From an uncultured Pseudomonadota bacterium (GTDB lineage: Bacteria; Pseudomonadota; Alphaproteobacteria; Rs-D84), in assembly GCA_902774285.1 (NCBI GenBank), contig CACYHO010000001.1, positions 137,303-201,302 on the forward strand: a stretch of 64,000 nt of DNA, given 5' to 3'. Below the pieces are notes generated by a model that did no database searches, was not told where the DNA came from, and worked only from the letters and a program-made list of their open reading frames with translations. Positions 1-64,000 of this stretch are shown piece after piece (positions within the stretch are counted from its first letter, which is position 1; every line of letters begins with the position of its first letter). Made by a program: the position numbers and the translations under genes.

Positions 1-1053
1 ATATTGGCACCCGATGATAAATCTGGCAAACGTATGGCATCTGTTGCCTCAAAAATATCAGATGCGTACGATATGCCAATAAACGGATTATTTTATTATA
101 AATCTGGCAATTCAGATTCTATAAAAGAAACATCAATACGCGCATCTATGTATAATGCGCGCAGTGCAGCAAACACCCGCGCCCGCGAAGTTTTATCCGA
201 TATACTAACCAAAGAATCTTTGGATGGCACAACACGAAAAAATCTTAACAAACAACTTGAAAAAATATCCCGCACAGAAACTCTGGGTGAACTACCATAT
301 GATGCAATATTATTCTTATGTTCTGGTGAAGACACAAAAACAATCGCATCTTTCTTGCGTTATTACGGCGTTGGAACACGTGATACAGCAATGTACGGGA
401 CAACACTTTGGAATAATACTGACATTGCATCAGATTTCACATTAAGTGGTGCAAAATATGCAACATTACCACCTATTTCAGATAATTTTATATCACTTTA
501 TAATATGATTTCTGGAAAAGACCCTGACTATTTAGCCGCATTTGGTTATGATGCTGCAAATTTATCATTAGGTTTGCTTTATACAAACAAATCAAAAGAT
601 GCATACCTTTTTGATCCAAGCGGATACGTTGGCACAACAGGAATGTTCCGTGTTCAACCATCTGGTGAATCAGAACGCGCTTTGCGTATAATGGAATTGA
701 ACGGCAGCGGTGAACCAAGCGTATCAAAAGAAGCCCCTACAAACTTCTTAACCCCGCTTTACAGTATCAACGCATCTGATTTAAAAGCTGTTCCGGAAAA
801 AGAATTAAAAACACGTGGTATAAACCCTGGTGATTATATAACAATACCAGAATACTTGCGTCGTAAATCTCAATACAAAACAAAAACAATTGGTGCAAAC
901 TATGTATCTGACGAAACAGAAGAAATAACAGATGCCCCTATACAGATTTACGCATCAGATGAAAAAGAAACTATATCAAACGAAGAATACAAACCAGTAA
1001 AAATGGAAAAAGTATCCCGTAAATATATCGACAGCGTAGAAGTCACAGAATAA
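1..1053 (+). CDS. LpoA-like penicillin-binding-protein activator / periplasmic-binding-fold protein, 3' part
   Basis: The frame is open from the window edge, so the start and any signal peptide lie upstream; 350 residues are visible. The alternating strand/helix pattern (YDAILFLCSGEDTK near residue 100, AFGYDAANLSLGLLY near 180, DPSGYVGTTGMFRV near 205) resembles the second lobe of type 1 periplasmic-binding proteins of the Leu-binding/LpoA group. In proteobacteria such proteins are often outer-membrane lipoproteins that stimulate penicillin-binding proteins. The last 90 residues are rich in Glu, Thr and Lys and look disordered. A cell-wall glycosidase follows 4 bp downstream, which supports a peptidoglycan role. 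The family call rests on fold pattern only; an amino-acid-binding protein is the alternative. Confidence 0.55.
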   Translation: MLAPDDKSGKRMASVASKISDAYDMPINGLFYYKSGNSDSIKETSIRASMYNARSAANTRAREVLSDILTKESLDGTTRKNLNKQLEKISRTETLGELPYDAILFLCSGEDTKTIASFLRYYGVGTRDTAMYGTTLWNNTDIASDFTLSGAKYATLPPISDNFISLYNMISGKDPDYLAAFGYDAANLSLGLLYTNKSKDAYLFDPSGYVGTTGMFRVQPSGESERALRIMELNGSGEPSVSKEAPTNFLTPLYSINASDLKAVPEKELKTRGINPGDYITIPEYLRRKSQYKTKTIGANYVSDETEEITDAPIQIYASDEKETISNEEYKPVKMEKVSRKYIDSVEVTE

Positions 1054-1057
1054 TTTT

Positions 1058-2173
1058 ATGAAATTATTTATAAAAATATTTTGTCTGATAATACTAATTT
1101 TATGCCCATGCATATATTATTACTGCACCCAACCGACATTATCTGAAATGGTTGGCCAAATGATAATTGTTGGTTTCCGTGGTGACGGTATAAACAAAGA
1201 TACAGACGATTTTGTCACATTAATAAATCAGATAAAAAACAATCAAATCGGTGGGGTAATATTATTTGACACATCAACATCAAAACTATTAAAAAACATA
1301 TCAAATGCAGATTATTCAAATATAAAAAATGTCGCCCAATTAAAAGATTTAACAACATATTTACAATCTTTATCAAAAACAAAATTATTGATAGCCATAG
1401 ATCAAGAAGGCGGAACAGTTCAAAGATTAAAATCAGAACATGGTTTTATATCTGTTCCGTCCGCCAAAGAAATGGGCACATCGTTACCGGAAAACACATA
1501 TAATATTGCATATAATCTTGGAATAAAATTATCAGAAATTGGAATAAATACAAATTTTGCCCCAGTTGTAGACATGGGCACAAGCAAAGATGAAACCGAA
1601 CGAAGTTTTTCTGATGATGCAAACAAAGTGACAGAACACGCTGGTGCTTTTGCGCATGGCATGAACGATGCTTCTGTTATACACAGTTTTAAACATTTTC
1701 CAGGTTATAACGGTAACGCGACCACGGCTCATTACACACTGGTTGATATAACAAATACTTATACAGATTACGAATTAAAACCATGGAAAGCGCTGTTACA
1801 AAAACCATTTGATTTATCAATGGTTATGACATCTCATTCCATAAATACAAACATAGACAGTGTCCCATTATCATTGTCACCAAAAACAATCAAAAAAATC
1901 AAAGATCTTGGTTTTAACGGTGTAATTATAACAGATGATCTAGATATGCTTTTGCGATACAACCAATACGATATTAAAACAATAGTAAAAATGGCGATAA
2001 ATGCCGGAAACGATATATTGTTATTTAACAACAGAAATTTTCAATATGATAAAAATCGCGGCGTAAAAATTAACCAAATTATTACAGAAATGGTGAAGTC
2101 TGGCGAAATCCCAGCATCAAGAATTAAAGAATCATACAGAAAAATTCAAAAACTAAAAAAACACATAAAATAA
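1058..2173 (+). CDS. nagZ: NagZ-like beta-N-acetylhexosaminidase (glycoside hydrolase family 3)
   Basis: NagZ removes N-acetylglucosamine from muropeptides during wall recycling. The 371-residue protein shows the family 3 signatures in order: LLIAIDQEGGTVQRL (about 110), TNFAPVVDM (about 165), SFKHFPGYNGN (about 210) and GVIITDDLDM (about 290) with the nucleophile Asp. The His of the flexible-loop catalytic dyad is kept in TTAHYTL, but the partner Asp of the usual DxDSH motif is not visible. An N-terminal hydrophobic segment of about 20 residues predicts membrane anchoring or export, whereas E. coli NagZ is cytoplasmic. It sits 4 bp behind the preceding gene, so the two are probably co-transcribed. 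The family is clear; exact substrate is inferred. Confidence 0.82.
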   Translation: MKLFIKIFCLIILILCPCIYYYCTQPTLSEMVGQMIIVGFRGDGINKDTDDFVTLINQIKNNQIGGVILFDTSTSKLLKNISNADYSNIKNVAQLKDLTTYLQSLSKTKLLIAIDQEGGTVQRLKSEHGFISVPSAKEMGTSLPENTYNIAYNLGIKLSEIGINTNFAPVVDMGTSKDETERSFSDDANKVTEHAGAFAHGMNDASVIHSFKHFPGYNGNATTAHYTLVDITNTYTDYELKPWKALLQKPFDLSMVMTSHSINTNIDSVPLSLSPKTIKKIKDLGFNGVIITDDLDMLLRYNQYDIKTIVKMAINAGNDILLFNNRNFQYDKNRGVKINQIITEMVKSGEIPASRIKESYRKIQKLKKHIK

Positions 2174-2180
2174 TAAACAC

Positions 2181-2208
2181 TTGCGTTTGTTAAAAAATAA
2201 GATATAAT
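2181..2208 (+). promoter_or_regulatory. Promoter of the tRNA-Gly/tRNA-Tyr unit
   Basis: A sigma-70 type promoter reads TTGCGT, 16 bp, TATAAT and would start about 14 bp ahead of tRNA-Gly. Confidence 0.7.
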
Positions 2209-2228
2209 CAAGGGGCTTGGAAATCGTT

Positions 2229-2303
2229 GCGAGCATAGTTCAAGGGCTAGAATGCAAGCCTTCCAAGCTTGAAATGCGGGTTCGATTCCCGCTGCTCGCA
2301 CCA
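2229..2303 (+). tRNA. tRNA-Gly (TCC)
   Basis: The cloverleaf closes with a 7-bp acceptor GCGAGCA/TGCTCGC. The anticodon stem CAAGC/GCTTG carries loop CTTCCAA, giving anticodon TCC. The T-loop is TTCGATT and CCA is encoded. It is 29 bp ahead of tRNA-Tyr, likely in one transcript. Confidence 0.96.
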
Positions 2304-2332
2304 AGAACGATAATAAAAGTTCTTGCGCGATC

Positions 2333-2419
2333 GGGCGTGCGCCGGAGTTGGAGAGCCGGGGCAGACTGTAAATCTGTTGTCTTACGACTGAGGTGGTTCG
2401 AATCCACCCACTCCCACCA
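2333..2419 (+). tRNA. tRNA-Tyr (GTA), class II
   Basis: The anticodon loop CTGTAAA gives GTA, and a long variable arm (GTC TTAC GAC) marks a class II tRNA as expected for Tyr. The D-stem is CCGG/CCGG, the T-stem GGTGG/CCACC, and CCA is encoded. The acceptor stem GGGCGTG/CACTCCC has one C-T mismatch at pair 4-69. Its last 19 nt are repeated downstream. Confidence 0.93.
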
Positions 2420-2428
2420 AAAAATATA

Positions 2429-2456
2429 ACCACCCTTACGGTGGTTTTATTTTTTT
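2429..2456 (+). terminator. Intrinsic terminator of the tRNA unit
   Basis: A CCACC/GGTGG hairpin is followed by a run of T residues right behind tRNA-Tyr. Confidence 0.8.
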
Positions 2457-2602
2457 GTCGGGTTTGGTTTATGGTATTAGGCCATACAAACGAAGTTTGT
2501 TTGGTTCGACTATGAGTAAGCGAAAACAAGTGTCAACGAAGTTTGAGCGCTAACGTATGCGGCGCAGGCATTTATGCCGAGCCAATCCACCCACTCCCAC
2601 CA
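2457..2602 (+). repeat. tRNA-tail (RtT-like) element A1 behind tRNA-Tyr
   Basis: This segment ends with an exact 19-nt copy (2584-2602) of the last 19 nt of tRNA-Tyr (2401-2419), giving a 183-bp period. Before the copy lies the motif TAACGTATGC..CGCAG, hairpin GGCAT/ATGCC, CGAG (2551-2581), shared with the elements behind tRNA-Met and tRNA-fMet. Further upstream there are hairpins CAAAC-GAA-GTTTG and a closing GTCG/CGAC stem. No open reading frame of note is present. Precedent: the E. coli tyrT operon repeats, which carry a tRNA tail copy. Confidence 0.75.
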
Positions 2603-2611
2603 AAAACACAA

Positions 2612-2640
2612 ACCGACCATAAAGGTCGGTTTTTGTTTTT
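2612..2640 (+). terminator. Terminator after tail copy 2
   Basis: Stem ACCGACC/GGTCGGT is followed by a T-rich run, so each tail copy in this array is followed by its own terminator. Confidence 0.8.
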
Positions 2641-2839
2641 TTGCAAGTGTGGTTGGTGGATGCACCAGAATATCAACGGCACAACAAGTGCCGGTTGAAA
2701 ACGATGGTTTTCGTTGGCGACAGCCAACAAGATATGCATGGTGAATACGCAGATGAACAATTAGAAAAATTTTAAAAAATTATGAAAATAAATTTTTTAA
2801 TTTTTATTATTGTTTATCAAGGCGCACCCACTCCCACCA
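2641..2839 (+). repeat. tRNA-tail element A2, more diverged
   Basis: This unit ends in a 15-nt copy (2825-2839) of the tRNA-Tyr tail, CACCCACTCCCACCA. It contains several strong hairpins in series: GGCAC-AACAA-GTGCC extended by CAAC/GTTG, GAAAAC-GATG-GTTTTC and GTTGGC-GACA-GCCAAC. A later ATACGCAG may be a relic of the CGCAG motif of the other elements, but the CGAG end is lost in an A/T-rich stretch. Probably a degenerate member of the same family. Confidence 0.6.
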
Positions 2840-2848
2840 AAAGATACA

Positions 2849-2875
2849 CCGCACTGTGAAAGTGCGGTTTTCTTT
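2849..2875 (+). terminator. Terminator after tail copy 3
   Basis: Stem CCGCACT/AGTGCGG with a 5-nt loop is followed by TTTTCTTTT. Confidence 0.8.
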
Positions 2876-2999
2876 TAGATTTCATACTGTTCGGGTGGTT
2901 CGAAAATAACATATCTGATAAACGCTAATTTTTATCAATCTTCGAACAACCTAGTTTCCCAAGTATTTGCCCCGTTCGACTCCACCGAGGCGATTTTTA

Positions 3000-3413
3000 T
3001 TATCTAAAAGTAACTGTTTGGATATTTACATTATCTTTTTGACAATATAAAATTGGCAATTCAATTTTATTGTTTCTATCATAACATATAGTCATATCAT
3101 CTTTTTTCTTTTCTACCAAATGAACCGGTTTTGGTAATTGTGCTAAACAATAACCATAAGATACAACCTTTGCATGTGTAGCATTGCAAGAATTCTTGAT
3201 TGGTTCGTATGTTGCTGGTGTATATATTTCATTACCACAATCATCTACATCATACCAACCTTCTTTTACAACTTTTACTTTTTGCTGATAATTTATACAT
3301 ACAGGAACTTCTGAACCATTATATTTTTCTAATTTATATACATCCATAGTACGATTTTGTTCCATTACACAACCACATAATAAACATGCTAAAAAAAGCG
3401 AATATTTTTTCAT
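3000..3413 (-). CDS. Small cysteine-rich lipoprotein, unknown function
   Basis: I do not recognise a family in this 137-residue protein. The N-terminus MKKYSLFLACLLCGC is a lipoprotein signal with the lipobox LCGC, so it is probably anchored in the outer membrane. Six further cysteines are spaced through the mature part (VCINY, DDCGN, NSCNA, GYCLA, TICYD, LYCQK), which suggests disulfides in the periplasm. It stands alone, between the tRNA-Tyr tail repeats and a divergent gene, and a partial tail copy on its far side raises the possibility that it arrived as cargo. The start is the first ATG. Confidence 0.7.
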   Translation of the reverse strand: MKKYSLFLACLLCGCVMEQNRTMDVYKLEKYNGSEVPVCINYQQKVKVVKEGWYDVDDCGNEIYTPATYEPIKNSCNATHAKVVSYGYCLAQLPKPVHLVEKKKDDMTICYDRNNKIELPILYCQKDNVNIQTVTFR

Positions 3414-3551
3414 TTTTAATTCCTTTGGTATATGATGGTTAATTATATTCCAATATATGATTTAATTCAACCACTTCTCTTTAAACTCTTTTACCCGTTG
3501 CATTAAATCAGTAAATTGCTGTTTGTTTTTTGCTCGATTAGTGCAAGCATT

Positions 3552-3563
3552 CTCCCACCAAAA
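3552..3563 (+). repeat. Possible fourth partial copy of the tRNA-Tyr tail
   Basis: CTCCCACCAAAA matches the end of the tRNA-Tyr tail plus the bases behind it at 12 of 12 positions. It lies in the same orientation as the three copies at 2401-2839. No terminator follows. It could be chance. Confidence 0.3.
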
Positions 3564-3629
3564 TCACAAATTAAAAATCTTCATTTTCTTATTATTATAT
3601 TGTATGATACACATGTAAAAGGACAAGAT

Positions 3630-4247
3630 ATGTTAAATAAAATATTAATAATTACAATTGCATTGGGATGCTTGGCTGGTGCATATATTGCCGGTCTTTA
3701 TTCAAACCATACAAAAGGAAACCAAAACATGAATTACATTTTTGTTGCCGATAAAAAAGAAGCGAACAATATTAAAATTCCAAACGAATTAAAGGATAAT
3801 GTAAAAGTTATTGTATTAGACCAATGGGGTGAAACCGCAGCAATCAAAACATTATCTGAAAAATTATTAAACGGCGAATTTAAAAAAGGCGACAGATTTT
3901 TCAATATTGGATATGTCGGATCAAATGAATTTCCAATTGGTACGGTTGTTGTTGTTGGAACTGTATCCAGGGAAACCCCATCACACACAGTCAAAGAACC
4001 AACATTTACATTAGATAAGGAATCTAAAGTTAAATGTTATTCATCACTTGATTTCGTAGAATCAACAAAACACACCGGCGTGTTTGATATGGAACTTTAT
4101 ACATTTGCAACATTTTTCCCGAATATTAAATCGGTAAAAATAGTATCAGACAATCTAAATTTCCATGAATTCGAACAGGTCACAATAGATAACGCCTGGA
4201 TTGAAGCAAACAAAATATTGTTTGATATGATTTCAAACTATAAATAA
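3630..4247 (+). CDS. Membrane-anchored nucleoside phosphorylase / MTA-SAH nucleosidase-like protein
   Basis: The 205-residue protein has a hydrophobic N-terminal segment (residues 3-22) followed by a domain resembling the nucleoside phosphorylase superfamily: FNIGYVGS (about 90), IGTVVVVG (about 105), CYSSLDFV (about 137) and FDMELYTFA (about 155), the last matching the Met-Glu substrate-binding motif. Related enzymes cleave nucleosides such as methylthioadenosine, but they are normally cytoplasmic and soluble. Here the anchor would place it outside the cytoplasm unless it is wrongly started. An AAGGA site lies 6 bp before the chosen ATG; a longer frame upstream lacks one. It ends in a bidirectional terminator. 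Confidence 0.6.
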   Translation: MLNKILIITIALGCLAGAYIAGLYSNHTKGNQNMNYIFVADKKEANNIKIPNELKDNVKVIVLDQWGETAAIKTLSEKLLNGEFKKGDRFFNIGYVGSNEFPIGTVVVVGTVSRETPSHTVKEPTFTLDKESKVKCYSSLDFVESTKHTGVFDMELYTFATFFPNIKSVKIVSDNLNFHEFEQVTIDNAWIEANKILFDMISNYK

Positions 4248-4253
4248 AAAAAC

Positions 4254-4276
4254 ACCGGCATTTGCCGGTATTTTTT
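4254..4276. terminator. Bidirectional terminator, CCGGCA family
   Basis: The perfect stem ACCGGCA-TT-TGCCGGT has an A-run on the left and a T-run on the right, and serves the converging genes on both sides. A near-identical copy is found at 5994. Confidence 0.85.
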
Positions 4277-4956
4277 TACTTTTTTAACCATTTATTCAAA
4301 ATTTTGTTTACATCGTCCATGTTATCACAAACATCGAAAACACCGGTCTTTTTGCATTTTTCTGCATATTCTTTTGTTTTGTTTCCTGTAGCACCTATAA
4401 ACGCTATACAATCCATATTTGCCGAACGTGCCGCCAAGAAATCATTAATACTGTCACCAATTACTATACAGTCTTGTGGTACATAACCTTTGGTTTTTGC
4501 TGCCAATAAAAATATATCTGGTTCTGGTTTACCGTGTTCGACCATATCGACTGTAAAAAAATCTATTTCGGACATATAATTTTTTATCCATTGAAATTGT
4601 GTCATTTTCCATTTATGTTGTGATGCTGTCGCACCGGTTGCAATACAGTGTTCAAAATTATTATTGGCCATAACATTCTCAACACCATTTATTGCAACCA
4701 TAAAATTAGTTCCAAGATATATTTCTCGTTTACTTATTTTATCCATAAAATCATCATCAAGAATCAAACCATGTATATAATTTTGAAGCCTTTCACGACG
4801 GGTTTTATCAGATACACCAACCAACAAATCTGATTTTTCTGTGTCAGACAATCTAATATTTTTCTCACTTGTTAACAATTCGTCCCAACACTGAACCCAT
4901 AATTTTTCACTATCTGCAATAACTCCGTCAAAATCCCAGATTAATAATTTTTTCAT
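4276..4956 (-). CDS. HAD-superfamily phosphatase (phosphoglycolate phosphatase / beta-phosphoglucomutase-like)
   Basis: The 226-residue protein begins with the HAD motif I WDFDGVIADSE, carries an all-helical cap typical of the GpH/PGMB subgroup, motif II IATGATAS (about 115), a motif III lysine in HGKPEPDIF (about 155) and motif IV VIGDSINDFLAA (about 180). Such enzymes remove phosphate from small phosphorylated metabolites; the substrate cannot be told. The ATG at 4956 is preferred because it lies 5 bp behind the stop of the upstream gene, which suggests coupled translation; a frame starting further upstream would overlap that gene. Confidence 0.82.
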   Translation of the reverse strand: MKKLLIWDFDGVIADSEKLWVQCWDELLTSEKNIRLSDTEKSDLLVGVSDKTRRERLQNYIHGLILDDDFMDKISKREIYLGTNFMVAINGVENVMANNNFEHCIATGATASQHKWKMTQFQWIKNYMSEIDFFTVDMVEHGKPEPDIFLLAAKTKGYVPQDCIVIGDSINDFLAARSANMDCIAFIGATGNKTKEYAEKCKKTGVFDVCDNMDDVNKILNKWLKK

Positions 4957-4961
4957 TCGTT

Positions 4962-5354
4962 TTATCTTTTTCTTGTAAATTCTTCCCATTGCTTTTCTGT
5001 TATTTGCGAATGGAAACCTTTGTTAAGATAGCCAATAGCTGTCATTTCTTCTAATTTTTGTTCGCCTTGTTTACCAAAAATATATCTTATTTCTTCTGTA
5101 GTAAAAGTATCTGCTATCGCTGCATAGTGCAAAATATTAGGTCCCAAACCATATTCATGATTATACTTATATTCATATTCTTTATATTCGCACAAATCAA
5201 AAAAGTGCCCTACGCTAGTCAATAGTTTTCGCCACTTCAGTTTTATTGGATTAACGCCCTGCAAACTAATCGGTACAAAAGGGGTATTCTCTTTCAATCC
5301 ATAACGTATCAAACCAACCTGACCATACTCTTTTTCTATCTTCGCTTTGTCCAT
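4962..5354 (-). CDS. Hypothetical protein, 130 residues
   Basis: No family is recognised. The protein is soluble-looking, rich in Tyr, Glu and Lys, with no signal peptide or membrane segment. It is followed closely by the HAD phosphatase gene, so the two form a small operon. Three in-frame starts are clustered (GTG, ATG, ATG); the last ATG is chosen because an AAAGG site lies 8 bp ahead of it. Confidence 0.6.
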   Translation of the reverse strand: MDKAKIEKEYGQVGLIRYGLKENTPFVPISLQGVNPIKLKWRKLLTSVGHFFDLCEYKEYEYKYNHEYGLGPNILHYAAIADTFTTEEIRYIFGKQGEQKLEEMTAIGYLNKGFHSQITEKQWEEFTRKR

Positions 5355-5444
5355 AAACATCACCTTTGTTTACTTTATTTTTATATAAAACATATGCGTT
5401 TTCAAGATATTATGATATAATTACAATCAACAAAAGGAAACATT

Positions 5445-5987
5445 ATGAAAACCGTATTAAACAGCAAAAGAATAACATTGATGCATTTAGCCCCAATAAT
5501 GGATAATGCCGAATTAATATACGCCGTATTGATTAAAAACAAAAAATATTTATTGCCATGGATGCAGTGGTTAAACGAAACAAAATCTGCCAAAGACACT
5601 TATAAATTTTTAATTCAATCTGATAAAAATTGGGATAAAGATACCGCGTATGAATATTCTGTTGTCTTAAACGATACAGTCATAGGCGCATGTGGTGCAG
5701 TTATAGCAGACAAAACAAACAAGAAAGCAGAACTTGGATATTGGTTGGCCAAAGAATATCGTGGCAATGGTTATATTATGGAATCTGTTCGTTTGCTGGA
5801 AAAAGAGTTATTCAAAAATGGTTTTAATAAAATTATTATTTATACCGATGTATTGAATAAAAATTCTGTAAATGTCGCAAAAAAACTTGGTTATAAATTG
5901 GAAGCCGTTTTAAAACAAGACAGATATTTAAAACACGAAAAACGTTTTCGTGACACAAACTGTTTTGTAAAATTTAAAAACAAATAA
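5445..5987 (+). CDS. GNAT N-acetyltransferase, RimJ/RimL-like
   Basis: This 180-residue enzyme would transfer an acetyl group from acetyl-CoA to an amine, in this subgroup often the N-terminus of a ribosomal protein or a small molecule. Visible family features are the N-terminal ITLMHLAPIMDNAELIYA, the strand with VIGACGAV (about 84), the AELGYWLAKEYRGNGYI acetyl-CoA loop (about 97-113) and the NKNSVNVAKKLGYK helix-strand (about 142). AAAGGAAA precedes the ATG and a TATAAT box lies 24 bp upstream. It is a single-gene unit ended by a bidirectional terminator. Target unknown. Confidence 0.85.
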   Translation: MKTVLNSKRITLMHLAPIMDNAELIYAVLIKNKKYLLPWMQWLNETKSAKDTYKFLIQSDKNWDKDTAYEYSVVLNDTVIGACGAVIADKTNKKAELGYWLAKEYRGNGYIMESVRLLEKELFKNGFNKIIIYTDVLNKNSVNVAKKLGYKLEAVLKQDRYLKHEKRFRDTNCFVKFKNK

Positions 5988-5993
5988 AAAAAC

Positions 5994-6016
5994 ACCGGCA
6001 TTTGCCGGTATTTTTT
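5994..6016. terminator. Bidirectional terminator, CCGGCA family
   Basis: ACCGGCA-TT-TGCCGGT with A-run and T-run, essentially the same sequence as the terminator at 4254. Confidence 0.85.
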
Positions 6017-6023
6017 ATTGTTT

Positions 6024-6302
6024 TTATTTCATTGGCGGAAAACAGTTGTCACCACCATTTGGACAGCACACCATCCAACCATCACCAGCATCGGTATAAA
6101 CTTCACCAGCACAACATCCGTTTTTATCAGGACGCACACCATCAGGACAAGTTACAAAGAAACCATTCCAATTAACAACTGTATAATGTGTTATATAACC
6201 AACTATTCCACCAAAAACTAAAGCCAATATTAGCCAAACGAATGGGTAACATTTTTTGGTTGTAACTTTATTAACAGATTTTTTAATAACTTTCTTTTTC
6301 AT
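6024..6302 (-). CDS. Small single-pass membrane protein with a Cys-rich C-terminus
   Basis: No family is recognised in these 92 residues. A Lys-rich N-terminus is followed by one membrane helix (about residues 20-40) and a periplasmic tail with TCPDG, GCCAGE, MVCCPNGGDNC, a pattern of paired cysteines that could form disulfides or bind metal. The ATG at 6302 is chosen because AGGG lies 8 bp ahead; a TTG further upstream would overlap the preceding gene. It follows another membrane protein by 10 bp, so the two are likely expressed together. Confidence 0.6.
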   Translation of the reverse strand: MKKKVIKKSVNKVTTKKCYPFVWLILALVFGGIVGYITHYTVVNWNGFFVTCPDGVRPDKNGCCAGEVYTDAGDGWMVCCPNGGDNCFPPMK

Positions 6303-6312
6303 CTTTTTCACC

Positions 6313-6852
6313 CTAGTCTTCTTCAATTATTTTTTCTAATTCTATTATAAAATCTATTGCAGGGTTAGTCAATTTTTTGGCTTTTTCAATCATACGTTCT
6401 GCCTCTGCCTGCATTTGAAGACGCTTATATGTTTCAACAATTTCAACAGATTCATTTGGTTCTTGTTCGATATTATCATCTGTCAATGCACGTGCAATTT
6501 CTAATTCCTGCGAAGCTAACGCTTTATATTTTTCAGAATTTTCAGGACAACCACGTTCAGATAAATTCGCATAAATTTGTGCATCATTTATATGATTCCA
6601 TGCATTTATATCAGAATCATTATTAAATAATTTTTTAGATAAAACCTTTTCTATTTTTTCACATGTTCTGTGTTGTAAAACTATTTGTTCAACATTAGCA
6701 ATTTTTGCATGCATATGCTGTCTCACAGGATGATTAAAATATGAAAAGCCACTTATGATAAAACCAACAATTGCACCCATTAAAAATACCCCGACAATAC
6801 CTATTGTCCCATAAAGGCGATAATGTTTATATTCCGTATTTGATTTTTTCAT
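6313..6852 (-). CDS. Single-pass membrane protein with helical extramembrane domain, unknown
   Basis: The 179-residue protein has one membrane helix near residues 15-36 (GTIGIVGVFLMGAIVGFII), then a long, Glu/Lys/Ala-rich, mainly helical region that could form a coiled coil or tetratricopeptide-like hairpins (YKALASQELEIARALT, RLQMQAEAERMIEKAKKL). A strong GGGGG-rich ribosome site lies before the ATG. Function cannot be assigned. It is 27 bp behind lolD's 3' neighbour boundary on the same strand and precedes the Cys-rich membrane protein. Confidence 0.6.
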   Translation of the reverse strand: MKKSNTEYKHYRLYGTIGIVGVFLMGAIVGFIISGFSYFNHPVRQHMHAKIANVEQIVLQHRTCEKIEKVLSKKLFNNDSDINAWNHINDAQIYANLSERGCPENSEKYKALASQELEIARALTDDNIEQEPNESVEIVETYKRLQMQAEAERMIEKAKKLTNPAIDFIIELEKIIEED

Positions 6853-6879
6853 TTTCTCTCCCCCCTGGTTTTTATTTTC

Positions 6880-7590
6880 TTATTTCACAATGCCATCTTT
6901 GATGGTAATAATTCTGTCTGCTCGTTTCGCCAGATTCATATCATGTGTCACAAACAACATGGACATTTTTGATTTACGAACCAAATCTAATAACAAATCA
7001 AAAACCACATTTGCATGATTAGGATCCAAAGAACCCGTTGGTTCGTCCGCTAATAAAATTTCTGGACCGTTTGCAATTGCGCGTGCTATTGCAACACGTT
7101 GTTGTTCACCACCAGACATTTCGGATGGAAAATGCGAAGCGCGATGTGCAACATTTGCTAATTTTAATAATTTCATTGCGCGTGAACATGCTGTATTCTC
7201 ATCAACACCTTCCGCCATCATTGGCATAACTACATTTTCAAGCGCAGTAAAATCTGATAACAAATTATGTTTTTGATAAACAAAACCTATCTTTTTACGA
7301 CGCAACATTGTTCGTGTTTCTTCATCAATTTTATCAATCGGATGGCCATTTATAAATATATCACCAGCTGTTGGTTTGTCCAACAAACCAACGCATTGCA
7401 ACAATGTAGATTTTCCAGAACCGCTTTGTCCAACCAATGCAACTATTTCGCCACGATACAAATCAAAACCACCACCACGTAAAATATTTAATGGCTGACC
7501 CGCTTCTACAAAAGTTTTCTTGATATCACGAACAGACATAACAATGTCTTTCTTTGATATTTTCGATAAAGAATTTAATATGCTTGCCAT
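6880..7590 (-). CDS. lolD: LolD-like lipoprotein-releasing ABC transporter ATPase
   Basis: LolD powers release of outer-membrane lipoproteins from the inner membrane to the carrier LolA. The 236-residue ATPase shows Walker A GQSGSGKST (about 54), Q-loop VYQKHNLL (about 104), signature MSGGEQQR (about 157), Walker B ILLADEPTGSLD (about 178) and switch His in FVTHD (about 213). The downstream-of-Walker-A sequence and QQRVAIARA match the LolD/MacB family. It is 8 bp behind the permease gene and shares its operon. Start is the first ATG; MSVRD at residue 18 is a possible alternative. Confidence 0.9.
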   Translation of the reverse strand: MASILNSLSKISKKDIVMSVRDIKKTFVEAGQPLNILRGGGFDLYRGEIVALVGQSGSGKSTLLQCVGLLDKPTAGDIFINGHPIDKIDEETRTMLRRKKIGFVYQKHNLLSDFTALENVVMPMMAEGVDENTACSRAMKLLKLANVAHRASHFPSEMSGGEQQRVAIARAIANGPEILLADEPTGSLDPNHANVVFDLLLDLVRKSKMSMLFVTHDMNLAKRADRIITIKDGIVK

Positions 7591-7598
7591 TTTATCCC

Positions 7599-8855
7599 CT
7601 ATTCGTTACGCAGTGTTTCAACTGGATCTGTATTTGCCGCACGCCATGCCGGATACAATGTTGCCAAGAACGCCAAAGCAATTGCAATTACTGCAATACT
7701 TACAACTGTTGAAGGCACTAATTTAGATGGCAATTCAGACAAAGAATATAATTGCGCCGGGAACAAATCACGACCGGTAATAAACTGGAAGAATTTTCTT
7801 ATTGGTTCAATATATATCGCCATTAATACACCAAAGAAAGTCCCGAATACTGCGCCAATAATACCAATTGAAGTCCCAGACAATATGAATATTTTCATCA
7901 TAGATTTACGCGACACACCAAATGTTCGTAACACAGCAATATCTTTGTTTTTATCTTTAACCAACATAACCAAAGAAGAAATTATGTTGAACGCAGCAAC
8001 GATAACTATTAACAATAAAATCAAAAACATAACACTGGATTCAACCTGAAGTGCACCAACAAATCCACGATTCAAATCACGCCAATCACGAATAACAAAA
8101 CCTTCTGGTAATAATGCATCAAGTGCCTTTACAACCGTTTCGCTTTCTTCTGCATCGCTTAAGAATAAATCAATATGTGTTACAGAATTTTCAATATTCA
8201 AATATTTTTGTGCTGTGGATAATGGCATAAATATATAACCATTATCATATTCATACATACCAATAAAGAACGAAGAAACAACAGGGTACGCCATAATACG
8301 CGGCATCGTTCCAAAAGGTGTCGCAGTTCCACCATTGGCAGAAATCAAAGATACTTTATCACCAGATGTTACTTGTAATGCACGCGATAAAGAAGAACCA
8401 ATTATCAATTCGCCATCTTTAACACTGTCTAACTTTTTGCCATATATTCGTGTCCCTGTTGCTGTCTTTGAAATTAAATCAGGCATACGAATACCACGAA
8501 CAATTGCACCGGAATTGTTTCCATTTGCGGACGCCATTACCTGCCCTTCGGCAATCGGAACTATTGATGTTGCATATTTTGCAACAACTTTATTTTGGCG
8601 CATTTTATCAATCAAGAAATCATAATCTGAAATCGTTCCATTTTGATGATATACAACAACATGACCATTCATACCAATAATACGTGAAAGCAAAGTATCA
8701 TGAAATCCGCCCATCACAGACATCACAACAATTAAAGTTGCAACACCCAATGTAATTCCAATCAAAGACACCCACGAAACAACAGAACCAAATCCGCGTT
8801 TTTTTGCACGCAAATATCTGAAAGCTATCTTTTTTTCTAATGCACTAAACAACAT
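7599..8855 (-). CDS. lolC: LolC/LolE-family lipoprotein-releasing permease
   Basis: The 418-residue permease has the MacB/FtsX layout: one N-terminal membrane helix (residues 25-50, with GVATLIVVMSVMGGF), a large periplasmic domain, and three C-terminal helices (about 270-410). The N-terminal RYLRAKKRGFGSVVSWVSLIGI block is characteristic of LolC/LolE. Only one permease gene is present, consistent with alphaproteobacteria that use a single LolF-type homodimer rather than LolC plus LolE. It is 11 bp behind a secretin lipoprotein gene, a cargo that itself needs Lol sorting. Confidence 0.9.
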   Translation of the reverse strand: MLFSALEKKIAFRYLRAKKRGFGSVVSWVSLIGITLGVATLIVVMSVMGGFHDTLLSRIIGMNGHVVVYHQNGTISDYDFLIDKMRQNKVVAKYATSIVPIAEGQVMASANGNNSGAIVRGIRMPDLISKTATGTRIYGKKLDSVKDGELIIGSSLSRALQVTSGDKVSLISANGGTATPFGTMPRIMAYPVVSSFFIGMYEYDNGYIFMPLSTAQKYLNIENSVTHIDLFLSDAEESETVVKALDALLPEGFVIRDWRDLNRGFVGALQVESSVMFLILLLIVIVAAFNIISSLVMLVKDKNKDIAVLRTFGVSRKSMMKIFILSGTSIGIIGAVFGTFFGVLMAIYIEPIRKFFQFITGRDLFPAQLYSLSELPSKLVPSTVVSIAVIAIALAFLATLYPAWRAANTDPVETLRNE

Positions 8856-8866
8856 ACTTTACCCCA

Positions 8867-10195
8867 TTATTGATTCAAGAAATCACGCAATTCGTCACCA
8901 CTTAACGTTTTGCTAGAATTATCAGCATCAACAATAGATATTAAACGTGGCGACATAAATACAACCAATTCTGCAAATGGTGAAATCAATGTTTCAGGTG
9001 TTGTGACAAACGAATGTGTTGGGATACCAACAATCACATAATTATCCCCAACATTAGATGGTATCTTAAACGAAGACAATTCACCGTTTGTTGTTGATAA
9101 CACAATCTTTGCATCTATCTTTTTATAACCACCGTAATTGCCATATGTCCCTGTTGCACCAATTATCAAATCTGTTTCCAGTCTGTCTTCTTTACCGCAT
9201 TGACCGATATCAAATCTTGATTGCCAACCGTTTGGTATTGCAAATGTTCCCTGTGATACCAAAACCATATTGGCCTGTTGTGATATAAATTCTTGCAATG
9301 TCTTTGTGTTAATTTCAGGACTTACCACCAAAGCACGTCCAACAACCCCAGGTATCGACATACGAATATTATTTTCCCCAAATGCAGGTAACATATTCAT
9401 CCAAACAATAGGATTGTCGGTTTTTGGATAAACACGATAAACATCTATATCCCATGCTAAAACATATTTTTTAGAACCAACATCAGCAATTATTTTGGAA
9501 ACTTCGCGTTCTGTTTGATAATTACCTTCAAAAACCACTGTTTTGTCTTGCCAGTTAACCAATAAATTTCGAACATCTGCACCACGCATTGCGTCTAAAA
9601 TGGCCATTATCATTGTTTCATCTTTTGGCATTTTGATCATCCACTTACCATTACCTGTTAAATGAATTTCGCCAAATTCTGCATCATACGAATAATATAC
9701 ACGCCCCAATTTTGCCATTAATTCAACCGCATCTGCCAAAGAACTTGTTGAAATTGTACCAGAAATCTTTTCAAACGTTGCCTGATCTTCAATTACAGAA
9801 ATATCTGTATCTTCCAACAACTTTTCCAAAGCATCCTTGACATACATTCTTTTGAAATCGTAATCAGAAACCTTTAAATCAGGTAATGCGTCACCAGTAT
9901 TTAACCTAACGATTTCTATTTTTTCTTCCGGAACAACCGTTACAACACTTTGATTATCCCAATTTACAGAACATCTTTTTGGTAAATCAAGTGCAAATCT
10001 TTGCGCCGTATCAGTTGTAAGTGCTGCTTTCTTTGGGAAAATAGGCACAGAATTTTCATCGATTACTGTATTTTCAACAACATTCACTGTATCATAAAGT
10101 GGTACATACTGCTGACGATTTGCACAACCAGAAATAATCATTGCGCACAGTATTCCGCATAAAACGATAGTTTTTTTGATATTGTTTTGTGCCAT
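8867..10195 (-). CDS. Type IVb pilus secretin, PilN-like outer-membrane lipoprotein
   Basis: Secretins form the outer-membrane gate for type IV pili or type II secretion. The 442-residue protein has a lipoprotein signal with lipobox ISGC at residues 21-24, a helical/strand N-domain (DALEKLLEDTDISVIED, about 130), a middle N1-like region (MIMAILDAMRGADVRNLL), and a C-terminal part ending VGDNYVIVGIPTHS..SPFAELVVFMSPRLI that resembles the secretin beta-barrel. Lipoprotein secretins of this size are typical of type IVb systems such as R64 PilN and BfpB. The other pilus genes are 17 kb away on the same strand. Secretin is fairly sure, the subtype inferred. Confidence 0.65.
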   Translation of the reverse strand: MAQNNIKKTIVLCGILCAMIISGCANRQQYVPLYDTVNVVENTVIDENSVPIFPKKAALTTDTAQRFALDLPKRCSVNWDNQSVVTVVPEEKIEIVRLNTGDALPDLKVSDYDFKRMYVKDALEKLLEDTDISVIEDQATFEKISGTISTSSLADAVELMAKLGRVYYSYDAEFGEIHLTGNGKWMIKMPKDETMIMAILDAMRGADVRNLLVNWQDKTVVFEGNYQTEREVSKIIADVGSKKYVLAWDIDVYRVYPKTDNPIVWMNMLPAFGENNIRMSIPGVVGRALVVSPEINTKTLQEFISQQANMVLVSQGTFAIPNGWQSRFDIGQCGKEDRLETDLIIGATGTYGNYGGYKKIDAKIVLSTTNGELSSFKIPSNVGDNYVIVGIPTHSFVTTPETLISPFAELVVFMSPRLISIVDADNSSKTLSGDELRDFLNQ

Positions 10196-10230
10196 TTTTC
10201 TTCCTTTTTTTATCTTTATCTTTTATGATA

Positions 10231-10557
10231 TTAATCAATATTCATAATTTTTTCAAATTCTTCTAGCGTCATTTCGTAAATAGGTTTTTGGTTTGGTGTT
10301 ACCAAATCTTTTACATTTTCAAATTGTTTTTCAAACAAACTCACCGCATCCATGACATTTGCATCAATTTTGATACCAGCCTTTTTAAGCCTGTTTCCAT
10401 ATTCAACAATATATTCCAAAACATCAGCCGCAAAAAAACGTCCAACATAATTTTCCAGCGCAATTCCGCCTTTTTCTACGCAAATTGCGGATAAAATTTG
10501 TGACATTTCGTTGTAAAAATTAGCCAATTTTATATAATTTTGAACACTTATTGCCAT
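10231..10557 (-). CDS. Hypothetical protein, 108 residues
   Basis: No family is recognised. The protein is soluble, acidic and predicted mainly helical (YIKLANFYNEMSQILSAICVEKG, VLEYIVEYGNRLKKAG). It is the first gene of the run leading through the secretin to lolC and lolD, 36 bp ahead of the secretin, and could be a small accessory protein of the pilus, but nothing in the sequence proves that. CCAGGGG lies just before the ATG. Confidence 0.55.
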   Translation of the reverse strand: MAISVQNYIKLANFYNEMSQILSAICVEKGGIALENYVGRFFAADVLEYIVEYGNRLKKAGIKIDANVMDAVSLFEKQFENVKDLVTPNQKPIYEMTLEEFEKIMNID

Positions 10558-10632
10558 TGCCTTTCCCCTGGTTTGTTTTTTACATTATAAAAACTATTGC
10601 CACACAAACGCAATTAAATTATAATGTAAAAT

Positions 10633-11013
10633 ATGAAAACAAGATATTTATTTTTATTTCTTGGTTTAGCAGCCTGTGCATCGGCCAATCGTGGCTCTAT
10701 TGATGATGCTACTATATTGAATTGGGAAAACGATGCTGTTACAACAGAACAATTCGTTCGTGATCACAAATCATGCCTTGGTATAAAAGAAACAGGATAC
10801 GTTCCACGATCCAGAATTGCAAAGCTGTTATCACCAAATCAAAGCACACAAATGCCAGATTGGGACGGCCTTTGGGTGACATTTCAATCTAATGAATACA
10901 AGGATGTAGGCCAACGCGCATTGCTTTCTGTTCCACCTAACACAGCATCCAAGACCGTTGGTTATTACCGTAAGTGTATGTTAAGACGCGGTTATTTGCT
11001 TCGCGCAAAATAA
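10633..11013 (+). CDS. Small lipoprotein, unknown function
   Basis: The 126-residue protein starts with the lipoprotein signal MKTRYLFLFLGLAACAS (lipobox LAAC). The mature part has three more Cys residues and several aromatic and basic residues (DWDGLWVTFQSNEY, YYRKCMLRRGYLLRAK) and may be a small periplasmic domain. It is upstream of ftsQ on the same strand but ftsQ has its own promoter in the 50-bp gap. No known family. Confidence 0.65.
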   Translation: MKTRYLFLFLGLAACASANRGSIDDATILNWENDAVTTEQFVRDHKSCLGIKETGYVPRSRIAKLLSPNQSTQMPDWDGLWVTFQSNEYKDVGQRALLSVPPNTASKTVGYYRKCMLRRGYLLRAK

Positions 11014-11025
11014 AATACTTGTTTG

Positions 11026-11054
11026 TTGGTTATTTCTCAAAAATATGATATAAT
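11026..11054 (+). promoter_or_regulatory. Promoter of ftsQ-ftsA/rpe
   Basis: TTGGTT, 17 bp, TATAAT. The predicted start is about 3 nt before the ftsQ ATG at 11064, so the message would be nearly leaderless and no ribosome-binding site is seen. Confidence 0.65.
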
Positions 11055-11063
11055 GTTACCGTT

Positions 11064-11753
11064 ATGAAAAAGTCCATATTCTTTTGGTTGTATTTTGTCG
11101 CGTCAATTATATTGGCCGTGTATTTTTCGACCCGTATTATAACCAGCATTATGGGACGTGGACCGGTTTCAAATGTAAAACAAATATCCATACTTACCGA
11201 TTCTAAGGATACAGATTTTGAATCTATACGTTTGGCACTTGGCATAAACAGCGGTGCAAACATAAAATCTGTTGATTTACACCAAATAAACAACAATATT
11301 TCAAAGATACCTGGTATAAAAAATTCAGCTGTTAGAAGATTGGCAAATGGTAACATTGTTGTAAAAGTTCAAAAACACAAGGTTGCTGCTCAATGGAGTG
11401 ACGGAAAATACTATTATCCATTATCAACAGATGGCACAAAAATAGATACACCTTCAACTGAACGCGACGAAAACACAATTGTTTTTCATGGGGCAATTCC
11501 TGAAAACTTAACAGATATAGTAAGTGGTGTTTCTGGAATATCAGAATATATAGATTATATGAACATGGTTGAATCGCGTCGTTGGAATATTCATACCAAA
11601 AACGGTATAATAATATACCTGCCAGAAGATAATCCTAATATTGCTGTAAATAAAATAAGCCTGTTAAATCAGACACACAAAATATTGTCCCGTAATATTG
11701 AAATAATTGATATGCGTGATAATGCAAGAATTTTAGTTAAAACAAGAAAATGA
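11064..11753 (+). CDS. ftsQ: Cell division protein FtsQ
   Basis: FtsQ is a bitopic divisome protein linking early and late division proteins. This 229-residue copy has a short cytoplasmic N-terminus, one membrane helix (about 4-22) and a POTRA-like domain (about 45-105) with the typical SVDLHQINNNISKIPGIKNSAVRR stretch and the NGNIVVKVQKHKVAAQW strand, followed by the beta domain. It overlaps the next gene by the 4-bp ATGA, indicating translational coupling to ftsA, the usual order in proteobacteria. Divergent but recognisable. Confidence 0.87.
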   Translation: MKKSIFFWLYFVASIILAVYFSTRIITSIMGRGPVSNVKQISILTDSKDTDFESIRLALGINSGANIKSVDLHQINNNISKIPGIKNSAVRRLANGNIVVKVQKHKVAAQWSDGKYYYPLSTDGTKIDTPSTERDENTIVFHGAIPENLTDIVSGVSGISEYIDYMNMVESRRWNIHTKNGIIIYLPEDNPNIAVNKISLLNQTHKILSRNIEIIDMRDNARILVKTRK

Positions 11754-13534
11754 AACTTTCTAATTCGTCTTTTTTGTGCCTTGATATTGGAACCTATGGT
11801 GTCAGAGGACTTGCACATTCTATACGCGATGCTAAAATTTCTAAATCCGCAATGCATGTTGTCAAAAACACAGATACATTATTTGCACTTAAAAGTGTCA
11901 TAGATGAATTGGAACAACAATTAAACACACATTTTAATTCTGCATTTATTACTGGAAATTTTGGAAAAGCCGATTTTAAAACTGTATCAGATACTATATT
12001 TTGGAAAGACGAACATAAAATTAATGAATTAGATTTGCGGCATCAAATTGCAAAAATAAAGGCCCCCGAAGGTTTTTATGCTATGCATATAATCCCTGTT
12101 TTTTACGGCACACAAAACATAAAAAACATCAGCAATTCACCAATTGGGCATATTGATACACAATTAAAATCTATATTCAGTGTAATTTCATACGAAACAG
12201 AAAAGACAAAAGAAATATCCGATATTCTGCGTCATGCACATATTCAATCAAGTGGCTTTTTGGACCCAACTTTTTTACAAAATACGATCTACAGAAAACC
12301 GAATGAAAAAATATTGTTTATTGATTTAGGTGACGAATTTACAACTGTTTCTATTTGGACAATGCGCGGTCCATTGTATTTTAATAAAATAGAATTTGGT
12401 GGGCATGATATTACTGATGCAATAGCTTCGGGTTTAAACATCAGAACAGCAGATGCAGATACATTAAAAACATCAGTGGCAAACGCAACCCCAAATGAAA
12501 TGGACAGATTTACACCAGCAGATTCATCTGAAAAGTTTGCTTCTTTTTCGCGTGCAGATATTAACGATATATTTATTCCGACATTAAAAGAATTAATTGC
12601 GACAATATATGAACAATCTCAAAAATATATTGAACAATATAAACCAGAAAAAATCATTCTGACTGGCGGTGGCGCAACAATCAATAACATCGATACAATC
12701 TTTGAACGCGTGTTTAAATTACCAATAGATAATCTTGGTGACAATGCTTCAATCAACGCATTATCTGAATATATTTGGAATACTTATTTACCAGAAAGAA
12801 ATGCATATATTGCAAAACAAGAAAAGATTCTGAACATACTTGATAAAATAACAAATATATTCAAAAGAAAAAAGAAACTAAAGAAGAGAAAATTTATACC
12901 TATTATGCCAAGCACTCTTTGCTTTAACATGAATGATATGACCACATATTCCATGTTTGCAAGCGCTGGTATATCTATGATACACGTTGATATAATGGAT
13001 GGTTTTTATGTTGATAAAATTGCTGGCGGTGTGAATGAATTAGCAAGCATAAGATCAAAAACAAAATCTCATTTGCACGTACATTTAATGACAGAAAGTC
13101 CATCTGTTTGGGCGCGAGATGTTATAAATGCTGGCGCAGATACGGTTATAATTTCAACAAATACATCTGGTGTAAAAAATGCTATTAAAATCGTAAAAGA
13201 TGCCGGCAAACGCGTTGGCATCGCACTTAACCCAGAATCAAATGTTGAAATATTAATACCTATATTAAAACAAATCGACGAAGTTATGTTAATGGCCGTG
13301 AAACCAGGTGCTGCCGGTCAAGAATTTGATGAAAACATTTTACAAAAAATAAAAACATTAAATTATACACGCAAAAAACACAGTCTAAAATATTTAATAA
13401 GTGTTGATGGTGGTATAAACCCAGAAACAGCAAAACTTTGTTGGAACGCCGGTGCCGATTTATTGGTAAGCGGTTCATATCTTGCAAACGCAACCGATTT
13501 TCCATTGGCAGTTCAAAATTTATTGAATCACTAA
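11750..13534 (+). CDS. ftsA-rpe: FtsA fused in frame to ribulose-phosphate 3-epimerase (FtsA-Rpe)
   Basis: Residues 1-385 are a divergent actin-like FtsA, the membrane tether of FtsZ: LDIGTYGVRG (about 7), IDLGDEFTTVSIW (about 192), ILTGGGATINNID (about 303) and an amphipathic, Lys-rich helix NILDKITNIFKRKKK (about 362-376) that matches FtsA's membrane-targeting sequence. With no linker, residues 380-594 are a full epimerase barrel that interconverts ribulose-5-P and xylulose-5-P: MPSTLCF, IHVDIMDG, HVHLM, MAVKPGAAGQ and SVDGGIN, keeping both acid-base Asp and the metal-binding His/Asp. The first barrel strand (KFIPIMPSTL) begins before Met386, so an internal start would cut it. The usual MSVNPGFGGQ reads MAVKPGAAGQ, so a related sugar-phosphate epimerase is possible. 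No ftsZ follows. Confidence 0.85.
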   Translation: MKLSNSSFLCLDIGTYGVRGLAHSIRDAKISKSAMHVVKNTDTLFALKSVIDELEQQLNTHFNSAFITGNFGKADFKTVSDTIFWKDEHKINELDLRHQIAKIKAPEGFYAMHIIPVFYGTQNIKNISNSPIGHIDTQLKSIFSVISYETEKTKEISDILRHAHIQSSGFLDPTFLQNTIYRKPNEKILFIDLGDEFTTVSIWTMRGPLYFNKIEFGGHDITDAIASGLNIRTADADTLKTSVANATPNEMDRFTPADSSEKFASFSRADINDIFIPTLKELIATIYEQSQKYIEQYKPEKIILTGGGATINNIDTIFERVFKLPIDNLGDNASINALSEYIWNTYLPERNAYIAKQEKILNILDKITNIFKRKKKLKKRKFIPIMPSTLCFNMNDMTTYSMFASAGISMIHVDIMDGFYVDKIAGGVNELASIRSKTKSHLHVHLMTESPSVWARDVINAGADTVIISTNTSGVKNAIKIVKDAGKRVGIALNPESNVEILIPILKQIDEVMLMAVKPGAAGQEFDENILQKIKTLNYTRKKHSLKYLISVDGGINPETAKLCWNAGADLLVSGSYLANATDFPLAVQNLLNH

Positions 13535-13918
13535 TTTACGCCCATCGCCATTTTGTGTTATATAAATATGAATTGTGTTTTCTGGTAAAATGTCTTTTGC
13601 GATATCCGGCCATTCAATTAAAGTAATATCATTATCAATTGCATATTGCAGGCCTATTTCTTCCAATTCTGATACATCACATATTCTGTATAAATCAAAG
13701 TGCGATATACCATCATAATTTTGAACAAGTGTAAATGTAGGACTTGGCACAACTGTATCAGTCCCACGCAAAGTTTTGATTATTGTACGGGCAATTTCAC
13801 TTTTACCCATACCCAAATCACCATGCAAAGCAACTGTAATCGGCGCATGTAAAGTATTTGCAAAATCACGCGCCCATTTATGTGTTTCTTCAATACTATT
13901 TAATATATATTCTTTCAT
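13520..13918 (-). CDS. tsaE: TsaE, tRNA t6A synthesis ATPase
   Basis: TsaE is the small P-loop ATPase needed with TsaB, TsaC and TsaD to make N6-threonylcarbamoyladenosine in tRNAs. The 132-residue protein has Walker A HGDLGMGKSE (about 34), VPSPTFTLVQNY (about 60), FDLYRI (about 75) and ITLIEWPD (about 98), all family motifs. The start at 13918 is chosen because it lies 1 bp behind the uvrB stop. Its 3' end overlaps the converging ftsA-rpe gene by 15 bp. Confidence 0.92.
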   Translation of the reverse strand: MKEYILNSIEETHKWARDFANTLHAPITVALHGDLGMGKSEIARTIIKTLRGTDTVVPSPTFTLVQNYDGISHFDLYRICDVSELEEIGLQYAIDNDITLIEWPDIAKDILPENTIHIYITQNGDGRKLVIQ

Positions 13919-13919
13919 C

Positions 13920-15929
13920 TTATTCCACCAATAATAAATCATCTTCAAGTGCGTGTATAAGGTCACGAATCTGTGCAGCCTGTTCAAATTCTAAATTCTC
14001 TGCATGCTTTTGCATTGTCTTTGTCAAAGCCTTGATTTCTTTACGCAAAGATTCTGCATCCATAACACCACCATCTTTACTGTAAACAAATTTTTTGGTT
14101 TTGTCAGTTTTTTCTTCTTTTTCTTTAACTTCATCAAATACAGATTTAGATATGGTTTTTGGTGTTATACCGTGTTCTTGGTTATACTTTTCCTGTTTTT
14201 CACGACGACGCGCAGTTTCGTCCAGCGCAGCACGCATAGATTCCGTCACAGTATCACCATATAAAATTACACGACCATTTGCATTACGTGCCGCGCGCCC
14301 TATGGTTTGAATCAACGAACGCGTTGAACGTAAAAAACCTTCTTTATCGGCATCCATAATTGCAACCAATTCACATTCTGGAACATCCAATCCTTCACGT
14401 AATAAATTTATACCAACCAATACATCGTATTTACCCAATCTTAAATCACGTAGTAAATCTATACGTTCCAAAGTTTCAATATCAGAATGCAAATAGCGCG
14501 CACGAACACCATTTTCAACAAAATAGTCTGTTAACTGTTCGGCCATCTTTTTGGTTAATGTTGTAACGATAACGCGGCCCTTTGTTTTTTTCACTTCATA
14601 TAACAAATCATCAACTTGATGCTGGGTTGGACGCACTTCACATATTGGATCCAAAAGCCCTGTCGGACGAATAACCTGTTCGCTTACAATACCGTTTGAT
14701 TGTTCCAGTTCCCATGTGGCAGGTGTAGCAGACACAAATATAGTTTGCGGACGCAACATATCCCATTCTTCAAAAGTTAATGGACGATTATCAACACACG
14801 AAGGTAATCTGAAACCATATTGAGCCAAAGTTTCTTTACGCGCCCTGTCCCCACGTGACATAGCACCAATTTGCGGAACAGTCACATGGCTTTCGTCTAA
14901 AAATAAAATCGCATCTTTTGGTAAATATTCAAACAAAGTTGGTGGTGGCTGTCCAGGCAAACGTCCAGTTAAATATCTTGAATAGTTTTCAATACCACGA
15001 CAAGTTCCTGTCGATTCCATCATTTCTATATCAAAGTTCACACGTTCGCGTAATCTTTGTTCTTCAACATATTTCATATTATCATGAAAATACTTTAAAC
15101 GTTCATATAAATCTTGTCTGATTTGACCTATTGCTTGCAAAATCGAAGGCATAGGTGTCGCATAATGAGTATTAGGATAAACAACTATGCGATCTAATTT
15201 ATGTAATTTTCCACCAGTCAAAGTGTCAAATTCCCATATTTCATCAATTTCATCACCAAAAAAAGATAATTTCCACGCCCTGTCTTGTGAATGTGATGGA
15301 AATATATCAAGTGTATCGCCACGCGCACGGAATTCGCCACGCGAAAATCCCATATCGTTTCTTTTGTATTGAATATCGACCAGCGCACGCATTACATCTT
15401 TTTCTGATATTTTGTCCCCGGCTTTTAAAACTAACTTCATTTCAGCATATTGTTCTGGGGCCCCAATTCCATAAATAGAAGATACAGACGAAACAACTAT
15501 AACATCTTTTTCTTCCAACATTGCACGCGTGGCGCTATGACGCATACGATCCAATTGTTCGTTTATAGAGGCATCTTTGTCTATATAAGTATCTGTTGTT
15601 GGAACATAGGCTTCAGGTTGATAATAATCATAAAAAGACACAAAATATTCAACATGATTGTGTGGAAAAAATGACTTCATTTCTGTATATAATTGCGCTG
15701 CTAATATTTTATTAGGCGCCATAATCATTGTTGGACGACCTAGTTTCTGAATAACATTGGCCATTGTGAAAGTCTTACCTGAACCAGTTACCCCCAACAA
15801 AACCTGGGATTTGCGTCCATCTTGAATCCCTTGGACCAATTCAGAAATGGCCGTTGGCTGATCCCCCATCGGTCCAAAATCAGATTCCAATGTAAAAATA
15901 CTTTCTGTGTTCTTCATTTTTTTATTCAC
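13920..15929 (-). CDS. uvrB: UvrB, excision nuclease subunit B
   Basis: UvrB verifies DNA damage handed over by UvrA and recruits UvrC. The 669-residue protein is full length: helicase motif [16 protein letters not shown] (about 45), the beta-hairpin YYQPEAYVP (about 100), DESHV (about 345), the helicase C-terminal part with [13 protein letters not shown] and QTIGRAARN (about 545), and a UVR domain at the end ([22 protein letters not shown]) for contact with UvrC. Either the GTG at 15929 or the ATG four codons later could start it; AAGG lies close to the GTG. tsaE follows in the same operon. Confidence 0.96.
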
Positions 15930-15973
15930 ATACCTTAATATAATTCATTATAATAAAAATACAAGGAAAGAGA

Positions 15974-18457
15974 ATGATGTATAAAAAATCAAAATATACT
16001 AGCAAAATATTACTTTTTATATTGTCTGTTATCGCAATGCTCGGGTTGGCTGTAATCATTGTTCCACCAATGGTAAGTATAAATACGATAAAACCGAAAA
16101 TTGAAGAAGCTATTTTAAATCAAACCGGTGTTCGTGCACGAATACACGGAAACATTAATTTCAGTTTGATGGGCAAAGCCACAATTGTTGCTCACGATAT
16201 CTCTATTCCTAATGGTGTAATATCATCTGTTGAATTTGCTTTTCCTTTACTTGATATATTTAATATAAAAAATGCAGATATATCTGGGGATATATATGTA
16301 AATGGTGCATCATTACATGTTGACAAGATAACACCTTTCAATATAAATAAAAACATAGTTATCAATGATTCAAAAATACAATTTCTTAACAAAGAATATA
16401 ATATCATCCATGCGGATATGTCCAAAGATGAAATCGATGCGTTTGTGCGAACAGACCAACATAAGTATGAAATAAAATCTATTGGTAATAAATTTGTTAT
16501 AAAAAATAAAAACAATGACTTGATTTTAACCGGTGAATTATTCAAAAACGGAACCGCCAAAGGTCATATAAGCATAATAGCACAAGACATAAACAGATGG
16601 TTTGAATTTGAAACACCGCGTATTGCCGGGCAATTTCCAATAACAGCTGACGTTTCTTGGAACGGCGAATACGGAATCAAATTTGACAATATCGTTGCCC
16701 AAAATGTACGTGGCAGTATAGAATACAAAAATGATGGATATAAAATAATCAAATTAAAATCAGATAATGCCAATTACGATATGACATTTTTTATGAAAGA
16801 TCCAAAAATATTACAAAATGCATCTTTTGATTTGAATTTTTATGGCGATATGACATTTATGAAACAAAAAATAAATCACTTGATATTAGACACCGTAAGT
16901 TCCAATAAAGAAATACAAATAAACAAAATCATTGCAGATAATATCCATATCATCGGTGGAACAGTTGATGAAAATGGCGCCCATGATGTTCGCGTATCAG
17001 GACCTTTATCTGGTCTTCATACAACATGTCTTTTCAATGGCACACCAACAAATTGGTATTGTAAAGAATATTCACATGGAAGCAATATTACATCAGTATT
17101 TTCTGTCAAAGATGATGTAATTGATGCAGACGTTTATTCTACGGCAATCTATGCAGACATGAAACCATTCGTGGTTACTATAAGAAAATTGGCTTCCAGT
17201 GGCGAAGTAAGATTTTATTACCCCGACACAGAAGGAACATTACATTTGAAAAAAGACAGTTATACCGTTGATTATGTTCGTCTTGATGATAAATCGTTAA
17301 ACCAGGCAAAAATCAATCTGAAATTCTTACCTGATTTTATGAAAGATGAACCTGGTGATTTTGTATGGGTTGGAAATGTAATGATTTTTACACCAAATTC
17401 AAAACAATGGCAATTATCTAAAAGTACAGATTTCTTCATTCTTCGCGGAGAAAACTTTAAAACATTAACTAAAAAAGTAGACTTACAATCTATAAATGAT
17501 TTGTCGTATGTTTTGTCTGGTGTCTATAAAAATGGAAACATTTCTAATTTCGAAGTTGAAATTGCCGGACACAAACTTACCGGTATGTTATCTGGAAATT
17601 CTATCACATTAAAAACAGATGTTTTGGATATTGATGCATTTGCAAATAAATCTTTTATAAATAATTTTGAAAACTTATCTTTCTTTACAAACCATCCGAT
17701 TCTTTTACCGTTCGAAACCAATATGAATGTGGCTTTGTCTGCTAATAAATTAATTTACAACAAACAAGAATATAAAAACTTTGTATATTCTCTGCATAAA
17801 AACGCTCAAACAGTTTCTATATCAGATTCTGATCGCGGAAATTTATTGGCAACGCTTAATAAAGACAATATAAAATATGCACTTAATATACAATTAAATA
17901 AATTTGTAATTGATAAAAAATTATTGCCAAAAACTATGCCTCTTAATATTTCTGACACAGCTATCACCGCAGAAATAAAATTGAATACTTATGGAATGAT
18001 AGCGCATGATATTATAAACAATATGAAGGGCACATTTGATGCATCGCTTGATGGTGGTCTATTATACGGTCTTGGATTATCAGATTTTTATGCATCTGCA
18101 CCAATGTTAGCAACAACCAGGGATGGCGAACGCGCATTATATATTGCATTAAATCAAGGAATTACACCTGTTAAAAAAATGCATATTATCGGGGCTTATG
18201 ATAATGGCGATATAAAAACAACAGAACCATTTACATTATCAATGCCTCACGTTAATGCATCCGGTATATTCGAAATCGAAAACAATGATATGACAGCAAG
18301 ATTGCAAATGGTTTTGCGCGGAACATCTGCGGATCCAAAACCAATAGATTTAATAATTTATCCAAATAATTCTCGTGATTTTTCACTTTCAGAAATCATG
18401 TTACATTTTGATCCAGAATATATGCGTGAATTTGTAAAAACACATAATCAATTTTAA
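15974..18457 (+). CDS. AsmA-family protein (inner-membrane anchored, periplasmic)
   Basis: AsmA-like proteins are bridge-shaped lipid transfer or outer-membrane assembly factors with one N-terminal membrane helix and a long repetitive beta structure. The 827-residue protein has the helix at about residues 10-35, the AsmA start VPPMVSINTIKPKIEEAILNQTGVRARIHGNI (about 34-65), and the C-terminal AsmA block with TAITAEIKLNTYGMIAHDIINNMKGTFDASL (about 660-690) and MLATTRDGERALYIALNQG. AAGGAAAG lies just upstream of two adjacent ATGs. It is monocistronic and ends in a shared terminator. Confidence 0.85.
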   Translation: MMYKKSKYTSKILLFILSVIAMLGLAVIIVPPMVSINTIKPKIEEAILNQTGVRARIHGNINFSLMGKATIVAHDISIPNGVISSVEFAFPLLDIFNIKNADISGDIYVNGASLHVDKITPFNINKNIVINDSKIQFLNKEYNIIHADMSKDEIDAFVRTDQHKYEIKSIGNKFVIKNKNNDLILTGELFKNGTAKGHISIIAQDINRWFEFETPRIAGQFPITADVSWNGEYGIKFDNIVAQNVRGSIEYKNDGYKIIKLKSDNANYDMTFFMKDPKILQNASFDLNFYGDMTFMKQKINHLILDTVSSNKEIQINKIIADNIHIIGGTVDENGAHDVRVSGPLSGLHTTCLFNGTPTNWYCKEYSHGSNITSVFSVKDDVIDADVYSTAIYADMKPFVVTIRKLASSGEVRFYYPDTEGTLHLKKDSYTVDYVRLDDKSLNQAKINLKFLPDFMKDEPGDFVWVGNVMIFTPNSKQWQLSKSTDFFILRGENFKTLTKKVDLQSINDLSYVLSGVYKNGNISNFEVEIAGHKLTGMLSGNSITLKTDVLDIDAFANKSFINNFENLSFFTNHPILLPFETNMNVALSANKLIYNKQEYKNFVYSLHKNAQTVSISDSDRGNLLATLNKDNIKYALNIQLNKFVIDKKLLPKTMPLNISDTAITAEIKLNTYGMIAHDIINNMKGTFDASLDGGLLYGLGLSDFYASAPMLATTRDGERALYIALNQGITPVKKMHIIGAYDNGDIKTTEPFTLSMPHVNASGIFEIENNDMTARLQMVLRGTSADPKPIDLIIYPNNSRDFSLSEIMLHFDPEYMREFVKTHNQF

Positions 18458-18466
18458 TAAAAAAAC

Positions 18467-18492
18467 ACCCCGAATAAATCGGGGTATTTTTT
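18467..18492. terminator. Bidirectional terminator between asmA-like gene and aspS
   Basis: Stem ACCCCGA-ATAAA-TCGGGGT with A-run on the left and T-run on the right. Confidence 0.85.
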
Positions 18493-18505
18493 ATACATTC
18501 AAACA

Positions 18506-20260
18506 TTAACCGCGTTTACGTACTTGTATATGTACTTCACGTAATTGCTGTTCGGTTACTTCGCGTGGTGCGCCCAACATTAAATCTTGACCACGTTGGT
18601 TGGTTGGGAACAAAACTACTTCACGTAAATTTGTTGTACCTAAAATTATAGAAACCAAACGATCAATACCAAATGCACATCCGCCGTGTGGTGGTGCGCC
18701 ATATTGGAACGCAGCGTACATTCCGCCGAATTTTTCTTTCACGACTTCTGGACCATATCCAGCAACAGCGAAAGCTTTTATCATTATTTCTGGATTATAG
18801 TTACGAAGACCTCCACTGCAAATTTCAGCACCATTCAAAACCATATCGAATTGATTTGCTTTAATTTGTAATGGATCACCATCTAATTCGCCTTTTGGTA
18901 AACTAAATGGGTTGTGACCAAAATCTATTGTACCAGTTTCTTCGTTTAATTCGTACATTGGGAAATCTTCTATCCAACAGAATTTAAATTCTTGTGGATT
19001 TATCAAACCAAGGTCTTCACCCAATTTAATACGCAATTTACCAGCAGCCTTGGCGGCCTTTTCTTCTGTATCACAAACAAAGAACAAAGATGAATTATCA
19101 CCAGCGATTTCTTTTAATTTTGCAATACGATCTGCATCCAATTTCTTTGCAACAGGTCCTTTTGGTTCTTCGCCAAATACGATATAAGCCAATCCACCAA
19201 GTCCCAATTCTTTTGTTGCATAATCTGTCAATTTATCAAACCAAGAACGCGGTTTATCTGCGGAATTTGGCGCAGGTATCGCACGAACCACAGAACCATT
19301 TTCAACAGCACTTGCAAATATTCCAAAATCAGAACCACGGAATATTTCACTTACATCACTGATGATTATTGGATTACGCAAATCTGGTTTATCTGAACCA
19401 TATTTCAACATCGCTTCATCAAATGGAATATGTGGAATTTCAGGATCAACAATCGCACCAGGAACAAATGTTTTTATCAGTTCTGGCATCAATTCGTTAC
19501 CAACAGCTTGAATATCCAACAAATCTACAAAAGACATTTCAATATCCAATTGATAGAATTCTAATAATCTGTCTGCGCGCAAATCTTCATCACGAAAACA
19601 TGGCGCAATTTGAAAATATCTGTCAAATCCAGAAATTTGAATTAACTGTTTAAATTGTTGTGGTGCCTGTGGTAATGCATAGAACATGCCATGATGGTTA
19701 CGACTTGGCACTATATAATCACGCGCACCTTCTGGACTGGATACGGTTAAAATAGGTGTTTGGAATTCACTGAATCCCATATCCCACATTTTATCACGTA
19801 AAAACTTCATAATGCGATTACGTGTCAGAATATTATTATGCAAACTGTCACGACGCAAATCGATATAGCGATATTTTAAACGTAAATCTTCTGCAACAGT
19901 GTCATCATCACCAAATACAGGGAAAGGCAACACATCAGCATTTGTTAAAACTTCCCAAGATTCAGATTTAATTTCAATATGACCTGTTGGTAATTTATCA
20001 TTAACGGCTTCTGCATCACGTGCAACTACTTTACCTGTAATTTTGATAACAGATTCAGGATGAATCTTTTCAAGATTTGCATCCCCACCATCAAAAACAC
20101 ATTGTGTTATTCCATAATTATCACGCAAATCTACGAACAACAAAGAACCATGATCGCGTTTACGATGAACCCATCCTGACAAAGTGACTGTTTCACCGAC
20201 ATTTTTTTCGGTCAATTCACCACAGGTATGTGTTCTGTACTTTGATTTCAAAGACAACAT
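18506..20260 (-). CDS. aspS: Aspartyl-tRNA synthetase
   Basis: This class II synthetase charges tRNA-Asp. The 584-residue protein has the OB-fold anticodon domain (SGWVHRKRDHGSLLFVDLRD, about 27-46), class II motif 2 (FRDEDLRADRLLEFYQLDIEMSF, about 220), the bacterial-type GAD insertion (about 285-420) and motif 3 GGCAFGIDRLVSIILG (about 535). It lies behind tRNA-Thr and a leader containing a T-box-like antiterminator with a bulge that matches tRNA-Asp. The Shine-Dalgarno sequence AAGGTG is inside a hairpin, which suggests control of translation. Confidence 0.96.
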   Translation of the reverse strand: MLSLKSKYRTHTCGELTEKNVGETVTLSGWVHRKRDHGSLLFVDLRDNYGITQCVFDGGDANLEKIHPESVIKITGKVVARDAEAVNDKLPTGHIEIKSESWEVLTNADVLPFPVFGDDDTVAEDLRLKYRYIDLRRDSLHNNILTRNRIMKFLRDKMWDMGFSEFQTPILTVSSPEGARDYIVPSRNHHGMFYALPQAPQQFKQLIQISGFDRYFQIAPCFRDEDLRADRLLEFYQLDIEMSFVDLLDIQAVGNELMPELIKTFVPGAIVDPEIPHIPFDEAMLKYGSDKPDLRNPIIISDVSEIFRGSDFGIFASAVENGSVVRAIPAPNSADKPRSWFDKLTDYATKELGLGGLAYIVFGEEPKGPVAKKLDADRIAKLKEIAGDNSSLFFVCDTEEKAAKAAGKLRIKLGEDLGLINPQEFKFCWIEDFPMYELNEETGTIDFGHNPFSLPKGELDGDPLQIKANQFDMVLNGAEICSGGLRNYNPEIMIKAFAVAGYGPEVVKEKFGGMYAAFQYGAPPHGGCAFGIDRLVSIILGTTNLREVVLFPTNQRGQDLMLGAPREVTEQQLREVHIQVRKRG

Positions 20261-20265
20261 TTTTT

Positions 20266-20438
20266 ACACCTTTTTGTTTCGGTGTCGCAATAAAGTTTTG
20301 GTTAGCGGCACCAATTCAAATCTTAAATCACAGGGGCGCTAAGATTTTTTCGCGCGGTGCCACCCTGCTTTTTTTACTTAGGTGTGTTTTTATAAATACT
20401 CCACGGTTGTCAGTCGTATCAACATATTTGATAAAAAC
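20266..20438 (-). promoter_or_regulatory. T-box-like riboswitch leader of aspS
   Basis: Reading the minus strand, the leader starts at the base after the CCA of tRNA-Thr. A first hairpin (20386-20438, GTTTTTAT/ATAAAAAC, then AAATAT/GTATTT, then GTTG/CAAC) exposes ATACGACTGA with the Asp codon GAC (20413-20415). Next comes a T-box antiterminator (20331-20367): helix CAGGG/CCCTG, the 7-nt bulge TGGCACC, and helix GCGC/GCGC. TGGC would pair with the GCCA end expected for tRNA-Asp (discriminator G73). GGTGCCGC (20305-20312) can pair with the bulge strand in the alternative state, and ACACC/GGTGT (20266-20285) hides the Shine-Dalgarno. No terminator is seen. Stem I is much shorter than in Firmicutes. 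Confidence 0.72.
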
Positions 20439-20512
20439 TGGTGCCCTAAACAAGAATCGGACTTGTGACTCGTCCTTACCAAGGACGTGTTTTACCACTA
20501 GACTATTAGGGC
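20439..20512 (-). tRNA. tRNA-Thr (GGT)
   Basis: The acceptor is GCCCTAA/TTAGGGC with encoded CCA, the anticodon stem CGTCC/GGACG has loop TTGGTAA giving GGT, and the T-arm is ACAAG-TCCGATT-CTTGT. One mismatch is present in the D-stem. It appears to share a transcript with aspS. Confidence 0.93.
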
Positions 20513-20523
20513 GATCGCAAATA

Positions 20524-20551
20524 ATTATATATGTGAAAGGCAAAAAATCAA
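20524..20551 (-). promoter_or_regulatory. Promoter of tRNA-Thr(GGT)-aspS
   Basis: On the minus strand TTGATT, 16 bp, TATAAT, placed about 11 bp before tRNA-Thr. I see no second promoter between the tRNA and aspS. Confidence 0.7.
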
Positions 20552-20561
20552 CTTAAAAATC

Positions 20562-21236
20562 CTATTTAAGTGCACGCAATTCTTTTTTATGCGCATCAGT
20601 TACACGAAAAGATTCCATTGCTTTTTGAATGGCACGCAATCGTGTCCATTCATCAATTTTCCCAGACTTTAAATACGGTAATATTTGATCGTATTGTTTG
20701 GCGGCCGCTGTTGCAAAATACCAAGCACGCATCATATTTATATAATATTCATCTGTTTTTATATTTGCGACCATGTCTGAATATTTTGTATTAAATTTGT
20801 CATCTAACCAATATTGCATTAATGTTTTAATCGCAAAACGAACAGTATAAACATCTTTAGATTTTATCCATTTACAAACATGCTTATATAAAACATCTAA
20901 ATTTTTCTTAAATACATACGGCGACAATTGATCGCATGTTGCCCAATTGTTTATGTAAGGCAAAAAACGTTCTGTTTCTTTGATAACCACATCAAAATCT
21001 TTTATTTCAGAAATAATAAAAGCATGCAATTGATTTTCTTCAAAAAACCTGTGTGGCAAATATGCTATAAAATCTTTATATTGTTCCGATTTAACCAAAT
21101 CTTTTGCAAATTGTCGTAATATTGGTGTTCTGACCCCAATAAAACAATCTTTTGATATATTGGGTATCAATTTTGAATTAAAATCTCTGTATCCGGCATC
21201 TGCCGCCGCATACAAGTTTTTTATAATATTATTCAT
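20562..21236 (-). CDS. AlkD-like DNA alkylation repair protein
   Basis: AlkD glycosylases are HEAT-repeat proteins that remove bulky or positively charged alkylated bases. The 224-residue protein matches the family over its length: FIGVRTPILRQFAKDL (about 32), ENQLHAFIISEI (about 65), the INNWATCDQLSP motif (about 95) whose Trp and Asp correspond to catalytic positions, and DVYTVRFAIKTLMQYWLDD (about 130). It overlaps the preceding zinc-ribbon gene by 8 bp, so the pair is translated together. Confidence 0.85.
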   Translation of the reverse strand: MNNIIKNLYAAADAGYRDFNSKLIPNISKDCFIGVRTPILRQFAKDLVKSEQYKDFIAYLPHRFFEENQLHAFIISEIKDFDVVIKETERFLPYINNWATCDQLSPYVFKKNLDVLYKHVCKWIKSKDVYTVRFAIKTLMQYWLDDKFNTKYSDMVANIKTDEYYINMMRAWYFATAAAKQYDQILPYLKSGKIDEWTRLRAIQKAMESFRVTDAHKKELRALK

Positions 21237-21492
21237 TATCGTTATTTTTCCATCTTTTCAATGTGGGGAATACTGTTTCACAATGATGACGCATTTCTTC
21301 TTCACTCATACCGGCCTGATCATGAAAAGGTATATTCATTTCAATATATTCCGCAATAGAAACCTTGTCTATAAAATCACCATCTTTATAACAATAAATG
21401 CAATAATCGGAATTTAAAGAACCATCTTTGTTTGTCCCATAAACACTTTCATCTTTCATGGGCATACTGCAACTTTGACATATTTTTGACAT
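21229..21492 (-). CDS. Small zinc-ribbon protein
   Basis: The 87-residue protein begins ICQSCSMPMKDE and continues with YCIYCYKDG (residues 30-38), so two CxxC pairs form a zinc ribbon of the type seen in the putative zinc ribbon domain family often found beside regulators or repair genes. The C-terminal helix (MSEEEMRHHCETVFPTLKRW) is also typical. It is the first gene of an operon with the AlkD-like gene, overlapping it by 8 bp. Function unknown; a link with alkylation repair is inferred from the overlap. Confidence 0.75.
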   Translation of the reverse strand: MSKICQSCSMPMKDESVYGTNKDGSLNSDYCIYCYKDGDFIDKVSIAEYIEMNIPFHDQAGMSEEEMRHHCETVFPTLKRWKNNDNE

Positions 21493-21557
21493 ACAAAACC
21501 TTTTGTTTTCTCATTCATTATATCAAAAAGTTGCAAGATTAAACACAGATAAATTAG

Positions 21558-21585
21558 TTGCAAAGTCAAAAAAGTCTGTTATAAT
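21558..21585 (+). promoter_or_regulatory. Promoter of tRNA-Met
   Basis: TTGCAA, 16 bp, TATAAT, with the tRNA beginning 11 bp after the -10 box. Confidence 0.7.
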
Positions 21586-21595
21586 GCGCATTGCT

Positions 21596-21670
21596 GGCGG
21601 CGTAGCTCAGTGGTAGAGCAGAGGAATCATAATCCTTTGGTCAGGGGTCCGAATCCCTTCGCCGCTACCA
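21596..21670 (+). tRNA. tRNA-Met (CAT), elongator type
   Basis: The anticodon stem GAGGA/TCCTT carries loop ATCATAA, giving CAT. The acceptor GGCGGCG/CGCCGCT pairs throughout with a G-T at position 1-72, unlike the C-A mismatch of initiator tRNA. A lysidine tRNA-Ile2 is the alternative, but the acceptor and anticodon stem resemble alphaproteobacterial elongator Met. Confidence 0.9.
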
Positions 21671-21677
21671 AAATTTA

Positions 21678-21698
21678 AACCGGGTTTATCCCGGTTTT
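21678..21698 (+). terminator. Terminator behind tRNA-Met
   Basis: AACCGGG-TTTAT-CCCGGTT followed by T residues. The tRNA tail and this terminator are duplicated together 160 bp downstream. Confidence 0.8.
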
Positions 21699-21830
21699 GA
21701 TTTTGGCATAGTCGTGAAAGATGAGGACCCCAGGGCCGACAACAAGTAGATTTCACAAGTACAACGCAGTGAAATCGTCACGGTTGCCACGCAGACACGA
21801 AGTGTCGAGAAAATCCCTTCGCCGCTACCA
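21699..21830 (+). repeat. tRNA-tail (RtT-like) element B behind tRNA-Met
   Basis: The element ends with an exact 19-nt copy (21812-21830) of the tRNA-Met tail (21652-21670); with the terminator behind it 47 bp are identical, at a 160-bp period. It folds as GTCG/CGAC, then AACAAGTA, then a perfect 8-bp stem GATTTCAC/GTGAAATC (21749-21776) with a 12-nt loop AAG..GCA, then TCACGGTTGCCACGCAG, hairpin GACAC-GAA-GTGTC and CGAG (21778-21809). The same order is found in element C on the other strand with changed but still paired stem bases. Confidence 0.8.
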
Positions 21831-21837
21831 AAATTTA

Positions 21838-21860
21838 AACCGGGTTTATCCCGGTTTTTT
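21838..21860 (+). terminator. Duplicated terminator after element B
   Basis: A second copy of AACCGGG-TTTAT-CCCGGTT with a longer T-run, part of the 47-bp direct repeat. Confidence 0.8.
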
Positions 21861-21901
21861 TAAATTTGTTTTATACCTATTTTTGTGATAAAATAGGATT
21901 T

Positions 21902-22474
21902 GTGAAAAAATATATTACAATCTTGTCTGTATTATTATCAATACCAGCTTTTGCTGACACTGCCATTTTACCCGACAAAAACCCATTTATGTGGACATAT
22001 CAAAACCAAATAGGCTTTGGTATTGGGCAAGGTGTTGATACTGGTTGGTTATTGCCACCACCTGTTCGTCCGGTCCCATTTTATATTGGGACATTCACAT
22101 ATTCACAACCAACAAGCTTTTTTCGTGTCCCTGCACGTCGTTCATTAAACATATCTCAAACGCTTGGACTTGGTGAAAAAAATGGTTGGAAATGGCAAGA
22201 TTATACTATTCCTATGATATATGTGACCGAAGATATTGCCCTGTTCCGTTATGAACGCCTTTATGCTGGTTTGGGTGCAGGAGCCGGCCTTCAAGCCAAA
22301 GAAAACGAACGTCTTGGCGCGAAATTAATTTTTCAATTTAAAGTTACATTCGGATACAATATAAACAAAAAACTGGCCACAGAATTGTTTATCCAGCACT
22401 TTTCTAATGCAAATACCGCAGTTGAAAACCATTCTTACGCATTTTATGGCCTTGGCTTCACATATAATTATTAA
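21902..22474 (+). CDS. PagL-like lipid A 3-O-deacylase (outer membrane)
   Basis: PagL removes an acyl chain from lipid A in the outer membrane and softens immune recognition. The 190-residue precursor has a signal peptide (cleaved after IPAFA, about residue 18), beta-strand-like sequences ending with the outer-membrane aromatic end FTYNY, and the signature LATELFIQHFSNANT (about 158) whose His and Ser match the PagL His-x-Ser catalytic pair. GTG at 21902 is chosen since TAGGA lies just ahead and the signal peptide starts there. It fits with the lipid A genes at 32-35 kb. Confidence 0.78.
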   Translation: MKKYITILSVLLSIPAFADTAILPDKNPFMWTYQNQIGFGIGQGVDTGWLLPPPVRPVPFYIGTFTYSQPTSFFRVPARRSLNISQTLGLGEKNGWKWQDYTIPMIYVTEDIALFRYERLYAGLGAGAGLQAKENERLGAKLIFQFKVTFGYNINKKLATELFIQHFSNANTAVENHSYAFYGLGFTYNY

Positions 22475-22477
22475 TCT

Positions 22478-23143
22478 TTACCAATCTATTGGTGTTTTTC
22501 CATTTTGAATTAAATATTCGTTTGCACGTGAAAAATGATGATTTCCAAAAAAACCACGATATGCAGAAAGTGGCGATGGGTGTGCACTTTTTAAAATTAA
22601 ATTATCTTGTGCATTAACAAATTCTGCTTTCTTTTGTGCAAAAGATCCCCAAAGCATATAAACAACATTTTTCTGGTTTTCGTTAACCGCTTTGATAACC
22701 GCATCAGTAAAACTTTCCCACCCCTTTCCAGAATGTGAAGCTGCAATATGTGCCTGAACAGTTAATGTGGAATTAAGTAACAACACACCCTGCTTTGCCC
22801 ACAATGATAAATCACCATTTGTTATACTTTTATGCCCTAAATCAGATTCTATTTCTTTATATATATTTTGTAACGATGGTGGAAATTCTGTTCCTTGTTC
22901 TACAGAAAAACAAAGTCCATGCGCCTGATGCGGTTCATGGTATGGATCTTGACCAATAATAACAACCTTTACATTTGAAAACGGACATAAATTAAACGCA
23001 TTAAAGATGTTTTTAGGCTCTGGATATATTGTTTTACCAGATAAATATTCACCGCGCACAAAATCTGTCAGTTTTTTGAAATAATCTTTTTCAAATTCGC
23101 CTGACAAAATATCTTTCCAAGATTGTTCTATTTTTACATCCAT
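22478..23143 (-). CDS. ung: Uracil-DNA glycosylase, family 1
   Basis: Ung removes uracil from DNA. The 221-residue protein has the water-activating motif [21 protein letters not shown] (about 62-82), LLLNSTLTV (about 120) and the [13 protein letters not shown] loop (about 187) that reads the uracil. It lies 1 bp behind an HhH-type glycosylase gene in the gyrB transcript, so two base-excision enzymes are expected together. Confidence 0.96.
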
Positions 23144-23144
23144 G

Positions 23145-23792
23145 CTACACCTCTATCAAATGATTTTGCAGGGCTTTCCACAACACTACATCAATATAAC
23201 CAACCGGCAAACCTGTCTCAATATGCAAATGTTCAAACATATCATCACAACATTTTTTTATATCGACATCTAATTTTCCATTATCTATTTTTCGTGACAA
23301 GGCCTGATTTCCGCCGTAAAGAACACCAAGGCGTTGAATCCAAATATCATATTTAACAACATTTTCACCCAGGTTGCGCGCCAAATGATTCGCTGTAATT
23401 TTTCCAATATGCGGCAATTTTTGAAGATAATTTAATTTTTCATCTAATGTCTCACATTTATAAAAACCATCGCGACAACTTTCACGATTGTCCCATATTT
23501 TTACAATGGCATTTATCTTGTTTTTATTATTAAAAATTTGTAATAAATCCCCGGTATTTGCCGGCATTTTTGACATTATTATTTTATGAATTTTTTTTGC
23601 CGTTTTTTGTGAAAAACCGCCTGCCAAAATAACATAAGATACAATACTGGCAAATTCATCAGGTGAAAAATGCGGTGGATTTGATAATATTTCTTTGATT
23701 TCATCAAAAGATTTATCATCGCTGTCCAAACTCTTTTCACGCAACTGCGCATCCAGACTTTCAAACCAAGATTTAGAAAACATTTTATTCAT
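23145..23792 (-). CDS. HhH-GPD family DNA glycosylase
   Basis: The 215-residue protein carries a helix-hairpin-helix [17 protein letters not shown] (about 130-146) followed by [10 protein letters not shown], where the Asp corresponds to the catalytic residue of the HhH-GPD fold. The C-terminal part lacks the four cysteines of an iron-sulfur cluster, which separates it from endonuclease III. It could be a 3-methyladenine or mismatch glycosylase; the exact substrate is unknown. Its ATG overlaps the stop of the preceding small gene by 8 bp and ung follows, forming a repair operon behind gyrB. Confidence 0.7.
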
Positions 23793-23997
23793 TTGTTTTT
23801 TTAAACTGTGTCATTGCTGTAAATGTTGCAATTTTATCATTGGAAGTATCAGACGTGATTAAATTTTGTCTTATCTTTGCTTTTGCCTTGTCTAATTTGG
23901 CAATATAATCATCTATTTTTTGGGCATTTTTCCCGTGGTCCGATACCGGATATTTTATATTTATACCATCATGATTTTTTACAAAATCGTCCGGCAT
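23785..23997 (-). CDS. Small charged protein, 70 residues
   Basis: No family is recognised. The middle (HGKNAQKIDDYIAKLDKAKAKIRQNLI) is a likely single amphipathic helix or coiled coil. AAAAGGGG lies 4 bp ahead of the ATG, a strong ribosome site, and the gene fills the space between gyrB (21 bp away) and the HhH glycosylase, overlapping the latter by 8 bp. These contexts support a real gene. Confidence 0.6.
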   Translation of the reverse strand: MPDDFVKNHDGINIKYPVSDHGKNAQKIDDYIAKLDKAKAKIRQNLITSDTSNDKIATFTAMTQFKKTNE

Positions 23998-24018
23998 CAG
24001 ACCCCTTTTGTTTACATT

Positions 24019-26418
<2,400 letters not shown>

Positions 26419-26437
26419 TTAAAAATCCTTTCTTTTT

Positions 26438-26454
26438 GCTATGTAAAACATAGC
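26438..26454. promoter_or_regulatory. Perfect palindrome between gyrB and the RusA-like gene
   Basis: GCTATGT-AAA-ACATAGC lies 20 bp before the gyrB ATG and 10 bp before the TATAAT box (26464-26469) of the divergent gene. The position suits an operator acting on both genes, but no regulator is identified. Confidence 0.4.
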
Positions 26455-26512
26455 AATTTATGATATAATTATCAAGAGAAAACTAAGAAAAAACACTAAA
26501 AAGGAAACCATT

Positions 26513-27082
26513 ATGAAATTCAAATTAATGTATTATGGGGACATATTAACAAACCCTAAAAAACGGGCGCAACATATCGCAGATATCCGCATGCAATTTC
26601 ACCCACAATTAAAGAAATTGGTAACTTTTCAACCTTGGAATAATCTGACAAAGTTTATGATGCCAGACGCCCAAAAAAGCCCTATTATTACACGTCATAT
26701 TGGCGGCATTGATTGGAACCCGATTATCAGTCCAAATTTAAAAATGATCGCCGAATTAGATATTTTGTTAATGCACCCAGAAATTATCGGTGTTCCACAT
26801 TCAGATATCGATAATCGTGTTAAGACAATCTTGGATGGGCTTCGTTGTCCACAGAACGAACACGAAATTGGGCAAAATACACCACGTGATGCTGGCCCGA
26901 TTTACACTCTATTGGACGACGACCATTTGGTTACTAAATTAACGGTTAATACCAGCCACTTATTATCACCAGATTTGTTCCCGTGTGATATAGAAAAAAC
27001 ACCTGACGCGGTATTTATGTTGATTGATGTTAATGTCCGTGTTACCGAAGGAACAATTGAAAACTTGCCATTTATGGCATAG
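26513..27082 (+). CDS. RusA-like Holliday-junction resolvase family protein
   Basis: RusA cuts Holliday junctions as a dimer. The 189-residue protein contains the family core DIDNRVKTILDGLR (residues 98-111), with the catalytic-type Asp-Asn, and a downstream acidic cluster LLDDDHLVTKL (about 133-143). It is longer than phage RusA (about 120 residues) because of an N-terminal part rich in His and Pro. AAGGAAAC precedes the ATG and a TATAAT box lies 44 bp upstream. It is a lone gene, not in a prophage. Function in recombination is inferred from the motif. Confidence 0.65.
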   Translation: MKFKLMYYGDILTNPKKRAQHIADIRMQFHPQLKKLVTFQPWNNLTKFMMPDAQKSPIITRHIGGIDWNPIISPNLKMIAELDILLMHPEIIGVPHSDIDNRVKTILDGLRCPQNEHEIGQNTPRDAGPIYTLLDDDHLVTKLTVNTSHLLSPDLFPCDIEKTPDAVFMLIDVNVRVTEGTIENLPFMA

Positions 27083-27100
27083 TAAATATTTTAATAAAAA

Positions 27101-27124
27101 ACACCGGCAAATGCCGGTGTTTTT
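27101..27124. terminator. Bidirectional terminator, CCGGCA family
   Basis: ACACCGGCA-AA-TGCCGGTGT with A-run and T-run between converging genes. Confidence 0.85.
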
Positions 27125-28194
27125 TACATAAATACTGACGTAATCTGTTCTTGCATTTGGAATGTACCCAAAACCACCCATCCAATTATCACGGACACCA
27201 GTATAATACCAATACTGTTAAGAACACTTGATATATTCTCCATTTTACGAACAGATTCTTCCATATAATCGCGTGCTATCTTATCAAGATTTTTATCAAA
27301 ATCATTCATATCAGAATATATTATCAAATCACCAATAATTTCTTCGCTCGGGAAATCTTTACCGGTTAAAGCCAACGCATTACCTAAATTTTCACCATTG
27401 GCAATATGATGCAATGCTTCGTCCAGAATATTTGATAAATATTTATTTGATGAATCTGCCAATAAACGCATCGCATCTGGCACAGATACACCCGCAGATA
27501 CCATAGCGGCTAAAGACATTAACCAGCTGACAGATACTTGCAATTTATATGTACTATAAGGTGGCAATTTATCAAACCAGGTTCTTACTTTGCCAGTCCA
27601 GTTTGGTAAAGATAACCACACAAAACTTACCAAACATAAAAACATTATCGCAACAACATACCAATACTTATTTGCAAAATTAGAAACATAGACCAACGAT
27701 GCAGCACTGCCACGCCAAACAATTTCGCTACCTGCTGCTTCAACAAGTGGCGGAACCAAATAAACACCAACCATAACTATGATTGCCACGGTTAAAAAGA
27801 ACAAAAACAACGGATATGTGATTGCTGACCACATTGCGCGTTTGATTCGATTAATACCACCAACAACACGTCCAACGTTTTCTAATGAAACCAATAAACT
27901 ACTCACATTCCCAGATGTTAACAAAAGCGTTTCTTCGTTTGGTACCCAGCCTTCTGTTGCCTGAGCAAAAGTCATACCGCGTTCAAGATTCTGTTGTATT
28001 TCACGCATCGCAATTGCAAAAGGTTCATTTGGTCTGCGCCCATCATGCGATTCTATCATTTCAATACGATGTAAAGCATCCATTAATGTAAAATTATTAC
28101 GCAACAAAGATGCGATTTTGCGCGAAATCGCCATACGTTTTTCTGTATCAGTCTTAAAAACAAATTTTGCATAAAGCAAATCTAATTTTGTCAT
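27124..28194 (-). CDS. Type IVb pilus inner-membrane protein, PilR/PilC/GspF-like
   Basis: This polytopic protein is the platform on which the assembly ATPase acts. The 356 residues contain two copies of the T2SSF domain: RMAISRKIASLLRNNFTLMDALHRI (about 20) and a second with SVSWLMSLAAMVSAGVSVPDAM (about 215), and about three membrane helices (115-150, 170-195, 325-350). It starts 4 bp behind the ATPase gene. The gene order pilO-pilP-ATPase-platform matches the thin-pilus operon of plasmid R64. Confidence 0.85.
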   Translation of the reverse strand: MTKLDLLYAKFVFKTDTEKRMAISRKIASLLRNNFTLMDALHRIEMIESHDGRRPNEPFAIAMREIQQNLERGMTFAQATEGWVPNEETLLLTSGNVSSLLVSLENVGRVVGGINRIKRAMWSAITYPLFLFFLTVAIIVMVGVYLVPPLVEAAGSEIVWRGSAASLVYVSNFANKYWYVVAIMFLCLVSFVWLSLPNWTGKVRTWFDKLPPYSTYKLQVSVSWLMSLAAMVSAGVSVPDAMRLLADSSNKYLSNILDEALHHIANGENLGNALALTGKDFPSEEIIGDLIIYSDMNDFDKNLDKIARDYMEESVRKMENISSVLNSIGIILVSVIIGWVVLGTFQMQEQITSVFM

Positions 28195-28198
28195 AATA

Positions 28199-29818
28199 TT
28201 AATACACCCATGGTCTGTCTAATAAACCAACCCAACGTTCTAATTCATCAACACCTATTATTCCACGCAACATTAATTCCATGGCTGCCTCTTTAAGAGT
28301 GCGCCCGTTCATTTTTTCCAACCAGTATTTTGTCGCACCTTCTGTGTCACCAGAAAGAGCCAGACTTAAAAATTCACTATTTGTCATTATAATTTCACCG
28401 GCCTTGATACGACCAATTGTTCCGGTTCCATTACAGTGTTCGCAACCAGCCCCGCGAATATATGTTTGATTTAAACCCAAATCACCAAAAGTTTCTTTTA
28501 CACGATTATACGCATTATGGTCATGATGATCACTTAATCTTTCACGACAATACGGACAAAGTTTTTTGAACAAACGCATAGATACCAATCCGCGCATCAT
28601 CGTTTCATCTTTTAATTTAAATGCTTCAACCCCCATGTCCAACAAACGTGTTAACGCACCCATCGCAGAGTTAGCGTGCAAGGTTGTCCAAACATTATGA
28701 CCAGATAATGCACCTTTTACCGTTAATTGTGCAGCAGAAAGAGTTCTTATTTCACCAACCATTAATGTATCAGGGTCGCTTCGCAACGCAGCAGCCAACG
28801 CTTCTGTAAATTTTTCTTCGCGTTGTTCTTCGTTTACTGCATTAACCACTGGGATTTGGTGTGCACCAAAAATCTTTTGTTCTGCCGGATCTTCAACAGT
28901 GATAAGATTTATTTCATATCTTCTTTCTTTTAACATTAACGCCATATTACGAACTAATGTCGTAGATTTACCAGACGAAGTTGGACCTGCAACGATAACC
29001 AGTCCCGTTGGTGCAGAACGCAATCTTAATAATAATTTTTGTTCGTATTCATTAAATTCTTGTTCTGTTTTTATGCCTTCACTTGGGTTATCATAAAGCA
29101 AACGCATAACAACATATTGCGAACCAAATGCAATTGGATTAAATTGCATTCTTATGCCCAATATACCGTTTGGTAAATATAAATCTTTCGTTCCGCGTAA
29201 TGGTGTCCGACCATCTTTTTGCGCAGTCTGATATTCATTTTGTGCATAACTTGAATTAGAAATATCAGCCGACGCAAAAGCCGCACGAACAAAAGATTCT
29301 CCCCACTGTGAATTATATTCAAAAACTGGTTGCATACTGCCATCAATACGAAAATATACTGTTGTTTGATCGGCAACTTCTATATGTATATCAGAAACCT
29401 TTTGTGCCGCAGCGCGCGCTATGATATCAACAAAATCTTTCTGCATCTGATTGTCGTAATCAATGCGCGAATGTATTGTTCCGCCCAACCTTTCGTCGTT
29501 TATTTTGTATATATTCGATATCAACCCAAGATCAGAATAAAAAGGCTGTTTAACAATTTTATTTTTTTGATGCAACAAATCAATAAAAGCCAAAACACGA
29601 CCATCGTATTGATGTGTTCGCGATATTATAATCTCACCACCTGAAAAATAAGCAATCAAACTTTGTGTATCTTTTGGCAAAGCAAATTCGGCAGCATACG
29701 CAGTCAACAAACGATTATTGTTCGAAAACAAATAATCCAATATTTCTTTGTTGCCAGAATTTTCTAATCCATTTGGAATAGATAATTGATCTGAAAAAAT
29801 ATTATCGTTATTTTCCAT
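28199..29818 (-). CDS. Type IVb pilus assembly ATPase, PilQ(R64)/PilB/GspE-like
   Basis: The ATPase drives pilus polymerisation. The 539-residue protein has the N1E-like region, IHIEVADQTTVYFRIDGS (about 145), Walker A VAGPTSSGKST (about 265), the Asp box ITVEDPAE (about 305), Walker B DPDTLMVGEIR (about 345), the His box and a four-Cys zinc site (CPYCRERL..CEHCNGTG, about 425-475) that marks assembly rather than retraction ATPases. Immediate neighbours are the other pilus genes. No retraction ATPase is seen here. Confidence 0.9.
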   Translation of the reverse strand: MENNDNIFSDQLSIPNGLENSGNKEILDYLFSNNNRLLTAYAAEFALPKDTQSLIAYFSGGEIIISRTHQYDGRVLAFIDLLHQKNKIVKQPFYSDLGLISNIYKINDERLGGTIHSRIDYDNQMQKDFVDIIARAAAQKVSDIHIEVADQTTVYFRIDGSMQPVFEYNSQWGESFVRAAFASADISNSSYAQNEYQTAQKDGRTPLRGTKDLYLPNGILGIRMQFNPIAFGSQYVVMRLLYDNPSEGIKTEQEFNEYEQKLLLRLRSAPTGLVIVAGPTSSGKSTTLVRNMALMLKERRYEINLITVEDPAEQKIFGAHQIPVVNAVNEEQREEKFTEALAAALRSDPDTLMVGEIRTLSAAQLTVKGALSGHNVWTTLHANSAMGALTRLLDMGVEAFKLKDETMMRGLVSMRLFKKLCPYCRERLSDHHDHNAYNRVKETFGDLGLNQTYIRGAGCEHCNGTGTIGRIKAGEIIMTNSEFLSLALSGDTEGATKYWLEKMNGRTLKEAAMELMLRGIIGVDELERWVGLLDRPWVY

Positions 29819-29820
29819 AA

Positions 29821-30468
29821 TTATTTTCCGATATTAAGGCTTTCTGTTTCACCGTCTTTTTCAAAAATTATACCTTCGTTCAAAGAAATAGATTTTACGA
29901 TATAACCATCTAATTCTTTGCCAACTGCAATGCGTCTGTTTTGCCCAGTAGAAACTTCTTCAATAGTTGCCTGTAATTGATTATCAACACCAACAACATT
30001 TATTAATTTGTATTTTTTACTTACACTGCTTTCTTCTTTCTTTTCTTGAACTTTTGCAACAACTTCTGGTTCTTCATCAACAGTTGTTATTTGACGTTTT
30101 AATTTTTCTGTTTGTATTTCAAGTTGTGTTTTTGCCGCTTCTAATTCTTGTTGTTGTTGTTCTGCACGACCAGAAAGAGTATCTAATTCAATTTGCAATT
30201 TTATTCTTTCCGCGTTTAATCTTTCTAAATCTAAATCAAGTTGTGCACGTTCTTTTTCTAATTGAGCAACAACTTTTTCTTGTTCAAGAACCGTAATTTT
30301 TTCAAACAAAGAACCATTTTCATTATAATTCAATAATGCTTCCGAAGAAATACGATCGGCCATTTCGACATCTGTTTCTTCTATTATTTCTTCTTCCCCA
30401 AAAGCATAGGTATTAACACCAACAGATATCAATCCTAAACACATAAAGAACATTAATTTTTTAAACAT
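29821..30468 (-). CDS. Type IVb pilus biogenesis protein PilP-like
   Basis: PilP proteins are periplasmic and link the inner-membrane complex to the secretin. The 215-residue precursor has a signal peptide (residues 1-22), a long coiled coil (about 55-130, EKERAQLDLDLERLNAERIK) and a C-terminal beta domain (LINVVGVDNQLQATIEEVSTGQNRRIAVG..) similar to the PilP fold. The ATG at 30468 is chosen for the AAAGGACC site 4 bp ahead. It lies between the PilO-like and ATPase genes. Confidence 0.75.
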   Translation of the reverse strand: MFKKLMFFMCLGLISVGVNTYAFGEEEIIEETDVEMADRISSEALLNYNENGSLFEKITVLEQEKVVAQLEKERAQLDLDLERLNAERIKLQIELDTLSGRAEQQQQELEAAKTQLEIQTEKLKRQITTVDEEPEVVAKVQEKKEESSVSKKYKLINVVGVDNQLQATIEEVSTGQNRRIAVGKELDGYIVKSISLNEGIIFEKDGETESLNIGK

Positions 30469-30479
30469 TTTTGGTCCTT

Positions 30480-31730
30480 TTATTTTGTATAAATTATAAC
30501 TTCGTAATTCCATGTTTTTGTATTCGCGCGCCAAGATACAGACGGCATATACACACCATTAAAATCTTTAAACGCATACATAAATTCAGACGGCATCAGT
30601 TTCGAAGACACAGATATTTCTGTGACATTCAAAGTTTCTGCATTGCCATTATTCAAAATTGTATCTGACACATTACTTATATCTGCACGCGTATTTATCT
30701 GTTGGAAAATAGTAGCAACATCACGCGCCACAGTTTCGCCGTCACGTTCTTCCAAAGAAGAATGTGTTTGCAAAACAGGCAATTTAACACGAACTATTAT
30801 CTCGTTTTCCGATGTCTGTTGAACAATTGCACCAGGCATTAATTCGCCACCAATTTCATAAAAATCATTCAATGTTCCAAAATCACGAGAAAAAGTTGCA
30901 GACACATATTCGCCATCACATTTTGCAAATGTCTGATTCCAACCAGCAATTGGTTGCATAACAAAAGCAATCGCTTTATAACACAAATTCGCCCTTTCCA
31001 TAACATCTGGCAATTTATCATACGGATATTCAAAAGATTCTATCGCGGCCTCTTCTGCCAATTTCTTATCAAGAATTTCTTGTTTTTTTAATTCAATTTG
31101 ATGTCTGTATTCTTTCGCCAAATCCGTATTTAAATTGACACCGCTATCAGATGTGTTTTTTACAGGATTACTTAAAATATAAACACCAAACAATATGAAC
31201 AAAATTGCACAAACAGCTGCCGGCAAAACACTTTTCATAAAACCGATTGGCTTCAAATGCGCAACACTGTAAAAACTTATTAAATCTGATATATTCTTTT
31301 CTTGTGATTTAGGCACCCCCCAACTGGACGGCGCAATTAAAAGCCCCCAATCTGGCAAAGCAGCCAATTCCGTATACAATTTGCGCGCAACTTCTGCGTT
31401 TTCAATTAAAATATCACGAATTATTATCCCGTTTCTTACTGCAACCAGATAAAAATATTTATCAACACTGAATATTGCCAAAAAAGAAACAAAATCAGAT
31501 AATGAATTAGCAACTTGTGCAGCAGCACTGCCCATTCCAGCACGCGCACCATCACGCGATGCTGCCATACCAATCATAGATTTATATTCTGTGAAAAGAG
31601 TATATTTTTTATCTGCATTTTTGGCCAGTTTTTTTGCCCAATTTCTTGCATTATTACCAAGCCCCAGGGGTTGCCAAAAAAGCCCTGTTGCAAATTTTTT
31701 ATAATGAACAGTTATTATTTGTTTTATCAA
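30480..31730 (-). CDS. Type IVb pilus PilO2-like inner-membrane protein
   Basis: The 416-residue protein has a cytoplasmic N-domain resembling an actin-like/PilM-type region (GLGNNARNWAKKLAKNADKKY; VDKYFYLVAVRNGII), one membrane helix (about 168-190, VLPAAVCAILFILFGVYIL), a coiled coil and a periplasmic C-domain. This layout matches PilO of R64-type pili. It starts with TTG behind a purine-rich GAGAGAA. It is the first gene of the four-gene pilus operon. Confidence 0.7.
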   Translation of the reverse strand: MIKQIITVHYKKFATGLFWQPLGLGNNARNWAKKLAKNADKKYTLFTEYKSMIGMAASRDGARAGMGSAAAQVANSLSDFVSFLAIFSVDKYFYLVAVRNGIIIRDILIENAEVARKLYTELAALPDWGLLIAPSSWGVPKSQEKNISDLISFYSVAHLKPIGFMKSVLPAAVCAILFILFGVYILSNPVKNTSDSGVNLNTDLAKEYRHQIELKKQEILDKKLAEEAAIESFEYPYDKLPDVMERANLCYKAIAFVMQPIAGWNQTFAKCDGEYVSATFSRDFGTLNDFYEIGGELMPGAIVQQTSENEIIVRVKLPVLQTHSSLEERDGETVARDVATIFQQINTRADISNVSDTILNNGNAETLNVTEISVSSKLMPSEFMYAFKDFNGVYMPSVSWRANTKTWNYEVIIYTK

Positions 31731-31796
31731 TTCTCTCTCTTTATGCGTATTATAGCATAAAAAGATAAAAAAAATAAAGTCGAAATTTGTAATAAA

Positions 31797-31818
31797 AAAG
31801 TCGTATTTCTACGACTTT
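31797..31818 (-). terminator. Terminator of the lipid A operon
   Basis: AAAGTCGTA/TACGACTTT with a 4-nt loop lies right behind the small lipoprotein gene and separates the lipid A operon from the pilus operon. Confidence 0.75.
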
Positions 31819-31821
31819 TTA

Positions 31822-32130
31822 TTATTTTTCGCAATTATAAACTTTTACTTTAAATTTAAATGTATTTTTTGGCCCAAAAATTGCATCTGGGTTTTCAACT
31901 GTACTCTGATCAACAATATAATAAGAATCGCCTAATATTTTTTGTTCCAATATACTTTTTTCTAAATATTCATATGCCCCTGATAATTTATATGTTGTTG
32001 CACTTGAATCAATTGTATATAAATATTCACAATTTTTTGGTTCTGTATCTAATCTGTTTAAACCGCTGCCAGCATCGGTTGCCTGGGCACATGCTGTTAA
32101 TACCAAAGGTAAAATTAATAATTTTTTCAT
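31822..32130 (-). CDS. Small lipoprotein, unknown (DUF4156-like look)
   Basis: The 102-residue protein starts with MKKLLILPLVLTACAQ, a lipoprotein signal (lipobox LTAC). The short mature part has two cysteines (KNCEYL, YNCEK), a Gly-Asp-Ser-Tyr-Tyr core and ends at a beta strand, a layout like small outer-membrane lipoproteins of the DUF4156 kind. It follows lpxC by 12 bp and closes the lipid A operon. Function unknown. Confidence 0.65.
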   Translation of the reverse strand: MKKLLILPLVLTACAQATDAGSGLNRLDTEPKNCEYLYTIDSSATTYKLSGAYEYLEKSILEQKILGDSYYIVDQSTVENPDAIFGPKNTFKFKVKVYNCEK

Positions 32131-32142
32131 GCTTTTTCCTTT

Positions 32143-33078
32143 TTATTCTTCAATAATTTCATAATTTGATTTATCGCTGAATAATTTACGCAAAACCAGA
32201 TTATTCAACGCATGCGAACCCTTGCAAGATTCCAGATGACCATATATAAATCCGCCACTGGTGAACATATCACCAACAGCATCTATGATTTTATGACGAA
32301 CAAATTCATCCTTGTAATATAATTTATTAAGCGTTCCGTCACCATTGTCATTCAAAGCAATCACATTATTTTCATTTGCGCCACGACCCATACCATGCGC
32401 CTTTAACCATTCCCATTCTGAATATTTTCCAAAAGTGCGTGATTTTGAAATATCTTTAATAAATTTATCAACAGATTTTTTTGTCCCGTCTAATAAACAA
32501 GAATAAGATTGTGTACCAATAATTTTATCTTTGTAAACCAAGGTTGCATCAATCAACAACCCATTATCATTTGGTGATAATTTAACATAACCGTTTCCTT
32601 TGCGCCAAATTGTATGATTCAAAATCATAGTTTTTAATTTTTTCCAGAAAGGCATTGTTTTAACCAATTCATTACGATGTGCAATAACGGTTTTTTTAAC
32701 TATTATTTTTTTCATTGGTGTTTTTGTTTTTATAGCACCATTGAAAGCATTTATAAATTCATATGCACTGCCATCTAATATTGGTGTTTCTGGACCATCT
32801 ATATCAATAACTGCAGAATCAATACCAGATACGAAAAGTGCAGCCATCAAATGTTCAATTGTCTGAACATGCGCGCCATTTTTATCACCTATTGTGGTAT
32901 TACGCATCAAAGTTTCACCGACATTATCATACCGCGCAGCGATCAAATCAGAACATTTGATATCTGTTCTTTGAAAGAAAATTCCAGGTTTTTTTGATGG
33001 TTTTACAACCATATTTGCCGGCAACCCAGAATGAATACCAACACCAGATATTTTAATTTTTTTGTTTACAGATGTCAT
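32143..33078 (-). CDS. lpxC: LpxC, UDP-3-O-acyl-N-acetylglucosamine deacetylase
   Basis: LpxC performs the committed step of lipid A synthesis, a zinc-dependent deacetylation. The 311-residue protein has VGIHSG (about 13), QTIEHLMAALF (about 73) with a zinc His, SRTFG (about 200) and FVRHKIIDAVGDMF (about 258) with zinc His and Asp plus the catalytic HKxxD region, and SHALN near the end. It overlaps lpxK by 26 bp. Placement with lpxK and an acyltransferase shows a lipid A operon. Confidence 0.95.
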   Translation of the reverse strand: MTSVNKKIKISGVGIHSGLPANMVVKPSKKPGIFFQRTDIKCSDLIAARYDNVGETLMRNTTIGDKNGAHVQTIEHLMAALFVSGIDSAVIDIDGPETPILDGSAYEFINAFNGAIKTKTPMKKIIVKKTVIAHRNELVKTMPFWKKLKTMILNHTIWRKGNGYVKLSPNDNGLLIDATLVYKDKIIGTQSYSCLLDGTKKSVDKFIKDISKSRTFGKYSEWEWLKAHGMGRGANENNVIALNDNGDGTLNKLYYKDEFVRHKIIDAVGDMFTSGGFIYGHLESCKGSHALNNLVLRKLFSDKSNYEIIEE

Positions 33079-33979
33079 TTACCCTTCCTTTTAACCAATC
33101 GTAAAAATTACCTTCGATTTGTGTTTGTAATGCAGAAAATCTTATTTGTTTTTGTGCCCAATCTGGAATACGCACCCAATCTTTTTCTGTTGTTAATAAT
33201 TTAGCCCCTTTTTCATCTGCCAAGCTTATCAATTTTTTAATATCATCATCGGTATATTGATAATGATCTGGGAAAGATATTTTTTCAACAATCTTACATG
33301 GAATATTATTAAAGAATTTTTCAGGATAACCTATCCCCGCAAAAGCGATTACTGCTTCCTTTGCATCATATGGACAAATTTCACTGTTTTTTGCATAGAA
33401 GATTGGAATATTCGTAGGCAACGCAAAATTAGGATGAACTTTTTTTCTTTTTATAAGCACAATCGCATCTGCACGTTGTATGGCAGATCTGGTTTCACGT
33501 AATGGACCCGCAGGCAACAAGAAACCATTTGCATAACCAATAGATTCATCGAAAACCAAAACAGAAATATCTTTTCTAATACTGGAATTTTGAAAACCAT
33601 CATCCATTATAATTGGTGTATTTGATTTTTGTTTATTTAATAAAATCAGATTACTTTTTCGATTTCCAACATGAACCAAAATATTATCAGACGATAACAT
33701 TTTTGCCTCATCACCAATATCACCAGTCTGTTTAGTTTTTTTATACCCGCGCATAACGACAGGCGCATCAAAAAACTTGGCTACATTGCGAACTATTGGT
33801 GTTTTTCCGACACCACCAGATAAAATATTTCCGAAACATATGATTGGACGACGCGAAACATATTCGTGTTTTTTACGAATATTAAAAACAAACCTGCTGC
33901 CCAAAAGGTAAAATATCGAAAATGGTAAAAGTGCCATCGATACAAAACCTTTTCTTAAAAACCATTTTGGTGTTTTCAT
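33053..33979 (-). CDS. lpxK: LpxK, tetraacyldisaccharide 4'-kinase
   Basis: LpxK phosphorylates the lipid A precursor at the 4' position. The 308-residue protein has the N-terminal membrane segment (about 10-30), the Walker A-like FGNILSGGVGKTP (about 48-60), DDGFQN (about 126) and FAGIGYPEKFF (about 215), typical of the family. It overlaps lpxC by 26 bp, indicating coupled translation. Confidence 0.94.
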   Translation of the reverse strand: MKTPKWFLRKGFVSMALLPFSIFYLLGSRFVFNIRKKHEYVSRRPIICFGNILSGGVGKTPIVRNVAKFFDAPVVMRGYKKTKQTGDIGDEAKMLSSDNILVHVGNRKSNLILLNKQKSNTPIIMDDGFQNSSIRKDISVLVFDESIGYANGFLLPAGPLRETRSAIQRADAIVLIKRKKVHPNFALPTNIPIFYAKNSEICPYDAKEAVIAFAGIGYPEKFFNNIPCKIVEKISFPDHYQYTDDDIKKLISLADEKGAKLLTTEKDWVRIPDWAQKQIRFSALQTQIEGNFYDWLKGRVNDICKQKN

Positions 33980-33990
33980 AAATATTCCAT

Positions 33991-34734
33991 TTATTTAATA
34001 AAATTTTCAGGTGTTAAATCTTGTTCAACACGAAAATCAGTAAAACGTTTATCTAAATCATAAGCCTGTTTAACCATGATATCTTCCAATTTTTTACGAA
34101 CAGCTTCGAATTCTTCAGTCTTTGTTTTGCGATCAATAAATATAGGTTCACCAACAGTTCCCGTCATTATTGAAAACGGTTTCATTAACAAATAACGATC
34201 CCATCTGTTTAAAAACCAAGGGCGCGAACAAGAATAACAAACAGGTATAATTGGCGCGCCTGTCATTTTGGCAAAATACAAAGCACCATCATGAAAACGC
34301 ATTGACGGACCATTTGGACCATCAGGCGATAACGCCAAACAATATTTACCATTGTTCAAAACACTTATACCACGTTTTAAAACATTAACACCACCGCCAT
34401 CAGAAGAACCATAAATTGTTTTAAGACCAAACAATTTTTCCATTTTTGCAATTGCACGACCGTCTTTCTTACTATCTGCAATAGCATATCCACGCACACG
34501 ATTCAAAGCGATAACAGGCGATAACATCATTGTTCGACCATGCCAAAAAACAAATATGGCCGGTTTGCGTGCATATTTTCTTAATATCTGCAGACCATTA
34601 ATTTCTTTTCTGGACGTAAGATAAACAAACCAGATAAGGACATAATAAACAACAGCCAAAAACCATTGAATTACACCCCAACCATAGATAAATCTAAAAA
34701 AACGTCTTAATCTTTTTTTAAGTGCTTTTTTCAT
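33991..34734 (-). CDS. DUF374 lysophospholipid/lipid A acyltransferase-like protein
   Basis: The 247-residue protein has an N-terminal membrane segment (about 22-40) and the DUF374 acyltransferase pattern: FVFWHGRTMML (about 68) replacing the usual HxxxxD motif, SKKDGRAIAKMEKLFG (about 92), SSDGGGVNVLKRGI and SPDGPNGPSMRFHDGALYFAKMTGAPIIPV (about 135-165). In alphaproteobacteria members sit by the KDO or lipid A genes and attach acyl chains to lipid A. ATG at 34734 is preferred because AAGG lies 8 bp ahead. It heads the operon with lpxK and lpxC. Confidence 0.85.
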   Translation of the reverse strand: MKKALKKRLRRFFRFIYGWGVIQWFLAVVYYVLIWFVYLTSRKEINGLQILRKYARKPAIFVFWHGRTMMLSPVIALNRVRGYAIADSKKDGRAIAKMEKLFGLKTIYGSSDGGGVNVLKRGISVLNNGKYCLALSPDGPNGPSMRFHDGALYFAKMTGAPIIPVCYSCSRPWFLNRWDRYLLMKPFSIMTGTVGEPIFIDRKTKTEEFEAVRKKLEDIMVKQAYDLDKRFTDFRVEQDLTPENFIK

Positions 34735-34801
34735 ACAAAAAACCTTATACATAAGATTTTAGCAACAAAAAAACCACAATGCAAGGGTCAACAAAAAAAC
34801 C

Positions 34802-34827
34802 GCCCTTGTGGACAGTTTTGTAAATTC
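34802..34827 (-). terminator. Terminator after element C
   Basis: On the minus strand CTGTCC-ACAA-GGGCGG (with two G-T pairs) is followed by seven T, closing the tRNA-fMet unit. Confidence 0.65.
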
Positions 34828-34970
34828 TGGTTGCAGGAGAAGGATTTCCCTCGGCATAAATGCCTGCGGGGCAACCGTAACGATTCCGGTGCGCAATGCT
34901 TCCGAAATCTACTTGTTGTGAACCAAGCAACTTCGTTGCAAACTTACAAACCTCTGACCACAAAAAATTT
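34828..34970 (-). repeat. tRNA-tail (RtT-like) element C behind tRNA-fMet
   Basis: Read on the minus strand, the element ends in a 20-nt copy (34828-34847, one mismatch) of the tRNA-fMet tail (35011-35030), period 183 bp. It has hairpin GCAAC-GAA-GTTGC, ACAACAAGTAGATTTC, an 8-bp stem GATTTCGG/CCGGAATC (34882-34909) with a 12-nt loop, TTACGGTTGCCCCGCAG, hairpin GGCAT/ATGCC and CGAG (34850-34880). Compared with element B the stem bases differ but pairing is kept, which supports a structured RNA or a folded DNA site. Confidence 0.8.
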
Positions 34971-35005
34971 AAATAAAAAGACACCGCTTTGGGTGTCTTT
35001 TTATT
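34971..35005 (-). terminator. Terminator behind tRNA-fMet
   Basis: AAAAAGACACC/GGTGTCTTTTT hairpin with T-run, directly behind the tRNA. Confidence 0.8.
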
Positions 35006-35010
35006 TAAAC

Positions 35011-35087
<77 letters not shown>

Positions 35088-35100
35088 ATAAAGCAAGGTT

Positions 35101-35128
35101 ATTATATATCTTTAATCCTAACTGTCAA
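35101..35128 (-). promoter_or_regulatory. Promoter of tRNA-fMet
   Basis: On the minus strand a consensus TTGACA, 16 bp, TATAAT, about 13 bp before the tRNA. It is back-to-back with the promoter at 35146. Confidence 0.8.
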
Positions 35129-35145
35129 ATAAAAAACGCATTTTG

Positions 35146-35174
35146 TTGATTTTTTTGCTGATTTATGATATAAT
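35146..35174 (+). promoter_or_regulatory. Promoter upstream of the tail-fibre-like gene
   Basis: TTGATT, 17 bp, TATAAT. The predicted start near 35181 lies only about 6 nt before an intrinsic terminator. Confidence 0.65.
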
Positions 35175-35186
35175 ATGCTACAGATT

Positions 35187-35218
35187 CGACGGGCAATATA
35201 CCCGTCGTTTTTTATTTT
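35187..35218 (+). terminator. Leader terminator 1
   Basis: CGACGGG-CAATATA-CCCGTCG followed by TTTTTTATTTT, immediately after the promoter. Confidence 0.8.
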
Positions 35219-35222
35219 AATT

Positions 35223-35244
35223 GCCGGCAAATGCCGGCTTTTTT
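35223..35244 (+). terminator. Leader terminator 2, CCGGCA family
   Basis: GCCGGCA-AA-TGCCGGC followed by TTTTTT, 23 bp before the next ATG. Confidence 0.75.
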
Positions 35245-35266
35245 GTTATAACAAAAGGAATAAAAT

Positions 35267-36202
35267 ATGAATAAATTCACATTTACAGGGAATGGCAGAA
35301 ATAAAGATTTTTATTTTACTTTCCCATTTTTTACCAATGCTGATATTGTTGTGAAAATCAATAACAATCTTGCAACTGGATACAGTGTTTTTTGTATTCC
35401 GGGAACAGAAGCCAAAGATTTTCCGTTTACTGGTGGCCGTATTCACTTTGCAACTGCGCCTAAATCGACAGACATTGTGACAATAGAACGCAAATTGCAA
35501 CTTAATCGCCTTATAGACTATCAACCAACAGCAATATTAAACCCGACAACTATCAACCAAGATATGAATTATTTTTTTGAACTGTTGAAAGATATCAAGG
35601 GTGATTTGGCCGGATTTGCAGAAACTTATGCAGATTTTACAGACACTGAAAGCGCGCAAAATTTACTGACACAAATAGATGCTGTTATAAATGAAATAGA
35701 CAACCTGGGCGACATATCGACAATACGCAGCAACATAACAGACCTTGGGACATCTGTATCAAATTTATCAAATTCTCTGAACAGTTTAACAACAACAGTT
35801 GGCACGCATACGACAGATATTGGGACAAATACAAACGATATAACCGCATTAAAAGGTTATGATTATGTAATCGAAAGCCAAGAACCGACAGCCGAAAATA
35901 ATTACACATGGTACCGCAAATACAAATCCGGCTGGGTCGAAATGGGTGGAAGAAACAACGGATTGAACGAAATAGCCACAATACAGTTACCAATAAACAT
36001 GAAAGATTTGTCGTATACAGTACAAATAACACGTTTGGTTGTGACGACAGCAAATGATCAAGCATCAATAAGTTTACAGGCAAGAAATTTATCTCTGTCT
36101 AGTTTTCAGGTGCGTCAAACATACGCCACAAGCAACGGCGGAGGAACCGGTAGTGGTTCTGGTTATGCATATAATTGGATTGTTTTTGGTTTTTCAGAAT
36201 AA
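35267..36202 (+). CDS. Phage tail-fibre-like protein, isolated
   Basis: The 311-residue protein starts with a beta-rich segment (FTFTGNGRNKDFYFTFPFF..ADIVVKINN) and the stretch LIDYQPTAILNPTTINQDMNYFFELLKDIK (about 87-115), which resembles the connector domain of T7-like tail fibres. A Ser/Thr-rich coiled coil (about 140-190, ITDLGTSVSNLSNSLNSL) and a C-terminal beta domain with YTWYRKYKSGWVEMGG (about 210) follow, all usual for trimeric fibres. AAAAGGAA precedes the ATG. No other phage gene is near; it sits between tRNA-fMet and glycosyltransferases, with codon use like its surroundings. It may be a domesticated adhesin or a relic. Confidence 0.65.
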   Translation: MNKFTFTGNGRNKDFYFTFPFFTNADIVVKINNNLATGYSVFCIPGTEAKDFPFTGGRIHFATAPKSTDIVTIERKLQLNRLIDYQPTAILNPTTINQDMNYFFELLKDIKGDLAGFAETYADFTDTESAQNLLTQIDAVINEIDNLGDISTIRSNITDLGTSVSNLSNSLNSLTTTVGTHTTDIGTNTNDITALKGYDYVIESQEPTAENNYTWYRKYKSGWVEMGGRNNGLNEIATIQLPINMKDLSYTVQITRLVVTTANDQASISLQARNLSLSSFQVRQTYATSNGGGTGSGSGYAYNWIVFGFSE

Positions 36203-36228
36203 AAATCGGGATTTCTAATCCCGATTTT
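36202..36228. terminator. Bidirectional terminator
   Basis: AAAATCGGGATT-TCT-AATCCCGATTTT, a 12-bp perfect stem between the tail-fibre-like gene and the converging glycosyltransferase operon. Confidence 0.85.
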
Positions 36229-36266
36229 ATAATGTTTTTTATGTTGTAATACTGAGAGTCTATATT

Positions 36267-37664
36267 TTATTTTTTTACAGAATAAAAATTCTTAAGTTCT
36301 TTTATATGTCCGTCCATTGTTTGTAATTTATTAGCACGTTTATAATATTCATCTAACAAATCTGGATCATCGATTAACTTTATCAATTTTGCACGAAAGT
36401 CCTCTGCGTCTGCACCTTGGAATCTGAATAAATTTGACTTTGTTAATTCAGATGCACCACCAAAACTACTTGCAAGAACAGGCACACCAAGTGCAGACAT
36501 TTCAATTGCAACCTGAGGTAAATTATCTTCCCAAATAACCGGCACAATGCCCAAATCTACATTTGCTAAAATATCGTTTATATTGTTGTGCGTATATCCA
36601 TCATAAATAGATATGGATTTAAACCCAGATAATTTTTGTGGTTCTTTTACACCCCTTGCTGCAATAACGATATTTATCATTTTTTTGTATTTTGTTGGTA
36701 ACTGAGATAACGCATCAACCATAAAGAAATACCCCTTGTCTTGTCTGGCATATCCAAGATAACAGATTGTAAAATCGTCCTTTTTGGTTGTATTATGTCT
36801 GTGGTCTAGAGCATTGTCGGCAAATTTTGTTCCAATATACGAACATTTTACTTTTTTCGGGTCCATACCATGTTCAATACAAATATCAGCAACGCGTTGA
36901 GATACGGCTAATATAATATCAACATATTTATTTATATATTCTATGTTAGATTCTCTAAATTTCTTAAAATCTTCTGCTGTTGATAAATGTTTTGCTGGAA
37001 AATATTTTTTTAGACTTCTATAAAATACCTTACTTATTATTTTTGATAGCAAACGTGGTATGTGTGCCATTTTCAAAAAGCGATAAACGTTTTCGTTTCG
37101 TTCGTTATATGCAATCATTTCGTTTTGAAAACACTTTACACATTCTTTTCCATTACAAAAATTTTTGCAAATACACCCTTGTTTTTCTTGAAAATATTGT
37201 GCACGTGGACAAATTGGTATATAATTATGTACAGAAAAAACAATCTTTGTGTTTGGATATTTTTCTTTTATTTTCATACAAGATGGGGTTATTCCTTCAA
37301 AGTTATTAATGTGAATAACATCAAAACCACCACAATAATCTATAAAATCAGAAAAAACATTTACAATTGTTTCATTATTCGTATACTTTTTAATATCACT
37401 TCCTGCAATGACCATTGGCGATAAAATTGGTGAATTAATTATTTCATATGATTTGATACGTTTATCATGAGAGCCCTGTGATTTTCTAAAATATGTTTTT
37501 CTCTTGAAAGGATTGTATTTAAATCCGGAAGATAAAAAATATATTTCATCTTTGCTATCGGTTGATAGTAATTTATCAATCAAATTTTTCTGATATACTT
37601 GGACACCACCGCCGACTATTTTATGATAGTCATAAGGAACCCAATTATAGTAAAGAATTTTCAT
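36267..37664 (-). CDS. Glycosyltransferase family 4
   Basis: GT4 enzymes are GT-B fold retaining transferases of cell-surface polysaccharides. The 465-residue protein starts MKILYYNWVPYDYHKIVGGGVQVY with the glycine loop, has a Cys-rich insertion (CPRAQYFQEKQGCICKNFCNGKECVKC, about 152-178) and the C-terminal donor-binding pattern ICYLGYARQDKGYFF (about 300) and LGIVPVIWEDNLPQVAIEMSALGVPVLAS (about 378-406) with the EX7E motif. It is last in a four-gene surface-sugar operon. Sugar and acceptor unknown. Confidence 0.88.
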   Translation of the reverse strand: MKILYYNWVPYDYHKIVGGGVQVYQKNLIDKLLSTDSKDEIYFLSSGFKYNPFKRKTYFRKSQGSHDKRIKSYEIINSPILSPMVIAGSDIKKYTNNETIVNVFSDFIDYCGGFDVIHINNFEGITPSCMKIKEKYPNTKIVFSVHNYIPICPRAQYFQEKQGCICKNFCNGKECVKCFQNEMIAYNERNENVYRFLKMAHIPRLLSKIISKVFYRSLKKYFPAKHLSTAEDFKKFRESNIEYINKYVDIILAVSQRVADICIEHGMDPKKVKCSYIGTKFADNALDHRHNTTKKDDFTICYLGYARQDKGYFFMVDALSQLPTKYKKMINIVIAARGVKEPQKLSGFKSISIYDGYTHNNINDILANVDLGIVPVIWEDNLPQVAIEMSALGVPVLASSFGGASELTKSNLFRFQGADAEDFRAKLIKLIDDPDLLDEYYKRANKLQTMDGHIKELKNFYSVKK

Positions 37665-37665
37665 G

Positions 37666-38742
37666 TTATTGCTCTTCTTTCAAAAGTTTAATACAAATCA
37701 AATTTAAACCAAGTAATTTAAATAATATTTCATGGCGATTAAGGTGCAACTTTATAAGTTTGCTTCTATAATACCTACTTTTTACACAGAATCGCCAAAA
37801 AGCAGGACTTTTAACACATGTTTTATATAATATTTTTTCTTCCGATGTTATATAATCAGAATTTTTAATAATATCTTTATCCAACCAAGAACATATTGTT
37901 TTTATTCGGTTATAACAATTTTGTTTATTTTGTATTGTTTTTAATCTTAAAACAGTATCCATGTAATTCAAAGCTCGTTTTGTCAAATGGTGTAATATAT
38001 TTTTATCTGTTATATGTTCTTTTTTTACAAAATCAAAAATATCCTCTAACCTTGATAATGGAACATTATAATTATTAACAGAATTTTCAACAACAATTCT
38101 ATAATGATAATATGCTTCATCTGTGTATTTAATTTTTTCTGCTAAACACATTGTTTGTACTTGAAAAGGATTGTCTGTCCAACCAGCACCTGGTGCCTCT
38201 ATAAATTTAATTTTGTGTTTATTTAAGAAATTACGTTTATACAAGCAACTCCATATACTTGGGTGGTGCGACAAAAATACAGGATAATCTTTAATTTTAA
38301 AAATATTAGTTGGTGGATTATACAGCCATTTCATTTTGTCGGTATGAAATTTTTTATTTGGAATAGTTATATGCATAAAAAAAGATGATTTCACAATATC
38401 TACATCATTTTTTGATGCAATATCATATAATTCTTTATACATATTTTTATCTATCCAATCATCGCTTTCAACAATTCCAATATATTCACCACGTGCCAGT
38501 TCAATACCATGATTCATTGCAACGCCATAACCACCGTTTGGTTGATGAACCGCCACAACACGTTTATCGCGTTTAGCATATTCATCAACAATCTGTGGAC
38601 ATTTATCAGGCGAACCATCATCAACCAATATAATTTCTATATCTGTTAACGTTTGTGCCAATATAGAATCAACACATTGATTTAAATACTTTTCAACCCC
38701 ATAAATAGGAACAACTATTGATACTTTCGGTTGTTTTTTCAT
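37666..38742 (-). CDS. Glycosyltransferase family 2
   Basis: The 358-residue protein has the GT-A start KVSIVVPIYGVEKYLNQCVDSILAQT, IILVDDGSPD (about 38), the DxD-like VESDDWID (about 96) and a long C-terminal part without membrane helices. It is similar over its N-terminal half to the next gene upstream, so the two arose by tandem duplication. It ends 1 bp before the GT4 gene. Likely adds a sugar to LPS or a capsule. Confidence 0.9.
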   Translation of the reverse strand: MKKQPKVSIVVPIYGVEKYLNQCVDSILAQTLTDIEIILVDDGSPDKCPQIVDEYAKRDKRVVAVHQPNGGYGVAMNHGIELARGEYIGIVESDDWIDKNMYKELYDIASKNDVDIVKSSFFMHITIPNKKFHTDKMKWLYNPPTNIFKIKDYPVFLSHHPSIWSCLYKRNFLNKHKIKFIEAPGAGWTDNPFQVQTMCLAEKIKYTDEAYYHYRIVVENSVNNYNVPLSRLEDIFDFVKKEHITDKNILHHLTKRALNYMDTVLRLKTIQNKQNCYNRIKTICSWLDKDIIKNSDYITSEEKILYKTCVKSPAFWRFCVKSRYYRSKLIKLHLNRHEILFKLLGLNLICIKLLKEEQ

Positions 38743-38754
38743 ATATTAACCTTT

Positions 38755-39837
38755 TTATAATTTTATTTTTTTAATGACTATTTTATTAAATATATAGTAC
38801 ACCTTGTATCCGTCAGATATACGGGTTTTATATATTGGCTGTATTACAGAAATAATTGCACGAAACACAGGATATATTGGATTATATGGATTAATTATGC
38901 TTAACATTTTTAACCATTGTTTATCATCAAAATATTTTCGATCTAATATTTTTTCCTTGTGATATTTTTTGTATTCCAAAGAAAAACGTTTCAAGAATTG
39001 TTTTTGTGCATCACTTGCCAATCGATTTAAATTCCACATATACGTACCAAATTTTACACGGGATATCAATTTACGCATAAATTCATCTAAATCCCCACGT
39101 TCTTTAAAAAATCTTTCGATTTCTTCATATTCATCACAAACACAAAATACTTTACCGGTTGATTTAACTGATGAATTTTCATTATCACAACGATAATGCA
39201 ACCAGGCTTTTGATGTTAAATATGCACGTTTTGTACATGCAAATACTTTAAAATTAAAACCTGTATCTTGAAAACTTGCACCCGGAGATTCTAAAAATCT
39301 TATTTTATTCTTTACTAAAAATTCGCGTTTATAAATAGCAGACCAAATTGCAGGATATGCAAAAAATACAGCAGTTTCTTCATGTGGATTTATGACAATA
39401 TTTACATTCTTATCAGGTAAAGAATTATATTTTTTGTTTTGTTTCCCATTTGTTGTTGTGTATTCATAAAAATTACTTTTTACAACATCTACTTTTTTCT
39501 TTTCTGCAATTTTTACCAAAGATTCAAACATATCAGAATCAACCCAATCATCAGATTCTACAATACCAACGTATTCACCGGTTGCAGCATCCAAACCGCG
39601 ATTCATAGATTTACCATAACCTTCGTTTTCTTTATCAATAACCACAAAACGTTTATCTTTTTTGGCATATCTTTTTATTATATCTAATGTTGAATCTTTT
39701 GACCCATCATTTATACAGATAATTTCAATATCTTTTAATGTTTGATTAATAATACTATCCAAACACTCTGGTAAAAACTTTTCTACGTTATAACAAGGAA
39801 CCAGTATAGATACTTTTGGTTGTTTTTTTGCTGGCAT
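38755..39837 (-). CDS. Glycosyltransferase family 2, paralogue
   Basis: The 360-residue protein has KVSILVPCYNVEKFLPECLDSII, IICINDGSKDST (about 38), GYGKSMNRGLDAATGEYVGIVESDDWVD (about 75-102), the same layout as its neighbour. It begins 2 bp behind the glf stop. With UDP-galactopyranose mutase next to it, galactofuranose transfer is a reasonable guess for one of the two GT2 enzymes, but no residue proves it. Confidence 0.9.
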   Translation of the reverse strand: MPAKKQPKVSILVPCYNVEKFLPECLDSIINQTLKDIEIICINDGSKDSTLDIIKRYAKKDKRFVVIDKENEGYGKSMNRGLDAATGEYVGIVESDDWVDSDMFESLVKIAEKKKVDVVKSNFYEYTTTNGKQNKKYNSLPDKNVNIVINPHEETAVFFAYPAIWSAIYKREFLVKNKIRFLESPGASFQDTGFNFKVFACTKRAYLTSKAWLHYRCDNENSSVKSTGKVFCVCDEYEEIERFFKERGDLDEFMRKLISRVKFGTYMWNLNRLASDAQKQFLKRFSLEYKKYHKEKILDRKYFDDKQWLKMLSIINPYNPIYPVFRAIISVIQPIYKTRISDGYKVYYIFNKIVIKKIKL

Positions 39838-39839
39838 AC

Positions 39840-40928
39840 TTATAACCCTTTGGCTAAATCAATACAACGCGCAATCGCTTTATCCATATCATAATATTTA
39901 TAATCACCCAAACGACCACAAAAATATACATTTTTCATATCTTGTGACAAAAGCAAATATTTTTGATAAAGTTCGGCAGTTTCTTCATTTGCAATTGGAT
40001 AATAACGTTCGTTTTTACCGTTTTCAAAAGCCTCTGGATATTCATAAGAAACGATTGTTTTATCAGATTGGTCATTAAGGAAATATTTATATTCCCCAAT
40101 TCTTGTCCAATCATAATTGCACGGATAATTAATAACTGCAGCATCTTGGAATTTTATAAAAGGATATTTTATAAATTCAAAACGTTCACTGCGGTATGGT
40201 AATTCGCCATATTTATAATCAAAAAATTCATCAATACTTCCTGTCCAGAATAATCTGTCATATTCCATAGATTTATCAAAAGGCGTATTTAATTTAACAG
40301 TTATATTCAGATGATCTAATATTTTTTCGACCATTTTAGTATATCCACCAATTGGAATACCCTGGTATTTATCTTGAAAATATCTGTCATCACGTGAAAT
40401 ATAAACAGGAACACGTCCAGATACACTTGGATCTATTTCGTCTGGTTTTTTACCCCATTGTTTTAATGTATATTCTAAAAATATTTTCTCGTAAATATAT
40501 TGTGCTAAAAATTGTAAATCTTTATCGTCTTTCTTGCGTAATTCAAGAATTGGAACCTTTACATTTAATCCAAAATTATCTAATAATTTTTGTTCAATAG
40601 TATTTGCCAAAGATTCCGGAAATACAGTATGTAATGTATTCAAATTAAATGGAATTGGAACAATCTGTCCATCAATTAATCCGCGAACTTTATGCTGATA
40701 CGGATACCATTGACAAAAATTTGAAACAAAATCCCAAACTTGTTTATTATTAGTATGAAAAATATGCGTTCCATATTTGTGAACGCATATACCATCATCA
40801 TAATAATCATAAATATTTCCAGCAATATGTTCTTTTGTATCAATAATAACAACTTTTTCACCTTTATCTGCCAACAAACGTGCCAAAGTTGCACCAGATA
40901 TACCACACCCAACTATTAAATTAAGCAT
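39840..40928 (-). CDS. glf: UDP-galactopyranose mutase
   Basis: Glf is a flavoenzyme that converts UDP-galactopyranose to UDP-galactofuranose for surface glycans. The 362-residue protein opens with the FAD motif LIVGCGISGATLARLLAD, followed by DTKEHIAGNIYDY (about 33), YGTHIFHT (about 55), and family blocks LKQWGKKPDEIDPSVSGRVPVYISRDDRYFQDKYQGIP (about 140-180) and FCGRLGDYKYYDMDKAI near the end. The ATG at 40928 is chosen for AAGGAAG 3 bp ahead. It heads the glycosyltransferase operon. Confidence 0.95.
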   Translation of the reverse strand: MLNLIVGCGISGATLARLLADKGEKVVIIDTKEHIAGNIYDYYDDGICVHKYGTHIFHTNNKQVWDFVSNFCQWYPYQHKVRGLIDGQIVPIPFNLNTLHTVFPESLANTIEQKLLDNFGLNVKVPILELRKKDDKDLQFLAQYIYEKIFLEYTLKQWGKKPDEIDPSVSGRVPVYISRDDRYFQDKYQGIPIGGYTKMVEKILDHLNITVKLNTPFDKSMEYDRLFWTGSIDEFFDYKYGELPYRSERFEFIKYPFIKFQDAAVINYPCNYDWTRIGEYKYFLNDQSDKTIVSYEYPEAFENGKNERYYPIANEETAELYQKYLLLSQDMKNVYFCGRLGDYKYYDMDKAIARCIDLAKGL

Positions 40929-41007
40929 ATTCTTCCTTTTATTATAAACAAGACTATTTATTTCGTATTTAATATACAAATATATTCAAAAAAAATCAAG
41001 CGTACTA

Positions 41008-41622
41008 TCAATTGAAACATTTTTTAAGTGTTTCGCCTGTATCATTTATATCTACATATTTATTACGTATTTCTTCATCGGCGTGAATTTGTTGTTTTAA
41101 TAAAATGATATCTGGGTGATTTTGTAATTCTTCATTTAATTTATCTATCGCTGCTTCTATATTTTTTTCATTTTTTACAAATATTGGTATTATTGAATCA
41201 GACGCAATAGAAAGAGATTTTTTAAATAAATCTTGATTATCATCAATAACAGATAAATATGCACGGATATGTTCGTCTTCGTGTTGTAATATTGCATTAT
41301 AAGAACAAGAATTTGGACGATGTGATATATCTATTTGAACCAAAAAATCAGAATAACCTATTGTTGCATCTATACTTTTAAGAGATACACAAAAACCATC
41401 TTCAATTGAAGTTATATCTGCTGTTATTTCAAATTCATCAACAAGTGTAGCAATAACATCACCATGTAAAACATCCATTTTTTGTAATGGTTGAACAACA
41501 TTTTTTGTCCAAATTGGTGATGTTATTGTTATTTTTGGTTTCAATTTATAATCTAAACAATCATCCGCAAATACAAAATTTGGGACCAAAATAAACAATA
41601 AAAAGAATATTTTTCTAAACAT
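41008..41622 (-). CDS. Exported HExxH protein (DUF922-like predicted zinc protease)
   Basis: The 204-residue precursor has a signal peptide (cleaved near VFAD, residue 20) and a zinc-protease type motif LQHEDEHIRAY, with His114, Glu115 and His118 as HExxH. Four cysteines in the mature part may form disulfides. The pattern is like DUF922 predicted periplasmic peptidases. It starts 3 bp behind the virB4 stop and so belongs to the virB3-virB4 transcript, in the place where virB6 usually follows. A wall-opening or processing role for the secretion system is inferred only from position. Confidence 0.7.
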   Translation of the reverse strand: MFRKIFFLLFILVPNFVFADDCLDYKLKPKITITSPIWTKNVVQPLQKMDVLHGDVIATLVDEFEITADITSIEDGFCVSLKSIDATIGYSDFLVQIDISHRPNSCSYNAILQHEDEHIRAYLSVIDDNQDLFKKSLSIASDSIIPIFVKNEKNIEAAIDKLNEELQNHPDIILLKQQIHADEEIRNKYVDINDTGETLKKCFN

Positions 41623-41625
41623 ATA

Positions 41626-44040
41626 TTACATTGTTTGCTTTTTTAAATATTCTGCAACAAAATTATTTCCATATGTTTTATATAATTCTTCGGCCAGTAA
41701 AACAGATGAACGACCAGATTCAAATAACTTTAACATATTACCCAAACCACCAAGTTCAGTATTTAAAATTACAGATTCGCCATTAACCGGACGTGATAAT
41801 AATACTGCACGTTTAAGATTTGGATAGGCTTGACCCTTGATAAATGCCATTTCAAGCGGATTAAGATTCCATTTTTCATAATCACTTACATCAGCCGCTG
41901 GATTACGGAAGAATAATACAGTTTGTGCTTGACCACGAACGACATCACCTATGCCTAATTTATCAAGTACATTTGCGCGTTGGAATGCCACCATATATGC
42001 CTGACGGTTTTTACGACCTTCTTGTAAACCTGCAATAAAATTATCTCGGAACATTTTATTTTCAAGCATTGGCGCGGTTTCATCAATCATAATAAGTGAA
42101 GGATTTCCGCCGGATACAGTGATATTATTGATACGATGTAAAATATAAGATATAACCGCTGGTGCTAATACTTCATCTTGTAAAATTTCTGTAAAATCAA
42201 ATGTTGTTAAACGTGCATTTAAATCAAGTGTATCACTTTCTTCATTAAATATATCGCCATATTGTAATGGATCTATCCATTTCTTTAATTCGGCACGCAT
42301 TTGACCAGATGAAGAAAAACAACTTTCATAAAGATTTTTTAATAATCTATCTTTATCTTGTAAATAATCAAAATTAACAGATACAGCACGTGCAATTTCA
42401 TCCATTGAAACAGCATCATTAATACCTGTTATCATCGAAAACCATCTGCGTAAAAATGCACGATTTGAAGTACTATCTGGCATTTTTAATGGATTTAAAT
42501 GTGTTAAAAATGTATCTTTACTTGCATCTTTTTCTTTACCATTCATAGTGATATATTTACCACCAACAGCCAATGTGAATATTTCTGCACCTTTGTTTCT
42601 GTCAAAGAAGAATGCTTTTAATTTCGGATGACGTAATGATTGCGCAATCAAGAAAGAGAATAATGTTGTTTTACCGCCACCAGTTGGACCAATCGTAAGT
42701 GTATGACCAACCGCAGCCGGTTTATCAGATACATGAAATTGAAATTGATACGGTGTTCCCTGGGCTGTTGGAAATACAACTAATGGTCCATGTCCCCAAT
42801 CACTGTCTTTGACACCTGTTGGCATTGATGACAAAGGTATACTGGTCGCCGCAGTTTTTGATAACATTTTAAATGTTCTTGGAAATACATCAAAACCTGG
42901 TAATTGTGCAAAAAATGATACCTTGGACGCAAAATTTTCAACAACCGGTGATATACCAAATGATGCAGATATTTTCTTGAATTCATTAATATTTTCATCT
43001 AATTCTTCTATATTGTCACCAAATAATATAAATAAAGGGTAATAATCAACCAGTGTTTGATTACCTGTTTTATTTTCATCCATAGATGATTGTGCTTCAT
43101 TTATTTGTTCAAGTGTAGATTCTTCTGTTTCATCTGTTATTGTTGAACGGTGTTGACGCAACAATGTTTCAATATCACTTGATTGTAAAATATGAAATGC
43201 ATTCATACATATCATTTCACATTGAATAGTTGAAATAGTATCAAAAAATTCTTCGTCCATATAATCTGGTGACATCTTAAAAGAAAGTGCGGCTGCATAA
43301 TATGTTTTATCACCACTATTATATATTATAACCCCATTTTTATTAAATTCTACATTATCAACACTTATTAAATTTTTAATATTATTATCACATCTTTTAA
43401 TTACAGGTTTTGTCACAGGTGATAAAATTCTACCAAAAAATGTAGCCATATTATCAGTATTATTATTTCTTAATAATTCTAGTTTATATGCAGATAATAT
43501 TGATTCTATATAATTACAATATTGGTTTAATTTTTCATGATTATTTTGACCATGAACAGATATAACAACATAATAATTATTAGAATAAATTTTTAATCCT
43601 TGATTATTCCATTTATCATATATTTTTTGAAGTACAGGTTGATCAAATTCATAATCTGTTTTTTGATCTATAAAATCACGAATTGTAAAAAATCTAAGAT
43701 AAACATCAGGATCTTGAATTTGATTAAATAATTGAGCGCGTAAATCTAGCATTTTTTCACGATTTTCATCACTCATCATACTAGTTTGAACACCTTTTAT
43801 TTTATAAACACGAACAAGAGAACCATCGGTTATAAATAAACTGTCATCATTATAAACATTATCAAATGGTAAATAATCGGAATATTTAGTATAACCAAAA
43901 TTAGGAAAAATCTTTTTTGTTAAAGCAGGTATATAAGCTAATAAAACTAAAAATACAAAAATAACAGCCATTGATATTATAACCATTGTTAATATCATAG
44001 AATCTGTATTACCTGCAAAATAACTAAATAATTTATCCAT
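41626..44040 (-). CDS. virB4: VirB4/TrbE-family type IV secretion ATPase
   Basis: VirB4 energises assembly and transport in type IV secretion. The 804-residue protein has a hydrophobic N-terminal segment (about 15-40), the CagE/TrbE/VirB domain (about 190-420) and a RecA-like ATPase with Walker A LTIGPTGGGKTTLF (about 455), Walker B SLIMIDETAPML (about 640) and a later MVAFQRANVLDKL. The N-terminal membrane segment is unusual for stand-alone VirB4 and recalls fused VirB3-VirB4, but here virB3 is a separate gene 3 bp upstream. Confidence 0.9.
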   Translation of the reverse strand: MDKLFSYFAGNTDSMILTMVIISMAVIFVFLVLLAYIPALTKKIFPNFGYTKYSDYLPFDNVYNDDSLFITDGSLVRVYKIKGVQTSMMSDENREKMLDLRAQLFNQIQDPDVYLRFFTIRDFIDQKTDYEFDQPVLQKIYDKWNNQGLKIYSNNYYVVISVHGQNNHEKLNQYCNYIESILSAYKLELLRNNNTDNMATFFGRILSPVTKPVIKRCDNNIKNLISVDNVEFNKNGVIIYNSGDKTYYAAALSFKMSPDYMDEEFFDTISTIQCEMICMNAFHILQSSDIETLLRQHRSTITDETEESTLEQINEAQSSMDENKTGNQTLVDYYPLFILFGDNIEELDENINEFKKISASFGISPVVENFASKVSFFAQLPGFDVFPRTFKMLSKTAATSIPLSSMPTGVKDSDWGHGPLVVFPTAQGTPYQFQFHVSDKPAAVGHTLTIGPTGGGKTTLFSFLIAQSLRHPKLKAFFFDRNKGAEIFTLAVGGKYITMNGKEKDASKDTFLTHLNPLKMPDSTSNRAFLRRWFSMITGINDAVSMDEIARAVSVNFDYLQDKDRLLKNLYESCFSSSGQMRAELKKWIDPLQYGDIFNEESDTLDLNARLTTFDFTEILQDEVLAPAVISYILHRINNITVSGGNPSLIMIDETAPMLENKMFRDNFIAGLQEGRKNRQAYMVAFQRANVLDKLGIGDVVRGQAQTVLFFRNPAADVSDYEKWNLNPLEMAFIKGQAYPNLKRAVLLSRPVNGESVILNTELGGLGNMLKLFESGRSSVLLAEELYKTYGNNFVAEYLKKQTM

Positions 44041-44043
44041 TTT

Positions 44044-44343
44044 TTATACTACTAATTTTCTTGGTATTCTGTTTTTTATTATTTTTAAATTTGAAAATAT
44101 CAGTTGTGATATTTGAGGGTCTTTTTTTGAATAAAAAGCTAAAATTGTATGACAAAGAGATAAAACACCTAAAAACACTAACGGCAACCACATAGGTATT
44201 TCACGTGGTGGAATTATAGTAAAAATAACTATACATATAACAAATAAAATAAACCAAACCAGGAAATTTAAAACCGCAAGTGTATAAGGCACATAAAATA
44301 TGCGCGGTGGGTTTGCCAAAGCTTTCAGAACTTTTTGCCTCAA
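44044..44343 (-). CDS. virB3: VirB3-like type IV secretion membrane protein
   Basis: The 99-residue protein has the VirB3 look: NPPRIFYVPYTLAVLNFLVWFILFVICIV with two membrane helices (about 18-45 and 52-72) and a basic C-terminus. It starts with TTG, for which AGGAG lies 7 bp ahead, and precedes virB4 by 3 bp, the standard order. No other vir genes are in the window except the linked HExxH gene. Confidence 0.75.
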   Translation of the reverse strand: MRQKVLKALANPPRIFYVPYTLAVLNFLVWFILFVICIVIFTIIPPREIPMWLPLVFLGVLSLCHTILAFYSKKDPQISQLIFSNLKIIKNRIPRKLVV

Positions 44344-44604
44344 AATCTCTCTCCTGATGGTTTAATTATAACAATTTCAACTTTTTTCAACAAGCATAAA
44401 AGTAAAAATGTTGTTTTTTGTTAAATTTATTAAAAATCGCATATTTTTAAACGTGTTTGATATATTATTATTTTTTCAACTTTTTATATAAAAATATCAG
44501 AAATTAAGTATTTTTCTGTTTAAAACTTGTTTAAAAAATGTAAAAAAATCTTTTTAATAAAACAAACAGCTTAAATAAAAACAACAAATAAATATAATAA
44601 ATAT
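44344..44604. other. AT-rich intergenic region without gene
   Basis: These 261 bp between the virB3 operon and rpmJ are very A/T-rich. Both strands lack an open frame with a ribosome site. Promoters for the two diverging units must lie here; only the rpmJ promoter at 44605 is clear. Confidence 0.6.
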
Positions 44605-44632
44605 TTGATTTTTTATAAAACTGGTTTATAAT
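44605..44632 (+). promoter_or_regulatory. Promoter of rpmJ
   Basis: TTGATT, 16 bp, TATAAT, about 24 bp before the rpmJ ATG. Confidence 0.65.
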
Positions 44633-44655
44633 TGGCCAGTAAAAAGGATTCAGAT

Positions 44656-44790
44656 ATGAAATTTTTAAGTTCTTTAAAAGCTTGGAAAAAACGCGGTAAT
44701 ATTAAACAAATTCGCCGTGGTAAACAAGTTATATTGATTGACCCTTCTAATCCTAAATTAAAGGCTAAACAGGGTTTCAAGAAAAAATAA
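44656..44790 (+). CDS. rpmJ: Ribosomal protein L36 (bL36)
   Basis: The 44-residue protein MKFLSSLKAWKKRGNIKQ..VILIDPSNPKLKAKQG followed by FKKK matches bL36 of the alphaproteobacterial type, which lacks the zinc-binding cysteines and ends in FKARQG or similar. It belongs to the large ribosomal subunit. AAAAGGATT precedes the ATG. It is monocistronic with its own promoter and terminator. The four-residue C-terminal extension is slightly unusual. Confidence 0.9.
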   Translation: MKFLSSLKAWKKRGNIKQIRRGKQVILIDPSNPKLKAKQGFKKK

Positions 44791-44821
44791 TACATCCATG
44801 TATTTATTGGATAATGTTTTT

Positions 44822-44850
44822 ATACCTGGGTTTCCTGGGTATTTTTTTTT
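44822..44850 (+). terminator. Terminator of rpmJ
   Basis: ATACC/GGTAT stem with an inner GG/CC pair, followed by nine T. Confidence 0.75.
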
Positions 44851-45541
44851 AATTTAAAAACGCTTCTTCAAGGACTTTTTTTATTTCTATCTCGCCAAGT
44901 CCTGATTCACAAAGATAATTTATTTGATTTTGTGTTGGTTTATATAATGAACTGTTATGAATTGCATTTTTAGGGATACTATTAATATATTGTGTTGGTT
45001 TTAATATAATTTTTGCATCTTTATCCGCCATAACAGAAAAAGATATATCTGAATCACTGTTTATCGCATTTTTTTCTATTTTTGCACAGCCTTGTAAATC
45101 TGTTAATGTGTTTTTATATGCCGCGACACGTGTTTTTATAAAAATACCGGTATTTTCATTTAAATGTTGTCCAATAATATTTAATTTTAATTGATCATAA
45201 TTTTTATCAATAATTTGCCCATTAAATATGCTATTTTTACCGGAATTTTTAACAAAAATATTCAAAAAAGCCGGTTTTTTATTAATTATTTTTAAATCCA
45301 TAATAATATTTGAATTTTCAGCATTTATATCAATATTTAAATCAATATTACCGGCAATTTCGCCAATATATATAATATGAATTGGTAATTCAGATGTTTT
45401 GTTAACAGATATTAAATTTTTATCATTATTATATTCTGTACTTTTATATTCAGATAAATCTTCACAAAAAATACCATCGCGGAAAACTAAAGTTTCTGCT
45501 GGAAAAGTTTTTATATTGAATTCTTGCCAAAGGTATGACAT
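44849..45541 (-). CDS. SufD-like Fe-S cluster scaffold protein, short and divergent
   Basis: SufD works with SufB and SufC to build iron-sulfur clusters. The 230-residue protein lacks most of the usual N-terminal helical part but keeps the beta-helix pattern: YKNTLTDLQGCAKIEKNAINSDSDISFSVMADKDAKIILKP (about 145-185), IPKNAIHNSSLYKPTQNQINYLCESGLGEIEIKKVLEEAF at the end, which lines up with the C-terminal SufB/D core (AxHgatig...YL.sRG...EA...l...AF). The conserved His survives in AIHN. Normal SufD is over 400 residues. No sufB, sufC or sufS is near. ATG at 45541 chosen; no clear ribosome site. Confidence 0.6.
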   Translation of the reverse strand: MSYLWQEFNIKTFPAETLVFRDGIFCEDLSEYKSTEYNNDKNLISVNKTSELPIHIIYIGEIAGNIDLNIDINAENSNIIMDLKIINKKPAFLNIFVKNSGKNSIFNGQIIDKNYDQLKLNIIGQHLNENTGIFIKTRVAAYKNTLTDLQGCAKIEKNAINSDSDISFSVMADKDAKIILKPTQYINSIPKNAIHNSSLYKPTQNQINYLCESGLGEIEIKKVLEEAFLN

Positions 45542-45617
45542 ATTTATAACCGAATTATTATATATGTATATAATATAAGAATTATAAATAAAAAACAACT
45601 TTAATTGGTGAAAAGAT

Positions 45618-46697
45618 ATGGGATTTAATTGTGGAATTGTTGGTTTACCAAATGTTGGAAAATCTACTTTATTTAATGCGTTAACACAAAGTGCCGCGGC
45701 TGATGCGCAAAATTATCCATTTTGTACAATAGAACCAAATACTGGTCGCGTAGTTGTTCCTGATAAAACTTTGCATGATCTGGCAAAAGTGGCCGGTGCA
45801 GAACGTATTATACCAACACAACTTGAAATAGTTGATATTGCAGGTCTTGTTAAAGGAGCATCTGCTGGTGAAGGACTTGGAAATAAATTTCTTTCTAATA
45901 TTCTTGAAACTGATGCAATTATTCATGTTGTTCGTTGTTTTGAAAATGATGATATTGTTCATGTTAATGGAAAAATAGATCCTTTGCTTGATATTGAAAC
46001 AATTGAAACAGAATTGATGTTGGCTGATATTGAAAGTTTAGATAATCAAATTAAAAAACTTGAAAAGAAAGTTCATGGGTTGGATAAAAATGCAGCTAAA
46101 TTATTATCTGATGCTTTATCTATTAAATCTGGACTTGAAAAATCAATTCCGGCACGTGATCAAGATATAAATTCAAAACCTTTTAATTTATTAACCAGTA
46201 AACCTGTAATATATGTATGTAATGTTGAAGAAAGTGCGGCTGCAAGCGGTAATAAATTTTCTGATCAGGTTCGTGAAAAATTTTCAGGAAAAGCACCAGT
46301 TTTAATTATTTCATCTAAAATAGAAATGGAAATTGCACAAATAGTTGATATTGATGAAAGAAAAATGTTCCTTGATGAACTTGGTTTGAAAGAATCTGGT
46401 CTGGATCAGGTTATTCATACTGGATATGATACGTTGGGACTTCAAACATTTTATACAGTTGGCCCGAAAGAAGCACATGCATGGACTATAACAAAAGGTA
46501 TGACTGCACCACAAGCTGCCGGAAAAATACACAGTGATTTTGAACGCGGATTTATACGCGCTGAAATAATTTCCCCATCAGATTATTTACAATATGGTGG
46601 TGAAGTCGCTGTTAAAGAAGCCGGTAAAATGAGATTAGTTGGAAAAGAATATATTATGCAAGAAGGTGATATATGCCATTTCTTGTTTAATGTATAA
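45618..46697 (+). CDS. ychF: YchF/OLA1-family P-loop NTPase
   Basis: YchF is a ribosome-associated ATPase/GTPase that modulates stress responses. The 359-residue protein has G1 GLPNVGKSTLFNALT (about 9), the G3-like DIAGLVKGASAGEGLGNKFL (about 75), the helical arm, and the C-terminal TGS domain (LQTFYTVGPKEAHAWTITKGMTAPQAAGKIHSDFERGFIRAEII, about 276-320). Full length and canonical. It diverges from the SufD-like gene and ends in a strong terminator shared with dnaG. Confidence 0.96.
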   Translation: MGFNCGIVGLPNVGKSTLFNALTQSAAADAQNYPFCTIEPNTGRVVVPDKTLHDLAKVAGAERIIPTQLEIVDIAGLVKGASAGEGLGNKFLSNILETDAIIHVVRCFENDDIVHVNGKIDPLLDIETIETELMLADIESLDNQIKKLEKKVHGLDKNAAKLLSDALSIKSGLEKSIPARDQDINSKPFNLLTSKPVIYVCNVEESAAASGNKFSDQVREKFSGKAPVLIISSKIEMEIAQIVDIDERKMFLDELGLKESGLDQVIHTGYDTLGLQTFYTVGPKEAHAWTITKGMTAPQAAGKIHSDFERGFIRAEIISPSDYLQYGGEVAVKEAGKMRLVGKEYIMQEGDICHFLFNV

Positions 46698-46704
46698 AAA
46701 ATTC

Positions 46705-46740
46705 CCGGCTTTTTTGAATATTTTTATCAAAAAAGCCGGT
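46705..46740. terminator. Bidirectional terminator between ychF and dnaG
   Basis: CCGGCTTTTTTGA/TCAAAAAAGCCGG, a 13-bp stem with a 9-nt loop. Confidence 0.85.
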
Positions 46741-46743
46741 ATT

Positions 46744-48369
46744 TTATTTGTTTATATCCAATAATAATTCAAGTTTTTCATTTGCTTTTATAATATTTTC
46801 ATCTATTTCTTTTAATTTATTTCTGTAATCTTCACCAGCATCTTCAGGTATATTTGATAATAATTTTAATTTTTCATCTTTTAAAGATTTTATATATCTT
46901 TGTAATTTAAAAGAAATAATGAATTTTTCAGCATCTTTTAAACTAAGCTCTGTTTTTTGTGATTCTTCATCAAAAGATATATTCAAAGATACAAAGAAAT
47001 CCATATATTTTTCAGCCAATTCTGGATAAGTTTGAACAATAGATTTTATAAGATTTACTGTCATTATATCAACATCAGGAATTTCAATTATTGGTGTATA
47101 TTTTTGCTGTTTCCATTTGTGCCATTGATTAAATTTTCTTTGATTATATTCTTGTTCAATTTCATTTTGGAATATTTTATCTGTAATTTTAGATATACAA
47201 TCTTTTAAATATTTTTCAGCTTGAGTGCGACCACCTGGTGTATTAACAAGATAATTTTTATTAACACTGTCCCACAAGAAATCTATCAAAGGTGTTGCAT
47301 TATCTATAATTTTACGCATGGCTTCTTCACCAGAATTTTTTAATATTTCATCTGGATCTTTTCCGCCGGTAACAAAAGCAAATTTAACATCACTTGTTTC
47401 ACGTAAAAATGGTAAAATTAGCGTACACGCCCGTAAAGCGGCCTTTTGTCCGGCATTATCACCATCAAAACAGAAAGTTATATTACGATTAGATTTACAT
47501 AAAATTGCAATATGATCTTCTGTTAACGCTGTACCAAGTGGTGCGACTGTTTCGCCAAATCCATGAACTTGCATTTGAATTGCATCAATTTGTCCTTCGA
47601 CAACTATACTGCGATTATTACGGTGTATAGCGTCCCTTGCAAAATTAAACCCAAATATAGTTTGTCTTTTATGAAATAATTCTGTATCTGTTGTATTTAT
47701 GTATTTTGGTTCAGATCCATCCAGTGAGCGTCCTGAAAATGCGACAACTTGACCATGTGCATTAAATATAGGGAACATTAATTTATCACGGAAAAAATCA
47801 TAAGGTCCATAATCACCAATTCTGACCAAACCAGTCGCGGTTAATTTATCACGATTTATATTATTAAAAAATGACGCAATAATATTGTTTTTTGGGGCAT
47901 AACCAATACGATATTTTTTTATCATTTCATCACTGAATCCACGATTTTTTATATATTCCAAAGCATGTTTTCCAGAATCTTTATATAATAAATCTTGATA
48001 AATTTTAGTTGCTTGTTCTGTTATTTGAATATAATTTTCTTCAGATTCTATTTGTGCAGCAGATTTTTGTTTTATTTCAGGCATTTTTAATCCTGCCATA
48101 TCTGCTAATTCTTTGATAGCTTCCTTGAAATCTATATTTTCAGATTTCATAACAAAAGAAATTATATCACCATGTTCGCCACAACCAAAACAATGGTAAA
48201 ATCCTTTTTCTTCACTTACCGAAAAAGAAGGTGTTTTTTCATTATGAAACGGACAACAACCCCAATAATTTTGTCCTTTTTTAACAAGTGGGACACGACG
48301 CGAAATAACATCAACCAGTGATAATCTTTGTCTTAATTCGTCTGTAAAAGAATTATCAAATTTAGCCAA
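46744..48369 (-). CDS. dnaG: DNA primase DnaG
   Basis: DnaG makes RNA primers for replication. The 541-residue protein has the CHC2 zinc finger (CCPFHNEKTPSFSVSEEKGFYHCFGCGEHG, residues 38-67), the catalytic core with RIGYAPK (about 155), FSGRSL and the TOPRIM domain with VVEGQIDAIQM and FCFDGDNAGQKAA (about 310). The helicase-binding C-terminal domain is short, as the family is usually about 600 residues. It starts with TTG right behind the topA stop. Confidence 0.93.
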   Translation of the reverse strand: MAKFDNSFTDELRQRLSLVDVISRRVPLVKKGQNYWGCCPFHNEKTPSFSVSEEKGFYHCFGCGEHGDIISFVMKSENIDFKEAIKELADMAGLKMPEIKQKSAAQIESEENYIQITEQATKIYQDLLYKDSGKHALEYIKNRGFSDEMIKKYRIGYAPKNNIIASFFNNINRDKLTATGLVRIGDYGPYDFFRDKLMFPIFNAHGQVVAFSGRSLDGSEPKYINTTDTELFHKRQTIFGFNFARDAIHRNNRSIVVEGQIDAIQMQVHGFGETVAPLGTALTEDHIAILCKSNRNITFCFDGDNAGQKAALRACTLILPFLRETSDVKFAFVTGGKDPDEILKNSGEEAMRKIIDNATPLIDFLWDSVNKNYLVNTPGGRTQAEKYLKDCISKITDKIFQNEIEQEYNQRKFNQWHKWKQQKYTPIIEIPDVDIMTVNLIKSIVQTYPELAEKYMDFFVSLNISFDEESQKTELSLKDAEKFIISFKLQRYIKSLKDEKLKLLSNIPEDAGEDYRNKLKEIDENIIKANEKLELLLDINK

Positions 48370-50616
48370 TTATTTTGCCTTTCTTTTAAAAGATTTTTTT
48401 GGTTGTTTATTATTTATTAAATCAATCGCTGTTTCCAAACTTGGTTGTTCTTTGACCGAAACATTTACACGATTTGATGATAAGTAAGGACCATATTTTC
48501 CATCGCTGTAATAATATATAGGTTTATCAGTTGATGGATTTTTACCCAATATTATTGGTTCAACTTTCTTTTTATCTGTGTTTAACAAATCGCGTGCAAT
48601 ATCTAATGTAATTGTTTCAACAGTATAATTTTTAGCCGGTGCATTTTTTGTACCGTTTGTCACATAAGGACCATACTTTCCAATTTTAAATACAATATTT
48701 TCACCTAAACTTTTTTCAGTTGGTATATCATTTGTATGTGTATCTGATTCTTTATTATCATTATCATTTGTTAATTTCATAGTGTAATTACATGTTGGAA
48801 AATTACTGCAACCAACAAAAGCACCAAATTTAGACAATTTTATACCAAGTTTTCCACCACATTTTGGGCATTTATCACTGTTTTTACTAAATAAATGATG
48901 GTTCATAAATTTGTTTATGGTATCAATAATTTCTGTTGTTTTTATATCACGGACAGATTTTATATTTTTATCTGTTGGTTCCCAGAATGATTTAAGTGAT
49001 GATAATTTATCACTTATTCCATTTGAAACATCGTCAAGTGTATCTTCTGTTTTTGCCGTGAAATTTACATCGACTAAATCTTTAAAGTATTTTGATAAAT
49101 AAGATATTAAAACCCATCCAGAAATTGTCGGATGAAAACGATGTTGTTTATCTTGTTCAACATATTGTCTGTCAACGATAGTAGACATAATGGTTGCATA
49201 TGTTGATGGACGACCAATACCAAGTTCTTCCAGTTTCTTTACCAGTGAAGCTTCTGTAAATCTTGCAGGTGGTTGAGTAAAATGTTGTTCTGGTTTTAAT
49301 GATTTTATTTCAATTTCATCACCGATATTTAACGCAGGTAATTTTACATCATCATTTTCTTTTTCGTCATCAACATCTTCAATATAAACCTTCATAAATC
49401 CGTCAAAAATACGGGTCGTACCAACACAATGAAATACAGAATTTTTTATATCAATATCAACAGCAACAGAATCAAATTCTGCATTTGTCATTTGGCAAGC
49501 AACAGTTCTTTTCCAAATCAAATTATATAATTTTAATTCATCACCAGATAATTCATTATTTTGATTCAAGAAATGTGTTGGACGAATTGCTTCGTGTGCT
49601 TCTTGGGCATTTTTAGATTTAGTTATATAAAGATTAGGTGTTTTTGGTAAGAATTTATTTCCATATTCTTTTTCGATATATTCACGAATTTCAGATACTG
49701 CTTCTGCTGATAGATTTGTAGCATCTGTTCGCATATATGTGATAAATCCTTGTTCATATAACTTTTGCGCTGTTGCCATAGTGCGTTTTGATGAAAAACG
49801 AAGTTTACGTGCTGCTTCTTGTTGAAGTGTAGATGTTGTAAACGGTGCATAAGCGTGTCTTTGAAACTTTTTCCTTTCAATATTTGATATTTTTCCAATA
49901 TTTGGCGTATCAATAGAATTAACAATTTCATCGACCATAGATTTATTTTCTAAGGTCATTTTTTCTATTTTTTTACCGTTATATTTTATTAAGTTTGCTT
50001 CAAAAGCTGTTTTATCAAATAAACAATTCGCAGTAACCGTCCAGTATTCAACAGGATTAAATGTTTCTATTTCTTTTTCACGATCAACAACTAAACGGAC
50101 AGCAACAGATTGAACGCGTCCGGCAGATTTTCCAAGGTTTCTTTTCCATAAAAGTGGTGAAATACCAAATCCAATTAAATAATCAAGAATACGACGAACC
50201 ATATAAGCATCAACAAGATTATTATCTATTTCGCGTGGATTTTTTAATGCTTCCAATATAGCGTTTTTAGTAATTTCATGGAAAGCAACACGATAAACAT
50301 TTTTGCCTTTTAATACATCACGTGCATTTAAAATATCATTTATATGCCATGCTATCGCTTCCCCTTCACGATCAGGATCGGACGCCAGGTAAACATTATC
50401 TGCTTTCTTTAATTCATCAATAATTAATTTTAATTGTTTTTCTTTACCAGGCATAATTTGCCATTTTGGTTCATAATTATGTTCTGTATCTACACTGCCG
50501 TTTTCTGGTACTAAATCACGAACATGACCAACGGATGCAATAACACGCCACCCATTACCAAGGTATTTTTCAATAGTTTTTGCTTTTGATGGAGATTCTA
50601 CGATTAATAAGTTCAT
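48370..50616 (-). CDS. topA: DNA topoisomerase I
   Basis: TopA relaxes negative supercoils. The 748-residue protein has the TOPRIM start MNLLIVESPSKAKTIEKYLG, SDPDREGEAIAWH (about 78), the catalytic Tyr in GFITYMRTDATNLS (about 290), and one C-terminal zinc finger CPKCGGKLGIKLSKFGAFVGCSNFPTCNY (about 575-604), then topo C-terminal repeats with KYGPYV and KYGPYLSS. AAGGGG lies before the ATG. It sits between rodA and dnaG on one strand. Confidence 0.95.
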   Translation of the reverse strand: MNLLIVESPSKAKTIEKYLGNGWRVIASVGHVRDLVPENGSVDTEHNYEPKWQIMPGKEKQLKLIIDELKKADNVYLASDPDREGEAIAWHINDILNARDVLKGKNVYRVAFHEITKNAILEALKNPREIDNNLVDAYMVRRILDYLIGFGISPLLWKRNLGKSAGRVQSVAVRLVVDREKEIETFNPVEYWTVTANCLFDKTAFEANLIKYNGKKIEKMTLENKSMVDEIVNSIDTPNIGKISNIERKKFQRHAYAPFTTSTLQQEAARKLRFSSKRTMATAQKLYEQGFITYMRTDATNLSAEAVSEIREYIEKEYGNKFLPKTPNLYITKSKNAQEAHEAIRPTHFLNQNNELSGDELKLYNLIWKRTVACQMTNAEFDSVAVDIDIKNSVFHCVGTTRIFDGFMKVYIEDVDDEKENDDVKLPALNIGDEIEIKSLKPEQHFTQPPARFTEASLVKKLEELGIGRPSTYATIMSTIVDRQYVEQDKQHRFHPTISGWVLISYLSKYFKDLVDVNFTAKTEDTLDDVSNGISDKLSSLKSFWEPTDKNIKSVRDIKTTEIIDTINKFMNHHLFSKNSDKCPKCGGKLGIKLSKFGAFVGCSNFPTCNYTMKLTNDNDNKESDTHTNDIPTEKSLGENIVFKIGKYGPYVTNGTKNAPAKNYTVETITLDIARDLLNTDKKKVEPIILGKNPSTDKPIYYYSDGKYGPYLSSNRVNVSVKEQPSLETAIDLINNKQPKKSFKRKAK

Positions 50617-50619
50617 TTT

Positions 50620-51765
50620 TTAAAACCCCTTGGATGATAATTGTTGATCTTTGTGGATATGAGCATTTTGACATAAACCAAAACCAAAAAGCAATGATAT
50701 CAAACTGCTGCCACCGAAAGACATTAATGGTAATGGAACACCAACCGTCGGTAATATCCCAAGCACCATAGAGATATTTATAAAGTAATAAATGAAAAAG
50801 TTCAACATAAAACCAAAACATATTAATTGACCAAACCTGTTTCGACATGTTTTCGCCATCCAGAACAGCATAATTACTATGAATGAGTATATTGAAAGTA
50901 ACATAAATGCCCCAATAAACCCAAATTCTTCACCAAGCATGGTAAATATAAAATCAGTTTGTTTTTCTGGCAAGAAAGATTGTTGCGATTGTGTGCCAGA
51001 CATATACCCCTTGCCAACAATACCGCCACTGCCAAAAGCTATTTTTGCCTGATTTATTTGATAACCTGCGCCACGGGCATCTAATTCTGGGTTGATAAAA
51101 GTTATAATACGCGAACGTTGATAATCATGCATACCGCCGTACCAAACAACAGGCAATGCAAGCAGACCAATGATTCCAGCAATCAAAAACCATTTTTTAT
51201 TTGCACCAACAATATAGAACATACCAACTGTGATTAATGCCAAAGATAAACCTGTGCCAAGATCGGGTTGTGCACAAATAAGTAAAAATGGGACAAGTAA
51301 CATTAAAATTGGAACAATATAATTTTTAAATTGAGATAATTCCACACTGTTTTGCCATGCAAAATAACGCGCCAAAGCCAAAACAAGCGCAATCTTAATA
51401 AATTCAGATGGTTGTATATTCATAAAACCCAATGACAACCAACGTTGTGCCCCCATACCAACATCACCGACAAATGTCACCAATATCACCATAATTAATG
51501 CAATAGCGTATATAAAATATGCAGATTTTATCCATGTTTTTATATTGAAAAATGCGGCAAAAAAGAATATAGCGATACCAATCAATATCTTTAATAATTG
51601 TGGCAAAGCGAAAGGTTGCCATGAACCATTACCAGCACTAAATAAAACCACAATAGAAAATAACAAAACAACAATCATGGGTATAAAAAGCGCCCATGAA
51701 AAACGTGAAAGTTTTTCACCGAATGTCATCATATTTGCATTAGATACACGTGTTGTATTTGCCAT
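50620..51765 (-). CDS. rodA: RodA, rod-shape peptidoglycan glycosyltransferase (SEDS)
   Basis: RodA polymerises glycan strands during cell elongation, with PBP2 as its partner. The 381-residue protein has about ten membrane helices and SEDS motifs: WLSLGFMNIQPSEFIKIALVLALARYFAW (about 108-136) with the catalytic-type Glu-Phe region, LICAQPDLGTGLSLALIT (about 160) and MGTxGVPLPLMSFGGSS-like VGVPLPLMSFGGSSL near 345. It follows mrdA by 1 bp. Confidence 0.94.
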   Translation of the reverse strand: MANTTRVSNANMMTFGEKLSRFSWALFIPMIVVLLFSIVVLFSAGNGSWQPFALPQLLKILIGIAIFFFAAFFNIKTWIKSAYFIYAIALIMVILVTFVGDVGMGAQRWLSLGFMNIQPSEFIKIALVLALARYFAWQNSVELSQFKNYIVPILMLLVPFLLICAQPDLGTGLSLALITVGMFYIVGANKKWFLIAGIIGLLALPVVWYGGMHDYQRSRIITFINPELDARGAGYQINQAKIAFGSGGIVGKGYMSGTQSQQSFLPEKQTDFIFTMLGEEFGFIGAFMLLSIYSFIVIMLFWMAKTCRNRFGQLICFGFMLNFFIYYFINISMVLGILPTVGVPLPLMSFGGSSLISLLFGFGLCQNAHIHKDQQLSSKGF

Positions 51766-51766
51766 T

Positions 51767-53533
51767 TTATTTTAATAATTCCTTCATAATATTTGCTGTT
51801 GCGCGTGCAGCCGGACCAGAACCACCCGCATGTTCCATAATAACACATACGGCATATTTTGGATTGTCTGTTGGTGCATAACCAACAAAAAGTCCATGAT
51901 TACGCAAATTCCATTTTAATTGTTCGTTTGTTAAAACCCCACTTTGACGTTCGGCTTTTGATATATTGCGCACCTGGGATGTCCCTGTTTTTCCACCCAT
52001 TTTTTTACCTTTAACATTAATTGCGCTACCTGACGCCGTGCCGCCTTTTTGTGTGACTTGTTCAAGACCGGTTAAAACATGTTTAATATTTTTTTCTTGT
52101 AAATTAAGATTTTTAAAATTTGGGTTTTCATCCGAATAAATCAAACGCGGCACAACTTCTTTATTAGATGCAACACGTGCCATCATAACCGCCAATTGTA
52201 AACAATTTGTAAGGATAAAACCTTGGCCGATACCAGAAATTACAGTATCCCCGTGAACCCATTGCGTACCAACATTTTTTTCCTTCCAGCGTCTATCAGG
52301 TATAATTCCTGGCATTTCGTGAGCAAGCACATCATCCATGTATTTTTTATTTAATCCAAGTTTTAACGCCATGTGTTTTATCGCATCTATTCCAATACGT
52401 AAAGCTATTTGATAAAAATACACATCGCAAGAATGTTTTAATGCACCATATAAATCAACATATCCATGTCCGTGTTTTTCCCAACAGTGATATTTATGAT
52501 TCCCGTATTCCCAATATCCCGGACAGAATATTTTTTCTTTTGGTGAAACAGCACCGCTTTCAAGTGCGGCCAATGCGACAACTATTTTAAAAGTTGATCC
52601 TGGTGGATATAAACCTTCGATAGTTTTATTCATAAATGGTTTTGCCACATCTGTTAAAAGTGAAGATATATATTCTTCACCATCATCTGTTTTAAAATTA
52701 TTTGGATCAAAGCTTGGTGTTGATGCCATTGCTAAAATATTACCGTTTTCAATATCAAGAACAACACCACAACCAGCCCTGTTCATTGCTAAAGAATCGT
52801 ATAAAACTTTTTGAACATTTTCTTTAATAGTTGTTTTTATATCATTTCCAACAATTGGGGAAATAAATTGTGTTTTGTCTTCACCTGTTATACGTCCAAC
52901 AGCGTTTGTCATTAATACTGTTTGTCCGGGTATGCCAGCCATATTATCATTGAATCTTTTTTCTAATCCATTAATACCAGTCGTGAAAAAAGGATTGTTT
53001 GGAACAATTTTCTTTGGTGCGCCAACATATCCAAACACCTGTGCACCGGCTGGTCCCAGTTCGTATACACGCGAAAATCCATTTCCAATATGTATTCCTG
53101 GGATGTTTTTAGCAGACAATTTCGCCAATGTATTCCAATTGGAATTTTCTGTTATTAAAACCGGTTGGAATTTTTGTTGTTTTTTTATGTGACGCCAAAT
53201 TCTGTCGACAGTTTTTTTGCGTAATTTTAATTCTTTTGTTACGGTTTCTATTACATTGTCTATATCGTCAGTTTCTTCTGGAATAACATATATGCGATAT
53301 ATTGGTGCATCACGTGAAATAACACTGCCAGATTCAGACAAAATATTACCACGTTTAGGCATTGTGACTTGAATACGAAAAGAATTATTCTCGCTTTTGC
53401 GGCTGTATTCTTTGTGTTCGAATATTTGCATTTGAAGCATACGTAAAATCAAAACAGAAGTAAGGACGGCACCACCTGTTAAAAACAGTGCGCTGCGTCT
53501 ATCAAAAGTGCGTGCTACTTCTGTATCTATCAT
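51767..53533 (-). CDS. mrdA: Penicillin-binding protein 2 (MrdA)
   Basis: PBP2 is the elongation-specific transpeptidase. The 588-residue protein has a membrane anchor (about 16-35), the pedestal domain and a transpeptidase with SxxK in YPPGSTFKIVVALAALESG (about 310), SCDVYFYQ (about 363) as SxN-like and KTGTSQV (about 516) as KTG. The start at 53533 is chosen since its ATG overlaps the mreD stop (ATGA) with GGAT 6 bp ahead; a TTG slightly upstream is less likely. Confidence 0.95.
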   Translation of the reverse strand: MIDTEVARTFDRRSALFLTGGAVLTSVLILRMLQMQIFEHKEYSRKSENNSFRIQVTMPKRGNILSESGSVISRDAPIYRIYVIPEETDDIDNVIETVTKELKLRKKTVDRIWRHIKKQQKFQPVLITENSNWNTLAKLSAKNIPGIHIGNGFSRVYELGPAGAQVFGYVGAPKKIVPNNPFFTTGINGLEKRFNDNMAGIPGQTVLMTNAVGRITGEDKTQFISPIVGNDIKTTIKENVQKVLYDSLAMNRAGCGVVLDIENGNILAMASTPSFDPNNFKTDDGEEYISSLLTDVAKPFMNKTIEGLYPPGSTFKIVVALAALESGAVSPKEKIFCPGYWEYGNHKYHCWEKHGHGYVDLYGALKHSCDVYFYQIALRIGIDAIKHMALKLGLNKKYMDDVLAHEMPGIIPDRRWKEKNVGTQWVHGDTVISGIGQGFILTNCLQLAVMMARVASNKEVVPRLIYSDENPNFKNLNLQEKNIKHVLTGLEQVTQKGGTASGSAINVKGKKMGGKTGTSQVRNISKAERQSGVLTNEQLKWNLRNHGLFVGYAPTDNPKYAVCVIMEHAGGSGPAARATANIMKELLK

Positions 53534-53979
53534 GACTTTATCCAATTATCTAGTGCTGTTATTGGTGTATATAAAATACTTAACCACACAAACAGCCACA
53601 AATTATTAATTAAATTTACCCATGTAAAACCTGAAATCATTAAAAGAAAAATACCGATACCAACAAAAACCATAAATCCATAAATTGCATTATTATTCGT
53701 ATGTTGAAAATCTATGTAATTTTGAAATCCGTTTATTGCATAAAACAAACAAAACAGGCAAGTCCAAAAAAGTGGTAAATTACAACGATAATCTATCAAA
53801 AAACAAAAAATTAAAGCAAATATAGCGAAATTATTAACAGGACGAACAAATGTATAATAAAATATAGGTATTAAACACAATATACCAGCAGGATTCCAAA
53901 AATATACAGACAATCGCCATAAAAACAATGTCATAATAAATGGCATTAATTGTTTTAAAACAGGCGCTATTTTATACAT
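53530..53979 (-). CDS. mreD: MreD-like rod-shape membrane protein
   Basis: The 149-residue protein is almost entirely membrane helices (about five) and lies between mreC and mrdA, the fixed place of mreD. Sequence similarity is weak, as usual for MreD (DYRCNLPLFWTCLFCLF, GFMVFVGIGIFLLMISGF). Start and stop overlap both neighbours by 1-4 bp, so the five elongation genes are translated as one unit. Assignment depends mainly on position and membrane pattern. Confidence 0.7.
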   Translation of the reverse strand: MYKIAPVLKQLMPFIMTLFLWRLSVYFWNPAGILCLIPIFYYTFVRPVNNFAIFALIFCFLIDYRCNLPLFWTCLFCLFYAINGFQNYIDFQHTNNNAIYGFMVFVGIGIFLLMISGFTWVNLINNLWLFVWLSILYTPITALDNWIKS

Positions 53980-54800
53980 TATTTATATGAACCTATGTCG
54001 TTAAATTGTAATATCATAACACGTGATATGTTGTTAGGACGCAAAACATCAACATTTTTTTCATCCACCATATCACCAATGTATATTCCTGATGGTAAAA
54101 TACCGCTTATATTACTGGTTATAACTTTCAATCCTTTGCGACCAACAAACAGTGTATCATTAAAAAATCCAATTGACGCATTTGATTTTCCATTTCCTTG
54201 TAAAAAACCAGAAACATCAGATCCGGATATTCTGATTGCTATGTTTGTATCTGCGTCTGTCAATGCGCGAACGCGACAAAATTGGGACCCGCAGTCTGTA
54301 ACTGTTCCAACCAATCTGTTATCAAATGATACAGCGACCATTCCTTTTGTTAAACCATCTTTCTTTCCACGATTAACAAGGAAAGAGTTATGGTGAAACA
54401 CAGAATCGTAAAATTGTATATCTGCAATCACAGTTTTATAAGGAGAGGCTTTTTGTATATTAATTTCACGTTCAAGTTTTTTGTTTTCTTGAACAGCAAT
54501 ATCGCATGCATTTTTATTAGCCAACGCTTCATCTAAACGGATGCGTAATTCTTTGTTTTCAGTGCGTAATTGCGATGATTCTCTGATCCAATGAGCGCCC
54601 TGACCAATCACCCGTACGGGCCACGTTATAATAGAACCGATTCCGTGCGCAACAGGCAAAACAATATGAGCCAAACCATTCATAATAGTATAATCTGGTT
54701 TTGCTATCATTATATATATTATAAATACAGGAACCGCAGCTGCCGCAACGGAAGATTTTATAATACGCATCAATTTATAAGATAACTTGTCCTTGGTCAT
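53979..54800 (-). CDS. mreC: MreC, rod-shape-determining protein
   Basis: MreC spans the inner membrane and activates PBP2. The 273-residue protein has one helix (about 10-35), a coiled coil (WIRESSQLRTENKELRIRLDEAL, about 68-90) and the MreC beta domain (VNRGKKDGLTKGMVAVSFDNRLVGTVTDCGSQFCRVRALTDADTNIAIRI, about 135-185; GLKVITSNISGILPSGIYIGDM). ATG at 54800 is chosen; a TTG 36 bp upstream is possible. mreB is not in this window. Confidence 0.92.
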   Translation of the reverse strand: MTKDKLSYKLMRIIKSSVAAAAVPVFIIYIMIAKPDYTIMNGLAHIVLPVAHGIGSIITWPVRVIGQGAHWIRESSQLRTENKELRIRLDEALANKNACDIAVQENKKLEREINIQKASPYKTVIADIQFYDSVFHHNSFLVNRGKKDGLTKGMVAVSFDNRLVGTVTDCGSQFCRVRALTDADTNIAIRISGSDVSGFLQGNGKSNASIGFFNDTLFVGRKGLKVITSNISGILPSGIYIGDMVDEKNVDVLRPNNISRVMILQFNDIGSYK

Positions 54801-54859
54801 ACCGACAACTTTAAACGCAAAAAAATCAATATTCAATAAAAACTTGATTTTTCTTTTTT

Positions 54860-54915
54860 ATATGTCAAAATAAAGCCATCCGAAATGGCAAGGCATTGCC
54901 ACGAGGTATATAAAA
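54860..54915 (+). promoter_or_regulatory. Structured leader ahead of rpmI-rplT
   Basis: Two small stems lie in the leader: GCCAT-CCGAA-ATGGC and GGCAA-GGCA-TTGCC, which compete for ATGGCAAGGC. In several bacteria L20 represses this operon by binding an RNA that mimics its rRNA site, so the place is right for an L20 leader, but no specific match is claimed. Confidence 0.35.
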
Positions 54916-54928
54916 AAAAGGATAGAAA

Positions 54929-55132
54929 ATGCCAAAAATGAAAACAAAATCGTACTTGAAAAAACGTGCGTCTATGACTGCAAGCGGTAAAATCCGTGTT
55001 GCCAGAAACTCTCATCACAAATGCTTGTTGCATAAGTCCAAACGTGCTAATAAAGCCGGGGCAAAACCACAGTATTTGAACGAAAACATGAAGGGTCAGG
55101 CTAAAATCTTGGCTCCATATGGTTTGAAATAA
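54929..55132 (+). CDS. rpmI: Ribosomal protein L35 (bL35)
   Basis: The 67-residue, very basic protein starts MPKMKTKSYLKKRASMTASGKI and continues RVARNSHHKCLLHKSKRANKAG, the canonical bL35 pattern. AAAGGAT precedes the ATG. It begins the rpmI-rplT-pheS-pheT block; infC, often first, is absent here. Confidence 0.96.
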   Translation: MPKMKTKSYLKKRASMTASGKIRVARNSHHKCLLHKSKRANKAGAKPQYLNENMKGQAKILAPYGLK

Positions 55133-55147
55133 TAAAGGGGGCACATT

Positions 55148-55516
55148 ATGGCAAGAGTAAAACGCGGAACAACCGTTAAACAAAAACACAATAAGATACT
55201 TGACCGCGCCAAAGGTTATTTGGGCCGTCATCATTCAACATATCGTGCTGCTCGTGAAAAAACCGAAAAAGCTGGACAATATGCATATCGCGATCGTCGT
55301 CAAAAGAAACGTGATTTTCGTTCTTTGTGGATCGTTCGTATCAATGCAGCTGTTCGTCCAAATGGTTTGACATACAGCCAGTTCATGAATGGTTTAAAGA
55401 AAGCAGGTATTACATTGGACCGCAAAGTTTTGGCCCAAATGGCATACGATGCTGATAAAAACTTTGAAACATTGATTGAAACTGCAAAACGATTTATTGC
55501 CGAATCTGCGAAATAA
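55148..55516 (+). CDS. rplT: Ribosomal protein L20 (bL20)
   Basis: The 122-residue protein shows [68 protein letters not shown], the long basic helix of bL20 that nucleates 23S rRNA folding. AAAGGGGG precedes the ATG, 15 bp behind rpmI. In other bacteria it represses its own operon. Confidence 0.97.
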
Positions 55517-55521
55517 CACTT

Positions 55522-55580
55522 TACGGCAAGGTTTTGTTTTGTCACAATAAGGCCGTAGAGATACGGTCTTATTCTTTTTT
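55522..55580 (+). terminator. Terminator/attenuator between rplT and pheS
   Basis: AAGGCCGTA-GAGA-TACGGTCTT (55549-55570) followed by ATTCTTTTTT is an intrinsic terminator. An upstream TACGGC (55522-55527) can pair instead with GCCGTA (55552-55557), which would break the terminator stem. This could regulate read-through into pheST. No leader peptide with Phe codons is seen. Confidence 0.6.
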
Positions 55581-55595
55581 ATAAACGGGGTAAAA

Positions 55596-56537
55596 ATGAA
55601 AGATAAAATTAAAAACGCATCGTCACTTGAAGAATTGCAGGCTTTGTACACAGATACATTTGGTAAAAACGGGACAATGACTGCAAAATTAAAGACAATG
55701 GCAACATTGTCTAACGAAGAACGCGCTGTGATAAATACTGAAAATGCAGAATTGCGTCAATTATTCAAAGAAAAACAGACAGAATTGGAAAATGCCGCTT
55801 TAAATGCAAAATTGGCCACGGAATATATGGATGTCACATTAGATGGCGAACCAATTAAACGCGGAACTTTGCATCCGCTTACACAAAGTTTAAAGGAATT
55901 GTCTGCAATTATGGAATCTTTTGGTTTTACACTTTGGACTGGTCCAGAAATAGAAGACGATTGGCATAATTTTACTGCGTTAAATACCCCGGAATATCAC
56001 CCTGCCCGTGATATGCAAGACACTTTCTTTTTGGAAAATGGCAATGTAATGCGCACACAAACATCTGCAATTCAAATTCGTGCAATGGAAAAACAAGGTG
56101 CACCTATAAAAATATTTGCTATTGGTTCTACTTATCGAAAGGAATTAGACGCGACTCATTCGTGTATGTTTGGTCAAATGGAAGGTTTGTATGTTGATAA
56201 AAACATAACAATGTCAGATTTGATCGGAACATTGCGTGCAATGCTTTCAAAATTCTTTGAACGCGATATTGAAATTCGTATTCGTCCATCTTATTTTCCA
56301 TTCACAGAACCTTCTGTTGAATTTGATATGAAATGGGGTGATAAATGGCTTGAAATGGGTGGCGCAGGCATGGTTCATCCAAATGTATTGAAAAATTGCA
56401 ACATAGATCCAAATGGGTATCAGGGTTTTGCTTTTGGTTTCGGTTGGGATCGTATGGCAATGATAAAATACGATTTAAATGATTTGCGCAAATTCTATGA
56501 TGGCGATATTCGTTGGTTGAAAAACAGTGGTTTTTAA
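55596..56537 (+). CDS. pheS: Phenylalanyl-tRNA synthetase alpha subunit
   Basis: PheS holds the catalytic site of the PheRS heterotetramer. The 313-residue protein lacks only a little of the N-terminal coiled coil and has the class II motifs: GTLHPLTQSLKELSAIMESFGF (about 85), motif 2 VMRTQTSAIQIRAM..FAIGSTYRKELDATHSCMFGQMEGL (about 150-205), and motif 3 GFAFGFGWDRMAMIKY (about 275). ACGGGG lies before the ATG. pheT follows 15 bp downstream. Confidence 0.95.
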   Translation: MKDKIKNASSLEELQALYTDTFGKNGTMTAKLKTMATLSNEERAVINTENAELRQLFKEKQTELENAALNAKLATEYMDVTLDGEPIKRGTLHPLTQSLKELSAIMESFGFTLWTGPEIEDDWHNFTALNTPEYHPARDMQDTFFLENGNVMRTQTSAIQIRAMEKQGAPIKIFAIGSTYRKELDATHSCMFGQMEGLYVDKNITMSDLIGTLRAMLSKFFERDIEIRIRPSYFPFTEPSVEFDMKWGDKWLEMGGAGMVHPNVLKNCNIDPNGYQGFAFGFGWDRMAMIKYDLNDLRKFYDGDIRWLKNSGF

Positions 56538-56552
56538 TAAAGGGGTTATAAA

Positions 56553-58874
56553 ATGAAATGGTCTTATGAATGGTTAAAACAATATTTGAAAACAGATTTA
56601 ACCCCACAGCAAATTGCTGATAAATTAACTGCCATTGGGTTGGAAGTAGAAGATTTGTATAATCCAATTTTGCCGATTGCTGCAAAAATCGTAGAATGTA
56701 AACCACACGAAAATTCTGATCATTTACATGTTTTGAAAGTAGATGATGGCTCTGGCAAATTGCGTCAGGTTGTTTGTGGTGCACCAAATGCACGTGAAGG
56801 TTTGTTTTCTGCGCTGGCAATACCAGGTTGTAAAATCGGTGATATGGTTATTGAATCTGGAAAATTACGTGGTGTTGAATCAAACGGCATGATGTGTTCT
56901 GCAAAAGAATTGGGAATTGGTGACGATCACAGCGGTATTATAGAATTAGATGCTAAGAAAGAAAAAATTGGTCAACCTATATCAGCGCTGGCTGGTTCGG
57001 GTTCTGCAATATTAGAAACTTCAATTACACCAAATCGTCCAGATTATTTGTCTGTTCGTGGCATTGCATTGGATTTAAGTGCGGCAGACGCGGGTGAGTT
57101 TGTTGATGAAAAAATCACAGAATTAAAAGATGTAAAAGGGACAAGAAAAGTAAATCTTTTGGCAAAGAATGCGTGTCCAACATATCGTTTCTGTGAAATT
57201 CATGGAATAAAAAACGCGCCATCAAATAAAACAATTCAAAATCGTTTGTTGTCCGCCGGAATAAATCCAAAGAATGCACCAATCGATGCTACGAATTATA
57301 TTTGTTATGATTTGGCACAACCTATGCATTGTTTTGATGCAGATGAAATTGTTGGTGATATAACTGTTCGTATGGCTAAAAATGGTGAGAAATTTACAGA
57401 TCTTTTTGGAAACGAACACGAATTGTGTGATAAAGATTTGGTCATAACAGACGATGCTGGTATTTTGGCATTGGCTGGTGTTGTTGGTGGTATGCGTGCA
57501 TCTACAACAGATAATACAAAAAATATCATATTAGAATCTGCATATTTCGATCCGGTATTTGTTCGTAAAACAGCAAAAAGACATGGAATATCAACAGATT
57601 CTTCATACAGATACGAACGCGGTATAGATCCAAACGGAACATTACCGGCTTTATCAAAGGCGGCTAAAATTATAACGGATACATGTGGGGGAAAAATTGT
57701 AAATGTTATGGGCGCAGGTCGTTTGGCTTATACGCCAGAATCTGTAGTTTATAACCCAAAATTATTGGAACAAAAAACAGGTATTCAAATTGATTCAAAA
57801 ATTCAAAAAGAAATTTTGAAGAAATTGCATTTTGATGTTAAAGAAAACAAAAATGGCGATTGGGTTATTACACCAACATCTCAAAGGGTTGATATAGTAA
57901 TACCTGAAAATATAGTTTCTGAATTAGTTCGTATTTATGGTTATGATAAAATTGGTTTGAAAGAAATGCCGCAAAATACAATTACGGCTGTTCATAATGA
58001 TATGAATTTGGAATTAAAACAAAAATTGGCAAATCGTGGATTAAACGAAGCAGTTACTTTTGGTTTCGGTAATTCAAAGGTTGAAAGTTTAATAACAAAT
58101 AAACCAACTATTAAAATTGCAAATCCAATAATTAATGATTTGGATACAGCAAGAAATGGTCTGCTTGGTAATCTGTTAATTGCTGTTGCCAATAATGAAA
58201 AACGCGGTTTTGTTGATTTGAACATGTTCGAACTTGGAACGGTTTTTGATGGTGATAAGCCAGGTGAACAACATACTTCTATTTGTATAATTCGTATGGG
58301 AGAAACATCACCAAAACATTGGCAAAAACGCAACAGAAATATCGATGTGTTTGATGTAAAGGCTGATTTGGTGGCATTGCTTGGTGCGCAAAAATATACA
58401 ATTGATACAACAAATGCTCCAATGTGGGCTCATCCATATGTTTATGGAAAAATTGTTCAAGGTAAAAAAGTTCTTGGTGAATTTGGACAATTACATCCAA
58501 GTGTTGCAAAACAATTGCATATTAAAACAAAAGTATTTGTCGGTCTGATAGAAAATATTGAAGATTTGCCAAAAAATCCAAAGCATAAAAAAATTTCAAT
58601 GACAGATTTTATGCCGATTACACGTGATTTTGCTTTTGTTGTAGACAGTAAATTTGAATCGCAAAAAATGATTGCTACAGCACTTGCTGCAGATTCTAGT
58701 GTTGCAGATATTGTTGTTTTTGATGCTTTTGATATGGGTAACGGCCAAAAATCAATAGCGTTCACAATTACAATTTATCCAGATAAAAACATGTCTGATA
58801 AAGAATTATTGGAAATACAAGACAAGGTGATAAAGAATATAGAATCAAAATGTAACGCAAAGTTACGTGCATAA
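56553..58874 (+). CDS. pheT: Phenylalanyl-tRNA synthetase beta subunit
   Basis: PheT binds tRNA-Phe and edits misacylated Tyr. The 773-residue protein shows the EMAP-like tRNA-binding domain (CKPHENSDHLHVLKVDDG, about 50), the B3/B4 editing region (CPTYRFCEIHGIKNAPS, LLSAGINPKNAPIDATNYICYDLAQPMHCFDAD, about 205-265), B5 (about 400-470), the catalytic-like core and the ferredoxin-like anticodon domain at the end (FMPITRDFAFVVD). Full length. Confidence 0.96.
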   Translation: MKWSYEWLKQYLKTDLTPQQIADKLTAIGLEVEDLYNPILPIAAKIVECKPHENSDHLHVLKVDDGSGKLRQVVCGAPNAREGLFSALAIPGCKIGDMVIESGKLRGVESNGMMCSAKELGIGDDHSGIIELDAKKEKIGQPISALAGSGSAILETSITPNRPDYLSVRGIALDLSAADAGEFVDEKITELKDVKGTRKVNLLAKNACPTYRFCEIHGIKNAPSNKTIQNRLLSAGINPKNAPIDATNYICYDLAQPMHCFDADEIVGDITVRMAKNGEKFTDLFGNEHELCDKDLVITDDAGILALAGVVGGMRASTTDNTKNIILESAYFDPVFVRKTAKRHGISTDSSYRYERGIDPNGTLPALSKAAKIITDTCGGKIVNVMGAGRLAYTPESVVYNPKLLEQKTGIQIDSKIQKEILKKLHFDVKENKNGDWVITPTSQRVDIVIPENIVSELVRIYGYDKIGLKEMPQNTITAVHNDMNLELKQKLANRGLNEAVTFGFGNSKVESLITNKPTIKIANPIINDLDTARNGLLGNLLIAVANNEKRGFVDLNMFELGTVFDGDKPGEQHTSICIIRMGETSPKHWQKRNRNIDVFDVKADLVALLGAQKYTIDTTNAPMWAHPYVYGKIVQGKKVLGEFGQLHPSVAKQLHIKTKVFVGLIENIEDLPKNPKHKKISMTDFMPITRDFAFVVDSKFESQKMIATALAADSSVADIVVFDAFDMGNGQKSIAFTITIYPDKNMSDKELLEIQDKVIKNIESKCNAKLRA

Positions 58875-58879
58875 AAAAT

Positions 58880-58905
58880 ACCGGCATTTGCCGGTGTTTT
58901 TATCT
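58880..58905. terminator. Bidirectional terminator, CCGGCA family
   Basis: ACCGGCA-TT-TGCCGGT with flanking A and T runs, between pheT and a converging gene. Confidence 0.85.
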
Positions 58906-59301
58906 TTGTAAATTATTAGTTATTATTAATATTTCTAGTAAGCGATTTTGTTCACATGCATTTATTATATCTTTGGCATCTTCGCCATAAAAATTAAATA
59001 TATGATCAAATCGTTTTGATAAAATACGAACAGCTGAACCTTGGACCAAGTGATTATGTTTTTCGTATCCCGGCAGTTTCATTTCTGTTGCTAATTTTGC
59101 GTTTTCGACGATCCATTTGTTATATTTTATTTGTGTTAATCCGTTTGTGTATGAAAAAGTTTTTACTGTTGCAACACCAGTTGGGGAAAATTCATGTGTG
59201 GTTTCTATAAGCATTTCTGTTTCAGGACAGTATGCAATATATATTGCCATTTCTTTTGCACGATCGTGATCTGTAAACTTTTTATTTTTGTTAAAAATCA
59301 T
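58900..59301 (-). CDS. Hypothetical protein, 133 residues
   Basis: No family is recognised. The protein is soluble, with a mixed strand/helix pattern (MAIYIAYCPETEMLIETTHEF; KWIVENAKLATEM; DAKDIINACEQNRLLEILII). It follows the next gene upstream by 5 bp and the two are surely co-transcribed. Both look like cytoplasmic proteins with no signal peptide. Confidence 0.55.
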   Translation of the reverse strand: MIFNKNKKFTDHDRAKEMAIYIAYCPETEMLIETTHEFSPTGVATVKTFSYTNGLTQIKYNKWIVENAKLATEMKLPGYEKHNHLVQGSAVRILSKRFDHIFNFYGEDAKDIINACEQNRLLEILIITNNLQR

Positions 59302-59306
59302 ATTGT

Positions 59307-59636
59307 TTACCTGGTTATTTCAAAACGTTGATTAATTTTATTGATTTTTGCTTGTTCGCGCAAGAAAGCCTGAAGTCTTAATTTGCAAGCGTTGCTGATA
59401 AGTTTTGCTTTTTGAGGTTCTTCTATTTTGATGTATTTTGTAGTCTTTTTAATATGTTTTATGCAAAACACATTTTTTTCTTTGCCTTTATTATCGCATT
59501 GAACAGTTACAAAAGCTTTTCCTTCGCCTACAAGATACATTTGATCTGTTACAGAAGTTACTGGTGTAGAGCTTACATTATCGATCAAAAGTGCATCAAT
59601 AATTTCCCCGCATTCGTTGCTTGTTTTGTATGTCAT
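59307..59636 (-). CDS. Hypothetical protein, 109 residues
   Basis: No family is recognised. The first 60 residues look beta-rich (VTSVTDQMYLVGEGKAFVTVQCDNKGKEKNVFCIKH), the C-terminus is a basic helix (ISNACKLRLQAFLREQAKINKINQRF) that could contact nucleic acid. An AAAAGG site lies before the ATG. It heads a two-gene operon diverging from ileS. Confidence 0.55.
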   Translation of the reverse strand: MTYKTSNECGEIIDALLIDNVSSTPVTSVTDQMYLVGEGKAFVTVQCDNKGKEKNVFCIKHIKKTTKYIKIEEPQKAKLISNACKLRLQAFLREQAKINKINQRFEITR

Positions 59637-59725
59637 TTATAACCTTTTTGCTTTTTATCGCTTGTATTATATATAGTATTTTTGACAGGTCAAGCCTTTT
59701 GTCAAATATGTTTATAACCAAAAAC

Positions 59726-59754
59726 TTGATTTTGGGCAAAATTCATTGTATAAA
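59726..59754 (+). promoter_or_regulatory. Promoter of the ileS leader
   Basis: TTGATT, 17 bp, TATAAA. The predicted start is at or 1 nt before the A of the leader-peptide ATG at 59762, so the leader transcript would be leaderless. Confidence 0.7.
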
Positions 59755-59761
59755 TAGGGCT

Positions 59762-59794
59762 ATGAAAACAAATACAATAATTATTATTAAATAA
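59762..59794 (+). CDS. ileS leader peptide MKTNTIIIIK
   Basis: This ten-codon frame has four Ile codons in a row (ATA ATT ATT ATT, 59777-59788) then Lys and TAA. It lies just ahead of a terminator and of isoleucyl-tRNA synthetase. This is the classical layout of a leader peptide for transcription attenuation: a ribosome stalled by lack of charged tRNA-Ile would change the folding of the following RNA. A leaderless start is known for the trpL peptide of Sinorhizobium. Its AGGG is only 2 nt from the ATG. Confidence 0.8.
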   Translation: MKTNTIIIIK

Positions 59795-59843
59795 ACGGCA
59801 CTGCGCTTTGGCGGGGGGCTGGGGCGCGTATGGCGCCGTTTTT
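59793..59843 (+). promoter_or_regulatory. ileS attenuator hairpins
   Basis: The terminator is GGCGC-GTATG-GCGCC plus TTTTT (59823-59843). The competing antiterminator pairs TGCGC (59802-59806) with GCGCG (59824-59828), using the terminator's left arm. A ribosome at the leader stop codon would mask TGCGC and allow termination, whereas one stalled on the Ile codons leaves it free. An outer AAACGGC/GCCGTTT (59793-59799 with 59835-59841) can also form. This stretch is strikingly G-rich for the region. Confidence 0.72.
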
Positions 59844-59865
59844 AATATAATAAAGGGCAAAAAAG

Positions 59866-62800
59866 ATGGCATATAAAAAGACCGAACCAAAGGCTAATTT
59901 TTCAGAAATTGAACATAATGTGTTAGATTTTTGGCGTGAAGATGACACTTTCCATAAATCTTTGAATAAAACCAAAATGGGCGAACCTTTTAATTTTTAT
60001 GATGGCCCACCTTTTGGAAATGGATTACCTCACTGGGGACATTTGGGTGTAAGTGCCATTAAAGATATGGTTTCGCGTTATCAAACCATGCGTGGAAAAC
60101 ATGTTGTTCGTGAACTTGGTTGGGATTGTCATGGGTTGCCAGCTGAAAACAGTGTTGAAAAAGCACAAAATCGCACAGCAAAAGCAATTGTTGAAAGTGA
60201 CGGTATTGCGGCTTTTTGTGATATGTGTCGTGCAGATGTGACGCGATATACGACAGAATGGTTGCGTTTTATCGAAAGAATTGGTCGTTGGGTTGATGGT
60301 GGTGATAAATTCGGTTATCGCACAATGGATAAAAACTATATGGAATCTGTTATATGGGCTTTGAAGCAATTATATGACAAAGGTTTACTTTATAAAGATT
60401 TCAAGGTTAATCCATATGATTGGAAATTGGGAACCGTTTTATCAAACAGTGAAGCGTCAAGCGAATATCAAGATATTGTTGATGATACCGTGACAGTATG
60501 GTTTGAACTGGAAAACGGGGATCGTGCGATTGCTTGGACAACAACACCATGGACATTGCCTGCGAATTCGGCTTTAGCTGTAAATCCAGATATGGAATAT
60601 GTCCGGATGCGTCATAGTGATGGCAATGTTTATGTTTTAGCTACATCACGTTTGAAAGCATACGAAAAAGTTTTCGCTGATTCTGAAAATCTTGGAACTG
60701 TTTTGGGTAAAGATTTGGTTGGTTTGCACTATAAACCTATATTTAATTATTATGAAAATTCTGATCCGTTATTACATCAAATAATCGCTGCTGATTATGT
60801 AAGCGATGGTGACGGAACTGGTATTGTTCATATTGCACCCGCGTATGGCGAAGACGATTATTGGGCGGCCAAGGCATTGGATCCAAAATTTCCAGTTATT
60901 TTGAATGTTGATGCTTATGGTAACTTTGATTCAACAGTAACTGATTGGGCGGGTCAAAATATATTTGAAGCCAATCCAAAAATAATTGATTGGTTAAAAG
61001 AACGCGGCATTTTGGTCAAGAAAGATCAACATAAACACAGTTATCCGTTTGGTCCGCGCAGCAAAGAAAAATTGATCTATCGTGCAACAGATGCATGGTA
61101 TGTTGATGTTCCAAAAATTCGTGAACGTTTGGTTGAAATAACAGCCAATGATACCACATGGACCAGTGCCGGTAACAGATTTATGGCATGGATAAAAAAT
61201 GCGCGCGAATGGGGTATTTCAAGAAATCGTTTCTGGGGTGTTCCTTTACCAATTTGGGAAAAAGATGGTGAATATAAAGTATTTGGTTCGATTAAAGAAA
61301 TGGAAGACTTCTTTGGTGTTCAAATTAATGATTTGCATCGTCCAACATTAGACGGTTTGACCAAAGATGGATGGCATCGTATAACGGACGTTTTAGATTG
61401 CTGGTTTGAAAGTGGTTCTATGCCATTTGCACAATTGCATTATCCATTTGAAAATGCAGATAAATTCGAAAAGAATTTTCCAGCCGATTATATTATCGAA
61501 GGACAAGATCAAACACGTGGTTGGTTTTATTCTTTGATGATAATGGCAGTTGCGTTATTTGATAAACCTGCATTCAAGGTTGTATCCGCAAACGGAATGA
61601 TTTTGGATGAACAAAAACGCAAGTTTTCAAAATCTTTACACAATTATGTTGATCCAAGTGAACAACTGGAAACATATGGCGCAGATGCAATTCGTTTATT
61701 TATCCAAGGCAGCAATTTCATGAAGGCCGAAGGTGTTGGTGTTGACAAAGAAGGCGTTGTATTTAATGATTCAATAAAGACAATTTTAACACCGCTTTGG
61801 AATGCGTATCATTTCTTTACTTTGTATGCCAATGCTGGAAATATAACGGTTGAAAAAGAACCAGATTCAGATAATTTGCTGGATAAATATATAATTGCAG
61901 AATTGAACGAATTGATTAAAACAACAACAAGTGCGCTGGATGAATATAAACCAGATGTTGCGGTCAAAGAATTTGTTAGATTCCTTGATATATTAAACAA
62001 TTGGTATATTCGTCGTAATCGTGATCGATTCTGGGACGAAGATGTGGTTGCATTTGAAACATTACATTATGTGTTAAAAACTTTTGTAAAATGTTTGGCG
62101 CCTTTTGCACCATTTATATCTGAATATATATTCAAGAATTTAACAGGCGCAGAATCTGTTCATTTGCAAGATTGGCCAACTGCTGGCGCAACAGATGAAA
62201 AAATATTGAATGATATGCGTCGTGTTCAAATGATTGTATCAACCGGAAAACAATTGCGTGAACAATATAAATTGCGTAATCGTTTGCCACTGGCAGATGC
62301 AACCATTGCTGGTATAGAAATGCCAGAATATGCAGATATTATTCGTGACGAATTAAATGTAAAAGAAATCAAATTTATTGATGATATAAAATCAGTGGCT
62401 GATTCCTTTGTATATCTGATTACACCAAAAATTGGTGCACGCCTTGGTGGTGCTTTGAAAGATATTATACCTGCTGTTAAACGTGGTGAATACACAATTG
62501 ATGCTGATAAATTGATTGTGGGTGAACAGGTGTTAAATACTGATGAATTTGAAAACCGTTTAACCGTTAAAGAAGGCGTAACAGGTGCGGCCTTGTCAGA
62601 TAATACAGCGGTTGTGGTTTTGAATACAGAATTGAACGCAGAATTGATCGCGGAAGGTTTAGTAAATGAAGTTCTTCGCTTTATCCAAGATTCGCGTAAA
62701 GCTGCAAATCTGGATGTGTCAGATCGAATCAAATTGACTTATACGGCAGATGTAGCTTTGCAGAATGCAATCGAAGCACATAAAAAACGTATAATGCATG

Positions 62801-62901
62801 ACGCCTTAATTGTAGAAATGGAAAGTGGCATGGCCAATCAATTCGAAAAACAAATCGAAGATTATAATTTCGCAATCAATATCGAAAAATTAAATGGCTA
62901 A
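59866..62901 (+). CDS. ileS: Isoleucyl-tRNA synthetase, type 2 (eukaryote-like)
   Basis: IleRS charges tRNA-Ile. The 1011-residue class I enzyme has the HIGH-type motif FGNGLPHWGHLGVSAIKDMVSRY (about 45-67), WDCHGLPAE (about 85), the CP1 editing domain with TTPWTLPAN (about 226), DGTGIVHIAPAYGEDDY (about 315), WYRATDAW-like blocks, KMSKS-type KRKFSKSLHNYVDP (about 585) and a C-terminal anticodon-binding region with the type 2 extension. GLPHxGH and the long C-terminus place it in IleRS type 2, which is known to be far less sensitive to mupirocin than type 1. AAAGGGC lies before the ATG. nth overlaps its end. Confidence 0.95.
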   Translation: MAYKKTEPKANFSEIEHNVLDFWREDDTFHKSLNKTKMGEPFNFYDGPPFGNGLPHWGHLGVSAIKDMVSRYQTMRGKHVVRELGWDCHGLPAENSVEKAQNRTAKAIVESDGIAAFCDMCRADVTRYTTEWLRFIERIGRWVDGGDKFGYRTMDKNYMESVIWALKQLYDKGLLYKDFKVNPYDWKLGTVLSNSEASSEYQDIVDDTVTVWFELENGDRAIAWTTTPWTLPANSALAVNPDMEYVRMRHSDGNVYVLATSRLKAYEKVFADSENLGTVLGKDLVGLHYKPIFNYYENSDPLLHQIIAADYVSDGDGTGIVHIAPAYGEDDYWAAKALDPKFPVILNVDAYGNFDSTVTDWAGQNIFEANPKIIDWLKERGILVKKDQHKHSYPFGPRSKEKLIYRATDAWYVDVPKIRERLVEITANDTTWTSAGNRFMAWIKNAREWGISRNRFWGVPLPIWEKDGEYKVFGSIKEMEDFFGVQINDLHRPTLDGLTKDGWHRITDVLDCWFESGSMPFAQLHYPFENADKFEKNFPADYIIEGQDQTRGWFYSLMIMAVALFDKPAFKVVSANGMILDEQKRKFSKSLHNYVDPSEQLETYGADAIRLFIQGSNFMKAEGVGVDKEGVVFNDSIKTILTPLWNAYHFFTLYANAGNITVEKEPDSDNLLDKYIIAELNELIKTTTSALDEYKPDVAVKEFVRFLDILNNWYIRRNRDRFWDEDVVAFETLHYVLKTFVKCLAPFAPFISEYIFKNLTGAESVHLQDWPTAGATDEKILNDMRRVQMIVSTGKQLREQYKLRNRLPLADATIAGIEMPEYADIIRDELNVKEIKFIDDIKSVADSFVYLITPKIGARLGGALKDIIPAVKRGEYTIDADKLIVGEQVLNTDEFENRLTVKEGVTGAALSDNTAVVVLNTELNAELIAEGLVNEVLRFIQDSRKAANLDVSDRIKLTYTADVALQNAIEAHKKRIMHDALIVEMESGMANQFEKQIEDYNFAINIEKLNG

Positions 62902-63568
62902 ACAAAAAATAACTCTTACACCGGATATTTATTTTGAAAATGTGTGCCCCACATTGAATATGAATATCCGGTCTGAATTATATTCAACCAATGAATTTAC
63001 TTTTGCTGTGGCTGTAATTTTATCGGCCCAGGCAACGGATAAAAAAGTTAACGAAGTTACACCTGAATTATTTAAAATCGCACCTACCCCGGACAAAATG
63101 TTAAAGTTGGGTTTGGACGGCCTTAAAAAACATATTTGTGTAATTTCTTTCTTTAATAACAAAGCAGATAATATCATCAAATTATCACAACAATTAAAAG
63201 ATAAAAACAGTGATGATTTGCACTATAAATTTCCACAAAAATATCATAACAGAAAAGAATTAATGGCATTGGCAGGTATTGGTCAAAAAACAGCCAATGT
63301 TATTATGAATGTTTTGTGGAATGCGCCAAATATCGGTGTTGATACACATGTGTTCCGTAATTCGCACAGGTATGGTTGGTGTGGAATATCCGAAAATACA
63401 CCGGAAAAAGTGGAAGAAAAATTATTAAAAATAATCCCACAAAAATATCATGCAATGGTTAATCATGTAATGGTTTTGCATGGCCGTTATACCTGTAAAG
63501 CCTTGCGACCTGATTGTGAACATTGCCCGGTTGCAAAATGGTGCAATTCAAAAGATAAAAGAATTTAA
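62894..63568 (+). CDS. nth: Endonuclease III
   Basis: Nth excises oxidised pyrimidines and cuts the strand. The 224-residue protein has VAVILSAQATDKKVNEVTPELF (about 36), the HhH LMALAGIGQKTANVI (about 117) with the catalytic Lys, GVDTHVFRNSHRYGW (about 137) with the catalytic Asp, and the four-Cys iron-sulfur loop CKALRPDCEHCPVAKWC (about 201-217). Its ATG overlaps the ileS stop by 8 bp, so it is translated from the ileS mRNA and would share the attenuation control. Confidence 0.95.
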   Translation: MAKQKITLTPDIYFENVCPTLNMNIRSELYSTNEFTFAVAVILSAQATDKKVNEVTPELFKIAPTPDKMLKLGLDGLKKHICVISFFNNKADNIIKLSQQLKDKNSDDLHYKFPQKYHNRKELMALAGIGQKTANVIMNVLWNAPNIGVDTHVFRNSHRYGWCGISENTPEKVEEKLLKIIPQKYHAMVNHVMVLHGRYTCKALRPDCEHCPVAKWCNSKDKRI

Positions 63569-63570
63569 AA

Positions 63571-63592
63571 AACACCGGTAAAAGCCGGTGTT
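63571..63592. terminator. Terminator between nth and tRNA-Thr(CGT)
   Basis: AACACCGG-TAAAAG-CCGGTGTT; the minus-strand side has a T6 run, so it serves the tRNA at least, and probably nth as well. Confidence 0.75.
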
Positions 63593-63600
63593 AATTTTTA

Positions 63601-63676
63601 TGGTGCTGGTTATAGGACTTGAACCTACGACCCCCTCATTACGAATGAGATGCTCTACCAACTGAGCTAAACCAGC
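63601..63676 (-). tRNA. tRNA-Thr (CGT)
   Basis: Acceptor GCTGGTT/AACCAGC with encoded CCA, D-arm GCTC..GAGC, anticodon loop TTCGTAA giving CGT, T-loop TTCAAGT. No tail repeat follows this tRNA. Confidence 0.95.
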
Positions 63677-63701
63677 GATAGCGGAATCTTAATATATATT
63701 T

Positions 63702-64000
63702 TTATTTATTTCCAGATTTTATTTTACGCATTACCACCATTATTCCAGCTGGTGTCATTCCTGGAATTCTTGATAATGCTGCAATATTTTCAGGTCGCGT
63801 TTTGGTTAACTTTTCAACCAATTCATTTGTTAAACCTGGTAAATCTTTATAATCGAATTTTGCTGGTATTTTTAATTCGGCATCGCGTTTATAGTTTGCA
63901 ATTTCACGTTCATTTCTTTGAATATATCCGGCATAAAATTTATCATTTTCGTTGGCTGTACTTTTTCGCATATTCAAAATTTGTTCGTGTAATTCATGCG
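63702..64000 (-). CDS. mnmG: MnmG (GidA), C-terminal part
   Basis: The frame is open to the window edge; 98 C-terminal residues are visible. KFYAGYIQRNEREIANYKRDAELKIPAKFDYKDLPGLTNELVEKLTKTRPENIAALSRIPGMTPAGIMVVM matches the end of MnmG, whose family has YxxYIxRQxxEI, IPxxxDYxxxxGLSxExxxKL and RPxTxxQAxRIPGxTPAAI. MnmG with MnmE modifies the wobble uridine of several tRNAs. The flavin-binding part lies outside the window. The stop is 25 bp before tRNA-Thr(CGT), which is on the same strand and downstream. Confidence 0.9.
   Translation of the reverse strand, partial: HELHEQILNMRKSTANENDKFYAGYIQRNEREIANYKRDAELKIPAKFDYKDLPGLTNELVEKLTKTRPENIAALSRIPGMTPAGIMVVMRKIKSGNK

Follow-up and report, generated by a model that had tools for sequence, protein, structure and literature searches.

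A putative minimal translational T-box riboswitch ahead of aspS in a family of small-genome Alphaproteobacteria

On the minus strand of a small-genome alphaproteobacterium, a 178-nt leader separates a tRNA-Thr(GGU) gene from aspS, the gene for aspartate–tRNA ligase, and the question that the locus raises is whether this leader is a T-box riboswitch and, if so, how so short an RNA would read a tRNA and act on the gene. A first-pass annotation of the window, by which is meant the whole 64,000-nt stretch of DNA analysed, had proposed a T-box ahead of aspS, and the core of the element, its conservation and its covariation support that identification. The leader is read here as a minimal translational T-box riboswitch controlling aspS, with a probability of roughly 0.88. 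The anatomy, conservation, covariation, complementarity to tRNA-Asp and alternative pairings come from sequence and comparison; that the RNA binds tRNA, tells charged from uncharged and acts on translation is a prediction. Confidence is high in both the T-box identity and the Asp/Asn specificity.

The locus and its T-box core

18506..20260, minus strand: aspS, the putatively regulated gene, a bacterial aspartate–tRNA ligase of 584 aa (NCBIfam NF001750, 745.9 bits, cut-off 443)
20331..20368, minus strand: antisequestrator, helices A1 and A2 and the T-box bulge (pieces located, fold, covariation, RF00230 at 22.4 bits)
20368-20363 / 20335-20331, minus strand: helix A1, GCAGGG/CCCUG, with the CAGGG part at 20367-20363
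20362-20356, minus strand: T-box bulge UGGCACC
20355-20352 / 20339-20336, minus strand: helix A2, GCGC/GCGC
20439..20512, minus strand: tRNA-Thr(GGU), CCA encoded (ARAGORN and Rfam)
20524..20551, minus strand: promoter-like site TTGATT-16 nt-TATAAT upstream of tRNA-Thr, 10 of 12 consensus positions, a consensus match only

The T-box element and leader span 20438-20258 on the minus strand, with tRNA-Thr(GGU) on one side and aspS, whose start codon ATG lies at 20260, on the other. Stem I of the element starts one base after the encoded CCA of the tRNA, and since the two directly abut, the 5′ end of the leader may be produced by tRNA processing in the window, and the promoter-like site probably serves tRNA-Thr, leader and aspS as one transcript. 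A tRNA-Thr(GGU) gene likewise precedes the aspS T-box in the same orientation at 33 of the 88 parsed loci, and in many species it lies within about 25 nt of stem I.

The hallmark reported by the first-pass annotation, a CAGGG/CCCTG helix, a TGGCACC bulge and a GCGC/GCGC helix, is indeed located on the minus strand at the positions given above. The nine-base motif GGTGGNACC alone occurs at background level (6 in the genome against 9 for the reversed control); a chance match was nevertheless rejected, as a single RF00230 match, the covariation and the order-wide presence are beyond chance. A search with RF00230, which had been recommended together with a comparison of aspS leaders, gave one match in the 855-kb genome, namely this leader (22.4 bits, E = 0.0024; E = 0.0043 on the leader alone). 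The score is below the Rfam gathering cut-off of 93 bits, which is a detection threshold and not a structural feature, because the model is dominated by parts that are absent from the compact form; the US-type T-boxes of relatives, which have a kink-turn stem I, a short apical specifier loop and a stem II with IIA/B, also score below it. None of 200 shuffled sequences folds as well as the leader (z = -3.1). The aspS leaders of relatives, of which 88 copies were parsed (84 distinct), carry the same element with covarying helices. In these the UGGN bulge (AGGGUGGNACC) sits in a two-helix antisequestrator, UGGCACC is invariant (84/84), and A1 and A2 are 100% paired. Across the whole element 92.8% of positions are paired, which none of 500 shuffles equals in any of five measures.

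Stem I, the linker and the specifier

20386..20438, minus strand: stem I, kink-turn hairpin (fold, covariation, Rfam alignment of the stem I base in US-type relatives)
20438-20431 / 20393-20386, minus strand: stem I outer helix
20429-20424 / 20399-20394, minus strand: C-stem, AAAUAU/GUAUUU
20423-20419 / 20401-20400, minus strand: kink-turn, GUU-GA opposite GA
20418-20415 / 20405-20402, minus strand: NC stem, UACG/CGUG
20414-20406, minus strand: 9-nt apical loop
20411-20409, minus strand: specifier GAC (Asp codon), in the apical loop
20369..20385, minus strand: A-rich single-stranded linker to the T-box (no helix by RNAalifold)

Upstream of the T-box, the first-pass annotation had described a single hairpin exposing the Asp codon GAC. 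The hairpin is present with GAC in its apical loop, but by its sequence and pairing, and by comparison with relatives, it is a kink-turn stem I, since the UGAUGA/GGAG base of stem I in the Rfam T-box model falls on the same kink-turn motif when US-type relatives are aligned. The consensus consists of a 6-bp C-stem, three loop bases, GA, four NC-stem positions, the 9-nt loop, and then the returning NC stem, GA and C-stem. Among 68 distinct sequences 88.8% of the stem I cells are paired, with a covariation score of 0.737 against 0.303 for column shuffles (0/500), and sliding the alignment by one column lowers the pairing to 30-36%. The C-stem changes at nearly every position with pairing kept, and the bases of the specifier, the bulge and the kink-turn are invariant or nearly so. 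The kink-turn motif NNN-GA/GA lies between covarying helices and its G and A are invariant, with the qualification that the parser accepted only hairpins having GA on each side and two or more inner NC pairs, and favoured longer C-stems among competing candidates, so these features are partly selected. There is usually a single candidate per locus, and the C-stem covariation holds. Six further loci, read by eye, depart slightly from the pattern. Non-standard combinations (U-G, C-C or A-A) are frequent at the first NC pair, as is usual at this position of kink-turns.

The distance from the kink-turn to the T-box is 33.0 +/- 1.4 nt (range 30-36, 88 copies), and this constancy suggests a geometric constraint. 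The linker keeps the A-rich pattern AAGUNAUAAA; that it contacts the acceptor helix of the tRNA is a guess. In the RNAalifold consensus of the relatives no conserved helix lies between kink-turn and T-box where stem II, IIA/B or stem III could be placed, and a stem II or III hidden in the linker was rejected on these grounds. Since stem I stops at the 9-nt specifier loop, a distal stem I with the elbow-binding double T-loop motif is absent as well.

Positions 4-6 of the apical loop read GAC in 73 and AAC in 11 of the 84 distinct copies, with no other triplet, under a parser that favoured GAC/AAC-type loops by a bonus without making them obligatory; U stands at position 3 in 72/84, and A or G at position 7 throughout. 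In the window, UGACA is complementary to UGUCA, positions 33-37 of the organism's own tRNA-Asp; the AAC counterpart, UAACA, is complementary to UGUUA of its tRNA-Asn. The anticipated G73 discriminator, which matches the variable base C of the bulge, is found in the own tRNA-Asp(GUC). The tRNA-Asn(GUU) of the same genome also has discriminator G, and both tRNAs end in GCCA, which fits UGGC. The proposed aspartate specificity thus stands for the GAC ahead of aspS in the window, but has to be widened, as the specifier alternates with the Asn codon AAC in relatives. On the AspRS tree the codon changed 9 times, at least 7 of these changes being forced by supported branches. No asnS over the cut-off was found in 27 genomes searched and gatB is present in 16/16 genomes searched, the window genome included; AspRS therefore probably charges both tRNA-Asp and tRNA-Asn, which fits the repeated switching between GAC and AAC, and either tRNA, when uncharged, would then report a low AspRS output. 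A second aspartate–tRNA(Asn) ligase, of archaeal type (423.2 bits against a cut-off of 353), occurs in certain other genera of the family, where a separate US-type T-box with AAC usually precedes its gene. The alternation of the two codons links the evolution of the riboswitch to indirect Asn-tRNA synthesis.

The predicted output and its alternatives

20305..20314, minus strand: relay segment B, UUGGUGCCGC, pairing either the T-box strand (A:B, off) or segment C (B:C, on)
20281..20288, minus strand: relay segment C, GCGACACC, pairing either B (on) or the Shine-Dalgarno (off)
20266..20273, minus strand: segment D, the Shine-Dalgarno AAAGGUGU, which segment C occludes in the off state

The leader has no terminator on the coding strand, as the first-pass annotation had noted; terminator-based output was rejected for this reason, and the output is most likely translational, again in line with the earlier judgement. 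The Shine-Dalgarno, 5 nt ahead of the aspS ATG, is covered by a hairpin of ACACC (20285-20281) and GGTGT (20270-20266). This hairpin had been proposed as the switch in place of a terminator, and while it is present, it appears to form the final step of a four-segment relay, with A being the T-box strand, B the sequence GGGUGCC or similar, C its partner and D the Shine-Dalgarno. In the proposed mechanism, the stem I kink-turn hairpin would present GAC to the anticodon of tRNA-Asp. The GCCA 3′ end of an uncharged tRNA-Asp would pair the UGGC of the bulge and fix the antisequestrator, leaving B free to pair C, so that D would be open and aspS translated. With charged tRNA-Asp the antisequestrator would fail, the T-box strand A would pair B, and the released C would close D.

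Confidence in the relay as the output is moderate, its basis being complementarity, permutation tests and, modestly, energetics. Four-segment long leaders number 75 of 87, and in 69/69 distinct long leaders the A:B pairing is at -10 kcal/mol or stronger. The own-species match was bettered in none of 5000 between-species permutations, which ignore relatedness, for B:C and likewise for C:D, and the segments show concerted changes across species, for example UCGCC/GGCGA and ACACC/GGUGU. When computed with soft constraints that force the antisequestrator for the on state, the predicted openness of the Shine-Dalgarno is 0.39 on and 0.25 off, against 0.34 and 0.29 in shuffled leaders; the gain over shuffled leaders has a Wilcoxon p of 0.0002, a test in which the relatives are treated as independent though they are kin. 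The energetic support is modest and varies from species to species. In the window, the off fold (-40.9 kcal/mol) combines an A:B helix of 10 bp, extended by AAAUCUUAG/UUAAGAUUU, with ACACC/GGUGU, and the on fold (-43.7 kcal/mol) combines the antisequestrator with B:C. In the minimum-energy on fold the Shine-Dalgarno of the window is still paired, with ACACCU of the linker (20385-20380), a pairing not seen in the relatives' linkers that were read.

Such a contact points to a tentative alternative, which we regard as possible though doubtful: the leader would be a T-box in which the Shine-Dalgarno is masked by direct pairing with one of three partners (the T-box strand, the 3′ strand of the antisequestrator or the linker), with the B/C hairpin serving as a spacer or stability element. 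Besides the linker of the window and the small energetic gain from the relay, it is favoured by short-leader relatives that are without B and C and in which direct closing is possible, as the T-box GGCACC can pair a Shine-Dalgarno GGUGCC or GGUGUC (L014, L019, L059, L163) and the CCCC strand can pair a Shine-Dalgarno GGG (L041, L042, L184). The uniformly strong A:B pairing of the distinct long leaders, the permutation results and the concerted changes argue instead for the four-segment relay.

Two further features of relatives' leaders lie outside this comparison. In many relatives, L013, L011 and L016 among them, but not in the window, a GGG(C/U)GC run just 5′ of stem I matches the antisequestrator strand GCGCCC by complementarity and is possibly a further alternative pairing. 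Between segment C and the Shine-Dalgarno, L009, L022, L034, L143, L157, L176 and L186 carry a conserved 30-base hairpin repeat (CCCACNNCGC...GTGGGACAAG), of which genome G040 has four copies elsewhere. A dispersed-repeat origin of the leader was rejected, the repeat being confined to some relatives' leaders and absent from the genome of the window.

It is improbable that the element is a decayed T-box which has lost tRNA binding and persists as a constitutive leader. Stem II, IIA/B, stem III and the distal stem I are lost, and according to a review of published binding data (PMC7583486) there is hardly any tRNA binding by a truncated stem I that has no stem II to support it. Yet specifier, bulge and kink-turn are nearly invariant while the C-stem varies with its pairing kept, and the linker length is tightly held, which together indicate active selection and not decay. 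More remote still is an operator for AspRS itself that mimics tRNA-Asp, akin to that of E. coli thrS, which is controlled by ThrRS through a tRNA-mimicking operator. The gene is aspS, and the loop C-U-GAC-A-A on its short helix resembles an anticodon loop; however, the loop holds the codon GAC or AAC and not the anticodon GUC or GUU, making it complementary to the tRNA and not tRNA-like, and the T-box bulge would be left without explanation. A leader-peptide attenuator, with the stem I region as a short frame of Asp/Asn codons, has equally little to recommend it: an ATG in the window opens an 11-codon frame across the hairpin (ATGTTGATACGACTGACAACCGTGGAGTATTTATAA) and GAC AAC is codon-like, but that frame reads CTG ACA ACC and not GAC, and it was rejected since an ATG frame over the specifier is found in just 30/84 copies (GAC frame) or 27/84 (next frame), base pairing being kept instead.

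Distribution and relation to known T-boxes

The relatives are uncultured, mostly animal-gut Alphaproteobacteria, many of them from rumen, horse, deer, sheep and rabbit gut samples. RF00230 matches at E <= 1 in 78/95 genomes of the same family, and a covariance model, R1, built from 43 parsed copies, finds the element in 168/201 genomes of the order (112/126 among those at least 90% complete), with genomes outside the model-building set matching as strongly as those inside. Strong R1 matches are limited to the family; over 385 genomes of the class R1 gave three weak matches outside it, and RF00230 matches eight genomes. US-type T-boxes stand ahead of aspS in two members of the family (L002, L006) and in other alphaproteobacterial lineages (L232, L080, L082, L078). 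The AspRS tree unites the family in a single clade with 100% support, in which the two US-type members lie near the base and nearly all others have the compact form; the rows L034, L047, L051, L054 and L066, labelled 'none', do carry the element, four having been dropped as duplicates by the parser and the sequence of L034 beginning inside the T-box. The most likely ancestor of the compact form is an ultrashort-stem-I T-box whose stem II, IIA/B and stem III were lost. In L014 (1672 on the plus strand, 1891 on the minus) and L019 (1851 on the minus strand, 1641 on the plus) both types lie back to back ahead of divergent genes, the US type with AAC facing the archaeal-type aspS2 and the compact type with GAC facing the bacterial aspS.

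Other T-boxes were seen along the way. In L231 (genome G417, another alphaproteobacterium; minus strand, ~1501-1741) an aroF-like DAHP synthase gene is preceded by an element with a terminator-like hairpin that RF00230 scores at 110 bits, which exceeds the cut-off; the element was possibly acquired from Firmicutes. L235 (genome G111, another family of the same order; minus strand, ~1501-1638) has a T-box with a UGGU bulge, a terminator-like hairpin and a U run, and precedes a tyrosyl-tRNA-synthetase-like gene.

A full-text search, with subscription papers mostly outside its scope, found no published T-box in Alphaproteobacteria or Rickettsiales, and a T-box without both stem II and a long stem I is undescribed in that same literature. 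The T-box database applied its translational covariance model to Actinobacteria (PMC7778990), which suggests why T-boxes were missed in Alphaproteobacteria. The present element would place tRNA-sensing riboswitches in this class, and as a selected, family-wide element without stem II or elbow contact, it makes the minimum required for direct reading of a tRNA by an mRNA testable. We lean, with some reserve, towards a fuller description, in which this would be the smallest T-box known (about 95 nt of stem I, linker and antisequestrator), devoid of stem III and of both features until now considered essential for catching the tRNA, an elbow-binding distal stem I or stem II, and found family-wide. 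It would hold tRNA-Asp by loop-loop pairing of up to five bp (UGACA/UGUCA) and a 3′-end contact at a fixed linker length, act through a two-step RNA relay, and swap Asp and Asn codons repeatedly, the two tRNAs being served by one enzyme.

Among known systems, leuA T-boxes occur in Geobacter sulfurreducens and Pelobacter carbinolicus, both Deltaproteobacteria. These T-boxes, the only ones in 125 proteobacterial genomes (2/125), share the phylum as then defined, but are typical elements ahead of an amino-acid biosynthesis gene (PMC2494555). The glycyl T-boxes (glyQ, glyQS) of Bacillus and Geobacillus are alike in being without stem II and in a linker after the kink-turn that projects the discriminator (PMC7583486); they are transcriptional and, unlike the compact element, have kept the long stem I, its elbow-binding motif and a specifier placed in an internal loop (PMC7583486). 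The first-pass annotation had taken a specifier in the apical loop to be new, but ultrashort stem I T-boxes described earlier have one (PMC7583486). Those of actinobacterial ileS (Nocardia farcinica, Mycobacterium) share with the compact element the kink-turn stem I, the apical-loop specifier, the UGGN antisequestrator and the translational output, which for the compact element is predicted, and likewise have no elbow-binding distal stem I (PMC7583486, PMC10651847). In contrast to them, the compact element has no stem II with S-turn, no IIA/B pseudoknot and no stem III, precedes aspS with an Asp/Asn specifier, has the extra segments B and C and occurs in Alphaproteobacteria; as the 30-36 nt between kink-turn and T-box hold no stem II or IIA/B, it is not placed in the ultrashort stem I class. 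Finally, the US-type aspS and aspS2 T-boxes (L002, L006, L232, L080 and L082; aspS2 in L014, L019 and L174), of which L232 scores 55.9 bits and L002 45.7 bits against RF00230, have in common with it the kink-turn stem I, the apical XAC, the UGGC bulge and the gene family, and differ in their stem II with IIA/B, a 7-nt loop, a mostly AAC specifier and, where seen, direct closing of the Shine-Dalgarno.
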